Positions 1 to 64,000 of a stretch of DNA of 64,000 nt are shown in pieces. The notes below the pieces were generated by a model. It was not told where the DNA came from and did no database searches. It saw only the letters and a list, made by a program, of their open reading frames with translations. Made by a program: the position numbers and the translations under genes. The stretch is from Cyanobacteriota bacterium (GTDB taxonomy: Bacteria > Acidobacteriota > Vicinamibacteria > Vicinamibacterales > UBA2999): assembly GCA_019752015.1 (NCBI GenBank), contig JAIEMQ010000027.1, positions 62,001 through 126,000 on the forward strand, in the 5' to 3' direction. Positions within the stretch are counted from its first letter, which is position 1. Every line of letters starts with the position of its first letter.

Positions 1-358
1 TGGCGAACGTGGTCGCGACCAACATGAGCGTTAGCGCAATCGACGCGGTCCGTCTACCGAACATGATTTGCGCGGGCCTGAGCTCCCGCGTTAGCCTCGG
101 CTCGGCGGGAGGCACTGCATCGTGCGCTGTTTGCGCCGCCTCGGTTAAGTCGCCCCTCCGAGCTGCCCAGTCGTCCAGCTCAGACCCAGAGGCCCAAGCG
201 GAAGCCTGTTTTTGGTGTGGGTGACGATGTACCGGAAGGCCCTCGGTGAGCTCCCAGCGCTGGACGGTGCGGACGCTACGGCCGAGGTGCGCCGCGATTG
301 CCTTCCAGCCGTCGAGCCGATCGTGCCGATCGGGTACGGAGGCATGAGAATCGAGCAC
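1..358 (-). CDS. HTH-domain membrane regulator, N-terminal part (runs off left edge)
   Basis: Reading the minus strand from GTG at 358 gives 119 codons without a stop before the window edge. Residues about 15-60 contain DGWKAIAAHLGRSVRTVQRW followed by EGLPVHRH, the winged-helix/HTH pattern common at the N-terminus of acidobacterial transmembrane sensor proteins. A basic patch (FGRR, about residue 100) leads into a hydrophobic stretch, ASIALTLMLVATTFA, which looks like a membrane segment. An AGGGG Shine-Dalgarno-like sequence lies seven bases before the GTG, and an in-frame TGA stops the frame upstream. This layout suggests a CadC/ToxR-like one-component regulator whose sensor domain lies beyond the window. 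It is divergent from the TonB receptor at 563, a plausible target. The sensor half is not visible, so the signal cannot be named. Confidence 0.7.
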   Translation of the reverse strand, partial: MLDSHASVPDRHDRLDGWKAIAAHLGRSVRTVQRWELTEGLPVHRHPHQKQASAWASGSELDDWAARRGDLTEAAQTAHDAVPPAEPRLTRELRPAQIMFGRRTASIALTLMLVATTFA

Positions 359-562
359 TGCAAGACCCCTGTTTCGGGCCGTTTCGTTACGTCAAAGTGC
401 GATCGATTGTTTCTGCCGCTCTTTGGCGCTTGAAGCCGAAATGGCAGCGCCTACCATACCACACACCTTGGCCGGCCAACCTTGACTGGTCCCACCGAAG
501 CAGTCCGGGAGGTGACGGCTCTAAACGCTCGGTCAAATTGCGGCGTGACGGGGAGGCTAACG
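359..562. promoter_or_regulatory. divergent intergenic region with a hairpin
   Basis: This 204-bp gap separates two divergent genes and should hold both promoters. The arms GGCGCT (425-430) and AGCGCC (446-451), with inner GCC/GGC (435-437/443-445), form a nested hairpin. It could be an operator or a structured 5' leader. I see no convincing -35/-10 pair. Confidence 0.35.
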
Positions 563-3397
563 ATGTTGCCGTGGCTCTATCGGCGTGTGCTCTCGACGAG
601 TCTTCTGCTTTGTTCCCTGATAATTCCAGTTGCGCCCTTGAACGCCCAAACGACAGATCGTTCCGGCATTGAAGGCCGAGCGGTAGACGCCAGCGGAGCC
701 GTGCTGCCGGGAGTGACAGTGACTCTCGCGGGGGACAGTGTGCAAGGCGGTCGTCTGGCGACCGTCTCCGGCGCCGATGGACGATACCGTTTCACTGCCC
801 TGCCGCTGGGGGTCTACAACCTGACATTCGAATTGGCGGGTTTCCAGACCGTCCGGCGAACCGAGATTCGACTCGGCGCGGCATTCATCGCCACAATCGA
901 CGTGAAGATGACGATTGGCGCGCTCACGGAAAGCCTTACGGTTACGGGCGAGTCGCCGGTCGTCGACGTGAAGACAGCGGCCGTAAGCACGAATCTCAAC
1001 AAGGATGCCTTGGAGAACCTGCCTACGTCGCGCAGCATGTGGCAGATCATGGCGCTCGCGCCGGGCGTGCGCGTGACCGGAACGCCGGACGTGGGCGGTT
1101 CGGCGGTCGGCACTCAACAGGGCTATCAGAATTATGGGACTTCGACCGGCGGCAATAAGCCCACCATTGACGGTGTCGATACACGCGAGGACGCCGGCGG
1201 CGCAGGTTTTTACTACGACTACGGCGCGTTTGAAGAGGTACAGATCAAGGCCATGGGCAGCGACGCCGAGATGGCCGTGCCGGGAACGCAGTTTGTAGGC
1301 ATCCTCAAGTCTGGCACTGACAAGTTCCGGGGCTCCGCGTTTTTCGGCTGGCAGACGCCCCGCCTGCAGGCCGACAACATTACGGACGAACTCAGAGCTC
1401 GTGGCGTTAGCGATGGCAATCCACTGAAGTCGTATCACGACGGCAATGTCGATCTTGGGGGGCCGATCTTTCGCCGTAAGGCCTGGTTCTACGGCTCGTA
1501 TCGCAATCAGGAAATCAAGACCGGAGTGGTCGGGTACGTTGCGTCGCCCGGACCGGACAACACGGTCGGAACCCCCGACGATGTGCCTGGCGACTACAAC
1601 GTGACGCTGACCAATTTCACCGGAAAGCTGACCGCGCAGGCTGGTCTGAAGCACCGCTTCGCGAGCTTCATCCAGGCGCAGACCAAGGACTATCCCGAGC
1701 GCAACGCCGACGGCTTTCGATTCAAGGAGTCCACCTGGCATCAGATCTTCAAACCGAAGGCAGGAAAGGTGGAGTGGTCGTGGATGGCGTCGGATCGGAC
1801 GTTCGTGAATGCGTTTGTGGGCCGGTGGGAATATGTCACCAACGCGCTCAACTGGACCGAAGCTCCGGCCACGTATGACACCGTCACGTTGCGGTTCGGC
1901 GGGCGGTTCCTGACGGCACCGTACGTCGGCGGGCGTGGGCGGTGGCAGTACAACGGCAGCGTGTCGCACTACATCGCGAGCGGCTGGGGCGGCACCCACG
2001 ATCTGAAGTTCGGCGCGGAGGTTACTGACGAGAACCGCACCTATGATGCCGAGGGCCGCACTGGCGGACGCGACTACCAGCTTCGCTTCCAAAGCGGGAC
2101 GCCGTTCCAGATCGTGGTGGATAACTATCCACTCAACTCGGAAGGCAAGATGTCCACGCAGTCCGCCTTTGTCCGCGACTCGTGGCAGCTCGGCAACCGG
2201 CTTTCACTGAACCTGGGCTTGCGCTATGAGGGGTATCGCGTCTATCTGCCGGAACAGTCGAAAGCCGCCGGACGGTTTTACCCCGCGGGAGACTTCCCCG
2301 AGATCGACGTCCTCACCTGGCGAAACTGGGCGCCCCGCGTTGGCGTGTCTGTGCCGCTCGACCAGGCGAACCGCACGGTGTTGAAGGCGACCTACGGCTG
2401 GTATAACTTCGCGACGCAGACGACCTATGGGGACGACTACAACAGCAATGCCCGCACCACGACGACCTATCGCTGGAACGACTTGAATGGCAACCGGGAT
2501 TACAACGACGGCGAGCTCGGTGCGTTCGTGAGCGCCACTGGATCCTCGGCCTCGGCGATCAATCCTGACCTGCGGCAGCCGAAGACGCACGAGATCACAA
2601 CGTCATTCGAGCGGCAGCTTGCGTCGGACCTGTCAGCCCGGGCCAGCTACGTCTACCGCCGCGAGGCGGATCGATTTCAGAATGTCAACGTGTTGCGCCC
2701 CTTCGAGGCCTTCAACGTGCCAATTACCGGCGTTGACCCAGGGCCCGACGGTGTGCTCGGCACTTCGGATGACGGCCGTGCGCTGACCTATTACGACTAC
2801 TCGGCGGCATATGCGGGCGCCGCGTTCGTTCGCCTTGTCGACATCAATACAGATGGGTACGACAACGCCTATAACAGCTTCGAGGTCGCGACGCAGAAGC
2901 GTCTCTCGAAGCGGTGGCAACTGGTGTCGTCATTCCTCGGGACTCACGTTGACACGTGGCGCAACGGCATTCCGCAAGATCCCAATGCGGCGAACTTCTT
3001 CCCGAAATCGAATTACTGGCAATGGAGTTACAAGCTGTCCGGAAGTTATCAGTTGCCGTACGATATCCAGGCCGCGGCGATGTTTACGAGCCAGAGCGGA
3101 TCGGTCTGGGCGCGCGAGGCGCGCTTCACGACCGGATTGACGCGCCTGGCGGAGGTGGTGCTTCTTATGGAGGATCCGGCCGCGCGCCGGCTGCCGGCTC
3201 AGAACATTCTCAACCTCCGGTTCGAGAGGCGGCAGAAAATCGGCGTGGGCACGGCGTCGTTCCAGTTCGATCTGTTCAATGTGACGAACACAAATGTTGA
3301 GCTCGGTGTGACGGCGCGTTCAGGCGCAACCTTTGGCCGGATCACCGAGATCGTGCCGCCTCGCATCGCGAGACTTGGCGTGACCTTCAAGTTCTGA
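563..3397 (+). CDS. TonB-dependent receptor, Oar-like
   Basis: Outer-membrane receptor of 944 residues. The ATG at 563 is chosen because GGGGAGG lies just upstream and the product then begins with a good signal peptide (MLPWLYRRVLST to about LNAQ); an upstream TTG at 482 would bury it. A carboxypeptidase-regulatory-like beta-sandwich (about residues 37-115) is followed by a plug region (LTESLTVTGESPVV, ENLPTSRSMWQIMALAPGV) and a long barrel. The protein ends in VTFKF, the usual terminal aromatic. Such receptors import a bulky substrate with TonB energy; the substrate cannot be told from sequence. The gamma-glutamyltransferase-family and acylase genes follow closely, so an amide or peptide-like ligand is a reasonable inference. 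Confidence 0.93.
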   Translation: MLPWLYRRVLSTSLLLCSLIIPVAPLNAQTTDRSGIEGRAVDASGAVLPGVTVTLAGDSVQGGRLATVSGADGRYRFTALPLGVYNLTFELAGFQTVRRTEIRLGAAFIATIDVKMTIGALTESLTVTGESPVVDVKTAAVSTNLNKDALENLPTSRSMWQIMALAPGVRVTGTPDVGGSAVGTQQGYQNYGTSTGGNKPTIDGVDTREDAGGAGFYYDYGAFEEVQIKAMGSDAEMAVPGTQFVGILKSGTDKFRGSAFFGWQTPRLQADNITDELRARGVSDGNPLKSYHDGNVDLGGPIFRRKAWFYGSYRNQEIKTGVVGYVASPGPDNTVGTPDDVPGDYNVTLTNFTGKLTAQAGLKHRFASFIQAQTKDYPERNADGFRFKESTWHQIFKPKAGKVEWSWMASDRTFVNAFVGRWEYVTNALNWTEAPATYDTVTLRFGGRFLTAPYVGGRGRWQYNGSVSHYIASGWGGTHDLKFGAEVTDENRTYDAEGRTGGRDYQLRFQSGTPFQIVVDNYPLNSEGKMSTQSAFVRDSWQLGNRLSLNLGLRYEGYRVYLPEQSKAAGRFYPAGDFPEIDVLTWRNWAPRVGVSVPLDQANRTVLKATYGWYNFATQTTYGDDYNSNARTTTTYRWNDLNGNRDYNDGELGAFVSATGSSASAINPDLRQPKTHEITTSFERQLASDLSARASYVYRREADRFQNVNVLRPFEAFNVPITGVDPGPDGVLGTSDDGRALTYYDYSAAYAGAAFVRLVDINTDGYDNAYNSFEVATQKRLSKRWQLVSSFLGTHVDTWRNGIPQDPNAANFFPKSNYWQWSYKLSGSYQLPYDIQAAAMFTSQSGSVWAREARFTTGLTRLAEVVLLMEDPAARRLPAQNILNLRFERRQKIGVGTASFQFDLFNVTNTNVELGVTARSGATFGRITEIVPPRIARLGVTFKF

Positions 3398-3441
3398 ACG
3401 TCCAAGACCAACTGGAGAGCAGTTAACTAGCGAGGTTGAAC

Positions 3442-5367
3442 ATGCGTTTGAGGTTTTCCAATACCGTCGTCAGTCCGCTCGCCGTCGCCGCAGCCATCCT
3501 TGTTGGCCTGACCATCGTCGATGTCAGTGCCCAGCGTAATGGCACGCAGCCGGGCGCCTCGAACACGATTTCGCCCGTGGACGAGGGCAAGCGAGTCGAG
3601 GGTAAGAACGGCGTCGTCACCTCGGCTAACGGTCTTGCGAGTGAAGCGGGGCTCGAGATGTTGAAAGCGGGTGGCAACGCCGTCGACGCCGCCGTGGCGG
3701 CGACGTTCGCGATCGGCGTCGTGGAACCGCAGATGTCCGGGCTGGGTGCCAGTGGCTCCGCGACGATTTGGATCAGGTCCGAGGGTAAGCCTGCGTATTT
3801 GGATTTCTATGCGGCGCAGCCCGTCGATGCCTGGCGCGGCCACACTGAACCGGCGCCCGCGCAACGTGGACAGGGTGGTCCGCCGAGGCCGCCGGGTGCG
3901 CCCACCGCCGAACAACCCCAGACTCCGGGCGCGGAAGGCGACGCGGAAGGAGGACGCGAGGTTCCAGGTGATCTTCGAGTGGTCGGTATCCCGGGCGCCG
4001 TGGCTGGATTGCTCACGATGCACGAGAAGTACGGCGTGCTCAAGCGCGAACAGGTGATGGCGCCGGCGATTCGATTGGCTGAGGAAGGCTTTCCGATCGG
4101 TCAGATTCTGGCGGACTTCATCGCCTCCGGCGGAAACAAGATGAAGCCGTTCCCGAAAGCGATGGCTCTGTACTTTCCCAATGGCAAAGCGCTCGGTCCA
4201 GGCGAAACGCTCCGCAATGCCGAATTGGCGAACAGTTTACGCCGCATCGCGAAGGACGGACGTCGCGGCTTCTATGAAGGGCCAACCGCGGCAGCGGTTG
4301 TGGCCACGCTCAACGCCGGCAAACATCCAGTTCGACTCAGCGACTTTGCGCAATTCGAGCCGCAGTGGAAACGCCCTTTGTGCGGCGACTATCGCGGCCT
4401 GACGGTGCTCTCCGCCGCGCCACCGCAGACCGGTTATCAAGTGCTGCACGCTCTGGAGATGCTGGAGCCCTTTGATCTGAAGGCGTTGGGGCTGCCAACA
4501 CGATCCGCGGCCGCATTCGATGTGCTGTCGTCAGCGTTGCGTTCAGGACAGTCGCAGTCGCGCTTCAACGGCGACCCGAACTGGGTGACGGTGCCAGCCA
4601 ACGGAATTTCGTCATCGGCATTTGCAGCGTCACGAAAAGCGTTGATTGGCAGCCGGAACGCACCGAAGACAGTGGCAGCCGACGATCCAAATACTTTTGA
4701 CCGCGCTGCGCCTGCCGGAGAATGCGGCCGGTATGAGCCTTACGGTGCAGCCGTGCCGGTGCCGAGCGTGGCCGACGCCTCGCCGAGCTCATTCGATGAC
4801 GTTGGCGAGCGCTCAGACGAGGTGGACGGTGAAACGACTCACCTCTCGGTTGTGGACAAGTCCGGCAATGCCGTCGCCCTGACGATCACCAACAGCAGCG
4901 TGTGGGGATCGGGTGGATTTGCCGAGGGATTCTTCCTGAACAATTCGGGGTTCCGTTTTACCGATCAGAACATCGACGCGCCGGCCCGCAGCAAATGGCG
5001 CATTCGCAACACGACGATCGCGCCGACGATCGTGCTGAAGAACGGCAACGTGCAGATGGTGATCGGGGCTCCGGGCGGCGGACGCATTCCGACGGAGATC
5101 CTGCAGGTGATGGTGTACGTGCTGGACTACGGGCTCGATCCACTGGACGCCGTTCGAATGCCGCGGATCTTTACCGCGGCGGCGAACCCACGTGTGCAGG
5201 TCGAGCATGGTTTCACGCCGCAGTTGCTGGGTGAGGTGCGCGCGATGGGATACGAGCCGGTGGCCGAGTCTGCAGGGTACGCGCGCTTGTACTTCATCAC
5301 CCGCCGGGGTGATTCATGGGTCGGCATTGCCGATCCCCGTCACGACGGCCAGCCGAGAGCGTACTGA
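3442..5367 (+). CDS. gamma-glutamyltransferase family Ntn hydrolase (periplasmic, atypical)
   Basis: 641 residues from ATG 3442, with a signal peptide ending near VSAQ. The family start [21 protein letters not shown] and [20 protein letters not shown] are clear, and the autoprocessing nucleophile is Thr465 in [24 protein letters not shown] near the C-terminus is also family-typical. Three features are unusual. The position of the gamma-glutamate-binding Arg (DFR-x-x-AP in known enzymes) reads DFYAAQP. The Ser-Ser pair of the active-site pocket (PPPSSGG type) reads APPQTGY. A Pro/Gly-rich insert of about 45 residues follows the first block. The fold and self-cleavage look intact, but true gamma-glutamyl specificity is doubtful. 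The next gene starts five bases after the stop. Confidence 0.88.
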
Positions 5368-5372
5368 AAGTG

Positions 5373-7484
5373 ATGAGACGCACCATCATCGCCCTGGCGC
5401 TGGTCACCCTCGGCGCGGCATCGGTCCGCAGTGATGGATCCGCCGCGACGCTGCAGGCCCGGCCCGCCGTCAACGAAATTCTGTGGGACAAGTACGGTGT
5501 TCCGCATGTGTACGGCAAGGATGCCGCCGCCGTGTTTTACGGCTACGGCTATGCGCAAGCTCAGAGCCACGCAGACGAGATTCTTCGTTTGTACGGCGAG
5601 TCGCGGGGTAGGGGTGCCGAGTACTGGGGGCAGCCGTACGAGGAGACGACGATCTGGCTGCTGAAGAATGATGTGCCCGCGCGCTCCAAGCGCTGGTACG
5701 ACGCACAGGAGCCGCGCTTCAAAGCGAACCTCGACGCGTTTGCCAAAGGCATGAACGACTACGCAGCGGCACATCCCGACGCGATCGATCCGTCGGTCAA
5801 GGTGGTCCTGCCGGTGAGCGGCATCGACGTCGTCGCTCACGCCCATCGGCTGATGAACTTCGTGTATGTTGCGTCACCCAATGCCGGTGGTGAAGGCGAA
5901 TTCACTGCCGGTGAGGACGGCTCCAACACGTGGGCGATTTCAGGCGCCAAGACGGCGAGTGGACGCCCGATGCTTCTGCAAAACCCACACCTCTCCTGGA
6001 GCACGAACTACTTCACCTATTACGAAGCTCACCTCGTCGGCCCTGACTTCGAGATCTACGGTGCGACACAAATCGGATTGCCGATCATTCGCTTCGCGTT
6101 CAATCAACAGATGGGCATTTCGAACACCGTCAACAGCATGCTTGGCGCGACCACTTACAAACTCACGCTCAAGGACGACGGGTATTTGTTCGATGGCGCT
6201 GTTCGGCGGTTCGATGTGAAGACGTTGCGCTACAAACTGCGCCAGAGCGATGGCACGACGATCGAGAAGCCACTCGGGCTCAAGACCAGCGTTCACGGTC
6301 CGATCTTCGAGCGCACGGACGGAACGGTCACGGCCCTCCGCGTTGCCGGGCTCGATCGCCCGGCAATGCTCCATCAATATTTCGACATGGTGACCGCAAA
6401 GAACTACGCCGCCTTTACAGCCGCAATGAAGCGGCTGCAGGTGCCGACGTTCAACATCAGTTACGCCGATCGTGACGGCAACGTGGAATACATCTTCAAC
6501 GGCATCGCACCGAGGCGCTCGTCTGGTGACAGTACGTTTTGGCGCGGCCTGGTTCCCGGCGACACCTCTCAATACGTTTGGACTGAGGTTCACCCTTACG
6601 AGGATTTACCCCGCGTCACGAACCCTCCTGCTGGCTTTATCCAGAACACGAACGATCCGCCGTGGTTCCCGTCCTGGCCAACACCAATCAAGGCGGGTGA
6701 TTATCCGGCTTACATCGCGCCGCGCGGCCCTGAATCGTTCCGGGCGCAGAACTCGCTGAAGATGATGGCGGAGAATGAAAAGATCACCTTTGAGAAGTTC
6801 GTACAGCTGAAGCTGTCGACGCGATCGCTGCTTGCCGATCGAACGCTGCCCGATCTGATAGCGGCGGCAAAAGACAATCCTGCCCCCGACCTGCAAGCCG
6901 CAGTGAAGCTGTTGTCGGATTGGGACCGCAATTACTCGAGCAACAACCGCGCGGGTCTGCTGTTCGAGGAATGGGCGCGCCTTTTCGCCGGTCCGAACTT
7001 CGGCGGCCAGGCCAATTATGCCGTCGCATTCGACGCCGCCAAGCCAACATCGACTCCGACCGGAATCAAGGATCCGGCTGCAGCGGTGAAGATGCTGGGC
7101 GAGGCGATCGTTACGACCACACAGAAATACGGCGCGCTCGATCGCGCGTTTGGCGAAGTGTCCAGGTTCAAGCTGGGTGACGTCGATCTGCCTGGCGACA
7201 GCAACGTCGGCGGTCTGGGTCCGTTCCGCGTCATCACGTGGGGACCGCTCGACGCGAGCGGAAAGCGTTATCCACAGCACGGGGAAACATGGATCGGGAT
7301 GATTGAGTTCACCACGCCGATCAAGGCGTACGGCTTGATGACGTACGGAAACTCACGTCAGCGAGGCACGAAACATCGCAGCGATCAGCTGACGCTCCTG
7401 TCGAAGCACGAATTCCGGGAGCTGTGGCTGCAGCGCCGACAGATCGAGGCCAACATCTCGGAACGCACGCCCCTCAAGCCATGA
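5373..7484 (+). CDS. penicillin acylase family protein (N-terminal Ser hydrolase)
   Basis: 703 residues from ATG 5373, with a signal peptide ([18 protein letters not shown]). The alpha-chain start [16 protein letters not shown] and the processing site [12 protein letters not shown] are classic; Ser184 would become the new N-terminal nucleophile of the beta chain. LLQNPHLSW and the Asn/Arg-rich beta-chain core follow. Family members cleave amide-linked acyl groups (beta-lactams, acyl-homoserine lactones, acyl-peptides) in the periplasm. Pairing with a second secreted Ntn hydrolase upstream suggests joint hydrolysis of an amide-bonded substrate brought in by the TonB receptor. The substrate is not deducible. 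The stop overlaps the next start (ATGA). Confidence 0.92.
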
Positions 7485-9001
7485 CATATCGAAGCTATGG
7501 ACCGGCGGCCATCGCGATCGCAGCAGTGATGGTGATTGCTAGCGTCAGCGCCGTTCGGCCTCTGGCGTTCGCTGAGCCCGAACCCGCGTTTACGTCGGTC
7601 CAGGCGGAACTGCTGGCGGTACCCAACTCCTACTCAAATGCGTGGGCCGACTACGACAACGACGGCGATCTCGATCTTGCCGTCTCGCTTGGCAGCGGCG
7701 AAGTTCGTTTATATCGCAATGACCGCGGCACGCTCGTGAGCGTCGGCCGGGACGTTGGCATGCCGCAGGCTGGCAGTCACGAATTACGCGGCCTCAGCTG
7801 GGGCGACTTCGATCGGGACGGCTTTGTCGATCTGCTCGGCGGTGCCACGGCGAAAGACAAGCTCACCCTGGTCCTTCGCAACGAGGCCGGGAAGAGATTC
7901 ACCGACGTGGCTGCCGCGATCGGCCTGACGATTCCTGACCGCTCCGCTCGTCAGACCAACTGGATCGACTACGACAACGACGGCGACCTCGACGTCTATG
8001 CCACAGATCGGAGTGGCGACAACAAGCTGTTCCGAAACGTTGACGGCAAGTTCACCCGGGTGTTCGCCGACGGGGGCCCCACCGATCCGCGTCCGACAGT
8101 CGGCGCCTGCTGGCTCGATGCCGACAACGATGGCGACCTCGACCTCTATCTCGCGAACCAGTCTGGTGCGACCGATGCGATGTGGAGAAACGACGGTCAC
8201 GCGTTCGTTGACGTGGCGCTGGCTCTCGGGATGACCGGACCCAAGCGCACGACCGAGGAAGGCGGCGTGGGCTGCGCCATTGGCGACTACGACAACGACG
8301 GCGACCTCGACATCTTCGCACCGAACTACGGCCATAACCTGCTCTATCGCAACAATGGCAATGGGACGTTCACCGAGGTCGCCAAGGGCGTGGGGCTCGG
8401 CGTGGAGAACCACGCCGTTGGCGCCGACTGGGGTGACTACGACAATGATGGCGACCTCGATCTGTCCGTCATCTCCTATGAGGGCGCTTCTGGCGCGCAG
8501 CAGCCGCTGAACGCCCTCTTTAGAAACGACGGTTCGAAGGGTTTTGTAAATGTCATTGGCAAGAACAGCCCACTGAATGTCGCCGATCACGGTGTGCAGT
8601 TCGTGGATTACGACAACGACGGAGGTCTTGATCTCAGCGTGACGGATGGCTATGGCCCGGTTGGCGGCCACTTTGTGTTTCGCAGTGGCCTGTCCCCAGA
8701 GGCGAAGAAGCGAAGTCTGAGCGTTCTCGTGCTCGACTCGAAAGGTCACCAGACGCGGTTCGGCGCGGAAGTCAGGTTGTTCGACGCTACCGGCAGAGTG
8801 ATCGCGACGAGGCAGGTCGTCACCGGCGGGGGTTACAACTCACAGCGAGCGGCGCCCGTTCATTTCGGATTGGCGCGGATCGAGCCTCTCCGCGTCGAGG
8901 TCACGTTCATGAGTCCGAGTGGCCGCCGGCGACAGACGATCAACAACGTTCAGCCCGCGGCGTTCTCTGGCAAGAGTCTGGTCATCCGCGAGGCCCAATA
9001 G
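7481..9001 (+). CDS. FG-GAP/VCBS repeat protein with ASPIC/UnbV C-terminus (CRTAC1-like)
   Basis: 506 residues from ATG 7481, which overlaps the acylase stop by four bases. An N-terminal hydrophobic segment is probably a signal peptide. Seven calcium-binding loops follow ([31 protein letters not shown] and variants) at about residues 57, 105, 165, 215, 268, 320 and 376; together they should close a seven-bladed propeller. The last 90 residues ([20 protein letters not shown], then [16 protein letters not shown]) match an ASPIC/UnbV domain. Proteins of this type are secreted or surface-bound and frequent beside SusCD/TonB systems in Acidobacteriota and Bacteroidota. A binding or scaffold role is inferred; no catalytic residues are evident. 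Confidence 0.9.
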
Positions 9002-9036
9002 GCTGAACGCTGGGTTCGCGCACCGCCAAAACCGCG

Positions 9037-10275
9037 ATGAGCTACTTTACGCACCTCGAGTGCGCGAGCGGATGCGGCGCCGGGCCGTTCGATCCACGCC
9101 GCATTCATTTTCTCTGCCCTTCATGCAGCCTTCCGCTGCTTGCTCGTTACGATCTGCAAGCCGCGCGCGCGTGGACGCGAGAAAGTCTCATCGGCCGGTC
9201 ACCGACGATGTGGCGCTATCGCGAGCTGATGCCGCTGTTGCCAGGTGACGAGCCGATTACGTTGGGCGAAGGCTTTACGCCGCTGGTCCATGCCCGTCGA
9301 CTCGGGCAGACGCTTGGCCTCGACCGCCTGTTCATCAAGGACGAATCGCTCAATCCGACAAACTCCTTCAAGGCGCGAGGCTTGTCTGCTGCCATCACGA
9401 GAGCGAAAACACTTGGTGCAACGACAGTTGTGTTGCCGACAGCGGGCAACGCTGGAAACGCCGCCGCGGCGTATGCGGCGGCTGCTGGGGTTGCCTGCCA
9501 GGTCTTCATTCCGAAAGATGCGAAGCAACCGTTCATCGACGAGTGCCGGCTATACGGCGCGACCGTCACGCTCGTCGACGGACACATCGTCGAGGCTGGC
9601 CGGTTGGCCGCCGAACAGGGAAAGCCTCGCGGGTGGTATGACGTGTCGACGTTGCGAGAGCCCGGACGCGTGGAAGGCAAGAAGACGATGGGCTTCGAGC
9701 TCGCGGAGCAATTGAACTGGACGCTGCCCGACTGGATTGTCTATCCGACCGGTGGCGGTACGGGCATCGTCGGAATGTGGAAAGCGTTCGACGAAATGGA
9801 GGCGATTGGCTGGCTCGCGCCTGGACGCCGGCCGCGGATGGTGTCCGTGCAGAGTGAGGGCTGCGCGCCGATTGTCCGTGCCTTCCACCAGGGTGCGCTG
9901 AAAGCAACGCTGTGGGAAGACGCGCATACCGCCGCCGACGGCTTACGCGTACCCCGCGCCATCGGTGATTTCATCATGCTGAAGAACATCCGCGAGAGCG
10001 GCGGCACGGGAGTGACCGTGTCCGACGAGCAGATGATCGCCGATATGCGCACTATCGGACAGCTCGAAGGGGTATCAGCGGCACCGGAAGGTGCGGCGAC
10101 GTTCAGTGCCGTTCGCAAGCTGGTCGAGGGTGGCAGCATCAAGCGGGACGACACCGTCGTGATTTTCAATACCGGCGGAGCCCTCAAGTACCTCGACCTG
10201 CTTCGCCGAGGCATCGCGTCGCCCACGAACGATTGCAACGATTTCGCGGAGTCTTCATCATGGAATCGGGAGTGA
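9037..10275 (+). CDS. thrC: threonine synthase
   Basis: Converts O-phosphohomoserine to threonine with PLP. 412 residues. An N-terminal Cys-rich segment (ECASGCGAGPF ... CPSC) is followed by the PLP-lysine motif NPTNSFKARG (Lys112), the glycine-rich phosphate loop PTAGNAGNAAAAYAAAAG and VYPTGGGTGIVGMWKAF. FNTGGALKYLDLL closes the domain. The length fits the single-domain class. Its end overlaps the cysteine dioxygenase start by 16 bases, so the two are translated together. Threonine dehydratase-like enzymes share the fold, but the N-terminal zinc-ribbon-like segment and the SFKARG context favour ThrC. Confidence 0.88.
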   Translation: MSYFTHLECASGCGAGPFDPRRIHFLCPSCSLPLLARYDLQAARAWTRESLIGRSPTMWRYRELMPLLPGDEPITLGEGFTPLVHARRLGQTLGLDRLFIKDESLNPTNSFKARGLSAAITRAKTLGATTVVLPTAGNAGNAAAAYAAAAGVACQVFIPKDAKQPFIDECRLYGATVTLVDGHIVEAGRLAAEQGKPRGWYDVSTLREPGRVEGKKTMGFELAEQLNWTLPDWIVYPTGGGTGIVGMWKAFDEMEAIGWLAPGRRPRMVSVQSEGCAPIVRAFHQGALKATLWEDAHTAADGLRVPRAIGDFIMLKNIRESGGTGVTVSDEQMIADMRTIGQLEGVSAAPEGAATFSAVRKLVEGGSIKRDDTVVIFNTGGALKYLDLLRRGIASPTNDCNDFAESSSWNRE

Positions 10276-10820
10276 CCGAACTTGTCGATCGTCTGAACCG
10301 TGCAATGGACGTCGGGGCGCCCGAAGCCATCACGCTGCGCGTGAAGGACGAGCTCGAGGACTTACTCGGACGGCAGACTCTCGACCTGCCGACCCGCTTC
10401 CGGGTGCCGCGTCAAGAAGGTTACGCGCGTCGCTTGCTGTATCGGGATCCCGACAACCGATACACAGTCATTGTGATGACGTGGGCGCCGGGACAAGCCA
10501 CGCCCGTGCACGATCATGGCGGGCTCTGGTGTGTGGAAGGCGTCGTCGAGGGACAAATGCAAGTCACCCAGTACGACGTGCATTCCCTTGGCGACAGGTT
10601 CGAGGTGACGCCGCTCAGCGCCCCCATCGCCGCCGATGTCGGGAGCGCCGGCCGGCTCATTCCGCCCGTCGATTATCACGTACTCGCGAACGCGCAGCCG
10701 GACGCTACGTCAATCACGCTGCATGTGTATGGAGGCGAACTCGACAGCTGCCGTATCTACACCCAAGGACCTGATGGCTGCTACAAGGAGAGCATTCGCG
10801 CGCTGAGCTACCATGACTAG
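10260..10820 (+). CDS. cdo: cysteine dioxygenase (cupin)
   Basis: 186 residues from ATG 10260, chosen because GGAG (10247-10250) sits nine bases upstream; a TTG at 10233 lies inside thrC without support. The iron-binding HxH is His84/His86 in PVHDHGG and the third ligand is probably His140 in DYHVLANAQ. LHVYGGELDSC near the end is typical of bacterial CDO. It oxidises cysteine to cysteine sulfinate, feeding sulfite release. It lies directly before a sulfate-exporter-family gene (8-base overlap), which fits disposal of the sulfur product. A 3-mercaptopropionate dioxygenase is the main alternative. Confidence 0.85.
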   Translation: MESGVTELVDRLNRAMDVGAPEAITLRVKDELEDLLGRQTLDLPTRFRVPRQEGYARRLLYRDPDNRYTVIVMTWAPGQATPVHDHGGLWCVEGVVEGQMQVTQYDVHSLGDRFEVTPLSAPIAADVGSAGRLIPPVDYHVLANAQPDATSITLHVYGGELDSCRIYTQGPDGCYKESIRALSYHD

Positions 10821-11355
10821 CAGCCTTGCTCGTCGCGAATGGGTTGCTCCGCTGCTGAGGACGCTGCCTGGTACTCTTGCAGCGTTGTCTGTCATGCTCT
10901 CCGGTTTCTGGCTGGCAGACATCATCGGTCAGCAGATTCTGCGTGCGCAAGGGCTCGTGGGCAGCGGTCCTTTGTCAGGTGTCCCAGTTGCAATCGTTAT
11001 CGGTTTGCTGCTTCGCCACACAGGGGCGTTAGACGCGTCTTTCAATCCGGGCCTGAAGTTCGCAACGACCACCGGACTCAAAGCCGGCATTGTGATTGCC
11101 GGCATCCGCCTTAGTCTGTTTGACGTGTTGAAGCCCGGTGTCGCTGGACTACCCGTGGTGCTGGCCGCGATCACTGTCGGGCTGTCATTCGTTGTTTGGT
11201 TTAATCGCCGGCTCGGACTGCCGCCACGTCGTGGATTTGTGATCGCTGCAGGCACAAGCATCTGCGGTGTAACGGCGATCGTGTCGAGCAGACTGAGGGA
11301 CCGTAACAATAGCGTCACGCTTCGTGAACCGGTCGCTCCGGCGTTCGTGGCATGA
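10813..11355 (+). pseudogene. putative sulfate exporter (YeiH/UPF0324 family), 3' half missing
   Basis: 180 residues where the family normally has about 330-350. The visible part is good: membrane segments in the N-terminal half, GPLSGVPVAIVIGLLLRH, TTGLKAGIVIAGIRLSL and the hallmark GTSICGVTAIV at about residue 150. After that the match stops and the tail (SRLRDRNNSVTLREPVAPAFVA) looks unrelated. Neither other forward frame restores the family, so the loss is a deletion or recombination near 11290, not a frameshift. The break lies just before the second TonB receptor. A short protein may still be made, but half of the membrane core is gone. Confidence 0.75.
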
Positions 11356-11372
11356 GCGTGAGAGGAGAACCG

Positions 11373-14210
11373 ATGAACGCCTGGAGGCGATACTTCGATG
11401 AACTCGGCGTAGCGGGCTTGATGGCCGCCTCGCTACTGATACTCCCCGCGCTCGCATCGGCGCAAACCGCCGAGCTGCGAGGTGTGGTCGCGGACGCGAC
11501 CGGGGCCGTGTTGCCAGGAGTCTCCATAAGGATCCAGAACGCCGGTACTGGTGTCGAGCGCGCGGTCACGACGGATAGCGACGGCCTGTTTCGGGTGCCC
11601 GCGCTCCAGCCTGGCAGCTACGTTGTCGAATCGATCCTGATGGGTTTCAACACCGACACGCGCAAGCTGGCGCTGACGGTAGGCCAAGTTGCGGAGCTGC
11701 GCATCGCGCTGACGGTCGGTGCGCTCGAGGAGTCTGTGCAGGTGGTCGGCAGCTCGGCAACTGTCGAGATCGATACGACCACATCCGACCTGTCTGCCGT
11801 TGTCACTCAACAGCAGCTCGCGGAGCTGCCGGTGCTCAATCGCGGGTTCGTCGGCCTCGCGCAATTGCTGCCAGGCGGCGGGCCGGCTCGCAGCGGCGAC
11901 GGCCGCTTCGGCATCAACACCGCCTTCGGCGGCACCAACGTGCGGAGCATGTACTCCATGCAGATCGACGGTGGCGTGATGGACCATCCCATCTACGGCT
12001 TTGCCATTGTCAACGTCAGTCAGGACGCCGTGCAGGAGTTTCGCGTGCTGCGCAACCAGTTCGACACCGAATACTCGCGCGCGGGCACGGCCGTCGTCAA
12101 CGTGATCACGCGCTCCGGCACGAACACGTTGCACGGTCAGGGGTCCTACTTCGGTCGTGACGATGGGCTGAATGCGAGAAACGCGTTTGCGGCGACGAAG
12201 CCACCATTCGACTCGACGCGGGTGAGCGGCTCGCTCGGCGGGCCAATCGTCAGCAACAAGGCCTTCTTCTTCAGCGCGGTCGAATACAACCGTCAGAATT
12301 CCGTCCGGATCGTCGCGCTGCCCAGCACCAACCCGTTTGCCGCGGCGTTCAACGGCGTCTACGGCAACGGGAACCGGTCAAAGCTCGGGCAAGCGAAGGT
12401 CGACTACACGGTCAATCCGTCGCACGCGCTGTCCGTGCGGTATCTCTACGCCAACGACGACATCTTCGAAGACTACGAGCTGGCTGAGAACACAGCGCTC
12501 GATTTCAACGACGTCTCGGTGAGCTGGAACTGGACGCTGGGTGCATCGACGCTCAACAGCGTCGTCGTGCAGGTGCTCGATCAGGATACGCAGCGATTCC
12601 AGCTCACGCCCGGCACGCAGGTGATTCGGCCGTCGTTTACCTCAGGACGCTCGCCGAACTTGCCCCAGGGCTTCCCACGTAAGCGCTACACGGTGAACGA
12701 TACGTTTTTCGTCGCGCCGGGACGGCACGCGATGAAGTTCGGTGTGCGGATGTCGTACGAGGATCTCGGCTACAACGCCGACTATTACGGTTCTGGCGTG
12801 TGGCAGTTCAACACGGATCGGCCGTTCGATCGAAACGATCGCGCGACGTGGCCAACGCGCTTCACCATCGGCAGCGGTCCGGCCACGCAGTACTACAGGA
12901 ACACGGAGTGGGGCTTCTTCGCGCAGGACGATCTGCGGCTGGGCAGGCTGACGCTGAATCTTGGACTGCGATACGACTTTGATACGAACCTGCGAAGCAA
13001 CGATCTGATGGCGGAGCTGCTGGACAACCCACAGTTCGCCGGCCTGGAGAACCTGGTGCAGCGCGATCGCGGCAACGATCTCGACAACATCCAGCCGCGT
13101 TTCGGCTTCGCGTGGGATCTGCGCGGCAACGGCCGCACCGTACTCCGCGGCGGGTACGGCCTGTACTCGGGCCGCAATCGTCCATGGTTCAACATCCGAG
13201 GCGATGTGGTCAGCAATCAGTACACCGCCGAGATCACTGACCCCAATCTGCTGCAGTTTTACCCGGACCAAACGGCAGCGCTCGGTGGCCGGACGCTCGA
13301 GGATTACATCCGCGCCTCCGGCGGACGCGCGCTCTATCTTCCAGGCGACGATCTAAGCCTGCCATATGTGCACAGCGCCACGATTGGCATTGCCAAGATG
13401 CTGCCGGGCGAGACGTCGCTCGAAATCGATCTCATTCGCCAGGTTCAGAAGGATCTTCAGACCGGACGGGATGCCAACCTTCCGGCTCGCGGTCCGCTAG
13501 CGAGCAACCTGAGGCCCTACCCCCAGTTCTCCTCCGTCACGTTGATCAACTCGTTGACCGACTCCACGTACGACGCGCTGCAGGCGCAGTTGCGCAAGCG
13601 TTTCCGCGGCAGCACATGGCAGGTCTCGTACACGTTGGCGAAGGCGATCTCCGACGGCACAAACGACAACGCCAGCGTCAGCACTGATCCATGGAGTACG
13701 TTCGGCAACGACGATCGCGGCCTGGACGAAAACGATCGGCGCCACGCGCTGTCGGTGTCAGCCATCGCGCCTCTGCCTTGGCAGATCCAGCTCGCGACCA
13801 TCGTGTCACTCCGGTCGGGCCAGCCGTGGGACATCACCGCGGGGCAGGATCTCGACGGCGACGGCAATCAACAAGATCGCCCTGCGGGTCTGGTCAAGAA
13901 CGCGGGCGGAACGAAGAGCGAGGCAAACCTGGCGATCATCAATGCCTTCCGCCAGTCGCGGAACTTGACGCCCGTGACCATGGACACACTGACGCAATCG
14001 TCACCTGACACGGTCGTCGACGTGCGTGCGACCAAGCAGTTCCGCTTCGGATCGAAGGCCAACGTCGGCGTGTTCCTCGAGGCCTACAACGTGTTCAACA
14101 CCGTCAACTTCGACAACCCCAGCGGCAATCTCAGGTCGGCCAGCTTCGGGGTCTATACGAGCGCGCGAAGTGCGAGGCAGATCCAATGGGGCGCTCGCAT
14201 CCAGTTCTGA
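11373..14210 (+). CDS. TonB-dependent receptor, Oar-like (second copy)
   Basis: 945 residues from ATG 11373, with a strong AGGAG at 11362-11367 and a signal peptide ending near ASAQ. It has a carboxypeptidase-regulatory domain (ELRGVVADATGAVLPGVSIR to about residue 110), then a plug (LEESVQVVGSSATVEID, QLAELPVLNRGFVGLAQLLPG, and DGGVMDHPIYGF). The barrel ends WGARIQF. It shares architecture with the receptor at 563 but is clearly a different paralogue, so it probably takes another ligand. The truncated exporter abuts its ribosome-binding site, so it may now be expressed from the upstream operon. Confidence 0.93.
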   Translation: MNAWRRYFDELGVAGLMAASLLILPALASAQTAELRGVVADATGAVLPGVSIRIQNAGTGVERAVTTDSDGLFRVPALQPGSYVVESILMGFNTDTRKLALTVGQVAELRIALTVGALEESVQVVGSSATVEIDTTTSDLSAVVTQQQLAELPVLNRGFVGLAQLLPGGGPARSGDGRFGINTAFGGTNVRSMYSMQIDGGVMDHPIYGFAIVNVSQDAVQEFRVLRNQFDTEYSRAGTAVVNVITRSGTNTLHGQGSYFGRDDGLNARNAFAATKPPFDSTRVSGSLGGPIVSNKAFFFSAVEYNRQNSVRIVALPSTNPFAAAFNGVYGNGNRSKLGQAKVDYTVNPSHALSVRYLYANDDIFEDYELAENTALDFNDVSVSWNWTLGASTLNSVVVQVLDQDTQRFQLTPGTQVIRPSFTSGRSPNLPQGFPRKRYTVNDTFFVAPGRHAMKFGVRMSYEDLGYNADYYGSGVWQFNTDRPFDRNDRATWPTRFTIGSGPATQYYRNTEWGFFAQDDLRLGRLTLNLGLRYDFDTNLRSNDLMAELLDNPQFAGLENLVQRDRGNDLDNIQPRFGFAWDLRGNGRTVLRGGYGLYSGRNRPWFNIRGDVVSNQYTAEITDPNLLQFYPDQTAALGGRTLEDYIRASGGRALYLPGDDLSLPYVHSATIGIAKMLPGETSLEIDLIRQVQKDLQTGRDANLPARGPLASNLRPYPQFSSVTLINSLTDSTYDALQAQLRKRFRGSTWQVSYTLAKAISDGTNDNASVSTDPWSTFGNDDRGLDENDRRHALSVSAIAPLPWQIQLATIVSLRSGQPWDITAGQDLDGDGNQQDRPAGLVKNAGGTKSEANLAIINAFRQSRNLTPVTMDTLTQSSPDTVVDVRATKQFRFGSKANVGVFLEAYNVFNTVNFDNPSGNLRSASFGVYTSARSARQIQWGARIQF

Positions 14211-14263
14211 CAATCCGGACATTTGACGTGTCGCGTAGAGCGGAAATGCAAAAGGAGATCGCC

Positions 14264-15358
14264 GTGAAGAAATGGCGCAGACCGCTCACGATGCGTGCCG
14301 TCGCTCCGCTGGCGAGAGGGCGTGCGGTGTTGACGGCCGACGCCGGCGCGAGCGGCCAAATCCCGGATCGCCGTCCTTTGCTGGCGCCCGCAGAGCAAAC
14401 CACCGACGATCCGCGACGGATGCCGCGCCGGCCATCGACCGGCGACCGAACGCGGGTCGTGCTGCGAGGCGGTCGCATCTTCGACGCGATTGGCGTCGGC
14501 GTCCGAGAAGGCGCGGTCTCATCGACGGCAACACCATCGCGGCCATCCTGTCGCGCGGCGTCGAGCCGTGGCCTGCCGACGCGGAAGTGCTCAGCGACTG
14601 GAGCGCGGCGAACGCGATCCCCGCGCCCCGGGTGTTCACCGCGGGGCACATCATCACCGGCACTGGCCGTCACGCGACCGAGCGCCCGGTTACGCCGAAT
14701 CACGGGCCCGAGTTCGCCTGGGGGGTCGACGGCGCTGACGCCTGGCGGGCCGCCGTCCGCAAGACCTTCAAAGAAAGCGCGAGCGTGATCAAGATCGCGA
14801 GTCATTTTTCGGCCGACGAGGTGGCGGCCGTGGTGGACGAGGCGCACCGGCTCGGGCTGAGGGTGACTTGCGACTGCGAGAGGTTTACACAGCGATGGCG
14901 GTTCGCGCTGGAGTACACATGATCGAACACCCGCTGCCGCGTACGGACGACACCATTGCGGAGATGGCAAAGCGGCGGATCGGCGCCGTGCCAACGCTAC
15001 AGGTGTACCAAGGCGTCCTCGACAGGGCGCGCGGCTAGTCCGGGTCGACATCGCGCCGCTGGTCGATGAGCAGCCAGGCGATCTTCGACGTCTTCAAGAA
15101 AATGCGAGTTGCGGGCATCCTGATGGGTGTGGGGCCGAGACCATCGGCGGCGCGCACCGGCAAATTCCCAACATGTACATCGCCGAACTGAAGCGGTTCG
15201 TGAAAGGCGGCTACTCGATCGCCGAATCGCTGATGGCGGCGACGATCACCAACGCGAAGCTGCTCGACATGGACGACAAGCTTGGAAGTCTCGAGCCGGC
15301 AAGCTCGCGGACGTTATCGTGGTGGACGGACGGCCCGACGAGAACCTCGTCGATCGGG
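14264..15358 (+). pseudogene. amidohydrolase-family pseudogene, several frameshifts
   Basis: Pieces of one protein are spread over all three frames in the right order. TRVVLRGGRIFDAIGVGVREG lies in the frame of the GTG at 14264. LIDGNTIAAI and then FTAGHIITGTGRH to about GLRVTCDCE lie in a second frame to 14922. AVRAGVHMIEHPLPR to about LQVYQG lies in a third. MYIAELKRFVKGGYSIAES to DKLGSLEP follows from 15173, and GKLADVIVVDGRPDENLVD in a further shifted frame. The HxH metal site expected after IAAI is deleted. GGAG precedes the GTG. An intact copy would be a metal-dependent hydrolase (imidazolonepropionase/prolidase-like); this one cannot be functional. Confidence 0.8.
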
Positions 15359-15483
15359 GCGCTTGTTCGCTTTGATTGTGGCCGGATCGGTTGAACCAGG
15401 TGTGCCGCCGTACGAATCGCCCAAGAGCCTTACGGACCTCGCCGACCAAACGAGAACCGTGCTGCGTACATCTACAGACGCCT

Positions 15484-15541
15484 GAACACGAACCAAACAG
15501 AACCAGACCCGTAACACGTAACCCGGAACCTGTAACCCGAG
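15484..15541. repeat. degenerate 7-bp tandem array
   Basis: About eight units close to NAACCCG (GAACACG, AACCAAA, TAACACG, TAACCCG, GAACCTG, TAACCCG). The array ends three bases before the sdhB stop codon. No coding function is evident; it may be spacer or transcript-end DNA. Confidence 0.65.
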
Positions 15542-15544
15542 GGT

Positions 15545-16285
15545 TCACCGCACTATCGCCTTCAGGAAGTCTCGATTCATCCTCGCAATATTCGAGATCG
15601 AGATCTCTTTCGGGCACACGGCTTCGCATTCACCCTCGTTCGAGCACATTCCGAAGCCTTCGGAATCCATTTGCTCGACCATTCGAACAACCCGGCGGCC
15701 TCGTTCGGATTCACCCTGGGGCAGGAGACCCAGGTGCGTAATCTTCGCGGACGTGAAGAGGTGCGCTGCCGCGTTCTTGCAGGCGGCAACACATGCGCCG
15801 CAGCCGATACACTGCGCCGAGTCCATCGCCTGATCGGCAATGCCTTTCGCGATCGGCAGGCTGTTGGCGTCAGGGGCGCCGCCGACGTTCATCGACACAT
15901 AGCCGCCGGCGGCGATGATGCGGTCGAACGCGGATCGATCGACGACGAGATCCTTGATGATCGGAAATCCCTTGGCGCGGAACGGTTCGATCGTGATGGC
16001 CTCGCCGTTCTTGAAGCGGCGCATGTGGACCTGGCAGGTCGTTGCGCCCTTGTCCGGGCCGTGCGGAATGCCGTCGATGACGAGCCCGCAGCTGCCGCAG
16101 ATGCCTTCACGGCAATCCGAATCGAACGCGATCGGATCCTCCCCCTTCTTGATCAGCGATTCGTTGACGACGTCGAGCATCTCGAGGAACGACATGTCGG
16201 GATGCACGTTGTCCGCGGAGTAGTCGACGAGTCGTCCCTTCGCGTCCGGCCCCGGCTGCCGCCACACTCTTAAGTTCACTTTCAT
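15545..16285 (-). CDS. sdhB: succinate dehydrogenase/fumarate reductase iron-sulfur subunit
   Basis: 246 residues from ATG 16285; the longer open frame to 16528 lies inside sdhA and is not used. It carries electrons from the flavoprotein to the membrane heme/quinone. Cluster ligands are CREGICGSC for the [2Fe-2S] plus the later [17 protein letters not shown], then [13 protein letters not shown], give the 4Fe and 3Fe clusters. [18 protein letters not shown] is typical of this subunit in B-type SdhCAB. It is last in the minus-strand sdhCAB operon, separated from sdhA by a 65-bp spacer carrying 8-bp repeats. Confidence 0.93.
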
Positions 16286-16310
16286 CTTTGTCTCTTCAGC
16301 TCTGCACTCA

Positions 16311-16350
16311 GGCACCTCTAGGCACCTAGGCACCCGGGCACCAAGGCACC
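16311..16350. repeat. degenerate 8-bp array between sdhA and sdhB
   Basis: Five copies of GGCACC followed by two variable bases (spacing 10, 8, 8 and 8), ending exactly at the sdhA stop codon (16351-16353). Because it lies in the operon mRNA, it could affect sdhB translation or transcript stability. Confidence 0.65.
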
Positions 16351-18260
<1,910 letters not shown>

Positions 18261-18264
<4 letters not shown>

Positions 18265-18956
18265 ATGCTGATCACCCCGCGCGGCGGCGTGTTCAGGAGG
18301 AACGTGTAGATCGGCAGGATGGCGAAACCAAGGCCGATGATGACGGCCAGCCCTCGTCCGATCCACAGCAGCCGCGGCGACCACGTCGGGCTGTTGACGC
18401 CAAACGACTGCGCCGCGCTCGACGCGCCGTGCCAGAGGTGAAATACGATGACGCCCATCGCGACGACGTAGAAGGCCACGTAACCGGGGTTGCTGAACAC
18501 CGTCAGCTGCAGGCGATACAGATCGCGAATGCCCGCGGACGTCTCGTAATACGCGCCGAACTTGAACGTCAGCAGGTGCGTGACGACGAACAGCAGCGTG
18601 ATCGTGCCCGTGAGGATCATGGTCGACGACGACACGCTCTTGCGGCTGCGGTCATTCTTGCTTTTCGCCCACTTGCGTTTGGCGTATCGCTGCGGCCGCG
18701 CCGCATAACTATCGACCACCAGGCCGACCGTCTTGACGATGTGGAGCGCGAAGATCGCCAGCAGCCCGAGCTCGGCGACATAGACGAGCGGGTTGCTGAC
18801 CAGTTTGTGTGAATACTCGTTGAACGCGTCCGGTCCGGCGATGAAGAGAAGGTTGCCCGCGAGATGAGCGACGAGAAAAATGAGAAGGAACAGGCCGGTC
18901 AGCGCGATAAGGAATTTAGAACCAATCGATGAGGAAAACACTTTCCGAAGATCCAT
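18261..18956 (-). CDS. sdhC: succinate dehydrogenase cytochrome b subunit
   Basis: 231 residues, five predicted membrane helices, first gene of sdhCAB. Helix-borne histidines in [24 protein letters not shown] and FHLWHGASS are the expected axial ligands for two b hemes. A single large membrane subunit rather than SdhC plus SdhD defines the B-type complex. It anchors SdhAB and passes electrons to menaquinone. A TAGAAT -10-like box lies about 24 bases upstream (18980-18975), next to an 8-bp repeat array. The start ATG at 18956 is preceded by no strong Shine-Dalgarno. Confidence 0.92.
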
Positions 18957-18980
18957 GGGGCACTGCCAACTCTTGATTCT

Positions 18981-19012
18981 ATCAGGGGATCAGGCCGTCG
19001 GGTCGTCAGGTG
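18981..19012. repeat. degenerate 8-bp array upstream of sdhC
   Basis: Four units of RTCRGGNN (ATCAGGGG, ATCAGGCC, GTCGGGTC, GTCAGGTG). They lie just beyond the -10-like box of sdhC, in the position where upstream promoter contacts would occur. Confidence 0.5.
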
Positions 19013-19045
19013 CAAGCACTCGGCACAACGGTTTCTCGACGGGAG

Positions 19046-19126
19046 CTACTCGCTACGCAAGGTCCGGACTGGATCGACGCGCAAGGCAACCCGTCCGATC
19101 CCCGCCAGCCGCGCAGCAGAACGCGG
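19046..19126 (-). pseudogene. C-terminal remnant of an ADOP/MacB-type permease
   Basis: The last 26 codons before a TAG at 19046 read PRSAARLAGIGRVALRVDP then VRTLRSE. The ending A-R-x-A-x-R-x-DP-hydrophobic-x-x-LR-x-E is the signature tail of acidobacterial duplicated orphan permeases. The upstream frame (to 19414) shows nothing family-like and runs through the antitoxin gene, so only the tail survives. It shows that the sdh-suc gap has lost genes. Confidence 0.55.
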
Positions 19127-19155
19127 TTGACGACAGAAAAGACGGTGGCCAGCTT

Positions 19156-19335
19156 GTGAAGACTCATGCCCGGAAGGTGCGATGGGGCCGGGCCGCGATC
19201 GGAAAACGCGGCGGAATTCGCGTGATCTATTACTGGGCGCCCCGTGAGACGGCGTTCTACATGCTGTACGCGTACTCCAAAAGCGAGCAGGGCGATCTAA
19301 CGCGAAAGCAAACGCAGATGCTAGAGGCGCTTTGA
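19156..19335 (+). pseudogene. RelE/HigB-type toxin, 5'-truncated
   Basis: The open segment reads RKVRWGRAAIGKRGGIRVIYY then YMLYAYSKSEQGDLTRKQ, the C-terminal half of a RelE/HigB-superfamily mRNA-interferase-like toxin. The N-terminal half (normally about 45 residues) is absent upstream in any frame. The last possible start is GTG 19156, giving 59 residues. It lies 16 bases before an intact NadS-type antitoxin, in the usual toxin-antitoxin order. Confidence 0.65.
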
Positions 19336-19351
19336 TTCGGGAGGAATTCAC

Positions 19352-19657
19352 GTGAAGGCTGAAGCGTTCAAGGAATTGGTAGCCAGTGTTAAAGAAACGG
19401 GACGCATACAGCACGGAACGGCGCGCGCGGCACGCGAGACGGTGTTCAAGGCCGCGGACGTCAAGGCCGTCAGGAAGAAGCTTCGCGCATGGCAGAGTGA
19501 GTTCGCGTTGATGATCGGAGTGAGCGTTGCGACTTTGCGCAACTGGGAGCAGGGTCGGCGGGTGCCAGACGGGCCCGCCCTCGCGCTACTTCGTGTCGCG
19601 TCGAAGGAACCGCTCGCTGTCGCTAAGGCACTTCATGGTTGGCGCGGCGCGGCTTAA
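19352..19657 (+). CDS. NadS/HigA-type antitoxin, XRE-family HTH
   Basis: 101 residues from GTG 19352 with a strong GGGAGG at 19339-19344. The C-terminal half is a helix-turn-helix: DVKAVRKKLRAWQSEFALM, IGVSVATLRNWEQGRRVPDG, then LALLRVASKEP. This matches NadS antitoxins that pair with RelE/HigB toxins and repress their own operon. The partner toxin upstream is truncated, so this is an orphan antitoxin. It could still repress or protect against a related toxin elsewhere. Confidence 0.82.
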   Translation: MKAEAFKELVASVKETGRIQHGTARAARETVFKAADVKAVRKKLRAWQSEFALMIGVSVATLRNWEQGRRVPDGPALALLRVASKEPLAVAKALHGWRGAA

Positions 19658-19990
19658 TTGCTGAATGAGAAGAATTGCTGGTTTGGCCGTCTATTCAGTA
19701 GCGTTCGCAAGCACGCACAAGAGGGATGGACAGGACTTGAATCGTTCGAACGCTGGACGGCGAGCGACGCCGATCGCCACCTCGACGCGCGTGCTTCAGG
19801 GAGAGCGCAGAACATGCCAACGGTCTTCTTGAGCCACGCAACGGACGAGAGCATTCTCGCACTCAAGGTCAAGGATCTGGGTCGTTGACGCAATCAGGAA
19901 AGACACTATCGACATCACGAGCGAAACTGAAGCGGTGATAGGAATTGATTCGTACCAGTCAATCGCCTTTGTTTCAGGCGAACGGAATAG
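19658..19990 (+). other. decayed region without a supported gene
   Basis: Only a 76-codon open frame (19658-19888) is present. Its end (MPTVFLSHATDES) faintly recalls the start of a TIR domain, but it stops within 25 residues. No promoter or Shine-Dalgarno supports it. I read this as residual DNA from lost genes. Confidence 0.35.
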
Positions 19991-20036
19991 TCGGTTGCCG
20001 ACTCATGGTTGCCGACTGTAATAAACTAGTTTTCTT
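19991..20036 (+). promoter_or_regulatory. sucC promoter with direct and inverted repeats
   Basis: GGTTGCCGACT occurs twice with a 14-base period (19993 and 20007), and AGTCGGTTGCCGACT forms a 6-bp palindrome. A TAAACT -10-like box (20022-20027) follows and the sucC GTG starts 15 bases from its first T, so the transcript would have almost no leader. The repeats could bind a regulator; none is identified. Confidence 0.45.
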
Positions 20037-21206
20037 GTGAAGATTCACGAATATCAAGCCAAAGCAGTTCTTGCCAAATACGGCGTGCCGGTTCCCCGCG
20101 GGGAAGTGGCGTTCACGCCCGAAGAAGTTCATGACATCGCGAAGCGTTTGGGCGGCTCGATCAGCGTCGTCAAGGCGCAGATTCACGCCGGCGGCCGCGG
20201 CAAGGCCGGCGGCGTCAAGCTGGCCAGGTCCGGCGGCGAGGCCGAAACGATCGCGCGCGAGCTGCTCGGCAGAACGCTCGTCACGTATCAGACCGGTCCG
20301 GCTGGTCAGAAGGTATTTCGACTGCTCGTCGAAGAAGGCCTCCAGATCGATCAGGAGTTGTATCTCGGCCTCGTGCTCGATCGCTCGTCGCAGCGCATCG
20401 TCCTCATGGTCAGCAAAGAGGGCGGCGTCGAGATCGAGAAAGTTGCCGAGGAACATCCGGAAAAGCTTCACAAGGTGTTCATCAATCCGGCGGTCGGCCT
20501 GCAGCCGTTCGAGGCGCAGAAGCTGGGCTTCGCCCTCGGCCTGAGCGGCGATTCACTCAAGAAGGGCGTCAAGATGATGCTGGCGCTTTACAACGCCTTC
20601 ATCGCCACCGACGCATCGATCCTCGAGGTCAATCCGCTGATCGTCACCAAAAGCGGCGACCTGCTCGCGCTCGATGCGAAGATGAACTTCGACGACAACG
20701 CGCTGTTCCGTCATCCGGACATTCGCGAGCTCCGCGACGTTGCGGAAGAGGATCCGCTCGAAGTCGAAGCCTCGAAGTTCTCGCTCAACTACATCCGCCT
20801 CGACGGCACGATCGGCTGCATGGTGAACGGCGCCGGCCTCGCGATGGCGACCATGGACATCATCAAGCTGTCGGGCGGGGAGCCGGCGAACTTCCTGGAC
20901 GTCGGCGGCGGCGCCAACGCCGAGCAGATCAAGAACGCGTTCCGCATCCTGATGATGGACAAGAACGTGAAGGCGGTGCTGATCAACATCTTCGGCGGCA
21001 TCCTGCGCTGCGACGTGCTGGCGGCCGGCGTGATCGCGGCGGTGAAGGAGCTGGGCGTGCCGGTTCCGATCGTCATCCGCATGAAAGGCACGAACGTCGA
21101 GGAAGGGAAGAAGATGCTGGCCGAGAGCGGGCTGAACTTTGCGACCGCAGACACGATGGGCGAGGCCGCCGACAAGGTCGTGGCCCTCGCTGGAGGCCGC
21201 AAGTAA
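20037..21206 (+). CDS. sucC: succinyl-CoA ligase (ADP-forming) beta subunit
   Basis: 389 residues from GTG 20037 ([20 protein letters not shown]). It couples succinyl-CoA to succinate plus ATP/GTP in the TCA cycle. The ATP-grasp fold shows [20 protein letters not shown], the metal region LEVNPLI and the CoA-ligase end [35 protein letters not shown]. No Shine-Dalgarno is visible, in line with a leaderless transcript. It is translationally coupled to sucD by TAATG. Confidence 0.95.
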
Positions 21207-22081
21207 TGGCAGTCCTACTCGACAAGAACACGCGCCTGATCGTCCAGGGCATCACCGGCCGTGAAGGCACGTTCCACGCCAAAGCCGCGGAGGCATATCA
21301 CACCAAGGTTGTCGGAGGCGTGACGCCCGGCAAAGGCGGAACGACGCATGAAGGCTGGCCGGTGTTCAACACCGTTTCTGACGCTGTGAAGGAGACCGGC
21401 GCGAATGCATCAGTGATCTTCGTGCCGCCGCCGTTCGCAGCCGACGCGATCATGGAAGCCGCCGATGCCGGCATTGCGCTGGTCGTCTGCATCACCGAAG
21501 GCATCCCCGTCATCGACATGCTCAAAGCGATGACGTTCCTGAAGGATCATCCGAAGACGCGGCTGATCGGCCCGAACTGCCCCGGCATCATCTCGCCGGG
21601 CAAGGGCAAAGCCGGCATCATCCCCGCGAACATCTGCAAGGAAGGCCGCATCGGCATTGTGTCGAAGAGCGGCACGCTCACTTACGAAGCGATCGATCAG
21701 CTGACGCACAAGGGACTGGGCCAGAGCACGTGCATCGGCATTGGCGGCGACCCGTTGATCGGCACCTCGCACATCGACGCGCTCGAACTGTTCCAGAACG
21801 ATCCGGAAACGGATGCGGTGATCATGATTGGCGAGATCGGCGGATCGGCGGAAGAAGAAGCAGCCGCGTGGATCAAGCAGCACTTCAAGAAGCCGATCGT
21901 CGCGTTCATCGCGGGCCAGACGGCGCCGCCGGGCCGCCGTATGGGTCACGCCGGCGCGATCATCGCGGGTGGAAAAGGAACCGCGGGCGAAAAAATGGCC
22001 GCGCTGACCGCGGCCGGTGTCCGAGTGGTGAAGAGCCCGGCCGACATGGGCCAGGCTCTGATTGAAAGCCTGCGGGCTTGA
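21206..22081 (+). CDS. sucD: succinyl-CoA ligase alpha subunit
   Basis: 291 residues. The CoA-binding Rossmann region carries [13 protein letters not shown], then [20 protein letters not shown]. The [19 protein letters not shown] segment follows. The phosphorylated histidine lies in [17 protein letters not shown]. Forms the alpha-beta heterodimer with SucC. Its stop is followed at once by an inverted array of 7-bp units that fills the gap to the convergent neighbour. Confidence 0.96.
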
Positions 22082-22140
22082 GTCTTGGGGCTTGGGGCTC
22101 GAGCTTCGTGCCCAAGTCCCAAGCCCCACGTCCCAAGTCC
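22082..22140. repeat. inverted 7-bp array filling a convergent gene gap
   Basis: CTTGGGG-type units (left) face CCCAAGT, CCCAAGC, CCCACGT and CCCAAGT (right), so the transcript folds into a hairpin from either strand. It starts right after the sucD stop and ends right before the stop of the minus-strand gene. A two-way termination role is likely, though there is no U-run. Confidence 0.6.
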
Positions 22141-22653
22141 CTACATCGTCGGGCTGCAGGTTGACGACGTCATTTTGATGTCGTCGACCTTCAGCTTCAG
22201 CAGCGTGATTGGAATGTCGCTCTTGTTCGGCACGCTGCCGGGCTGCACGTTCGCATTCGGCGCCGACGTCTTGACGTCCCGGCCGGGACCTTCGATCTCG
22301 ACATTGAAGCCGTTGCCGCTCTCGCCGGCTTTCCACTCAATCTCCGACTTCTCAACGTCAGTGATCTTGCCGGTGATCTGAATGGTGTGGCCCTGGTGGC
22401 CCTTCATCTTGTCGGTCTTCTCGATCCAGTAGTAGCGCTTGCCGAACTTGCCCATGTCGCTGTTGGCGATCGGCCATTCGCGGACGTTGGTCAGGACGAA
22501 CGTATCCTTTTTCTCCGCGGCCACGACGCAGCCCTGCAGCGTGACAGTTGAGCCTTTGTCATATTTCTTCCCGTCCGCCTGGGCTTGGGCTGAAACGGCC
22601 GAGATGCCGGCGGTGAATCCGAGCGCGACAGCAAGTGCGATCACAGTCTTCAT
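22141..22653 (-). CDS. secreted protein of unknown function (OB-fold-like)
   Basis: 170 residues from ATG 22653, with GGGAGA a few bases upstream and a signal peptide (MKTVIALAVALGFTAGI to SAQA). The mature part begins GSTVTLQGCVVAAEKKDTFVLTNV and later HTIQITGKITD, a pattern of beta strands like small OB-fold periplasmic proteins found in Acidobacteriota. One Cys follows LQG; a second lies in the C-terminal SSTCSPTM. No catalytic motif is seen. Its own promoter would lie back to back with the pheA leader. Confidence 0.75.
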   Translation of the reverse strand: MKTVIALAVALGFTAGISAVSAQAQADGKKYDKGSTVTLQGCVVAAEKKDTFVLTNVREWPIANSDMGKFGKRYYWIEKTDKMKGHQGHTIQITGKITDVEKSEIEWKAGESGNGFNVEIEGPGRDVKTSAPNANVQPGSVPNKSDIPITLLKLKVDDIKMTSSTCSPTM

Positions 22654-22704
22654 AGAAGTCTCCCGGGCAGAAGCGTGCATAACGGCTGCCAGAGCCACCT
22701 CGTG

Positions 22705-22710
22705 TATACT
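22705..22710 (+). promoter_or_regulatory. -10 box of the pheA leader transcript
   Basis: TATACT. With the first T at -12, +1 falls on 22717, the G of the leader peptide GTG. No convincing -35 is seen around 22682. Confidence 0.55.
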
Positions 22711-22716
22711 CGGCGC

Positions 22717-22794
22717 GTGAGTTTCGCGGCCCGGTTCTTTAATTCGTTTACCAATAGCGGCGGCTTTAATAGCCGTCCAGGGAGCCGCGTCTGA
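22717..22794 (+). CDS. pheL: Phe-rich leader peptide of the pheA attenuator
   Basis: Twenty-five codons from GTG 22717 to TGA 22792-22794. The start of the peptide is MSFAARFFNSF and a further Phe follows in GGFN, giving Phe at positions 3, 7, 8, 11 and 17. Three of the five codons are TTT, although the genome prefers C-ending codons. It lies between a -10 box and the terminator that precedes pheA. This is the layout of amino-acid-biosynthesis leader peptides: scarcity of charged tRNA-Phe would stall the ribosome here. No Shine-Dalgarno is present and +1 falls on the start codon, so it should be translated as a leaderless message. Confidence 0.75.
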   Translation: MSFAARFFNSFTNSGGFNSRPGSRV

Positions 22795-22878
22795 AGTTTC
22801 AAGTGTAAAGTTTCAAGTTTCAAGTTAACGACTTCACAGACCGCCGCTTCCGAACAGAGGGAGCGGCGGTTTTGCTTT
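22756..22878 (+). terminator. pheA attenuator: antiterminator and terminator
   Basis: The terminator stem is CCGCCGCTTCC (22841-22851) with GGGAGCGGCGG (22859-22869), an 11-bp stem with one G-U pair and a 7-base loop, then TTTTGCTTT. AGCGGCGG (22756-22763), inside the leader coding region, is exactly complementary to CCGCCGCT (22841-22848) and would form the antiterminator. GCGGCT (22760-22765) can instead pair with AGCCGC (22783-22788), sequestering it. A ribosome stalled at Phe7-Phe8 would leave 22756 onward free; completing translation would favour termination. Confidence 0.75.
22797..22829. repeat. 7-bp array inside the pheA leader
   Basis: Units AAGTTTC, AAGTGTA, AAGTTTC, AAGTTTC and AAGTTAA, placed exactly between the leader-peptide stop and the terminator, where a length-flexible spacer is needed. 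Confidence 0.6.
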
Positions 22879-22888
22879 AGGGGCATGT

Positions 22889-24031
22889 ATGACCAGCCAG
22901 GATTTGGCGGCACTACGGAAGAGTCTCGACGACATTGATTCGGTGCTGGTGTCGGCGCTTGGGGAACGGGCGCGCCTGGCGCGGCAGATCGCGAAGGTGA
23001 AGGCCGATGGCGACGGGCCGGTGCGCGACGCCGATCGCGAGACCGCGCTGCTGCAACACCGTTCCGAGGTGGGCGAGCGGCTCGGCCTCGATCCGGCGTT
23101 CGTGCGCCGCATCTTCCGCGAGATCCTGGACGACTCGGTAAGGCGGCAGCACGATGCGCTGCATACGACAGCCGCGGAGGCCGCGCAGGAGATCACCGTC
23201 GCCTTTCAAGGCACCGAGGGCGCCTACGGACATCAGGCGGCGCTGCAACACTTCGCCGTCGCACAGCGTCCGGTTGCCTTCAAGGCCTACGGCAGCTTCA
23301 AGGAGATGCTCGAGGCGGTGATCGAAGGCCACGCCGATCGCGCGATGCTGCCGATTGAAAACACCACGGCAGGATCCGTGTACGAATCGTACGATCTGCT
23401 GCTGCGATTCAACCTCGCGCTCGTCGGCGAAGAGATCGTGGACGTCAGGCATTGCCTGCTTGGCGTCGAGCCGGTGCCGATCGAATCGCTGCGCCGCATC
23501 CACTCGCATTCGCAGGCGTTGTCGCAGTGCAGTGAGTTTCTGTCGACGTTGCGCGAGTGCGAAGGCGTGAGCGCCGCCAATACGGCGCTGGCCGCGAAGC
23601 ACGTCCGCGACCTGAAGAATCCAACCGAAGCCGCCATCGCCAGCGAGGAGGCCGGCGCGCACTTCGGATTGCACGTGTTGAAGCGGGACATCGCCAACCA
23701 GGCGGTCAACTACACGCGTTTCGTCGTCGTGTCCGCCACGCCGGCGGATTGCGATCCGCGAATCGCCGCCAAGGTCTCAATGGTGTTATCGACGCGTCAC
23801 GAGCACGGCGCGCTGGTGCGGTGCCTGAACGTGATCGCCGACGAGGGACTGAACGTCACCAAGCTCGAATCGCGGCCGCGGCCGGGCACGCCGTGGGAGT
23901 ACGTGTTCTACATCGACGTCGAAGGGCACATCGCCTCGCCCCGGATGCAGGCGGCGCTGGCGGGCCTGGCCGAGCGGACAGTGTTCGTGAAGGTGCTGGG
24001 GTGTTACCCGGCGAGGGAACTACCCCGTTAG
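22889..24031 (+). CDS. pheA: chorismate mutase / prephenate dehydratase (P-protein)
   Basis: 380 residues from ATG 22889. Catalyses the first two steps from chorismate to phenylpyruvate. Residues 1-90 are an AroQ-type chorismate mutase ([20 protein letters not shown], then [10 protein letters not shown]). Residues about 100-285 are prephenate dehydratase ([27 protein letters not shown]) with the catalytic Thr in NYTRFVVV. Residues about 290-375 are an ACT domain with LESRPRPG, the Phe-binding motif for feedback inhibition. An attenuator upstream adds transcriptional control, so both enzyme activity and expression should respond to Phe. Confidence 0.96.
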
Positions 24032-24036
24032 GAACA

Positions 24037-24068
24037 ATCCGGCTAAAGCCGGATGCTCCAGATATAAT
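24037..24068 (+). promoter_or_regulatory. ndk promoter with palindrome
   Basis: ATCCGGC-TAAA-GCCGGAT (24037-24054) is a perfect 7-bp inverted repeat over the -35 position. TATAAT follows at 24063-24068 and the ATG begins at 24078, leaving a leader of about three bases. The palindrome may be an operator or the end of the pheA transcript; it has no U-run. Confidence 0.5.
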
Positions 24069-24077
24069 CGATCGGAT

Positions 24078-24488
24078 ATGGAACGAACGTTTGCGATCAT
24101 CAAGCCGGACGCCGTCAAGAAGGGCGTGACGGGACAGATTTTGGCGCGCATCGAGAACGCCGGCTTCAAGGTCCGCGCCATGCGCATGATTCACATGAGC
24201 AAGGCCGAGGCCGAAGGCTTCTACTACGTTCACAAGGCGCGCCCGTTCTTCGGCGGCCTGACGGATTTCATGTCGTCGGGACCGTGCGTGGTGCTGTGCC
24301 TCGAGGCCGACGGCGCGATCAAGAAATGGCGCGACCTGATGGGCGCGACCGATCCCGCAACGGCGAAGGCCGGCACCATGCGCAAGGACTTCGGCGCGTC
24401 GATCGACAACAACGCGACGCACGGATCGGACGCGCCGGAAACGGCGGCGTTCGAGCTCGGCTATTTCTTCCGAGGGATGGAGCTGTAG
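24078..24488 (+). CDS. ndk: nucleoside diphosphate kinase
   Basis: 136 residues, the standard short form. Transfers the gamma-phosphate of ATP to NDPs through a phosphohistidine, here the His of [22 protein letters not shown] at the start and [27 protein letters not shown] in the middle are diagnostic. The transcript appears to start within a few bases of the ATG and lacks a Shine-Dalgarno. dcd starts four bases after the stop, so nucleotide-balance genes are paired. Confidence 0.96.
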
Positions 24489-24492
24489 CGCG

Positions 24493-25047
24493 ATGGCGAT
24501 CAAGTCCGATCGCTGGATTCGGAAGATGGCTCTCGAGCACGGCATGATCGAGCCGTTCGAGGATCGACAGGTCAGAAAAGGCGTGGTGTCGTACGGCGTC
24601 TCGTCGTACGGCTACGACTGCCGCGTCGGCAACGATTTCAAGGTGTTCACCAACGTCTATAACACGGTGGTCGATCCGAAGAATTTCGATCCGCAGTCGT
24701 TCGTCGACATCAAGGCGGACGTCTGCATTGTGCCGCCGAACTCGTTCGCGCTCGCCTCGACGGTGGAATACTTCCGCATCCCGCGCGATGTGTTGACGGT
24801 GTGCCTCGGCAAGTCCACCTACGCGCGCTGCGGCATCATCGTCAACGTGACGCCGTTCGAGCCGGAGTGGGAAGGCCACGTCACGATCGAGATCTCGAAC
24901 ACCACGCCGCTGCCGGCGAAGATCTACGCCAACGAAGGCATTGCGCAGGTGCTGTTCTTCCAGAGCGACGAGGCGTGTGAGATCTCGTACAAGGACAAGA
25001 AGGGCAAATACCAGGCACAGCGCGGAGTGACGCTGCCGAAGATTTAG
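24493..25047 (+). CDS. dcd: dCTP deaminase
   Basis: 184 residues. Deaminates dCTP to dUTP for thymidylate supply. [26 protein letters not shown] and the active-site [28 protein letters not shown] are intact, with the catalytic Glu in TIEISN. The C-terminal [12 protein letters not shown] closes over the nucleotide. Length and the trimer motifs fit the monofunctional enzyme; a deaminase/dUTPase fusion is less likely. It directly follows ndk and is followed by an 8-bp array leading into the next start. Confidence 0.95.
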
Positions 25048-25076
25048 TGATTTGGTGAGCTGGTGATCTCGTGATT
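25048..25076. repeat. degenerate 8-bp array that supplies a start codon
   Basis: Units near GGTGATCT (AGTGATTT overlapping the dcd stop, GGTGAGCT, GGTGATCT, CGTGATTC). They fill the gap between the dcd stop and the next gene; the last unit contains the GTG start at 25071. Confidence 0.6.
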
Positions 25077-25616
25077 CGGAAGTTCAAAGACGTTGTGCCT
25101 TCGGTCGATGCATCGGCGTACGTCGACGAAAGCGCCCAGGTCATCGGCGACGTGCACATTGGCGCCGAGTCGTCTGTCTGGATGAACGTGGTGATTCGCG
25201 GCGATGTGAATCACATCCGCATCGGCAAGCGCACCAACATCCAGGATCTGACCGTGGTGCACGTGATGCGGGAGACGCATCCGACCGTTATTGGTGACGA
25301 AGTCACGATCGGTCATTCGGCGGTGATTCATGGCTGCACGATCGAGAACCGCGTGCTGATTGGCATGCAGGCGATGCTCCTCAACGGCGTGCATGTCGAG
25401 CAGGATTGCATCATTGCCGCAGGCACCCTGTTGACCGAGGGGACCCGGATTCCCGCCGGGTCGCTGGTGATGGGCAGCCCCGGGAAGGTGAAACGCCCGC
25501 TCAACGAGGCGGAGCTCGCCGAGATTCGCCGGCTGTCGCAGGCCTACGTGAATTACCGACTGGACTATGCGCGGGAACCGGGAGCCGGGAACCGGAAGCC
25601 GGAACAGGAATCGTGA
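25071..25616 (+). CDS. gamma carbonic anhydrase-like protein (left-handed beta-helix)
   Basis: 181 residues from GTG 25071. Hexapeptide repeats (VIGDVHIGAESSVWMNVVIRG, with I-G-x-x-x-N-I-Q later) build a left-handed beta-helix. Three candidate zinc ligands are the His residues of TVVHVM, TIGHSA and VIHGC. This is the YrdA/PaaY/CaiE-like group, where carbonic anhydrase activity varies between members. The last residues (REPGAGNRKPEQES) are encoded by a 7-bp repeat array and lie outside the fold. The stop overlaps the hisS GTG start. Confidence 0.88.
   Translation: MIRKFKDVVPSVDASAYVDESAQVIGDVHIGAESSVWMNVVIRGDVNHIRIGKRTNIQDLTVVHVMRETHPTVIGDEVTIGHSAVIHGCTIENRVLIGMQAMLLNGVHVEQDCIIAAGTLLTEGTRIPAGSLVMGSPGKVKRPLNEAELAEIRRLSQAYVNYRLDYAREPGAGNRKPEQES
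25572..25606. repeat. 7-bp array forming the C-terminus of the carbonic anhydrase-like gene
   Basis: Five units near CGGGAAC/CGGGAGC. Since seven is not a multiple of three, they encode the repeating-frame tail REPGAGNRKPE. The same unit occurs at 40395-40422. Confidence 0.7.
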
Positions 25617-26947
25617 ATACAGGTCCCGCACGCGGAATGCGCGACTTCCTGCCGGAAGACGTGCGGCGCCGGCAGTACGTGATCGGCGTGATCGCCGACG
25701 TGTATCAGAAGTACGGCTTCGAGCCGCTCGAGACGCCGGCGGTCGAGAACATAGAAACTTTGTTGGGTAAGTACGGTGATGAGGGTGACAAACTAATCTT
25801 CAAGATTCTTAAACGTGGCGAGGGTGAACAGACCGGCCAAGCCGATCTCGCCCTACGCTACGATTTGACAGTGCCACTTGCGCGTGTCGTCGCGGAACAC
25901 CGCGGACAGCTTCCCAAGTTCTTCAAGAGATATCAAATTCAGCCGGTCTGGCGAGCTGATAGACCCCAAAAGGGTCGCTTTCGCGAGTTCTATCAATGCG
26001 ACGTCGATTCGATAGGTTCCAGGTCGATGCTAGTGGAAGCGGAACTTCTTGCATCTGCTGCAGACGTATTGAAGCGGCTAGGTTTCAACGACTTTCGGAT
26101 TGTCATCAATCATCGGCAGCTTCTAATGGCGATTCTGCGGGACTCTGAGGTACCGGTGGAGCGTTATTCCGAGGCAATTGTCCTGATGGACAAGATGGAC
26201 AAACTTGGTCGTGATGGGGTTCGCGCTGAGTTTGAAGAGAAAGGATTTGATGCCGCCGTATCAAATCGCATTCTGAATCGCTTGGGTGCTGAGTACCGGA
26301 CTGATTGGCTCGATTGGATCGAGCGCGATTTGACACTCTTGGGAGAAGACGGTCGTAAGGGAATTGATGAACTTCGCGAAATTCTTAGGCTTTCAGAATC
26401 TACTAGTGCGGGATCACATCTCAGAATCGAACCGAGCTTGGCACGGGGGCTCTCTTACTATACGGGCTCGATTTTCGAGATTCGCGTCGCCGATCTTGCT
26501 GGGAGCCTCGGTGGTGGTGGCCGATACGACAAGCTCGTCGGAATGTTTTCGAAGCAGGATGTGCCTGCATGCGGCATCTCGCTGGGCCTCGAACGCATCC
26601 TCGTCGTGATGGGCGAGCGCAACATGTTCCCGGAATCGGTGGTGTCGACGCCGGCGGACGTGATGGTCGTGCAGTGGTTTGCCAATCGCACCAACATGTA
26701 TCTGGCCTTCGCCACCGAGCTGCGCGAGGCCGGCTTGCGCGTGGAGCTCTATCCCGAATCGCCGATTGAAGACGGCAAGAAGGTCGGCGACAAGCAGTTC
26801 AAGCATGCGGCGGCGCGCGGCATTCCATTCGTCGCGGTCATCGGCGGCGATGAGCTGGCACACGACACGGTGGCAATCAAGAACATGAAGACAGGCGAGC
26901 AGAAGTCGGTGGCTCGCGCGGACGTTGTTAAATGGCTGAACAGTTAG
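25613..26947 (+). CDS. hisS: histidyl-tRNA synthetase
   Basis: 444 residues from GTG 25613, which overlaps the preceding stop as GTGA. Class II motifs: RGMRDFLPEDV at the start, LRYDLTVPLAR (motif 1 region), FKRYQIQPVWRADRPQKGRF, then REFYQCDVDSIG (motif 2). The histidine-specific GLSYYTG segment and the motif 3 region CGISLGLERIL follow. The C-terminal anticodon domain carries VVQWFANRTNMYLA and DKQFKHAAARGIP. From about 25750 to 26540 GC content and codon choice drop sharply relative to both ends of the same gene, suggesting an internal segment obtained by recombination. The frame is intact. Its end overlaps aspS by 16 bases. Confidence 0.95.
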   Translation: MNTGPARGMRDFLPEDVRRRQYVIGVIADVYQKYGFEPLETPAVENIETLLGKYGDEGDKLIFKILKRGEGEQTGQADLALRYDLTVPLARVVAEHRGQLPKFFKRYQIQPVWRADRPQKGRFREFYQCDVDSIGSRSMLVEAELLASAADVLKRLGFNDFRIVINHRQLLMAILRDSEVPVERYSEAIVLMDKMDKLGRDGVRAEFEEKGFDAAVSNRILNRLGAEYRTDWLDWIERDLTLLGEDGRKGIDELREILRLSESTSAGSHLRIEPSLARGLSYYTGSIFEIRVADLAGSLGGGGRYDKLVGMFSKQDVPACGISLGLERILVVMGERNMFPESVVSTPADVMVVQWFANRTNMYLAFATELREAGLRVELYPESPIEDGKKVGDKQFKHAAARGIPFVAVIGGDELAHDTVAIKNMKTGEQKSVARADVVKWLNS

Positions 26948-28695
26948 GATCCCTCGCTCGAACCCACACCTGCGGCGCCCTTCGTCCATCCGACGTGGGC
27001 ACGAATGCCGTCCTGCTCGGATGGGTGCATCGCGTGCGCGATCTCGGCTCGCTGCTGTTCCTCGACGTGCGCGATCGTCATGGCCTGACGCAAGTCATCA
27101 TCGAGGGCGACGAGAAGATGCTCGAGCGCGCCAAGCGCGTCCGCTCCGAGTTCGTCGTCGCCGTGCTGGGCGAGGTCGAGCGCCGCTCGGCGGACACCAT
27201 CAACAAGGATCTGCCGACCGGCGAAGTCGAAATCCGCGCCAGGGAGCTGCGCGTCCTCAACGAAGCGAAGACGCCGCCGTTCTCGATCGCGGAAGATCAG
27301 AACGTCTCGGAAGAGACGCGTCTCAAGTACCGCTATCTCGATCTGCGCCGCCCGCAGCTGCAGCACAACATCGGATTGCGGCATCGCATCACGATGGCGC
27401 TGCGCAAGTATTTCGACGAGCAGGGCTTCTACGAGATCGAGACGCCGATCCTGACCAAGTCAACGCCGGAAGGCGCGCGCGATTTCCTGGTGCCGGCGCG
27501 CGTGCATCCGGGCGAGTACTACGCGCTGCCGCAGTCGCCGCAGATCTTCAAGCAGATCCTGATGATCGCCGGCTTCGATCGCTACGTGCAGATCGCGCGG
27601 TGTTTCCGCGACGAGGCGCTGCGAGCCGATCGCCAGCTCGAATTCACGCAGGTGGACCTCGAGATGTCGTTCGCGACGCCGCCGCTCGTCTTCGAGATCG
27701 TCGAAGGCGCGCTCGCCGCGTGCTTCAAGGAAATCGGCGTGGACATTCCGCGGCCGTTCAAGCGCATGCCGTATGCGGAGGCCATGGCGAAGTACGGATC
27801 GGACAAGCCGGATCTGCGATTCGGTCTCGAGATCCAGGACTTCGGCCCGCTGTTCGCGCAATCCCCGTTCGGAATCTTCCGCGAGGCCGTCGAGCACGGC
27901 GGCACAATTCGCGGCTTTGTGATCCCGGGCGCCGCCAAGTACTCGCGCCGCGAGGTCGACGAGCTCGTCGAGCAGGCGAAGCAGGCGGGCGCCGCCGGCC
28001 TGGTCTACGCGCGCTATACGGCCGAAGGCGTGCAGGTGTCGGCGAAGCCGATCGGCGAAGAAGGCGCGCGCAAGGTGCTCGAGGCGTCTGGCGCGCAAAA
28101 AGAAGATCTGCTCCTGCTGGCGTCGGGCGCGGCCGATGCCGCATCGAAGGTGCTCGGACAGCTGCGCCTGCAGGTCGCCAAGAAGGAAAACCTGGTTCCG
28201 GAAGGCAAGTGGGAGTTGACGTGGGTCACCGATTTTCCGCTGTTCGACTGGAACGCGGACGAGAAGCGCTGGGACTCCGTGAACCATCCCTTCACGGCGC
28301 CGCGTGAAGAAGATCTGCACATGCTCGAGTCGGATCCAGGCAAAGTCCTGGCCAAGGCCTACGACGTGATTCTGAACGGCTGGGAGCTTGGTGGTGGATC
28401 GATCCGTATTCACGATCGCGAGACGCAGGCCAAGGTGTTCCGTCTGCTCGGCATGACCGACGAGGATGCCAAGAACCGCTTTGGCTTCTTTCTCGAGTCG
28501 CTCGAGTACGGCACGCCGCCGCACGGCGGCCTCGCGCTCGGCCTCGATCGCATCTGCGCGTTGCTGGCGGGCGAGACGTCGATTCGCGAAGTGATCCCGT
28601 TCCCGAAGACGACGCAAGCGGTGGATTTGATGTGCGACGCGCCGTCAACGGTCGATCCCCGTCAACTGCGCGAGCTCCACATCAAGAATATTTAG
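26932..28695 (+). CDS. aspS: aspartyl-tRNA synthetase
   Basis: 587 residues, bacterial type with the extra GAD domain. An OB-fold N-terminus (VLLGWVHRVRDLGSLLFLDVRDR) binds the anticodon. KYRYLDLRRPQLQHN, TPILTKSTPEGARDFLVP, LPQSPQIFKQILMIAG and CFRDEALRADRQLEFTQ are typical. It ends GLALGLDRICALLAGE, then IREVIPFPKT. It starts inside hisS, so the two synthetases are coupled. Discriminating versus non-discriminating (Asp/Asn) behaviour cannot be settled here; no Asn-tRNA system is in view. Confidence 0.96.
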   Translation: MAEQLGSLARTHTCGALRPSDVGTNAVLLGWVHRVRDLGSLLFLDVRDRHGLTQVIIEGDEKMLERAKRVRSEFVVAVLGEVERRSADTINKDLPTGEVEIRARELRVLNEAKTPPFSIAEDQNVSEETRLKYRYLDLRRPQLQHNIGLRHRITMALRKYFDEQGFYEIETPILTKSTPEGARDFLVPARVHPGEYYALPQSPQIFKQILMIAGFDRYVQIARCFRDEALRADRQLEFTQVDLEMSFATPPLVFEIVEGALAACFKEIGVDIPRPFKRMPYAEAMAKYGSDKPDLRFGLEIQDFGPLFAQSPFGIFREAVEHGGTIRGFVIPGAAKYSRREVDELVEQAKQAGAAGLVYARYTAEGVQVSAKPIGEEGARKVLEASGAQKEDLLLLASGAADAASKVLGQLRLQVAKKENLVPEGKWELTWVTDFPLFDWNADEKRWDSVNHPFTAPREEDLHMLESDPGKVLAKAYDVILNGWELGGGSIRIHDRETQAKVFRLLGMTDEDAKNRFGFFLESLEYGTPPHGGLALGLDRICALLAGETSIREVIPFPKTTQAVDLMCDAPSTVDPRQLRELHIKNI

Positions 28696-28700
28696 ACGAT

Positions 28701-29042
28701 ATGCCGCTGCTCTTTTCGTACGGAACGCTCCAACAAGAAGAAGTCCAGCTCTCGACGTTCGGCCGGAAGCTCAACGGCGAGAAGGATCTCCTCACCGGCT
28801 ATGAGCCGTCACTTGTCAAGATTGCCGATCCGGAGGTCGCCAGGCGGCTGCAGAAGCTGCATCACGACAACGTCAGCAAGACAGACGACGAGTGGAGCAA
28901 CGTGCAGGGCACGGTGTTCGAGGTGACGGACGAAGAGCTGGCGAAGTCGGACGCCTTCGAAGCGCAGTTCAATTACCAGCGGATCATCGTGCCGCTCGCC
29001 TCGGGCAACGAGGCGTGGGTCTACGTGCACGCCGGGCGATGA
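28701..29042 (+). CDS. gamma-glutamylcyclotransferase (AIG2/GGCT) family protein
   Basis: 113 residues from ATG 28701, five bases after aspS. MPLLFSYGTLQQEEVQLSTF is the family signature; the YGTL loop binds the substrate. The acidic catalytic residue is expected in the TDEELAKSDAFEAQFNYQR segment, and the Glu of DAFEAQFNYQR fits. Members release 5-oxoproline from gamma-glutamyl amines, but many bacterial ones are uncharacterised. The stop overlaps a short signal-peptide frame (ATGA). Confidence 0.8.
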   Translation: MPLLFSYGTLQQEEVQLSTFGRKLNGEKDLLTGYEPSLVKIADPEVARRLQKLHHDNVSKTDDEWSNVQGTVFEVTDEELAKSDAFEAQFNYQRIIVPLASGNEAWVYVHAGR

Positions 29043-29721
29043 GAATCGCCGCGGTGTTTCCGGCGCTCGCGCTCGTCATCCTCGGCGGCTGTTCATAAGG
29101 TACCTGAGACAACCGTGGAACGATTGCGTGCTGATCAAGATTGAATCGGGCCACGTCCATGTTCAGCGGCTCGAGTGGTACGACTCGTCCTACGACAAGG
29201 GTTATCAAGGTGTGATCGGCGTGATTGCGCTGCCAGATTCCAGGTACGCGTTGGTCGCCGTTCAGCGAAGCTCCGATCTCGTGGTTCACGACCTCGAGAC
29301 CGGCAAGACGGCGCGCAAAGTCACGCTCGGGGCGCGCGCCGGCAATCCGCAGCTGGCTCTTCGCAACGACGGAAAAGAAGTTTGGGCCACCGACTACGAC
29401 ACGCTTGTCGTCGTCGACACGGCATCGTGGCAGGTCCTGCGAACGAAACGGCTCCAGCGCGCGCTGCCAGGCACGGGTCTCTTCATCGGCGACTATTCAT
29501 TCTCGGCCGACGGGACGTGCTGTCTGGCGCGGCCCTATAGTGGCGACGTGGTGGCGCTGAGCGGGCGGCTGAAGATTGTGAAATCGGCAAAGATGGGACG
29601 CCAGCCGCTCGAGGCGATCGAGCTTCCAGACGGGGAAGTGATCGCGCGTGACTGGAAGACAGGCGATTTGTTGCGGGGCCGGATGGAACCCTATAGCTGG
29701 ATCAAGGCACTGTGGTCATGA
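29039..29721 (+). pseudogene. lipoprotein beta-propeller gene, split by frameshift
   Basis: ATG 29039 opens a perfect lipoprotein signal peptide (MRIAAVFPALALVILGGCS) that stops at TAA 29096. In the next frame, reading straight across the same point, RYLRQPWNDCVLIKIESGHV continues as a 200-residue beta-propeller-like protein (VIALPDSRYALVAVQRSSD, VHDLETGKTARKVTLG, VWATDYDTLVVVDTA) to 29721. One indel near 29088-29098 would join them. If real and not a sequencing error, the body may still be made from GTG 29128 as a non-exported 197-residue protein. Confidence 0.6.
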
Positions 29722-30749
29722 GCATCAGCGAGCTGTTTGGAATCGAGCTGCCAATCATCCAGGCGCCGATGGCCGGATCGCAGGGCAGCGCGCTCGCGAT
29801 CGCCGTATGCAACGCCGGCGGTCTCGGCTCGCAGCCGTGTGCGATGCTCGGCCCCGACCAGATTCGCGCCGAGCTGAAGGCGATTACCGCGGCGACGTCG
29901 AAGCCTTACAACGTGAACTTCTTCGTTCACCAACCACCAGAGCCCGATCCGGTTCGCGAGAAGGCGTGGCGGAAGGTGTTAGCTCCGTACTTTGCGGAGT
30001 ACGGCATCGATCCGGAGTCGATCCAGGCCGGCCCGCAGCGAATGCCATTCAACGACGCGGCCGCGGACGTACTGGAAGAGTTCAAGCCGCCAGTCGTCAG
30101 CTTCCATTTCGGCTTGCCTTCGGATGCGCTGATGAAGCGCGTGAAGGGCTGGGGCTCCAAGATCCTCTCGTCGGCGACGACGGTGGATGAGGCGCGTTAC
30201 CTGGAAGCGCATGGCGTGGACGCGGTCATCGCGCAAGGATCCGAGGCCGGCGGACATCGCGGCATGTTCCTGAGCGAGGATCTGCATACGCAGGTCGGCA
30301 CGTTCGCGCTGGTACAGCAGATCGTTCACGCAGTGAAGGTGCCGGTGATCGCCGCCGGCGGAATCAGCGACGCGAGAGGCGTGAAGGCGGCAATGGCGCT
30401 CGGCGCCGCCGGCGTGCAACCGGGCACGGTGTACCTGTGTTGTCCGGAGGCGACGACCAATCCGATTCATCGAGCGGCGCTGAAAAGTGATGCAGCAGCG
30501 AACACCGCGATCACCAACCTGTTCACCGGCCGGCCGGCGCGCGGCATCGTCAATCGCTTGATGCGCGATCTCACACCGATTAATTTCGCGGCGCCGCAGT
30601 TCCCGCTGGCGGCGACGGCGATCTTCGCGTTGCGTCAGAAGGCGGAAGCCAAGGGCGCGAACGACTTCACGTCGATGTGGGCCGGGCAGAACGCATCGGC
30701 CTGCCGCGAGATGCCCGCCGCGGAGCTGACGAGGGCGCTTGCTAGTTAG
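29718..30749 (+). CDS. nitronate monooxygenase family protein (FMN-dependent)
   Basis: 343 residues from ATG 29718, overlapping the preceding stop as ATGA. A TIM-barrel flavoprotein of the 2-nitropropane dioxygenase family. PIIQAPMAGSQGSALA is at the start, VSFHFGLPS in the middle, GSEAGGHRG is the FMN/substrate loop and PVIAAGGISDARGV binds phosphate. Family members oxidise nitronates or act on related substrates; the real substrate is unknown. Its TAG stop is the first three bases of a 119-bp inverted repeat. Confidence 0.87.
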   Translation: MSISELFGIELPIIQAPMAGSQGSALAIAVCNAGGLGSQPCAMLGPDQIRAELKAITAATSKPYNVNFFVHQPPEPDPVREKAWRKVLAPYFAEYGIDPESIQAGPQRMPFNDAAADVLEEFKPPVVSFHFGLPSDALMKRVKGWGSKILSSATTVDEARYLEAHGVDAVIAQGSEAGGHRGMFLSEDLHTQVGTFALVQQIVHAVKVPVIAAGGISDARGVKAAMALGAAGVQPGTVYLCCPEATTNPIHRAALKSDAAANTAITNLFTGRPARGIVNRLMRDLTPINFAAPQFPLAATAIFALRQKAEAKGANDFTSMWAGQNASACREMPAAELTRALAS

Positions 30750-30865
30750 GGGTCAGACCCTGATTTTCGGCATTTTGCAGCGTTGGGGACAGACCTCGGG
30801 CGCGCCGCCTGGCGGTGACCTGTCCCTAATGTTGCAAAATGCTGAAAATCAGGGTCTGACCCCTA
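30747..30865. repeat. 119-bp REP/MITE-like inverted repeat between convergent genes
   Basis: Both ends read TAGGGGTCAGACCCTG inward, and the arms match at 42 of the first 46 bases; the four differences are G/A and remain paired in RNA as G-U. A short GC-rich centre (GGGCGCGCCGCCTGGCG) forms the loop. TAGGGGTC at the left end is the stop of the nitronate monooxygenase and TAGGGGTC at the right end, read on the minus strand, is the stop of tldE. It should fold into a very stable hairpin and end transcription both ways. The GGGTCAGACCC core resembles REP families linked to RAYT transposases. Confidence 0.85.
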
Positions 30866-32194
30866 AATCGCATCCGATACCGACGTGAAGGTGAAGCCGG
30901 ACAATCGCAGCGCCGGTACCATCAACGGCGCCTTGCGCTCGGGCGCGCCGATCGCTTCCACGTTCCACGGCGCCAGCATCGCCAGCACGCTTTGATTGAA
31001 GCGCAGGTTGCCGACGGGATGACGGATCTGGCCCTTCTCGATCCACCACACGCCGTCGCGCGTCAGGCCCGTGAGCATGATCGAGCGCCCATCGATGAGA
31101 CGCACGTACCAGAAGCGTGTAATCAACAGGCCGCGCTCCATGCCCTTGATCATGTCGTCCATCGATACCGGCGCCTGCGAGCTCTCGAAGATGTAATTCA
31201 CCGGACCGGGCGTCGGATCCTTCTTTTTCTCCTGCGCCCAGAAGCGCGAGTACGAGAGATTTTCGAGCACGCCGTTCCTGACGAGCGAGATGCGCGTGGC
31301 CGGAATGCCTTCGGTGGTGCTCGGCGCGGCGGGGACATCCGCGTGCATCGGATCGCTGTAGATGTTCAGCTTCTCGTTGAACATCTTCTCGCCAATACGG
31401 CTCTTGCCGTCCTTGCCGGAGAAGGCGCTGCGCCCTTCATCGGTCGTGCGCGCGTCGAGGCTGTTGGTCAGGAAGCCGACGAGATCGGCGACGGCCTGCG
31501 CCTCGAGGATGACCGGATAGGTGCCCGGCTCGATCGGCTTCGGCTGACGCGATTTCACCGCCTTGCTGACGGCCTGATCGACGACCTGCTGCGCGTTCAA
31601 CTTCGAGAGATCGAAATGATCCGCGGAGAAATATCCGGATCCGGTGCCGTCGGCGCTGCGGGCGGTGACGCTGACGTCGGCGTTCGTCGACCGGAAATAC
31701 CGGCGGTTGCCGTTCGCGGTTGCTTCGGCAGTGGCCAGCTCGCCGGCCGTGTGAAACCCGGCGCCGATGATCCTGGCGCTCCGGCATGTCGACAGCATCG
31801 CGTTCAAGGTCTTCGCGCGCGCGTCGAGATCGATGTTCGCCGTCGCGCTCGCATAGCCGCGATGATCCGGATACGTCTGGGGCCCAAGCGTCGGCAGATA
31901 TTCGCGATGCACCGGCGACACGCGCGCGATCTGCACGGCTTCGTCGGCGAGCTGCTTCAATGCATCGGCGGCGGGATCATTGCCGATGGACGAGCCGCGC
32001 CTGCGGCCGACCCAGACCGTGGCGGTGATCTGCACATCCTCGGCGCGGCCGCTGGTCGTGATCCGGTTGTCGGCAAAACGCGCGTGCTGCTGCGCCGTGC
32101 CGCGCAGCGATACCGTGGCGTCCTCTGCGCCCGCGGCCTTCGCGTGCGCCAGCACGGTCTCGCAAATCTTCAGGGCTTCGTCGCGATCCAGCAT
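30863..32194 (-). CDS. TldD/PmbA family protein, TldE-type
   Basis: 443 residues from ATG 32194; the longer frame to 32617 lies inside the partner gene. TldE-like subunit of the TldD/TldE peptidase pair, which trims peptides such as microcin precursors and CcdA. It lacks an HExxxH motif, as expected for the non-metal partner. Typical blocks are ALKICETVLAHAKAAGAED and DVQITATVWVGRRRG, then PGTYPVILEAQAVADLVGFL. SLVRNGVLENLSYSRFWA and the C-terminal LTRDGVWWIEKGQIRHPVG, NLRFNQS also fit. It follows tldD by TAATG. No signal peptide is seen, although its partner has one. Confidence 0.85.
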   Translation of the reverse strand: MLDRDEALKICETVLAHAKAAGAEDATVSLRGTAQQHARFADNRITTSGRAEDVQITATVWVGRRRGSSIGNDPAADALKQLADEAVQIARVSPVHREYLPTLGPQTYPDHRGYASATANIDLDARAKTLNAMLSTCRSARIIGAGFHTAGELATAEATANGNRRYFRSTNADVSVTARSADGTGSGYFSADHFDLSKLNAQQVVDQAVSKAVKSRQPKPIEPGTYPVILEAQAVADLVGFLTNSLDARTTDEGRSAFSGKDGKSRIGEKMFNEKLNIYSDPMHADVPAAPSTTEGIPATRISLVRNGVLENLSYSRFWAQEKKKDPTPGPVNYIFESSQAPVSMDDMIKGMERGLLITRFWYVRLIDGRSIMLTGLTRDGVWWIEKGQIRHPVGNLRFNQSVLAMLAPWNVEAIGAPERKAPLMVPALRLSGFTFTSVSDAI

Positions 32195-33750
32195 TACGCC
32201 GCTCCGGTGTTGAGCACGTTCACGTTGCGGAATCGCGCGGGTGGACAGCCATGACTGACGGCGTTGGTCTGGCCAGGCTCGCCCTTGCCGTCTGCGGAAG
32301 TGCCCCACAGACGATACGTCGATGGACCTCCGAGCCCGTCGCATGATGCCCAGAAGTCCGGCGTGCGCGATTGATACGCCGCGTCGCGGACCATCGCGCC
32401 GAGCTTGCCGTTGACGATCTCGCGGATCACCGCGCCGCCGAACTGGAAGTTGTAGCGCTGATGATCGATCGACGACACGCCGCGGCCGACGACGTAGAGG
32501 CCGCGCTTGATGTCGCTGAACAGATCGTCCAGCGAGACTTCCGTGGCGGCGGGCTCGAGCGAGACGTTCGGCATGCGAGGGAAGGGCACACTCGACCAGT
32601 CGTCCGAGTGCAGACAACCATGCGACTTCGACTGGCCGACGAGCGGCGCGAGCTCACGCGTTGTCTGCCAGTCCACGAACATTCCGTCGCGCACGATGTG
32701 CCATCGATCGGACTTCACGCCTTCGTCGTCATAACCGGTGGTGGCAAGCCCGCCCGGCTGGGTGCGATCGCCGATCAGGTTCACGATCTTCGTGCCGAAA
32801 CGAAGCTTGCCGGCATCGGTCGGCTTCACGAAGCTCGTGCCCGCCATGTTGGCTTCGTATCCAAGCGATCGATCGAGCTCCGTCGAGTGACCAACCGATT
32901 CGTGAATCGCCAGGAACAGCTGCGACGGATCGACCACGACGTCGTAACGGCCGGCCACGGCGGGCTTGGCCTTCAGCTTCTCGACGACTTCGTGGCCGGC
33001 GAGCTCGGCGTCGGCAAACCACGGATACTCCTCGAGGTATTCGTAGCCCAGGAGCTTCCCGCGATCGCCGACGGCGCGCGTCTGGAAGTCGCCCGACGCC
33101 GTGGCCGTGGTCGTGAATTGCGGGTTGGTGCGGACCAGGCGCTGCGTGATCCGCGATCCTTCGCTCGACGCGAAGTACTTCTGCTCGTCGATGAATTGAA
33201 TCTGCGAGTTGACGAAGCTGACACCCGCGACGGCCATCGCGCTCTCATTGAGCTTGAAGAGAAACGCGGTCTTCGTCTCGAGCGGCACTTCGAATGGATC
33301 TTTCTTGATCGGGTTGTTCCAGCTGGCGACAACCTTGTCGGCGGCGGCGAGCACGACCTTGCGTGTCTGCAAGATGCCGTTGGCCTTCGCGATCGCGACC
33401 GCCTGCTCGGCGATCGATCGCGCGGCCGCCGCATCAACTTTGTTGATCGCGGCAAACCCCCACGCGCCGTTCACCAGCACGCGCAATCCCATGCCGTAGC
33501 TCGCCGAACGCGAGACGTTCTGAACCTGGCGTTCACGCGTGGCGATCGACTCGCGCCGATAGCGATTAATCCGGATGTCGGCGTAGGAGGCGCCGAGCGC
33601 GGCGGCTCGGGCCAGCGCCGCGTCAGCGGCCCCGGCGCCGGCGGCGTCCGCGGCCGCGGAGGGCTGAAAAGCTTCCGCCCAGTCCGGAACGTAGGTCGCG
33701 GCGATGAGCGCGGTGCCGGTGGCAATGAATTCCCGTCGTGGAATGCGCAT
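32194..33750 (-). CDS. TldD family metallopeptidase with Tat signal
   Basis: 518 residues from ATG 33750. The N-terminus MRIPRREFIATGTALIAATY has twin arginines, a hydrophobic core and small residues, i.e. a Tat signal. The zinc motif is HESVGHSTELDR (HExxxH), with later CLHSDDWSSVP and GLYVVGRGVSSID. GKLGAMVRDAAYQSRTPDFW is family-typical. The protein should act with the TldE-like neighbour. Export is unusual, because classical TldD works in the cytoplasm. Confidence 0.88.
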   Translation of the reverse strand: MRIPRREFIATGTALIAATYVPDWAEAFQPSAAADAAGAGAADAALARAAALGASYADIRINRYRRESIATRERQVQNVSRSASYGMGLRVLVNGAWGFAAINKVDAAAARSIAEQAVAIAKANGILQTRKVVLAAADKVVASWNNPIKKDPFEVPLETKTAFLFKLNESAMAVAGVSFVNSQIQFIDEQKYFASSEGSRITQRLVRTNPQFTTTATASGDFQTRAVGDRGKLLGYEYLEEYPWFADAELAGHEVVEKLKAKPAVAGRYDVVVDPSQLFLAIHESVGHSTELDRSLGYEANMAGTSFVKPTDAGKLRFGTKIVNLIGDRTQPGGLATTGYDDEGVKSDRWHIVRDGMFVDWQTTRELAPLVGQSKSHGCLHSDDWSSVPFPRMPNVSLEPAATEVSLDDLFSDIKRGLYVVGRGVSSIDHQRYNFQFGGAVIREIVNGKLGAMVRDAAYQSRTPDFWASCDGLGGPSTYRLWGTSADGKGEPGQTNAVSHGCPPARFRNVNVLNTGAA

Positions 33751-33835
33751 TGCGGCGATTATATGAGCCGCCGCGCTTGCATTGGCCGGCGGCGAGGTGC
33801 TAACGTGGTTGACGTTCGTTAACTGTTTGTTGCGT

Positions 33836-33852
33836 AAGGAGATACGAGAATC
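33836..33852 (+). promoter_or_regulatory. Shine-Dalgarno before a possible ATC start of phoH
   Basis: AAGGAGAT (33836-33843) is ideally placed for ATC at 33850 but is 23 bases from the first in-frame ATG at 33865. No ATG, GTG or TTG lies in between. Confidence 0.35.
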
Positions 33853-33864
33853 AGCACGGCGTCA

Positions 33865-34824
33865 ATGCGCAAGGTCACGGTTCCTGAGGCGGGCGTCTCC
33901 ACGCTGTTTGGCGCCTACGACGACAACCTCCGGCAGCTGGAATCCCTCCTGAACGTCCGCATCCGCACCCAGGGCCACGAGCTGCTGGTCGAAGGCGATG
34001 CGAGCAGCACCGCGAAAGTCGCTCGCCTGGTCGAGCAGCTCGGCGGGCTGATCAGTGAAGGGCACTCGATCTCCGATCGCGACGTGAAGACGGCGGCGCA
34101 GCTCGTTGCCGAAGATGCGGCGGTGGATCTCCGCGATCATTTCCTGAAGGACGGACAGCTTCGCACCGCCGGCAAGCGCCGCATTGCGGCGAAGTCCGCC
34201 AATCAGCGCCGCTACCTCGAGGCGATCGATCAGTACGACATCGTCTTCGGCATCGGACCGGCCGGCACGGGCAAGACCTACCTCGCAATGGCGCAGGCGG
34301 TCAGCTATCTGCTGGCGAAGAAAGTCAGCCGCATCATCCTGGCGCGGCCCGCGGTCGAAGCGGGTGAGAAGCTCGGCTTCCTTCCCGGCGATCTCCAGGA
34401 AAAAGTCAATCCGTACCTGCGTCCGCTCTACGACGCGCTCTACGACATGCTCGACGTCGAGAAGGCGGAGAAGTATCTCGAGCGCGGCGCGATCGAAGTG
34501 GCGCCGCTCGCCTTCATGCGCGGCCGCACGCTGAACGACGCGTTCGTGATCCTCGACGAAGCGCAGAACACCACGACCGAGCAGATGAAGATGTTCCTGA
34601 CGCGCCTCGGCTTCGGCTCGAAGGCGGTGGTCACCGGCGACGTCACGCAGATCGATCTGCCCGGCGGACGCACGTCCGGTCTGGTGCAGGCCATGGAAGT
34701 TGTCGGCAAGATCGACGGCATCTCGTTCGTGTATTTCGACGAGCGCGATGTGGTACGGCACAAGCTCGTGCAGGCGATCGTGAAGGCATACGACACATAT
34801 GGCAGCGGCCCGTCTACGCGTTAG
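33865..34824 (+). CDS. phoH: PhoH-like ATPase
   Basis: 319 residues from ATG 33865. A KH-like N-terminal region (about 1-100, [14 protein letters not shown]) precedes the PhoH ATPase domain. Motifs are Walker [38 protein letters not shown], Walker [12 protein letters not shown] and [14 protein letters not shown]. PhoH and YbeY are often adjacent and linked to ribosomal RNA maturation and quality control. ybeY overlaps by 26 bases. The best Shine-Dalgarno upstream points to an ATC codon five codons earlier, so the true start may be non-standard. Confidence 0.95.
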
Positions 34825-35236
34825 TGTTGCCAGCCCAGATGGCGTGAACATCGCGTCTCGCGGACTTGGGCAGTGGCTCTCGCGGATTGCTCCGTCAAAG
34901 GCGAAGGGTGAACTGTCGATCGCGCTGGTATCGGATCGCCGGATGCGCGCGCTCAATCGCCAGTTTCGCGGCAAGGACAAGGTTACCGACGTCCTGTCGT
35001 TCCCATCCGACCAGCGCGGCTTCATGGGCGACATTGTCATTGCCTCCGCCGTTGCAAAGAAGCAGGCCGGCATCGCGGGTCATTCCGTGCACACCGAAAT
35101 ACGCGTGCTCGCGTTGCACGGCTTATTGCACCTGCTTGGCTACGATCACGAGCAGGACAATGGAAGAATGGCGCGGATTGAGGCAAAGCTCCGCAAGAAG
35201 GCCGGGCTCAAAGAAGGTCTAATAGAGCGACAGTGA
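34799..35236 (+). CDS. ybeY: endoribonuclease YbeY
   Basis: 145 residues. Metal-dependent RNase for 16S rRNA 3'-end maturation. The zinc motif [14 protein letters not shown] is intact; [13 protein letters not shown], then MGDIVIA lie upstream in the usual spacing. It overlaps the phoH end and is followed by a GTGA-overlapped CNNM gene, so phoH, ybeY and the transporter form a coupled unit. Confidence 0.95.
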
Positions 35237-36528
35237 CGCCACTCTTATTGTTCCTCCTGGGATGTGCCGTGACCTACCTCGGCACCGTCTCAGCGGCGTT
35301 CAATGCGCTGATGCGGCTCTCGCTGCGCATTCACGCCGAACGTACCGATCGAGATGATGCGCTGGCGTGGTACCTGGAAGATCCCCGCCGCCTGTTCATC
35401 CCGGCGCGCCTGCTGATCAGCACGCTGACGATCCTGGCCGCGGCGCTGCTGGCGCGCGCCACCGGACTCGATCGCGCGGGCTTTCCCGTCCTGATCCTCT
35501 CGATCATCATCGTCGTCCTCGCCTGCGAGCACCTGATCCCGCTGGTCATCGTGCGCCAGGATCCGGAACGCGTGCTCGATGTGCTGCTGCCATCGTTCGA
35601 TGCCATCGCCAGGCTCCTCAAGCCGCTGACCGCCGGCCTGCTGCGCCTCGGCACGAGCAACCGCCGCCGCAACATGTCCGGCGTGCGGCATGATGCGCAC
35701 ACTCCGCAAGGACCGCCGCTTCCTGAAGTCACCGCCGCGACGGCCAACGTCCCGGCGGCGCCGCCTGATGCGACCGAGGCGGTCCAGGAAGGCCAGGCCC
35801 GCGAGCTGCTGCGCAACCTCGCCGACTTCCGCGAGACGATGGTGCGTGAGGTGATGACACCGCGGCCGGACATTGTCGCGATCGAAAACAATTCGACGGT
35901 CGAGCAGCTCTACACGGTGTTCCGCGAGCAGCAGTATTCCCGCATCCCGGTCTTCAAGGAAACGCTCGACAACGTCCTCGGGTTCATTTTCATCAAGGAC
36001 CTGATCCAGCGCGGCAAAGAGATGAGCATGCAGGCGCCGGTCACGCCGATCACGCCCTTTATCCGCCCGGCGCACTTCGTCCCGGAAACCAAGCGCGTTC
36101 CGGACCTGTTGAAGGAATTCCAGCGCAAGCGGCTGCAGAGCGCGATCGTCGTCGACGAATACGGCGGCACCGCCGGGCTCGTGACGGTCGAGGACCTGCT
36201 GGAAGAGATCGTCGGCGAAATCCGCGACGAATACGACGTCGAGGTCGAACGAATCGTTGATGAAGGCAGCGGCACGTTCCTGTTCAGCGGCAGCGTGCAC
36301 GTGGAGGAGATGGCCAACCTGATGAAGGTCAGCATCGAAGGCCACGGATTCGAGACCGTGGGCGGTTACCTGCTGTCACGGCTCGGGCGCGTGCCGGCGG
36401 TCGGCGAGCACCTCGAAATCGACGGGCTCGATGTCGAGGTCGTCGAGACGGAGCAGCGGCGCATCACGCGCGTTCGGATGAAACGGCTCGAACCGGTGGC
36501 GGTCAACGGCGCGGCGGCAGGAAAATGA
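35233..36528 (+). CDS. CNNM/CorC family transporter (hemolysin-like)
   Basis: 431 residues from GTG 35233. A DUF21-like membrane part (about 1-150: LLLFLLGCAVTYLGTVSAAF, then LISTLTILAAALLARATG and LILSIIIVVLACEHLIPLVIV) is followed by a CBS pair (about 200-320: MTPRPDIVAIENNSTVEQLY, VVDEYGGTAGLVTVEDLLEE). A CorC/HlyC C-terminal domain ends the protein (FLFSGSVHVEEMANLMKV, GFETVGGYLLSRLGRVP). Proteins of this type export Mg2+/Co2+ or regulate that export. It sits between ybeY and era, a common bacterial order. Confidence 0.92.
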   Translation: MTPLLLFLLGCAVTYLGTVSAAFNALMRLSLRIHAERTDRDDALAWYLEDPRRLFIPARLLISTLTILAAALLARATGLDRAGFPVLILSIIIVVLACEHLIPLVIVRQDPERVLDVLLPSFDAIARLLKPLTAGLLRLGTSNRRRNMSGVRHDAHTPQGPPLPEVTAATANVPAAPPDATEAVQEGQARELLRNLADFRETMVREVMTPRPDIVAIENNSTVEQLYTVFREQQYSRIPVFKETLDNVLGFIFIKDLIQRGKEMSMQAPVTPITPFIRPAHFVPETKRVPDLLKEFQRKRLQSAIVVDEYGGTAGLVTVEDLLEEIVGEIRDEYDVEVERIVDEGSGTFLFSGSVHVEEMANLMKVSIEGHGFETVGGYLLSRLGRVPAVGEHLEIDGLDVEVVETEQRRITRVRMKRLEPVAVNGAAAGK

Positions 36529-37469
36529 AATCGGGGCTGGTGGCGCTCGTCGGCCGCCCCAACGCCGGCAAGTCCACGCTGCTCAACCAGCTCGTCGGGC
36601 AGAAGCTGGCGATCGTTTCCGACAAGCCGCAAACCACGCGCAACCGGATTGTCGCGGTCAGCAATTACCCCAAGACCTCAAGACCTCAAGACCTCAAGAC
36701 CGGACAGATCGTATTCGTCGACACACCCGGTATCCACAAACCGCTGCATCGCCTGAATGTGCGCATGGTGGATGCCGCGATCGACACCTTCAGTGAAGTC
36801 GACGTGATCGCGGTGGTGATCGATGCGAGCGAAGCGAGCGGCGGCGGCGATCGTTTCCTGCTGGATCTCGTCAAGAAATCAAAAACGCCGCGGATCCTGG
36901 TCCTGAACAAGGTCGATCTGATCCAGAAGCAGCAGCTCTTGCCGCGCCTCGTCGAATTCGAGAAGGAAGGATTCGCCGAGCTCATTCCGGTGTCCGCGAA
37001 GACCGGCGGCAACGTCGAACGTCTCGAGCAAGTGCTGCTGTCATATCTGCCCGAGGGTGATCCGATCTACCCCGAGGATTACCTGACCGATCAGCCCGAG
37101 CGATTCTTCGTCGCCGAGCTGGTCCGCGAGCAAGTGCTGCAACAAACGCACGACGAACTCCCGTTCTCGACGGCAGTCGTCGTAGACAAGTTCGAAGAGC
37201 CCGATGCCAAGGGCCTGATGCGGTTCTACTGCACGATCCTCGTCGAGCGCGGGACACAGAAGCCAATCCTCGTCGGCAAGGCCGGCTCTCGCATCAAGGC
37301 GATCGGCACCGAGGCCCGCAAGGAGCTCGAAAAGTTTTTCGACGCGCGCGTGTTCCTCGACCTTCACGTCAAGGTCAAAGAGGGGTGGCGCGAAGATGAG
37401 CGGATGCTCGATTCGCTCGGATTACCCTCAAGGAAACGGCCACAGAAGGCACAGAAAGCGCAGAAATAG
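36525..37469 (+). CDS. era: GTPase Era
   Basis: 314 residues from ATG 36525 (ATGA overlap). Assembles 30S subunits. G1 GRPNAGKSTLLNQLVGQK, G2 TTRNRI, G3 DTPGIHKPL, G4 LNKVDL, G5 SAKTGG; the KH domain has GTQKPILVGKAGSRIKAIG. The distance from TTR to DTPG is 26 residues against 17 in E. coli Era; the extra part is encoded by an 8-bp tandem repeat. The tail RKRPQKAQKAQK is encoded by 9-bp repeats. Confidence 0.96.
   Translation: MKSGLVALVGRPNAGKSTLLNQLVGQKLAIVSDKPQTTRNRIVAVSNYPKTSRPQDLKTGQIVFVDTPGIHKPLHRLNVRMVDAAIDTFSEVDVIAVVIDASEASGGGDRFLLDLVKKSKTPRILVLNKVDLIQKQQLLPRLVEFEKEGFAELIPVSAKTGGNVERLEQVLLSYLPEGDPIYPEDYLTDQPERFFVAELVREQVLQQTHDELPFSTAVVVDKFEEPDAKGLMRFYCTILVERGTQKPILVGKAGSRIKAIGTEARKELEKFFDARVFLDLHVKVKEGWREDERMLDSLGLPSRKRPQKAQKAQK
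36671..36701. repeat. 8-bp array inside era
   Basis: CAAGACCT three times in perfect tandem plus a partial fourth. It encodes KTSRPQDLKTG, an added loop between the G2 and G3 motifs of Era. Confidence 0.85.
37441..37467. repeat. 9-bp array at the 3' end of era
   Basis: CACAGAAGG, CACAGAAAG, CGCAGAAAT. Nine bases keep the frame, so the tail repeats as PQKAQKAQK. Confidence 0.7.
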
Positions 37470-37502
37470 CACCGTGCCACGTGTAAAATTGCACGGATCG
37501 CC

Positions 37503-38876
37503 ATGGCTCCGCAGCGCAGAATTGACGTCGTCCTCGACTCGGTCAAGCGGCTTCTCCGCATTGGCGCGACGGCGAATCTGCTGAATCTGCTTCAGAAGCA
37601 GCATCCCGCGGACCTCGCGCAGGTTTTCGGATCCCTCCTCGATAACGAACGCCAGGCGGTTTTTTCGATCCTCGTTGAGCGCAGTGGCCGTCTGGCCATG
37701 GAGACGGTCAGCGAAATGGGCCCGGAAGAGGGCGCCAAGCTGCTCACCGGTCGCTCCGCCGAAGAAATTGCCAAGTTATTGCAGGAAATCCCATCAGACG
37801 ACGCGGCGGCGTTGATTGATTACCTGCCGGAAGAGCTCTCCGCGGAAGTTCTGGAATTGATGCGTCGCCGGGAATCGGGCCAGGTCGAAAGCCTGCTCGA
37901 ATACGGTGAACAGACCGCGGGCCGCATCATGAACCCGCAGGTGTTCGCGCTCAGCGAGGACCTGACGGTCGGTGAAGCGATCACGGCGCTGCAAAGCTCG
38001 CGCGACGTCGAGATGGTGTTCTATCTCTATGTCGTCGACGGGCGGCGCCATCTGGTCGGCGTGACGTCGTTGCGGCGTCTGCTGCTCGTCTCGCCCGAGA
38101 CGCCGCTCAAGCGGATCATGACGCCGGAAGTCACGAGCGTTCGCGTCGACACCGACCAGGAAGAAGTGGCGCGGCAGGTGGCGTCGTACAACCTGCTCGC
38201 GGTGCCGGTCGTCGACGAAGAAAACAAACTCGTCGGCATCGTCACCGTGGACGACGTGATCGACGTCATCAAGGACGAAGCGTCGGAAGATCTGTTGCGC
38301 CTGGCCGGTGTGTCGGGTGACGAGCGCATCGCGACTCCCGCGGGCGAATCGCTTCGCAAGCGGTTGCCGTGGCTGGCGATCAATCTCGGCACCGCCTTTG
38401 TCGCTGCCTCCGTTGTCGCGCTGTTCGAAGGGACCATCCAGCAGGTGACGGCGCTGGCGATCTTCATGCCGATCGTGGCGGGCATGGGCGGCAATGCGGC
38501 GACGCAAACGCTGACCGTCATCGTCCGCGCGCTGGCGCTTGGCGAGCTGTCGTGGGAGACGGCTCGAAAGGCGCTGATGAAGGAGGCCGTTGTCGGCCTG
38601 GGCAATGGCGTCGTGCTGGGGATCGTCGCGGCCGGCATCGCCTGGATCTTCAAAGGTGAGCCAATGCTGGGCATGCTGCTCGGCATGGCCATGATCGTCA
38701 ACATGTTCGTGGCGGCCACCGCCGGCACGCTGGTCCCGCTCGGCCTCAAGGCGATGAAGATCGACCCCGCGCTGGCCTCGTCGGTGTTCATCACGACGTT
38801 CACCGACGTGGTGGGATTCGCGTCGTTCCTGGGGCTGGCGACGGTGTTCCTGCGCTACCTGGTCAAAGTACAATAG
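37503..38876 (+). CDS. mgtE: magnesium transporter MgtE
   Basis: 457 residues. N domain (about 1-125: NLLNLLQKQHPADLAQVFG, then DDAAALIDYLPEELSAEVL), CBS pair (about 130-260: GRIMNPQVFALSEDLTVGEA, PVVDEENKLVGIVTVDDVID) and five membrane helices (about 280-455). The pore motif region PIVAGMGGNAATQTLTVIVR is intact and FITTFTDVVGFASFLGLATV closes it. A Mg2+-gated channel whose cytoplasmic domains sense free Mg2+. recO follows 12 bases later. Confidence 0.96.
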   Translation: MAPQRRIDVVLDSVKRLLRIGATANLLNLLQKQHPADLAQVFGSLLDNERQAVFSILVERSGRLAMETVSEMGPEEGAKLLTGRSAEEIAKLLQEIPSDDAAALIDYLPEELSAEVLELMRRRESGQVESLLEYGEQTAGRIMNPQVFALSEDLTVGEAITALQSSRDVEMVFYLYVVDGRRHLVGVTSLRRLLLVSPETPLKRIMTPEVTSVRVDTDQEEVARQVASYNLLAVPVVDEENKLVGIVTVDDVIDVIKDEASEDLLRLAGVSGDERIATPAGESLRKRLPWLAINLGTAFVAASVVALFEGTIQQVTALAIFMPIVAGMGGNAATQTLTVIVRALALGELSWETARKALMKEAVVGLGNGVVLGIVAAGIAWIFKGEPMLGMLLGMAMIVNMFVAATAGTLVPLGLKAMKIDPALASSVFITTFTDVVGFASFLGLATVFLRYLVKVQ

Positions 38877-38888
38877 GCGTTTACGGAC

Positions 38889-39533
38889 GTGCCTCTGTAT
38901 ACGGCCGAAGCCCTCGTCCTTCGCACTTACAAACTGGGCGAAGCCGACCGCATCGTGGTCTTCCTGACACGAGATCGCGGCAAGAAGCGGGGCGTTGCAC
39001 CCAATGCGAGAAAGTCGCGCAAACGGTTTGGCGCCGCGCTCGAGCCGCTGACGGAAGTGCGCGTGTCGTACTTCGAGAAGGAGCGGCGCGAGCTGGTCGG
39101 GTTGAATTACGCCGAGCCGGTGCGATCGCCGTTGTCGGCGGTCAGTCCGGAAGCGTTGGGCTACAGCCATTACTTCGCCGAGCTGATCGACGAGTGGGCG
39201 GCTGAAGCGGACGTCGACGAGCGGTTATATCGTCTGGGCACGTCGGCGCTCGAGGCGTTGCTGAGCGGAGCGCCGGTCGAAGCGCTGGCGAGATATTTCG
39301 AGTGCTGGTTGTTGCGGCTGCAGGGTGTGTATCCGGACGATCTGACGTTGTCGGGCGGAGCGGCGGCGTTTCTCGACGGCGTCAGGAAAATCGGACCTCG
39401 CGAGGTCGAGTCGCTGGGCGCGAGCAGCCGCGTGTTGCGGGAGATTGAGCTCATTCATCGGAAGCTGATAGCGATGCACCTCGACAGGGAGCCACGGTCC
39501 GTTCGCGTGTTGAACGAGCTGCGGCGTTCATAA
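38889..39533 (+). CDS. recO: DNA repair protein RecO
   Basis: 214 residues from GTG 38889. OB-fold N-terminus ([39 protein letters not shown]), then a helical domain. Works with RecR to load RecA onto gaps. The zinc-finger cysteines present in many RecO proteins are missing: the region after [12 protein letters not shown] has no Cys pair. The length is at the short end of the family. glyQ begins one base after the stop. Confidence 0.88.
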
Positions 39534-39534
39534 C

Positions 39535-40437
39535 GTGACGTTCCAGGACCTGATCCTCAAGCTCCAGCATTTCTGGGCTTCGCAGGGCTGCCTGATCCAG
39601 CAGCCGCTCGATCTCGAAGTGGGGGCCGGCACGTCGCATCCGGAAACGCTGCTGCGCGTGCTCGGCTCGACGCCGTGGAATGTCGCGTACATCCAGCCGT
39701 CGCGGCGGCCGGACGACGGGCGCTTTGGACAGAATCCGAATCGATTGTTCAAGCACCACCAGCTGCAGGTGATCCTCAAGCCGTCGCCGGACGAAGTGCA
39801 GCAGATCTATCTCGACTCGCTCGAAGCGGTGGGCATCAATCCGCGTCAGCACGACATCCGGTTCGAAGAGGACAACTGGGAATCGCCCACGCTCGGCGCG
39901 TGGGGCATCGGCTGGCAGGTGATGCTCGACGGCACCGAGATCACGCAGTTCACCTACTTCCAGCAGGTCGGCGGCATGGACCTGTCGCCGATTTCATGCG
40001 AGATCACCTACGGCATGGAGCGCATCGCGATGTTCCTGCAGAAGGTGGACAACGTCTTCGACGTCGAATGGGGCGGCGGCAGGACATACGGCGAGGTGCG
40101 GCTGCGCGAGGAAGTGGAGCAGTCGAAGTACGCCTTCAACCAGGACACCGGAATAGATCGCGAGCGCTACTCGCAATATCACCGTCACATCTTCGATGAG
40201 ACCTACAAGTTTGGAGAGGATCTGTTGAAGGCGGGATTGATCCTGCCGGCGCTCGAGCACTGCTTGAAGTGCTCGCACCTGTTCAACCTGCTCGATTCGA
40301 GCGGCAGCGTCGGTGTCACCGAGCGCATGGCGTACATCTTGAGAGTTCGCCAACTGGCACTTGCGATCTGCAGGGCGTACGTTGGCGAACCTGACGGGAG
40401 CCGGGAGCCGGGAGCCGGGAGCCGCGCCAATGGATAG
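39535..40437 (+). CDS. glyQ: glycyl-tRNA synthetase alpha subunit
   Basis: 300 residues from GTG 39535. Class II catalytic subunit of the alpha2-beta2 enzyme. [53 protein letters not shown], then [34 protein letters not shown] are diagnostic. The tail [14 protein letters not shown] is encoded by a 7-bp repeat array. The gene overlaps glyS by eight bases. Confidence 0.96.
40395..40422. repeat. 7-bp array at the glyQ/glyS junction
   Basis: CGGGAGC four times in perfect tandem. It encodes the glyQ tail, and its GGGAG cores lie directly before the glyS ATG (40430), where a Shine-Dalgarno would be. Same unit as at 25572-25606. Confidence 0.85.
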
Positions 40438-42601
40438 AGAGCTGCTCCTTGAAATCGGTATGGAGGAAATTCCGGCGAGCTGGCTGCCGGGCCTCACGAC
40501 CCAGCTCGGCAACGTTCTCGAAGCGAAGCTGAAGGACGCGCGGTTGTCGACGGAAGATCCGATCGAAACGTTCAGCACGCCGCGGCGGTTGACCGTCCGA
40601 TCCGCGCATATCTCCGAGCGTCAAACCGACCTCGAAGAGCTCGTCACCGGACCGCCGGTGTCCGCGGCATTCGGCGCCGACGGCAAGCTGACGCCGGCCG
40701 GCGCCGGCTTCGTCAAGAAACAGAACGCGGCCGAAGATCAGATCGAGCGCGTCAAGACGCCGAAAGGCGAATACATCGCCGTGCGCAAGCATCAGCGCGG
40801 CAAGGCCGCCGTGGACGTGCTGCCCGCAGTGCTGAACAACGTGCTGCGAGCGATGTCGTTCCCGAAGCAGATGCGCTGGGACGCCATCCTCGATGACGGC
40901 AAAGGCGACCTGCCGTTCGGGCGGCCGATTCGCTGGATTCTCTATTTATACGGCGGCCGCGTCGTGCCGTTTGCGATCGGGCGATCGCCGCTCGCCGCCG
41001 GACCGCGCGTGCAGGAAATCAGCTCGGGCGCCTCGACCTACGGCCATCGCTTCCTGACGATGAGCGGCCGTGCCGGGCGGGCGGTGAAGGTCAAGAGCTT
41101 CGACGACTACCGCAAGCGGCTCGGCGAGCATTTCGTGATCATCGATCGCAACGAGCGGCACGATCGGATCGCGCGGGAGCTCGACGCCGAGGCGCGCCGC
41201 CGCGGCGGACGCATTGCGCGATCGCTGGTCGGGCAGGGCATGCTCGATGAAGTGCCGGATCTCGTCGAGTATCCGGTCGTCGCTTCGGGATCGTATCCCG
41301 AGGAATTCCTGAAGCTGCCGGAAGAAGTGCTGACGACCACGATGATTCATCATCAGCATTTCTTTCCGATCACGAGCGATCACGGAAAGCTGCTGCCGGT
41401 GTTCCTGGCCGTGCTCAACATGGAGCCGGATCAACCGGAGATCGTGTCGCGCAACATGGAGCGCGTGCTGACGGCGCGGCTGCGGGACGCGCAGTTCTTC
41501 TACCAGAGCGATCGCCGGCAGCCGCTGGCCGAGCATCGAAGGCGGCTGGACACGGTGCTGTTCCACAAGAAGATCGGCACCTACCTGCAGAAGTCCGAGC
41601 GCGTGGCCGCACGCGCGGCACGGATCGCGGCTTCGCCGCTCAACTCGCCGCAAATGGAATCATTCGCGCGCGAGGCCGGCCAGTTGTGCAGGGCCGATTT
41701 GGCGACCGACATGGTGCGCGAGCTCACCGAGCTGCAGGGCACGATCGGCGGCATCTACGCGCGTGAAGACGGGCGTCCGGAGGAAGTGTGGAAGGCAATC
41801 TACTTCCACTATCTGCCGGTCGGCGTCGAGGCCACGGCGCCGCCGGCGAAGGCGCAGCTGGGCAAGGCCGCGATCTCATGGGCGGCGGTGTCGCTCGCCG
41901 ACAAGCTCGACACGCTGGTCAGCATGTTTGCCGCCGGTGAACGGCCGACCGGATCGCGCGATCCGTATGGACTGAGGCGGGCTGCTCAAGGCGTGGTGCG
42001 CATCCTGGTCGATCTGCCGGAGCTGACCGGACTGGATTTGCGGCTGACGCTTGGCGATCTGGTCACCGAGAAGGCGGACGATGCGTTCTGGGCGTTCATG
42101 ATCGATCGCGTTCGATTCGTGCTCGAGCAGCGGGGCTACGATCCACGGAACGTGCGTGCCGTAACGCATGGCGACCCGTCGACGGTCAGCCCGTTGATCG
42201 CGAAGCGAAAGCTCGAGACGCTCCCGGAATTCACCGAGACGCCGGATTTCAAGCAGCTGGCGGTGCTGTTCAAGCGCGTCAGGAATATCGCGAAGAATCT
42301 CGACGCGCAGGCTGCCGATCAGGGCGGCACACTGGTCGAACCGGTGGAGCTGGCGCTGGCCAGGGAAGTGGATCGCCTGGCGCCGGTTGTCGAGTCGGCC
42401 GTCAAGAGCGGCACCGGTTACCGGCAGGCCTTCGCGGAGGCCGCGAAGGCTGGCCCGGCGGTCGCGAAATTCTTCGATGATGTGATGGTCATGACCGATG
42501 ATGTGAAGTTGCGCGATGTGCGGCTTCGTCTGCTGAGAAAGCTCGAAGGTCTCATTCTGCAATTGGCGGACGTTTCAGAGATTGTTCCTGAGGAGAAGTA
42601 G
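40430..42601 (+). CDS. glyS: glycyl-tRNA synthetase beta subunit
   Basis: 723 residues from ATG 40430. [20 protein letters not shown] at the start, FLVIGPP-like [20 protein letters not shown], and the body [33 protein letters not shown]. Later [19 protein letters not shown], then [18 protein letters not shown], are typical HD-like segments. The C-terminal anticodon domain ends in [20 protein letters not shown]. It binds tRNA-Gly with GlyQ. Confidence 0.95.
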
Positions 42602-42607
42602 GCAGTA

Positions 42608-45375
<2,768 letters not shown>

Positions 45376-45379
<4 letters not shown>

Positions 45380-46341
45380 TTCGCTACTTCGTCCACAGAG
45401 GCGGCCGGACGGAAATCTCCGACCGCCTCGAGCCCGCGTGGCTGTTACCGGACAGCGGGGCGGTCGTGTGGGCGGATGTGGCGGAACCATCAGAGGCGGA
45501 TGGGGCGGTGTTGCGCGAGCAATTCGGCCTCCACGAACTGCCGGTCGAGGCCGCGCTGCAGCGCGAGACGCACCCGAAGGTCGAAAGCTACGGGAAATAC
45601 CTCTACATCGTCCTTCACGGCATCAACTTCCAGGCGGCGGAGCACACCTTTGAAACGCACGAGACCGACTTCTTTCTCGCGCCGAATTTCCTGATCACCA
45701 TTCACGACGGGCAGCGGCGGAGCATTGCCCGCGTCGCTGATCTGTGCGGCCGGGCCGGCCACATCCTGTCTGAAGGACCGGTGGCGCTGTTACATCGCAT
45801 TGTCGACACCATGGTCGATCACTACCGGCCGGAAGTCGACGAGCTCGAAGCGCGTCTCGACGCCATCGAGAAGCACGTCATCGAGGATCCCGCAGGCACC
45901 CTGACCGGCGACATTCTCGCCGTCAAGAACGACATCACCAGCCTGCGCCGGATCGTGATTCCCCAGCGCGACGTCGTCGGCCGCCTGTCGCGGCGTGAGT
46001 TCGAGATGATTGGCCAGGAAATGGCCTACCGGTTCCGCGACGTCTACGATCAATTCGTGCGGATGGCCGACGACTCGATCGTGTTCCAGGATCGCGTGAC
46101 CGGCATTCTGGATGCGTATCTCGCCAGCGTCTCGAACCGCTTGTCGAACACGTCGCGCCTGCTGGCGGTGATCGCGGCGCTGTTCGGCCCGATGACGGTG
46201 ATCACGGGTGTGTTCGGGATGAATGTGCCGTTGCCGACGCTGTTCGGCAGTCCCGAGTACCAGTTCTGGGAGGTCATCGGCATGATGGTGTTCGCGAGCG
46301 CCATTCTGTTCACCTGGTTCAAGAAGTCGGGCTGGTGGTAG
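45376..46341 (+). CDS. corA: magnesium/cobalt transporter CorA family
   Basis: 321 residues from TTG 45376, overlapping the ppdK stop as TTGA. A cytoplasmic alpha/beta funnel (about 1-240, with DFFLAPNFLITIHDG and LEARLDAIEKHVIEDP) is followed by two C-terminal helices separated by the pore signature GVFGMNV (GMN). The tail FTWFKKSGWW is basic, as usual. It is the third Mg2+-transport-type gene within 11 kb. Confidence 0.94.
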
Positions 46342-48108
46342 ATGGGGCGCATCAGCCGGCTGCCTGACGACCTCGCCAATCAGATCGCCGCGGGCGAAGT
46401 GGTCGAGCGTCCGGCGTCGGTCGTCAAGGAGCTGATCGAGAACGCGATCGATGCGCAGGCGAAGCGCATCACGGTCACCGCCGAATATGGCGGCAAGAAA
46501 TTGATTCGCGTCGAAGACGACGGCATCGGGATGGATGCCGATGATGCGCGGCTGTGTCTGGATCGTCATGCCACCAGCAAGATCCGCAGGGCCGATGATC
46601 TCGGCGCGATCATGACGCTCGGATTCCGCGGCGAGGCGCTGCCGTCGATCGCGTCCGTTTCGCACTTTCGCCTGCGGACGCGCGCGCGCGGCGGCGAGAG
46701 CGGCACCGAGATCCGCGTCAACGCCGGCATCATCGAGTCGATTGTGGAAGCGGGCGGGCCGGAAGGCACGATGGTGGAAGTCGCCGACGTGTTCTACAAC
46801 CTCCCGGCGCGCCGAAAGTTCCTGAAGTCCGACGCGGCCGAAGCGGCGCAGCTGTCGCGATTCGTGACGCAGCTGGCGCTCTGCTACCCGGAGGTCGGCT
46901 TCACACTGACCAGCTCCGGCCGCAAGATCATCGCCGTGCCGCCGGTGGCGAGCCTGTCGGACCGTTTGTATCAGTTGTATGGCGATCGCCAGGACCTGGT
47001 GCAGGTCGATCGCGGGTTCGGCGGCCTGCGGCTGCATGGTTTCATCGCCGCCCTCGCCGAGCAGGGTCCGGTTCGCGGGCCGCAGCACGTGTTCGTCAAT
47101 CGCCGCATCGTCAAGGATCGAACGATCGCGCATGCGATTCTCGATGCCTACAGCGTCGCGACGAACAAGGAGCGCAGTCCCGAAGTGCACTTGTTCCTCG
47201 ACGTCCCACCCGACCAGGTGGATGTGAACGTGCATCCCACCAAGGCGGAAGTTCGATTCAAGGAGCAGTCGCAGGTTCATCAGCTCGTTCGTCACGCGCT
47301 TGGTGATGCCCTCGGTAAAGGTCCGGCGCCGGAGCTCACGCTGCGAACGAGCGACGTAATGCCGGGCCGCACGATGCAGCCGTCTATTCCCGGCGCGCTG
47401 AGCGGCGGCAGCTTTCCGAGCCGCTGGGCTCCGCCTGTGCCGGGAGGGCGGAACTTCAGTTCCGCCGCTGCGGAAACCGTGTCCGCTCCCGCGGCGCGTG
47501 AACATCCGCCGGCCGGCAGCCCGTCTCCCGTCCGGCCGATGATCGCCCTCGGGCAGTTCCGCGACACCTTCATCATCGCGATGGACGACGAAGGGCTGTG
47601 CATCATCGATCAGCACGTCGCGCACGAGCGGGTGTTGTTCGAGCGGATCATGGAGAAGCTCACCAGAGAATCGCTCGAGAGCCAGCGGTTGTTGATTCCG
47701 GTCGTCCTCGAGTTGCCTCCGGCCGAGCGGGCGGCGCTGGTCGGTAAGGCCGCAGCGTTGAGTCGATTCGGCTTCGAGGTCGAGGAGTTTGGCGGCGACA
47801 GCGTTAAAGTGACGGCGATGCCGGCGCTGCTCGATCCGAACGAATGTGACGCCGCATTGCGCGCGCTCGCGGAAGATCTCGAAGGGCTCGATCGCGGCTT
47901 GCGTCTCGAAGACGCGCTGAAACAGATCGCGGCGACGACGGCGTGCCATGCGGCCGTCAAGGCGCACTACCCGCTGACGCTCGAGAAGATGCACCACATC
48001 CTCGAGGAGCTGCGCGCTACCGCGTATTCGACGGTGTGCCCGCACGGACGGCCGGTCATGTTGCGAATCACCCGGCGGGAGATCGAAAAGAATTTCGATC
48101 GGATATGA
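46342..48108 (+). CDS. mutL: DNA mismatch repair protein MutL
   Basis: 588 residues. GHKL ATPase: [46 protein letters not shown]; then [17 protein letters not shown] and [13 protein letters not shown]. The C-terminal endonuclease motif reads [12 protein letters not shown] (from Asp423), with ACHAAVKAH and CPHGRPVML as metal sites, so this is a nicking MutL, expected where MutH is absent. The flexible linker (about 330-400) contains an in-frame REP-like hairpin encoding [11 protein letters not shown]. Confidence 0.95.
47441..47471 (+). repeat. REP-like hairpin inside mutL
   Basis: GGCGGAAC-TTCA-GTTCCGCC (47447-47466) flanked by CGGGAG and GCTGC. The 31-base unit matches the minus strand of 51843-51873 at 27 positions, with two of the four changes compensating each other in the stem. 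Confidence 0.8.
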
Positions 48109-49370
48109 GGCAGCTCACACGCCATCTCTACTTCTGGGTGCTGCTTGCCATCGTCGTCGGCGGGGCGATCGGCTACGTCAGTCCAGAAACCGGCGTGAAG
48201 CTGAAGCCGCTCGGCGACGGATTCATCGCGCTCGTGAAGATGCTGATCGCGCCGATCATTTTCTGCACCGTGGTGCTCGGCATCGCCGGTGCGGGCAGCA
48301 TGAAGAAGGTGGGCCGTGTCGGCGGCAAAGCGCTGCTGTATTTCGAAGTGGTCTCGACCTTGGCGCTGATCATCGGCCTGATCGTCGCCAACGTGGTTCG
48401 GCCGGGCGCCCCATTCCACGCGGATCCCGCGGAACTCGATGCGACCGCGGTTGCCAATTACGCGAAGGTCGGGGCCAGTCAGAGCACGGTCGATTTTGTG
48501 CTGCACATCATCCCTCGAACCTTCTTCGATGCCTTCACCGGCTCGGGCGATCTCTTGCAGGTGCTGTTCGTCGCGGTGTTGTTCGGCTACGCGATGACGC
48601 ACCTCGGATCGGAAGGCTCGATCGTTCACCAGGTGATCAAGACCAGCTCGCACGTGTTCTTCCGGATGATGAACGCGCTGATGAAGCTGGCGCCGCTCGG
48701 CGCGGGCGGCGCCATGGCATTTACCATCGGCCAATATGGCGTCGAGGCGCTCCGGCCGCTGGGTTTGCTGATGGGCAGCTTCTATCTGACGTGCCTGCTG
48801 TTCGTGCTCGTCGTGCTCGGCTCGATCGCGATGCTGACCGGCTTCAACATCATCAAGTTCATCCTCTACATCCGTGAGGAGCTGCTGACGGTGCTCGGCA
48901 CCTCGTCGTCCGAGTCCGCGCTCGTGCCGCTGATGCAGAAGCTCGAGCGGCTGGGGTGCTCGCAGTCAGTGGTCGGTCTGGTCGTGCCTTCGGGATATTC
49001 ATTCAATCTCGACGGCACCAACATCTACCTGACGATGGCCTCGCTGTTCGTGGCGCAAGCGCTCGAGATCGATCTGACGCTGCGGCAGCAGCTGACGATC
49101 CTCGGCGTCGCGATGCTGACGTCGAAGGGCGCGTCCGGTGTGACCGGTGCGGGGTTCATCACGCTGGCGGCGACGCTCGCCGTCGTGCCGACGATCCCGG
49201 TCGCCGGCCTGGCCCTGATTCTTGGCGTCGATCGCTTCATGTCAGAAGCGCGATCGCTGACGAACTTTGTCGGCAACGGCGTGGCGGCGATCGTCGTGTC
49301 GCGATGGGAAAACGAGCTGGACCTCGACGTTTTGCGACGCGAGCTGAACGGCGAGATCGCCCCATCGTGA
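48105..49370 (+). CDS. dicarboxylate/amino acid:cation symporter (DctA/GltP family)
   Basis: 421 residues from ATG 48105 (ATGA overlap with mutL). Eight membrane segments and two hairpin loops. The first half has [20 protein letters not shown] and [19 protein letters not shown]. The serine-rich re-entrant loop reads [20 protein letters not shown], followed by [20 protein letters not shown] and [40 protein letters not shown] carries the substrate/Na+ Asp and Asn. C4-dicarboxylates are the likely substrate, since the Arg and TNF region resemble DctA; glutamate is possible. Confidence 0.93.
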
Positions 49371-50101
49371 GGCGCGCGTTTCTCGTGATCCCGCTGCTCG
49401 TGGCAATCGCCGCGAGCCTGTTATGGCTGCGACTGCTCAGCGCGCCGCTGCGGGCCGTCGTGCATGGCGGCAGCGGCCCGCCAGCGCTGGTGCTGCTGCA
49501 CGGCTTCGGATCGCGGGCGGAAGACTGGCTGCAGTTCGAATCGAAGCTCGCGCTGCCCGCCAACACGCAGTTGATCTATCTGCAGGCGCCGCTGCGCGGT
49601 CCGTGGTCCGGCCGCCGCGGCTGGTGGTGGCTGAACTTGAACGGCCACGTGCCACCGGGAGAGGCATTCGCCGACTACTCGAAGATTCATCCTCCCGGCA
49701 TCCAGGTCGCATCGCGGCTCGTTCGCCGTTATCTCGCGGACGTGAAGGAGCCGATCATCCTCGGCGGATTCTCGCAGGGCGCGATGACCAGCGCCGAAAT
49801 CGCGTTTCATTCCGATCAAGAGCTGGCGGGGTTGATTCTGTTGAGCGGCACCACCGTTGACGAAGAAGGATGGGCCGAACATTTCGCCGGCCGCCGCCAT
49901 CTGCCGATCTTCATCGCGCACGGCCGTCGCGATCCGGTGCTGCCGTTCGATCGCATGGAGCGATTCGCCGCTCGCTTGAAAGCCTTCGGGCTGAATGTGA
50001 CGTGGCTGCCATTTGAAGGCGACCACGGGATCCCCGACGAAGTCGTCGCGGGGATGAATGCGTTCGTTCTTCAGCTACAATTCCCGGCCGGGAGACCTTA
50101 A
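49367..50101 (+). CDS. alpha/beta hydrolase, carboxylesterase/phospholipase type
   Basis: 244 residues from GTG 49367, overlapping the symporter stop as GTGA. An N-terminal hydrophobic anchor ([20 protein letters not shown]) precedes the fold. [13 protein letters not shown] is the oxyanion loop, [15 protein letters not shown] carries the nucleophile Ser, [10 protein letters not shown] the Asp and EGDHGIPDE the His. Closest to the YpfH/carboxylesterase group acting on small esters or lysophospholipids. Membrane-anchored or secreted. The next gene starts at the stop (TAATG). Confidence 0.85.
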
Positions 50102-51828
50102 TGTCCTTCACGTCACGATGGATCGGCGGGATTGCCGCAGGTGTGGTGGTCGTATTCGCAGCGGCGTCGTTGCGCGGGCAACAGACCCGCAAGGTTGATG
50201 ACGCAACGTTGTTGAAACCTGCCGACGGCGACTGGGCCGGCTACGGCCGTGACTACGCCGAGACGCATCACAGCCCGCTGGCGCAAATCGATCAGAGCAA
50301 TGTGAGCCGCCTCGGCATCGCGTCGTCGATCGAAGTGGGATCGGAAGGAAAGATCGAAACGACGCCGCTGGTCTTCAACGGCGTGCTCTACGGCACGTCA
50401 ACGTGGAGCGTCGTCTACGCGATCGACCTGCGCGCCAACAGGATCAAGTGGCAATGGGATCCAGCCCTCGTGCGCGGCGGCTACGCCGCGATGGGGCCGC
50501 GCCCGTGTTGCGGTCCGGTCAATCGCGGTGTCGCGCTCTACGACGGCAAGGTCTATGTGGGCACGCTCGATGGCCGGCTGGTCGCGCTCGATGGCGAGAC
50601 CGGCAAGCCGCTGTGGTCGGTGCAGACGACGCCGCCGAACTCGGATTACACCATCACCGGCGCGCCGCGCGTCGTGAAAGGCAAGGTGCTGATCGGACAG
50701 GGCGGCGCTGAATACGGCGTGCGCGGATTCCTCGGCGCGTACGACGCGCAGACCGGGAAGCTCGCGTGGAAGTTCTTCGTCGTCCCTGGCGATCCGGCGA
50801 AGGGCTTTGAAGACGAAGCGCTCGCGCGCGCCGCGAAGACGTGGAACGGCCAATGGTGGAAGGCGGGCGGCGGCGGCACGCCGTGGGACGGCATCGCGTA
50901 CGATCCCGAGCTCAATCTTGTTTACGTCGGCACCGGCAACGGATCGCCATGGAATGCGCAGCATCGCAGCCCCGGCGGCGGCGATAACTTGTACCTGTCG
51001 TCGATCGTCGCGCTGAACGCCGACACCGGCAACTACATCTGGCATTATCAGACGACGCCCGGCGACAACTGGGACTTCAATGCGGCGCAGCCGATGATCC
51101 TTGCCGATCTCACGATCGCGAACCAGCCGCGCAAAGTGATCATGCAGGCGCCGAAGAACGGCTTCTTCTACGTGCTCGATCGCACCAACGGCCAATACAT
51201 TTCAGGTGAGCCGTTCGCGTTCACCTCGTGGGCGACGTCAATCGACAAGGAGACCGGGCGACCGAAAGAAACCGAGCAGGCGCGCTACCGGTTCAAGCCC
51301 GTGCGGCTGTCGCCGTCGCCCGTCGGCGCGCATCACTGGCCGCCGATGGCGTTCAACCCGACGACGAAGCTGGTCTATTACCCCGGCCAGGAAACGTCAA
51401 TGGTGGTGACGATGAACGAGCGCTTCGACTACACCGAAGGGCAGTGGAACCTCGGCATGACGATGGGCACGGCGCAGTTGAAGGTGCCGGTGCCGCCGCC
51501 CGATCCGAAAGCGCCGGCGATGGGTGGATTCTTCGTGGCCTGGGATCCGATCGCCAACAAGCAGGTGTGGCGACTGCCGTTCCAGTCGAGCGGCGGTGCG
51601 TTGTCGACGGCCGGGCAGCTGATCTTCGTCGGTAATTCCGCGGGCAAGCTGTTTGCGCTCGATCCGCTGACCGGCAAGACGCTGTGGGAATCACAACTCG
51701 CTCCCGGCGGAGTGGCGACGCCGATCAGCTACGAGCTCGACGGCAAGCAGTACATCGCGGTGATGGCCGGGATCAAGGGCGGGCGCGTGTATACGTTCGC
51801 GCTGGATGCGAAACAAACGATCCCGTAA
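50101..51828 (+). CDS. PQQ-dependent dehydrogenase (methanol/ethanol type), no cytochrome domain
   Basis: 575 residues with a signal peptide (GGIAAGVVVVFAAASLRGQ). An eight-bladed propeller with W-motifs. The vicinal disulfide that stacks on PQQ is present (GPRPCCGPVNRG), and the catalytic Asp lies in TTPGDNWDFNAAQP. QNGFFYVLDR-like APKNGFFYVLDRTNGQYIS is typical. Oxidises an alcohol in the periplasm. There is no fused cytochrome c, and no cytochrome or pqq gene lies nearby, so an external electron acceptor and cofactor source are needed. Confidence 0.9.
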   Translation: MSFTSRWIGGIAAGVVVVFAAASLRGQQTRKVDDATLLKPADGDWAGYGRDYAETHHSPLAQIDQSNVSRLGIASSIEVGSEGKIETTPLVFNGVLYGTSTWSVVYAIDLRANRIKWQWDPALVRGGYAAMGPRPCCGPVNRGVALYDGKVYVGTLDGRLVALDGETGKPLWSVQTTPPNSDYTITGAPRVVKGKVLIGQGGAEYGVRGFLGAYDAQTGKLAWKFFVVPGDPAKGFEDEALARAAKTWNGQWWKAGGGGTPWDGIAYDPELNLVYVGTGNGSPWNAQHRSPGGGDNLYLSSIVALNADTGNYIWHYQTTPGDNWDFNAAQPMILADLTIANQPRKVIMQAPKNGFFYVLDRTNGQYISGEPFAFTSWATSIDKETGRPKETEQARYRFKPVRLSPSPVGAHHWPPMAFNPTTKLVYYPGQETSMVVTMNERFDYTEGQWNLGMTMGTAQLKVPVPPPDPKAPAMGGFFVAWDPIANKQVWRLPFQSSGGALSTAGQLIFVGNSAGKLFALDPLTGKTLWESQLAPGGVATPISYELDGKQYIAVMAGIKGGRVYTFALDAKQTIP

Positions 51829-51831
51829 ACG

Positions 51832-51876
51832 CGCTCCCTATTGGAGCGGCGGGACTCAAGTCCCGCCCTCCCGCCG
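51832..51876. repeat. REP-like double hairpin at a convergent gene end
   Basis: CGCTCC-CTATT-GGAGCG (51832-51848) overlaps GGCGGGACT-CA-AGTCCCGCC (51848-51867). The second copy of the REP found in mutL. On the minus strand it supplies the last residues (REGGT) and the TGA stop of rarA. Confidence 0.8.
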
Positions 51877-53187
51877 TTTCTTCCACCAGGCCAAGCGTTT
51901 CGCAATTTCCTTTTCGAATCCAAATTCCGCCGGCTTGTAGAATTCGCGGCCCTTCAAATTGTCGGGCAGGCAATCCATGTTCGCGACGGCGTCGGGCTCG
52001 TCGTGCGCGTACTTGCAGCCCTTGCCGTAATCGAGCTGCTTCATCAGCTTCGTCGGCGCGTTGCGAATGTGCAGAGGCACCGGCGCCGCGAAATCCGTCT
52101 TCGCCGCTTCCGCGGCCTCGTGGTAGGCCATGTAGACGGCGTTGCTCTTCGGCGCGGTCGAGAGATACAGCACCGCCTGGGCCAGCGCCGTATTACCTTC
52201 GGGCATGCCGATGAAGTGCACCGCATCCTTCGCGGCTACCGTGATCGCCAGCGCCTGCGGATCGGCGTTGCCGATGTCCTCGGACGCGAAGCGGATCAAG
52301 CGCCGGGCGACATATTTCGGATCCTCGCCGGCTTCCAGCATGCGCGCCAGCCAGTAGATCGATGCGTCGGCGTCGCTGTTACGCATGGATTTGTGCAGCG
52401 CCGACATCAGGTTGTAGTGTTCTTCGCCGCTCTTGTCGTAAAGGAGCGCCTTGTTCGTCAGCACCTTCTCGAGCAGCGCCTGATCGATCCGCGGGCGGCC
52501 CGCGGGCTGTTGCGCGGATGACACCGTCAGCTGCAGCAGATTCAGCGCCGCGCGGGCGTCGCCGTTGGCGAAGCGCGCGATCGCACCGAGCGCATCATCA
52601 CCGGCCTCGGCATCCTGTTTGCCGAGGCCGCGCTCCTTGTCGTTCAGCGTCTTCCGCAGGATCGACACAATGGACGCCTCGTCGAGCGGTTTCAGGACGA
52701 AGACTTTCGAGCGCGACAGCAGCGCCGCATTCACTTCGAAGGAAGGGTTCTCGGTCGTCGCGCCGATCAGGACAATGTCGCCGCTCTCGACGCGCGGCAG
52801 GAACGCATCCTGCTGCGCCTTGTTGAAGCGATGAATCTCGTCGACGAACACGATCGTCCACTTGCCGGTGATGCGGCGGCGTTGTTCCGCCGCGGCCATG
52901 ACGTCCTTCACTTCCTTGATGCCGGAGAGGACGGCGCTGAACGCCACGAATTCCGCGCGCGATAAGTCTGCGACGAGGCGGGCGAGCGTCGTCTTGCCGG
53001 TGCCGGGCGGACCCCAGAGAATGATCGATTGCAGCAGGTCGCGGTCGATCATCTCGCGCAAGGGACGCCCGGGCGCGACCAGATCGTCCTGGCCGACGAT
53101 CTCATCGAGCGATCGCGGCCGCATGCGCTCGGCCAGCGGAATCGTGTTCGGATCGACCGGCGCGGGCTCGTCGTTGAACAGGCTCAT
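51856..53187 (-). CDS. rarA: replication-associated recombination protein RarA (MgsA)
   Basis: 443 residues from ATG 53187, where it overlaps the methyltransferase stop as ATGA; the longer frame to 53445 lies inside that gene. AAA+ ATPase acting at stalled replication forks. LAERMRPRSLDEIVGQDDLV, Walker A LWGPPGTGKTTLARLVA, Walker B TIVFVDEIHRFNKAQQD, sensor GATTENPSFEVNAALLSRS. The tetramerisation domain shows ALHKSMRNSDADASIYWLAR and RRLIRFASEDIGNADPQAL. The final residues and stop come from a REP element. Confidence 0.95.
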   Translation of the reverse strand: MSLFNDEPAPVDPNTIPLAERMRPRSLDEIVGQDDLVAPGRPLREMIDRDLLQSIILWGPPGTGKTTLARLVADLSRAEFVAFSAVLSGIKEVKDVMAAAEQRRRITGKWTIVFVDEIHRFNKAQQDAFLPRVESGDIVLIGATTENPSFEVNAALLSRSKVFVLKPLDEASIVSILRKTLNDKERGLGKQDAEAGDDALGAIARFANGDARAALNLLQLTVSSAQQPAGRPRIDQALLEKVLTNKALLYDKSGEEHYNLMSALHKSMRNSDADASIYWLARMLEAGEDPKYVARRLIRFASEDIGNADPQALAITVAAKDAVHFIGMPEGNTALAQAVLYLSTAPKSNAVYMAYHEAAEAAKTDFAAPVPLHIRNAPTKLMKQLDYGKGCKYAHDEPDAVANMDCLPDNLKGREFYKPAEFGFEKEIAKRLAWWKKRREGGT

Positions 53188-53999
53188 CGGACTCTGCGGG
53201 TAAGGTGCCGCTGACGCTGCGCCTCGTAGAGGAGCACCGCGGCTGCAACGGCCGCATTCAATGATTCCACTCCGCCGTGCATCGGAATGGTGACGCGCGT
53301 GCTTGCAGCCGCGGCGAGCTCCGCCGGCACGCCGGCGCCTTCGCCGCCAAGCAACACCGCGGTCGGCTTCGTGAAGTCGACGTCGTACATCGACACGCCG
53401 TCGCGCGGTCCGGTGGCGACAATGCGAAGGCCCGCCTTCTTCCATTCCTTGATCAATGAGCCGAGCGCGCGGCTGCGCACCACGGGCAGCCGAAACGCAC
53501 TACCCATTGACGCGCGCAGCGCCTTCCATCCCCACGGATCGGCCGACAGATCGTCGAGGACCACGCCGGTGGCGCCGGCGGCCGCCGCCGATCGAATGAT
53601 CGCGCCGGCGTTGCCCGGATCCTGCAGTCCCGCCGCGGCAAGGACCAGTGCCGGAGCGGGTGAGAGCACTGTTGCCGACGAGATCTCAGGGATCCGCGCG
53701 CTGGCGACGACACCGGTAGGCGAATTCACGGGCGACAGGGCGTTCAACACCGTGCCCGACACTTCGACGACGAGCGCGCCGTGGCGGCGCAGGCGATCGA
53801 CGAGCTTGGTCTCCTTCGCCGTCGGCGGCCCGCACACCGCGATCTTTTCAACCGCGACGCTCGCCTCGGCCGCTTCGCCCAGCAGGTGCCATCCGTCGAG
53901 CAGCATCAGCGGCCCCGCGCCGCGCGCGAGCTCGCGAAACTCCTTGACGATGGGATGGTGACGGCTGCTGATCACGTCCACGATTTCATTATCCGTCAA
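53184..53999 (-). CDS. TrmH/SpoU-family RNA 2'-O-methyltransferase
   Basis: 271 residues if started at TTG 53999; GTG 53981 (VDVISSRHHPIVK) is as likely. An N-terminal substrate-binding domain precedes the SPOUT knot. Motif 1 is LQDPGNAGAIIRSAAAAGAT, then LGGEGAGVPAEL and IPMHGGVESLNAAVAAAVL. It methylates ribose in 23S rRNA or tRNA; the exact site cannot be read. It is coupled to rarA and divergent from greA. Confidence 0.88.
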   Translation of the reverse strand: MTDNEIVDVISSRHHPIVKEFRELARGAGPLMLLDGWHLLGEAAEASVAVEKIAVCGPPTAKETKLVDRLRRHGALVVEVSGTVLNALSPVNSPTGVVASARIPEISSATVLSPAPALVLAAAGLQDPGNAGAIIRSAAAAGATGVVLDDLSADPWGWKALRASMGSAFRLPVVRSRALGSLIKEWKKAGLRIVATGPRDGVSMYDVDFTKPTAVLLGGEGAGVPAELAAAASTRVTIPMHGGVESLNAAVAAAVLLYEAQRQRHLTRRVR

Positions 54000-54005
54000 T
54001 ATACA

Positions 54006-54031
54006 TATGCTAAACTCCGTGGTTTGGAGCG
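54006..54031 (+). promoter_or_regulatory. greA promoter region
   Basis: TATGCT (54006-54011) or TAAACT (54011-54016) could be the -10, and GGAG (54026-54029) with short spacing is the ribosome-binding site. On the minus strand TATATT (54003-53998) overlaps the TTG start of the methyltransferase. Confidence 0.35.
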
Positions 54032-54496
54032 ATGAAGGAACGACTCATCAAGCGTTTTGAGGACGAGGTCAATGCTCTCGAGCGGGAGCTCCACATGGAG
54101 CTGCCGAAAGAGATCCAGCGCGCGCGCGAGCTCGGCGATTTGCGCGAGAACGCGGAGTACCAGGCCGCGAAGGAGCGCCAGACCTACGTCAACGCGCGCA
54201 TCGCGATGCTGAAGCGGCGCATGAGCGAGATCGCGCTCATGAACATGGACCGCATTCCGCACGGCAAGGCCGGCTTCGGATCCACCGTAACGATCCGCGA
54301 GAAGGACCAGGACCTGATCTATCAGCTCGTGATGCCCGAAGATGCCGACGCCGAAAAGGGTTTGATTTCGACCTCGTCGCCGATCGGCCGCGCCATCCTC
54401 AACAAGGAAGAAGGCGACGAGATCACGGTGTCCACGCCGAACGGCACCCGCAAGTTCGAAATCCTCAAGCTCGTCACCATTCACGACGACGTGTAA
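54032..54496 (+). CDS. greA: transcription elongation factor GreA
   Basis: 154 residues. Rescues backtracked RNA polymerase. The N-terminal coiled coil has RARELGDLRENAEYQAAKER with the acidic tip pair, and the C-terminal FKBP-like domain has GFGSTVTIREKDQD, TSSPIGRAILNKEEGDEI. GreB-like features are not obvious. The next gene starts three bases downstream. Confidence 0.93.
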   Translation: MKERLIKRFEDEVNALERELHMELPKEIQRARELGDLRENAEYQAAKERQTYVNARIAMLKRRMSEIALMNMDRIPHGKAGFGSTVTIREKDQDLIYQLVMPEDADAEKGLISTSSPIGRAILNKEEGDEITVSTPNGTRKFEILKLVTIHDDV

Positions 54497-54499
54497 TAC

Positions 54500-55918
54500 G
54501 TGACGGAGCCTCGCGACTCCTACTCACCAGAACGACGAACGGCCCTGCTGTTCACCGGCACGGGCGCCGACGGCGCGTACCACGCCGGCGCCGTGCGTGC
54601 GCTCCAGGAAGCGGGCGTCAAGATCGACGTCGTCGGCGGCCGCGGCATTGGCGCCATGGGTGCCGTGCTGGCGGCGGTCGATGGCGGCGCGCAGCTCTGG
54701 GACACGGGCGGTTTCTGGAAGTCGCCCGCGGTCGAAACGTTCTACCAATGGCGATGGCCGTTCATCGTGCTTCGCTGGCTCGGCGTCGCGCTGCTCGCCG
54801 TTCTCGCGGTGCCTGCCGCCGTCATTCTCCTGGGTCTCGTCGTGTATCCGATCGCGCTGCTGCTCGGCATGGCCGGCCTCGCGGTCGGCGCGTATTTCGT
54901 CGACGGGTTCATGTGGGCGCTCGGCCGGGCGTTTTCTCCAGGCGCGCTGCCGACCTGGATCCCGCGGCTCGCCGCGTTGTGCTCAACGCTCGCGCTGATC
55001 GCGCTGGGCACCGGCGCGTGGCTGGCGTGGTGGCGATCGCCGTTGTATCGCCGCGCGACGGGCAGCCGGCTGTGGACGCTGCTCGGATCGCCCGTCGATG
55101 CAGGGGCGGCGATCCATCACGCCACCGAAACGGTGTGGCGGCTGCTCAAAGGCGGCGCGGCGATCAAGACGCCGCACGCCGAGGACTTGAGCCGCCGCTA
55201 CGCGGAGCTGCTCGCCGAGAATCTCGGGCAGCCGGGCTTCCGCGAGCTGCTGCTCGTCGTGCACGACCTCGATGCGAATCGGGACCTGGTGTTCGGGCTG
55301 GTCCGCGATCCGTATCGACGCATGCTGTTCCCGCCGCCCGGCAGCGTGACGTCGTCCCGCCGCGCCGAAGCGCAGGATCTGTCGAGCGGGACGAAGGGAT
55401 TTCTCGCCGATGTCCTTGCCGCCGCATTGACGTTGCCAGGCGTCAGCGAGTCGCGGCTCGTGCAGTTTGCGCCGGATTCCTATTGGCGAGGCGAAACGCA
55501 TCGGCTCATCGATCGTCCGGCCAGCATCGGACGCCTCGTCGAAGAAGCCGCGGCGGCCGGTGCCGAGCAGGTCGTGATTGTCGCGGCCACCGCGGATCCG
55601 CCGGGCCCGCACGAATTGCGGCCGCGGCGCCTCGATGGCCTTGGCCGTGTCGGCGAACAGCTCGCATCCGCGGAAACCGCGGCGCTATCGGATGCGATCC
55701 GCCATCTCCATCACCGCTTTCAAGGGATGTATGTGATCCGCCCGTCGCACAACCCGATCGGTCCGCTGGATCTGACCGGCGCGTACGATGAGAAGTCGGA
55801 TCGTCACCAGCCGCTCGAAGAGCTGATGGAGCGCGGGTACGAAGATACCTATCGCCAGTTCATCGAGCCGTTCCTGGGCGCCTCGGGCGACCGCGTTGCT
55901 CAAGTGGCCCGCGAATAG
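54500..55918 (+). CDS. patatin-like protein with membrane insert, probably inactive
   Basis: 472 residues from GTG 54500. The start (ALLFTGTGADGAYHAGAVRA, then LQEAGVKIDVVGGRGIGAMG) follows the patatin pattern: oxyanion loop, helix, nucleophile elbow. The elbow, normally GxSxG, reads GRGIG, so Gly49 replaces the catalytic Ser. Three to four hydrophobic helices (about 88-136 and 155-178) are inserted after the elbow region. The rest (LLLVVHDLDANRDLVFGLVR, YVIRPSHNPIGPLDLTG) resembles the later patatin domain. A membrane-bound, non-hydrolytic relative is the best reading. A 9-bp array begins five bases after the stop. Confidence 0.65.
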   Translation: MTEPRDSYSPERRTALLFTGTGADGAYHAGAVRALQEAGVKIDVVGGRGIGAMGAVLAAVDGGAQLWDTGGFWKSPAVETFYQWRWPFIVLRWLGVALLAVLAVPAAVILLGLVVYPIALLLGMAGLAVGAYFVDGFMWALGRAFSPGALPTWIPRLAALCSTLALIALGTGAWLAWWRSPLYRRATGSRLWTLLGSPVDAGAAIHHATETVWRLLKGGAAIKTPHAEDLSRRYAELLAENLGQPGFRELLLVVHDLDANRDLVFGLVRDPYRRMLFPPPGSVTSSRRAEAQDLSSGTKGFLADVLAAALTLPGVSESRLVQFAPDSYWRGETHRLIDRPASIGRLVEEAAAAGAEQVVIVAATADPPGPHELRPRRLDGLGRVGEQLASAETAALSDAIRHLHHRFQGMYVIRPSHNPIGPLDLTGAYDEKSDRHQPLEELMERGYEDTYRQFIEPFLGASGDRVAQVARE

Positions 55919-55923
55919 TTAAT

Positions 55924-56134
55924 CCACAGATTTCACAGATTTCACAGATTCACCGAGCCGTTCGCCTTGGCGGCCTTCGGCCGGCCCATTGCGCAGGCTG
56001 ATGCGGCGTGGAGATGAGTCAGGTGGGCCGTTGGTTCGGACTCATCTCCACGTCGCATCACCCTGCGCACGGCGCGAAGCGCCGAGGCGAACGGCGTCGT
56101 CGGTCCTAATCTGTGCAATCGGTGTAATCTGTGG
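55924..56134. mobile_element. 211-bp MITE-like palindromic element
   Basis: Each end carries three 9-bp units (CACAGATTT type on the left; on the right, read inward, CACAGATTA, CACCGATTG, CACAGATTA). Inside, the left arm (55957-56020) and right arm (56039-56095) match closely: GCCGTTCGCC, then a small GGCC-TTC-GGCC or GGCGC-TTC-GCGCC hairpin, then TGCGCAGG, TGATGCG and CGTGGAGATGAGTC. Arm changes are partly compensating. It codes for nothing recognisable and ends nine bases before the next start codon. A non-autonomous mobile or REP-type element fits. Confidence 0.75.
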
Positions 56135-56142
56135 ACACAACA

Positions 56143-57306
56143 ATGAAGCAGGCAACGAAGTTGATTCACGCGGGCAATGCCGTCGATGCCGGCGCGACGC
56201 CGTCGTTGACGACGCCGATCTACGAGACGAGCACGTTTGTGTTCGACTCGGTCGCCGACGTCATCAAGTATCAGGAAGGCACACTCAACGGATATCTCTA
56301 CTCGCGATACGAGAATCCGACGGTCGTGGCCGTGGAGCAGAAGCTCGCCGCAGTCGACGGCGCCGAAGTGTCGTTGTTGTTCAGCAGCGGCATGGCGGCG
56401 ATCTCCACGGCGCTGCTGACGCTGCTCAAGAGCGGCGACGAGATCATCTGTTGCAGCGCCATCTACGGCGGCACGTTCCACATCATCGAAGACCTCCTGC
56501 CCAGGCTCGGTATCACGCGCCGTTTCATTTCCATCGAAGCGTTGAGCAATGTCGGATCGTCGATCGGACCGAAGACGAAGATCGTCTGGTTTGAATCGCC
56601 GATCAATCCGACGCTTCGCTGCGTCGACGTTCGGGGAGTGACGGCCGCCTGCAGGAAGGCCGGTGTCCTGTCGGCCATGGACAACACGTTCGCCAGCGCC
56701 ATCAATCAGCCGGTGCTGTCGATGGGCCTGGATCTGTCGATGCAAAGCTGCACGAAGTACTTGAACGGCCACAGCGACGTCACCGGCGGCGTGTTGTCGG
56801 GATCACAGGCGCTGATGGCGCCGATCGCGAAGACGCGGCGCCTGCTTGGCGGTGTGATGGATCCGCAGCCGGCGTTCGCGCTCGGCCGCGGCATGAAGAC
56901 CATGCCGCTGCGCGTTGCGCAGCACAACGCCAACGCGCTCGAGGTGGCGCAGTTTCTCGAGCGGCATCGATCGATCCACCGCGTGTACTACCCGGGGCTC
57001 GCGTCACATCCCGATCACGGCATTGCCGCGAGGCAGATGAGTGGTTTTGGCGGCGTGGTGACGATCGACGTCAAGGGCGGTCAGGACGCCGCGTTTCGCG
57101 CGTTCGACAAGCTCAAGGTGGTGAAGCGCGCCGCCAGCCTCGGCGGCGTCGAAAGCATCTGCAGCCTGCCGATCCTCACGTCACAGTACGGACTTACCGA
57201 CGAGGAGCTGGTAAAGGCGGGAGTCTCGAAAGGGATGATCCGGATTTCGATCGGCCTCGAGGATGCCGGCGATCTGATCAACGATCTCGATCAAGCTCTG
57301 ACGTAG
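56143..57306 (+). CDS. Cys/Met metabolism PLP-dependent enzyme (cystathionine gamma-synthase / methionine gamma-lyase type)
   Basis: 387 residues from ATG 56143. TPIYETSTFVFDS, then YLYSRYENPTVVAVEQKLAA, SSGMAAISTALLTLLKSGDE and NPTLRCVDV are typical. The PLP lysine is in MQSCTKYLNGHSDVTGG, and SLGGVESICSLPILTSQYG closes the site. Known members make or break C-gamma-S bonds of homocysteine, cystathionine or methionine; the choice cannot be made from sequence alone. Its 5' leader is the tail of a palindromic element. The 3' end overlaps the convergent DHH gene by 29 bases. Confidence 0.9.
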   Translation: MKQATKLIHAGNAVDAGATPSLTTPIYETSTFVFDSVADVIKYQEGTLNGYLYSRYENPTVVAVEQKLAAVDGAEVSLLFSSGMAAISTALLTLLKSGDEIICCSAIYGGTFHIIEDLLPRLGITRRFISIEALSNVGSSIGPKTKIVWFESPINPTLRCVDVRGVTAACRKAGVLSAMDNTFASAINQPVLSMGLDLSMQSCTKYLNGHSDVTGGVLSGSQALMAPIAKTRRLLGGVMDPQPAFALGRGMKTMPLRVAQHNANALEVAQFLERHRSIHRVYYPGLASHPDHGIAARQMSGFGGVVTIDVKGGQDAAFRAFDKLKVVKRAASLGGVESICSLPILTSQYGLTDEELVKAGVSKGMIRISIGLEDAGDLINDLDQALT

Positions 57307-58720
57307 GCTTCTTGTCCTTGGTCTCGTGCAGGAATTCGAGCACGAGCTCCAGCATGCGCTGGTTGATGCGGCTGCCTTCGTAGGTCCCGAACTTCTTCTG
57401 GAACGCCTCGACCGGCACGACCGCTTTGGCCATGGTGCGATGGCCGCCGGCGCTGCCGATGTCGTTGAACCAGCGGCGCACGAAGTCGCCGGCATTGCGC
57501 GAATAGCCCAGGTTCCTGACCGACACCACGAACTGATCGTTGACCACGCCGCAAATCACCGTCCACTGCACGTTCTCGAGCTGCAGATAGAAATCCGCGA
57601 CGTAGGGAACGAAGTCTTCGCGCGGCGGCTCCCCGAGGAACGCGCAGAACACGTGCTCCATCATCCGCCCCTGCTGCCAGGCTTTGATTAGATAATCCAG
57701 GCGCTCGGCGGTGATTTCCGCGCCCTCCATCTTGCGGATCATCGTGGCGTCGCCGAGCGGGTAGAGATACGAGAAGGCTTCGATGTCGGCGCGGTTGGCG
57801 TGGCGGTTGAAAAACAGCGTATCGGACTTGATCGCGTAGAGCATCGCCGTCGCGGTGCGCTCCGAGATGTCCATGTCCACCGCGCGCAGGTGCTCGGTCA
57901 GGATCGTCGACGTCGATCCGTAGTCGGGGCGGATGTCCTTGAAGATCGCGTTGTAGCCAGACGTCTCGGGATGGTGATCGATCACCAGGTCGACATGCGG
58001 CAGCAACCCGGGAAAGTAGTGCGGCTGCACGTCGACGAGCGCAATCTTGTCGAACTCTTTCAACTGCTCCGGCTTGAGCGTCTCGATCTTGAGATCGAGC
58101 AGCTTCACCATCCGGAGATTCTCGGGACGCGTCACCGGCTCGAGGCAGCCGATCACCGCGGTCTGGCGGGTGCGGCGCAGCACGGTGCGCAGCGCCAGCC
58201 CGCTCGCCATCGCATCCGGATCGGGATCGTTGTGCGTCAGGATCAGCACGCGATCGGCATCGTCCATGTAGCGCTGGTACTGCTGCACGCGTTGCCGGGT
58301 GACGGAGCGCCCCAGCTCGGTCAGCAGCGGCGGACCGGCCAGCTCCGCGAGCGTGAGCGTGGTCACTTCGGGGAAATCGTCGCGGAGCGTCTCCGCTTTC
58401 CTGACGTCGGTGAGGCTCGTGCCGAGGACGTAGATGAGCGTGCCGCCGGCGCCGCGCACCGCCTCGAGCACCTTGCGCAGACCCCGGCGGCCGTTATCTT
58501 CGATGAACACCGGCATCACCGGTGAAACGCCGAGCTTGACGTAACTGTCGGTGCGATCGGTCTCGTCGACCGACACGGGCAGTTCCGAGGATTCGAACCT
58601 GCGGGCCAGCGCCCGGCTTTCGACTAAAACTTCGAGCTCCGCGGACGGAGTAAGGACTGCCTCCAGGAGCCGGACCACCAGCTCCGTGTGACAGACCGCA
58701 AGACAACGCACGATCCTCAA
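57278..58720 (-). CDS. DHH-family phosphoesterase (NrnA-like) with N-terminal RCK-like domain
   Basis: 480 residues from TTG 58720, or 477 from GTG 58711, which fits the -10 box better. Residues 1-130 look like a TrkA/RCK nucleotide-binding domain. The DHH domain carries LTHNDPDPDAMASG, VDVQPH and VIDHHPE, and DHHA1 carries GSAGGHRTMAKAVVP. NrnA-type enzymes degrade nanoRNA and pAp; cyclic-dinucleotide phosphodiesterases share the fold. The RCK-like addition suggests ligand control. It is divergent from the VWA gene. Confidence 0.87.
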   Translation of the reverse strand: MRIVRCLAVCHTELVVRLLEAVLTPSAELEVLVESRALARRFESSELPVSVDETDRTDSYVKLGVSPVMPVFIEDNGRRGLRKVLEAVRGAGGTLIYVLGTSLTDVRKAETLRDDFPEVTTLTLAELAGPPLLTELGRSVTRQRVQQYQRYMDDADRVLILTHNDPDPDAMASGLALRTVLRRTRQTAVIGCLEPVTRPENLRMVKLLDLKIETLKPEQLKEFDKIALVDVQPHYFPGLLPHVDLVIDHHPETSGYNAIFKDIRPDYGSTSTILTEHLRAVDMDISERTATAMLYAIKSDTLFFNRHANRADIEAFSYLYPLGDATMIRKMEGAEITAERLDYLIKAWQQGRMMEHVFCAFLGEPPREDFVPYVADFYLQLENVQWTVICGVVNDQFVVSVRNLGYSRNAGDFVRRWFNDIGSAGGHRTMAKAVVPVEAFQKKFGTYEGSRINQRMLELVLEFLHETKDKKPTSELDRDR

Positions 58721-58742
58721 TTATAGGGCTAGAATTTGGCAC
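58720..58742. promoter_or_regulatory. back-to-back -10 boxes with no room for leaders
   Basis: Minus strand: TATAAT (58725-58720), predicting +1 near 58713, two bases before GTG 58711. Plus strand: TAGAAT (58730-58735), predicting +1 near 58742, one base before ATG 58743. No -35 consensus is evident for either. Confidence 0.45.
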
Positions 58743-59669
58743 ATGGCGGGTAAGAACAAAGAGCGAATAACGAAGAACAAACGGATCTGGCTTTTGTTAT
58801 TCGTTTTTTGTTCTTCGTTCCTGGCGCAGGCCCAGCCGGTTTTTCGCTCCGGCGTGGACCTCACCACGTTTGCCGCGACCATCACCGACAGGAAGGGCAA
58901 CATCGTCACCGACCTGAGCCGCGACGATTTCGAGGTCATCGAGGACGGCAGGAAGCAGGCGATCCGGTACTTCGCGAACGGCGACGGCGAATCGAGCCCG
59001 CCGATGCATCTCGGTTTGATGGTCGACGCCAGCGGCAGCATGCAGAACGACATGAAGCTGGCGCAGGGCGCCGCGATCAAGTTCCTGAACATGTTGCCCG
59101 CAGCGGAAGACGTCACGCTCGTGGATTTCGACACGCAGGTGCGCATCACGCGTTATCCGCAGCGCGATTTCGCGCGGCTCGTCGAACGCATCCGCCAGCG
59201 CAAGGCCGATGGCTGGACCGCGCTGTACGACGCGCTGGTCACATACCTCGACGGCGCCGATTCCCAGGAAGGCCGCAAAGTTCTCGTGATGTACACCGAC
59301 GGCGCCGATTCGCGCTCGTCGATCTCGCTCTCCGAGACGATGACGCTGCTGAAGGCGTCGCAGGTAACTGTCTACGCGATCGGCCTGGTCGACAACACCG
59401 GATCGGCGCGCGGGCAACTCCAAATGACGCTGCGCCAGTTGACCGAAGTGACGGGCGGCCAGGCGTTCTTCCCGGCCGAGATGGACGACGTCGACAGCGC
59501 CTACGACAAGGTGCTGGCCGAGATCAAAGGGCAGTATCACCTCGGTTATCTCTCGATCAACACCGGCACGGACGGCAAGTGGCGCAAGGTGGAGATCAAG
59601 GTCAAGCGGCCTGATCTTCGCGTCCGCACACGGAAGGGTTACTTCGGCCCCTACAAGCCCGCCTCGTAG
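58743..59669 (+). CDS. VWA domain protein of the acidobacterial VWFA-related type
   Basis: 308 residues from ATG 58743. Signal peptide to about QAQ, then an Ig-like start: [32 protein letters not shown], the usual N-terminal block of acidobacterial VWFA proteins. The metal site is DASGSM (DxSxS), with TALYDAL and [10 protein letters not shown] completing the MIDAS. The C-terminal [19 protein letters not shown] is characteristic. Secreted, probably adhesive or protein-binding. The signal peptide lies entirely in an inverted repeat of 7-bp units. Confidence 0.9.
58752..58815 (+). repeat. inverted repeat of 7-bp units encoding a signal peptide
   Basis: Arms 58752-58774 and 58793-58815 match at 20 of 23 positions; the three differences leave G-U pairs in RNA. 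Both arms are built of GAACAAA, GAGCGAA, TAACGAA-like heptamers. The left arm encodes [10 protein letters not shown] and the right arm LLFVFCSSF. Confidence 0.85.
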
Positions 59670-59707
59670 AGGCCGTAGTACGATTGGGAGCTACGGCGCC
59701 CATATCC

Positions 59708-61719
<2,012 letters not shown>

Positions 61720-61723
<4 letters not shown>

Positions 61724-62502
61724 ACAATGTGCGCATCTGGGCGATCGAATGGATCAAGAAAGCGCTCCTCGAGGTCCAGGAGTACGTGCGGCTGTGTATT
61801 GCCGCGGTGCAGGGCATCTTCAGCCGGCCGTTCTACTTCCGCGATGTCATCGAACAGATTGACGTCATCGGGCTCGGGTCGCTCACCGTCGTACTGTTGA
61901 CCGGTTTCTTCACCGGCGCGGTGCTGGCGCTGCAGTCGGGCATGACGCTGGATCAATTTGGCGCCCGCCCGTTCGTCGGCCGCTTGATTAGCGCCTCGAT
62001 GATCAAGGAGCTCGGCCCGGTCCTGACGGCGCTGATGTTGTCAGGCCGCGTCGGATCGGGTATTGCCGCCGAGCTTGGCTCGATGGTGGTGACCGAACAG
62101 ATCAGCGCGCTGCGCGCGCTCGGCACCGATCCGATCCGCAAGCTCGTCGTGCCGCGCGTGCTCGCGGGGTTCATCATGTGTCCCATCCTGACCGTCGTCT
62201 CCGACACGGTCGGCATGCTGGGCGGCTGGATCGTCGCGCTGACGCAGTTGCGCGTGTCGTCGGGCGTCTACTGGAGCGCGGTCGTCGAGGGGTTGTTCAT
62301 CCAGGATGTCTACATGGGCATCATCAAGCCGTTCTTCCTGGGCATCGTGATCGTGACGATCGGCTGTCACGTCGGCCTGCGCACCACCGGAGGCACGCAG
62401 GGAGTCGGCCGCTCGACCACCAATGCCGTCGTGGCGTCGTCGGTCCTGGTCCTCATCGTGGACTTCTTCGTCACGCGACTGTTGATTTCGATCTTCTTCT
62501 GA
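61720..62502 (+). CDS. mlaE: MlaE-type phospholipid ABC transporter permease
   Basis: 260 residues from ATG 61720. Inner-membrane permease of the Mla/Tgt retrograde lipid system. [40 protein letters not shown], then the conserved [40 protein letters not shown] and [20 protein letters not shown]. Overlaps mlaF as TGATG. Confidence 0.95.
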
Positions 62503-63353
62503 TGCGCGCCAAGAGCCTTGCGGAATTCGGACTGCCGGTTGAACTCGCCGAAGCGCACGCGCCCGTGGTGCTGTTCGACAAGGTCAACCTGTCGTTCGAC
62601 GAGAAGGTGATCCTGCGCGACGTCACGTTTTCGGTGCGCGCCGGGCACACCAAGATCTTTCTTGGCGCGAGCGGCGCGGGCAAGTCGACGATCCTGAAGC
62701 TGATGCTGGGGCTGCTGAAGCCCGACTCCGGCACGATCTGGGTGCTGGGCCACCGCGTCGATCTGATGGACGAAGCGCAGCTGATGCGCGTGCGCCATCA
62801 CATGGGCATGGTGTTCCAGGAAGGCGCGTTGTTCGATTCGTTCACCGTCGGGGAGAACGTCGGCTACAAGCTGTACGAAGAAACGATCCTGCCGCTCGAC
62901 GAAGTCCGCCGGCGCGTCGATGAGGTGCTGGGCTTCGTGGGCCTTGATGCGCACATCGACAAACTGCCGTCGGCGTTGTCCGGCGGCCAGCGCCGCCGCG
63001 TTGCGATCGCCAGGGCCATGGCGGCGCGGCCGACAGTGCTGTTGTATGACGAAGCGACGACCGGCCTCGATCCGATGACGGCCATGACCGTGGATGCCGA
63101 GGTCGTCAAGCTGCGTGACCTCGAACAGGTGACGTCGATCCTCGTGACGCACCAGCTCCGCGACGCGTTCTATGTCGCCACGCACGAAGCGCGCCGCGAC
63201 GCCGCCGGCCAGATCGAGATCGTCGAAGCATCGGAACAGAAGATCGAAGAGGCGGATTTCGTCATGATTCGCGAGGGACGGGTCGCGTTCGAGGGTCACG
63301 CCTCGGATTTGCGCAGCAGCAACGATCCGTACCTCAAAGAGTTCCTTTCGTAA
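62502..63353 (+). CDS. mlaF: MlaF-type phospholipid ABC transporter ATP-binding protein
   Basis: 283 residues from ATG 62502. Walker A FLGASGAGKSTILKLMLGLL, Q-loop MVFQEGALFDSFTVGENV, signature LPSALSGGQRRRVAIARAMA, Walker B VLLYDEATTGLDPMTAMTVD and H-loop LVTHQLRD. The C-terminal part has an acidic linker (QKIEEADFVMIREG) before the usual end. Energises lipid movement with MlaE and MlaD. Confidence 0.96.
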   Translation: MRAKSLAEFGLPVELAEAHAPVVLFDKVNLSFDEKVILRDVTFSVRAGHTKIFLGASGAGKSTILKLMLGLLKPDSGTIWVLGHRVDLMDEAQLMRVRHHMGMVFQEGALFDSFTVGENVGYKLYEETILPLDEVRRRVDEVLGFVGLDAHIDKLPSALSGGQRRRVAIARAMAARPTVLLYDEATTGLDPMTAMTVDAEVVKLRDLEQVTSILVTHQLRDAFYVATHEARRDAAGQIEIVEASEQKIEEADFVMIREGRVAFEGHASDLRSSNDPYLKEFLS

Positions 63354-63365
63354 GAGACTAGAGAT

Positions 63366-64000
63366 ATGCCACGCACACGTTCACTCGCCTGGGCCGAATT
63401 GAAGTTCGGCCTGATTGCGGTCTTCGCGCTGGTCATGGCGGGGCTGCTGATCTTTGCCGTCGGCGGCAGCGGCGGCTTTTTCTGGCAGAACTATCCGCTC
63501 AAAGTCCAGTTCCCCAACGTCGCCGGCCTGCTGAGCGGCTCGCCGGTGCGGGTCGCCGGCGTCGAAGTCGGGTCGGTCGTCGACGTCAAGCTGGTGGCAG
63601 GCGGCGCCGAGGTCTGGTTCACCATTCTGGATGACATGCGGCCGATCGTCACCGATCGATCGCGGGCGAAGATCGGATCGATCTCGCTGCTTGGCGAAGG
63701 CGCCGTTGACATCGAGGCCGGCCCGGGCGGGACGACGATTCCTGACTGGGGTTACGTGCCGACCGGCACGGCGGCTCCGACGATCGCCGAATTGACCGAG
63801 CAGGCCGGCACCGGCATTCAGGACGTCACGGCGATGATCGCCGACCTGCGCGCCGGCAAGGGCACCGTCGGCAAACTGCTCACCGATGAAGCCGTGTACC
63901 GTGATTTCAACAGCCTGATCTCCGCCGCCGATCGCGTCGCGCAGAACATTGCCAGGGGCCAGGGGACCATGGGCAAGTTCGCCAATGACCCCAAGGTCTA
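63366..64000 (+). CDS. mlaD: MlaD/MCE-type lipid-binding protein, 5' part (cut by right edge)
   Basis: Open from ATG 63366 to the window end (211 codons). One membrane segment (ELKFGLIAVFALVMAGLLIF) is followed by the MCE domain: YPLKVQFPNVAGLLSGSPVR, VAGVEVGSVVDVKLV and the SISLLGEGAVDIEAGPGGTT segment. It then enters a helical stretch (IQDVTAMIADLRAGKGTVGK). The substrate-binding ring of the Mla system, following mlaE and mlaF. The C-terminal part is not visible, so length and fusion state are unknown. Confidence 0.93.
   Translation, partial: MPRTRSLAWAELKFGLIAVFALVMAGLLIFAVGGSGGFFWQNYPLKVQFPNVAGLLSGSPVRVAGVEVGSVVDVKLVAGGAEVWFTILDDMRPIVTDRSRAKIGSISLLGEGAVDIEAGPGGTTIPDWGYVPTGTAAPTIAELTEQAGTGIQDVTAMIADLRAGKGTVGKLLTDEAVYRDFNSLISAADRVAQNIARGQGTMGKFANDPKV

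Follow-up and report, generated by a model that had tools for sequence, protein, structure and literature searches.

Organisation of the region upstream of pheA

In the window (the whole stretch of 64,000 nucleotides of DNA analysed here), pheA is preceded by a short leader region, the features of which are collected in Table 1. The identity of pheA, already proposed in an earlier note on this DNA, was borne out by Pfam, with matches to CM_2 (2.6e-21), PDT (2.2e-52) and ACT (2e-05, slightly below the Pfam cut-off). The other elements described there, a TATACT box, a frame of 25 codons of which five are for Phe, and a terminator, are likewise all present in the sequence. The leader frame opens with the GTG at 22717, runs for 24 more codons and ends with the TGA at 22792-22794. 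Its Phe codons are codons 3, 7, 8, 11 and 17 (5 of 25), three of them TTT and two TTC. Between this frame and pheA, the first structural gene, lies an intrinsic terminator with a stem at about 22839-22851/22859-22871 and a U-tract that reaches 22878; the U-tract is as previously described, but the stem comprises 13 pairs and not 11. Upstream, a divergent gene on the minus strand (22141-22698), with a signal-peptide-like start, lies between sucD and the leader. This gene is absent in several relatives, where the leader is found directly behind sucD.

Table 1 Features of the pheA leader region (window coordinates)
Feature	Position	Strand	Basis
-10-like box TATACT	22705..22710	+	sequence; leader start codon 6 nt downstream
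Leader peptide frame VSFAARFFNSFTNSGGFNSRPGSRV + TGA	22717..22794	+	conserved Phe-containing frame, 13 relatives
Strand 1, weakly supported candidate, CGCGGC	22725..22730	+	partner 22784-22789 in untranslated full RNA
Antiterminator strand of the earlier note, AGCGGCGG	22756..22763	+	complement of 22841-22848; predicted unformed
Strand 2, 5' side of the putative antiterminator, across the leader stop codon	22780..22798	+	duplex energy, swaps, covariation
AAGTTTC heptamer repeat, separating strand 2 from strand 3	22795..22827	+	sequence
Strand 3, 3' side of the putative antiterminator; its 3' end doubles as terminator 5' arm	22830..22851	+	
Intrinsic terminator, 13-bp stem, 7-nt loop, U-tract TTTTGCTTT	22838..22878	+	-26.4 kcal/mol
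pheA, fused chorismate mutase/prephenate dehydratase (ACT), putative controlled gene	22889..24031	+	Pfam

A Phe-containing leader frame is conserved in three genera

Orthologues of the locus were sought among 162 genomes belonging to the order and in a public genome collection. A Phe-containing frame followed by a terminator was found at the orthologous site in 13 relatives from three genera, 12 of the frames having at least 3 Phe and one having 2; conservation of the Phe codons among related genomes, which the earlier note had named as a check, is therefore observed. In the window's own genus, the leader is present in G001, G004, G007 and G008. It is also found in all five genomes of genus g31 and, within genus g10, in G118, G119 and G121 as well as in G120, where the version has two Phe codons. 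Left out of these counts were a frame before pheA in G030 (MTFRPILSSFVTVVVTVTGITAMPVQQLRMF, 3 Phe), which shows good pairing of strands 2 and 3 and is ambiguous in its amino-acid specificity, and a doubtful frame in G025 with 2 Phe.

Some genomes lack the leader or parts of it. The same-genus genome G002 has neither leader nor terminator before pheA, and in G005, also of this genus, sucD is followed directly by pheA. In G003 (loci L046/L008), a deletion leaves VNV* (with * for the stop) and the terminator, the Phe codons being lost, which makes it a natural null allele. An apparently decayed copy, GCFTAARGQC, is found without a terminator in G112. Where the leader is intact, the peptides share a C-terminal motif (for example FTAARGGV*, FTAGREAV* or FTGRVTV*) and the positions of the Phe codons shift between relatives, as expected if selection acts on the Phe content and on pairing within the RNA. 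The terminator stem is kept in all 14 aligned sequences; the consensus fold of the alignment is mainly this terminator because the alternative pairings are mutually exclusive.

Phe makes up 55 of the 334 leader residues (16.5%) in the 14 species, compared to about 3% in the pheA genes; its share in six genes of the window is 4.0%. The codons used also differ. TTT accounts for 31 of the 55 leader Phe codons and for 19 of 155 in pheA, which puts TTT at a 9-fold excess over TTC; the p-value of 4e-10 is optimistic given that the species are related.

Promoter spacing suggests a leader start codon at or next to +1

All five members of the window's genus that bear the leader, and G003 as well, have a hexamer TATACT, TATAAT or TATGAT 6-7 nt ahead of the leader start codon. 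With the -10 box ending so close upstream, the start codon would fall at or next to +1, and the leader frame thus seems to be leaderless in this genus. A leader frame that begins at the predicted +1, as had been suggested for the window, is in keeping with this spacing. Another leader of the same genome, in front of asd, likewise has a TATACT, here 7 nt from its GTG start. The leader frame of genera g31 and g10 lies almost directly behind sucD, and in most of these genomes promoter-like sequence within the end of sucD would give rise to a short untranslated region.

The supported antiterminator pairing spans the leader stop codon

The pairing that comparative evidence supports as the antiterminator joins strand 2, in which the leader frame ends and which runs over its stop codon, to strand 3 on the 5' side of the terminator. 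In the window, this duplex is worth -21.6 kcal/mol, compared to -15.7 kcal/mol for the 8-bp complementarity between 22756-22763 and 22841-22848 to which the earlier note had given the antiterminator role. Taken alone, the window's duplex is only modestly better than shuffled sequences (z -1.6 to -2.2). The 2:3 duplex is long in every species that bears the leader; most values lie at about -25 to -35 kcal/mol, and that of G001 is -22.9 kcal/mol. When strands 2 and 3 were swapped between species, own pairs averaged -28.4 kcal/mol, same-genus pairs -26.1 kcal/mol and other-genus pairs -22.3 kcal/mol, and none of 20000 permutations was as good as the native set. In the alignment, the nine antiterminator pairs are 87% paired, with a covariation of 0.149 versus 0.084 for shuffled alignments (0 of 500 as high). 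This covariation is also clearly above every slid version of the pairing, the slid controls retaining the relatedness of the sequences and the shuffles not. The pairing includes the 5' arm of the terminator, is mutually exclusive with it, and shows compensating changes among relatives. A 6-bp hairpin, 22760-22765/22783-22788, which had been put forward as a competitor, does exist (-10.0 kcal/mol) and correctly singles out the strand at which the leader frame ends.

Predicted folding depends on ribosome position before strand 4 is made

When the whole leader was folded at equilibrium, the terminator won at nearly all ribosome positions, reaching 0.97-0.99 in the window whatever the position. 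Equilibrium folding of the whole leader is thus blind to the ribosome, and the switch would have to be kinetic, decided during RNA synthesis, like that of the classical trp and phe attenuators. We therefore modelled only the state in which strand 3 is complete and strand 4 is not yet made, and computed equilibrium pairing probabilities for it. With the ribosome A site at Phe 7, 8, 11 or 17, the predicted probability of 2:3 pairing in the window is about 0.90; with the ribosome at the stop codon it is 0.00, since strand 2 lies under the ribosome in that position. For strand 3 to be held by upstream sequence, predicted probabilities are mostly 0.55-0.84 with the ribosome at upstream Phe codons, are often lower at the last Phe codon, and are 0.12-0.58 at the stop. 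Most relatives follow a trend with ribosome position similar to that of the window.

Strand 1 could pair with strand 2 (22725-22730/22784-22789), with a probability of 0.55 in the full RNA without a ribosome. This hairpin is clear in the folds of several relatives and weak in the window, where 2:3 pairing in the untranslated RNA has a probability of 0.76 before strand 4 is made. Given such a weak competitor, the device might read through when it is not translated.

Alternative readings of the leader

The attenuator was first drawn with a ribosome at Phe7-Phe8 that frees 22756-22763 for pairing with 22841-22848. The complementarity of these segments is exact over 8 bp, and the GGCGGC before the last Phe codon is kept in most members of the genus. 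Yet the computed probability of the pairing is about 0.00 in every state, including those with the ribosome at any Phe codon, where its footprint was to have exposed the strand, and it is outcompeted by the stop-codon pairing. Compensating changes, also proposed at the time as a check, are found for the stop-codon pairing, which recurs in all three genera, whereas the 22756-22763 strand is kept within part of the window's genus only and is not kept in g31 or g10. With an ensemble probability of about zero and no conservation, this antiterminator was rejected, and we consider the switch in that form highly unlikely.

A plain terminator that happens to follow a Phe-rich frame, with no regulation at all, would fit G003, where the terminator stands without Phe codons, and G005, where sucD and pheA adjoin, both of which indicate that pheA can live without the switch. 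But the nearest upstream gene in the window is on the opposite strand, so that there is no obvious upstream unit to terminate, and a plain terminator would not be expected to come with Phe frames that are conserved, a preference for TTT and covariation of strands 2 and 3, which makes such an accident more improbable still. Least probable of all is that another sensor (a T-box, a riboswitch or an RNA-binding protein) acts on the same terminator, the frame being secondary. T-boxes are used on aromatic genes in other phyla, but an Rfam scan of the whole window at gathering score matched no family, Phe_leader and T-box included, and the leader RNA is short (about 160 nt), its conserved parts being the Phe codons, the stop-codon region and the terminator.

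A model for Phe-dependent attenuation

The region in front of pheA is thus very probably a ribosome-mediated transcription attenuator of the classical type that responds to Phe. This core claim, which the earlier note had made for a Phe leader peptide before pheA with its frame starting at the predicted +1, has strong support at the level of sequence, drawn from conservation, from the bias in codon use, from covariation and from the spacing of the promoter. In the model that we propose, transcription would start at or next to the leader GTG and the ribosome would load straight onto the RNA at its 5' end. When Phe-tRNA is ample, the translating ribosome would reach the stop codon and cover strand 2; strand 3 would then be free, the terminator would form with strand 4, and RNA polymerase would stop near 22878. 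During a shortage of Phe-tRNA, it would stall instead at Phe 7/8, 11 or 17 (the ribosome, that is) and leave strand 2 bare, in which case strand 2 would pair with strand 3, the terminator would not form and pheA would be transcribed. Commitment to either fold would be kinetic.

Leaders for other amino acids in the same genome and phylum

A covariance model was built from the 14 pheA leaders and searched against the phylum. It recovered the pheA leaders together with leaders for other amino acids. Outside family f1, its weak matches were mostly bare terminators or chance, and a match was kept only where a frame rich in an amino acid stood before a gene to suit. Gene names in other families were read from the translated sequence, except for loci found via their Pfam family.

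In the window's genome (G000), a Trp/Tyr leader, MRSRAVNNAAVSTGHFGRKGSGVGSWWWYWCPTGEAHRSV*, with a WWWYW run, and a terminator lie upstream of 23625 on contig C5 (L181), followed by a fused aroD-aroE and trpE. On contig C11, a His leader, MSFVHQAHHCHHHRSPNGPARVCA*, and a terminator are found on the minus strand before 126102, in front of hisI (L183), and on contig C31, before 3400, a Thr/Met/Lys leader, VTMTRKRMPKRAKCGAEGIRL*, and a terminator precede asd (L184). Thr-rich frames related to the latter lie before asd in G050 and G051 (L166, L167), and His leaders were also found in G105 and G070 (family f5). The fused aroD-aroE of other genera in the family, and of a single family f3 genome, is preceded by a frame like MSMSRRFSSFVSPNYASYWWWYRTATEGAAGV*. 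Most of these aromatic leaders (L146-L148, L150-L156, L158 and L165, from other genera of the family and from G038) hold Phe, Tyr and two to four Trp codons. It is possible that the aroDE leader is a single sensor for the common shikimate pathway, and all-aromatic leaders on shared shikimate genes would amount to one sensor reading three amino acids.

More distant families carry leaders as well. Phe leaders precede pheA in family f38 (for example MSTSRRFFFFSFRTSGARLSGV*; loci L206, L207, L208 and L211) and in family f39 (MQHNRSAFRFFSRMSAACLIV*; L223), and these are independent. Some f38 and f39 genomes are nearly closed and may be those of cultured strains. An all-aromatic leader, MRTFSFTFSGYWYWWSLIGKARPAALACVLDD*, lies before a DAHP synthase in family f45. 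Among the aromatic leaders of other acidobacterial families, L191 (G251, MRTFSFTFSGYWYWW...) stands before DAHP synthase and L190 (G489, MKFSGAIYNAFNLNTFYWWQF...) before trpE. Trp-containing leaders were found before trpE in other acidobacterial families.

Across 15 leaders, which are partly related and 5 of which are not individually significant, the stop-codon pairing is better than in shuffled sequences, with a combined z of -9.5. Among 60 pheA/trpE loci across the phylum, an aromatic-rich short frame and a terminator lie upstream in 11, versus 3 of 180 control stretches (Fisher 2e-5). From these comparisons, the Phe device appears widespread in Acidobacteriota. More broadly, we think it probable, with less confidence than for the pheA switch itself, that leader-peptide attenuation is general and old in the phylum, with Phe leaders on pheA, all-aromatic leaders (Phe, Tyr and Trp together) on the common shikimate genes aroDE and aroF, Trp/Tyr leaders on trpE, His leaders on hisI and Thr/Met/Lys leaders on asd, some of them leaderless.

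Relation to known attenuators

Leader-peptide attenuation is classically exemplified by pheL and trpL. In the enterobacterial pheL-pheA system, a Phe-rich leader peptide, alternating hairpins and an intrinsic terminator control a fused chorismate mutase/prephenate dehydratase. The leader described here, in which alternating hairpins are predicted, shares all of these elements, the target gene included, with pheL-pheA (Rfam Phe_leader). It differs in that there is no Rfam match and the leader peptide sequence is unrelated, in that strand 2 spans the stop codon and the frame is probably leaderless, and in that the Phe codons in the window's genus are spaced and not contiguous. In Sinorhizobium meliloti trpL and the mycobacterial Cys leaders, a frame at the 5' end of the RNA regulates a biosynthetic operon through ribosome position; the probably leaderless frame, the kind of operon and the predicted use of ribosome position are alike here, whereas the amino acid, the gene and the phylum differ. 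The mycobacterial cases lack an intrinsic terminator, unlike the pheA leader.

Outside Proteobacteria, leader peptide, antiterminator and terminator have been predicted comparatively for actinobacterial trp attenuators; in the part of that report consulted, the regulatory codons are Trp, where here they are Phe, and no phenylalanine attenuator is reported in Actinobacteria (PMC1262725). The uORFC-13-1 motif before aroF, for which attenuation of a shikimate-pathway gene was proposed, likewise consists of an upstream frame and a terminator, a likeness of descriptions only, and Acidobacteriota are not named in that work (PMC8632094). A survey of predicted attenuators, at a time when leader peptides were known only from Proteobacteria and Actinobacteria, added Firmicutes and listed almost none in Acidobacteria with an associated function (PMC2965389). 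The earlier note knew of no case in Acidobacteriota, and we found none in the literature on attenuation, leader peptides and Acidobacteria, in which comparative studies are incompletely covered; ribosome-mediated attenuation is apparently previously unreported in this phylum, and we claim no priority.

A later comparative study places the possible origin of amino-acid attenuators in gammaproteobacteria, with transfers being few (PMC3766115); general acidobacterial attenuation, if true, would contradict such an origin with little spread. The leaders would provide a specific mechanism by which the synthesis of aromatic amino acids is controlled in an abundant soil phylum whose regulation has been little studied, and a leaderless start would couple ribosome loading to the first transcribed nucleotide. 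The interest lies in the phylum, in the apparent leaderless start and in a family of putative switches on several amino-acid operons.

Finally, similar copies of the heptamer AAGTTTC occur at other sites in the same genome, and in G001 a different heptamer repeat, AGAAGGC, occupies the equivalent position. Heptamer tandem repeats are also present before hisI and aroDE in the window's genome, within or adjoining the leaders, and the copies vary among genomes.
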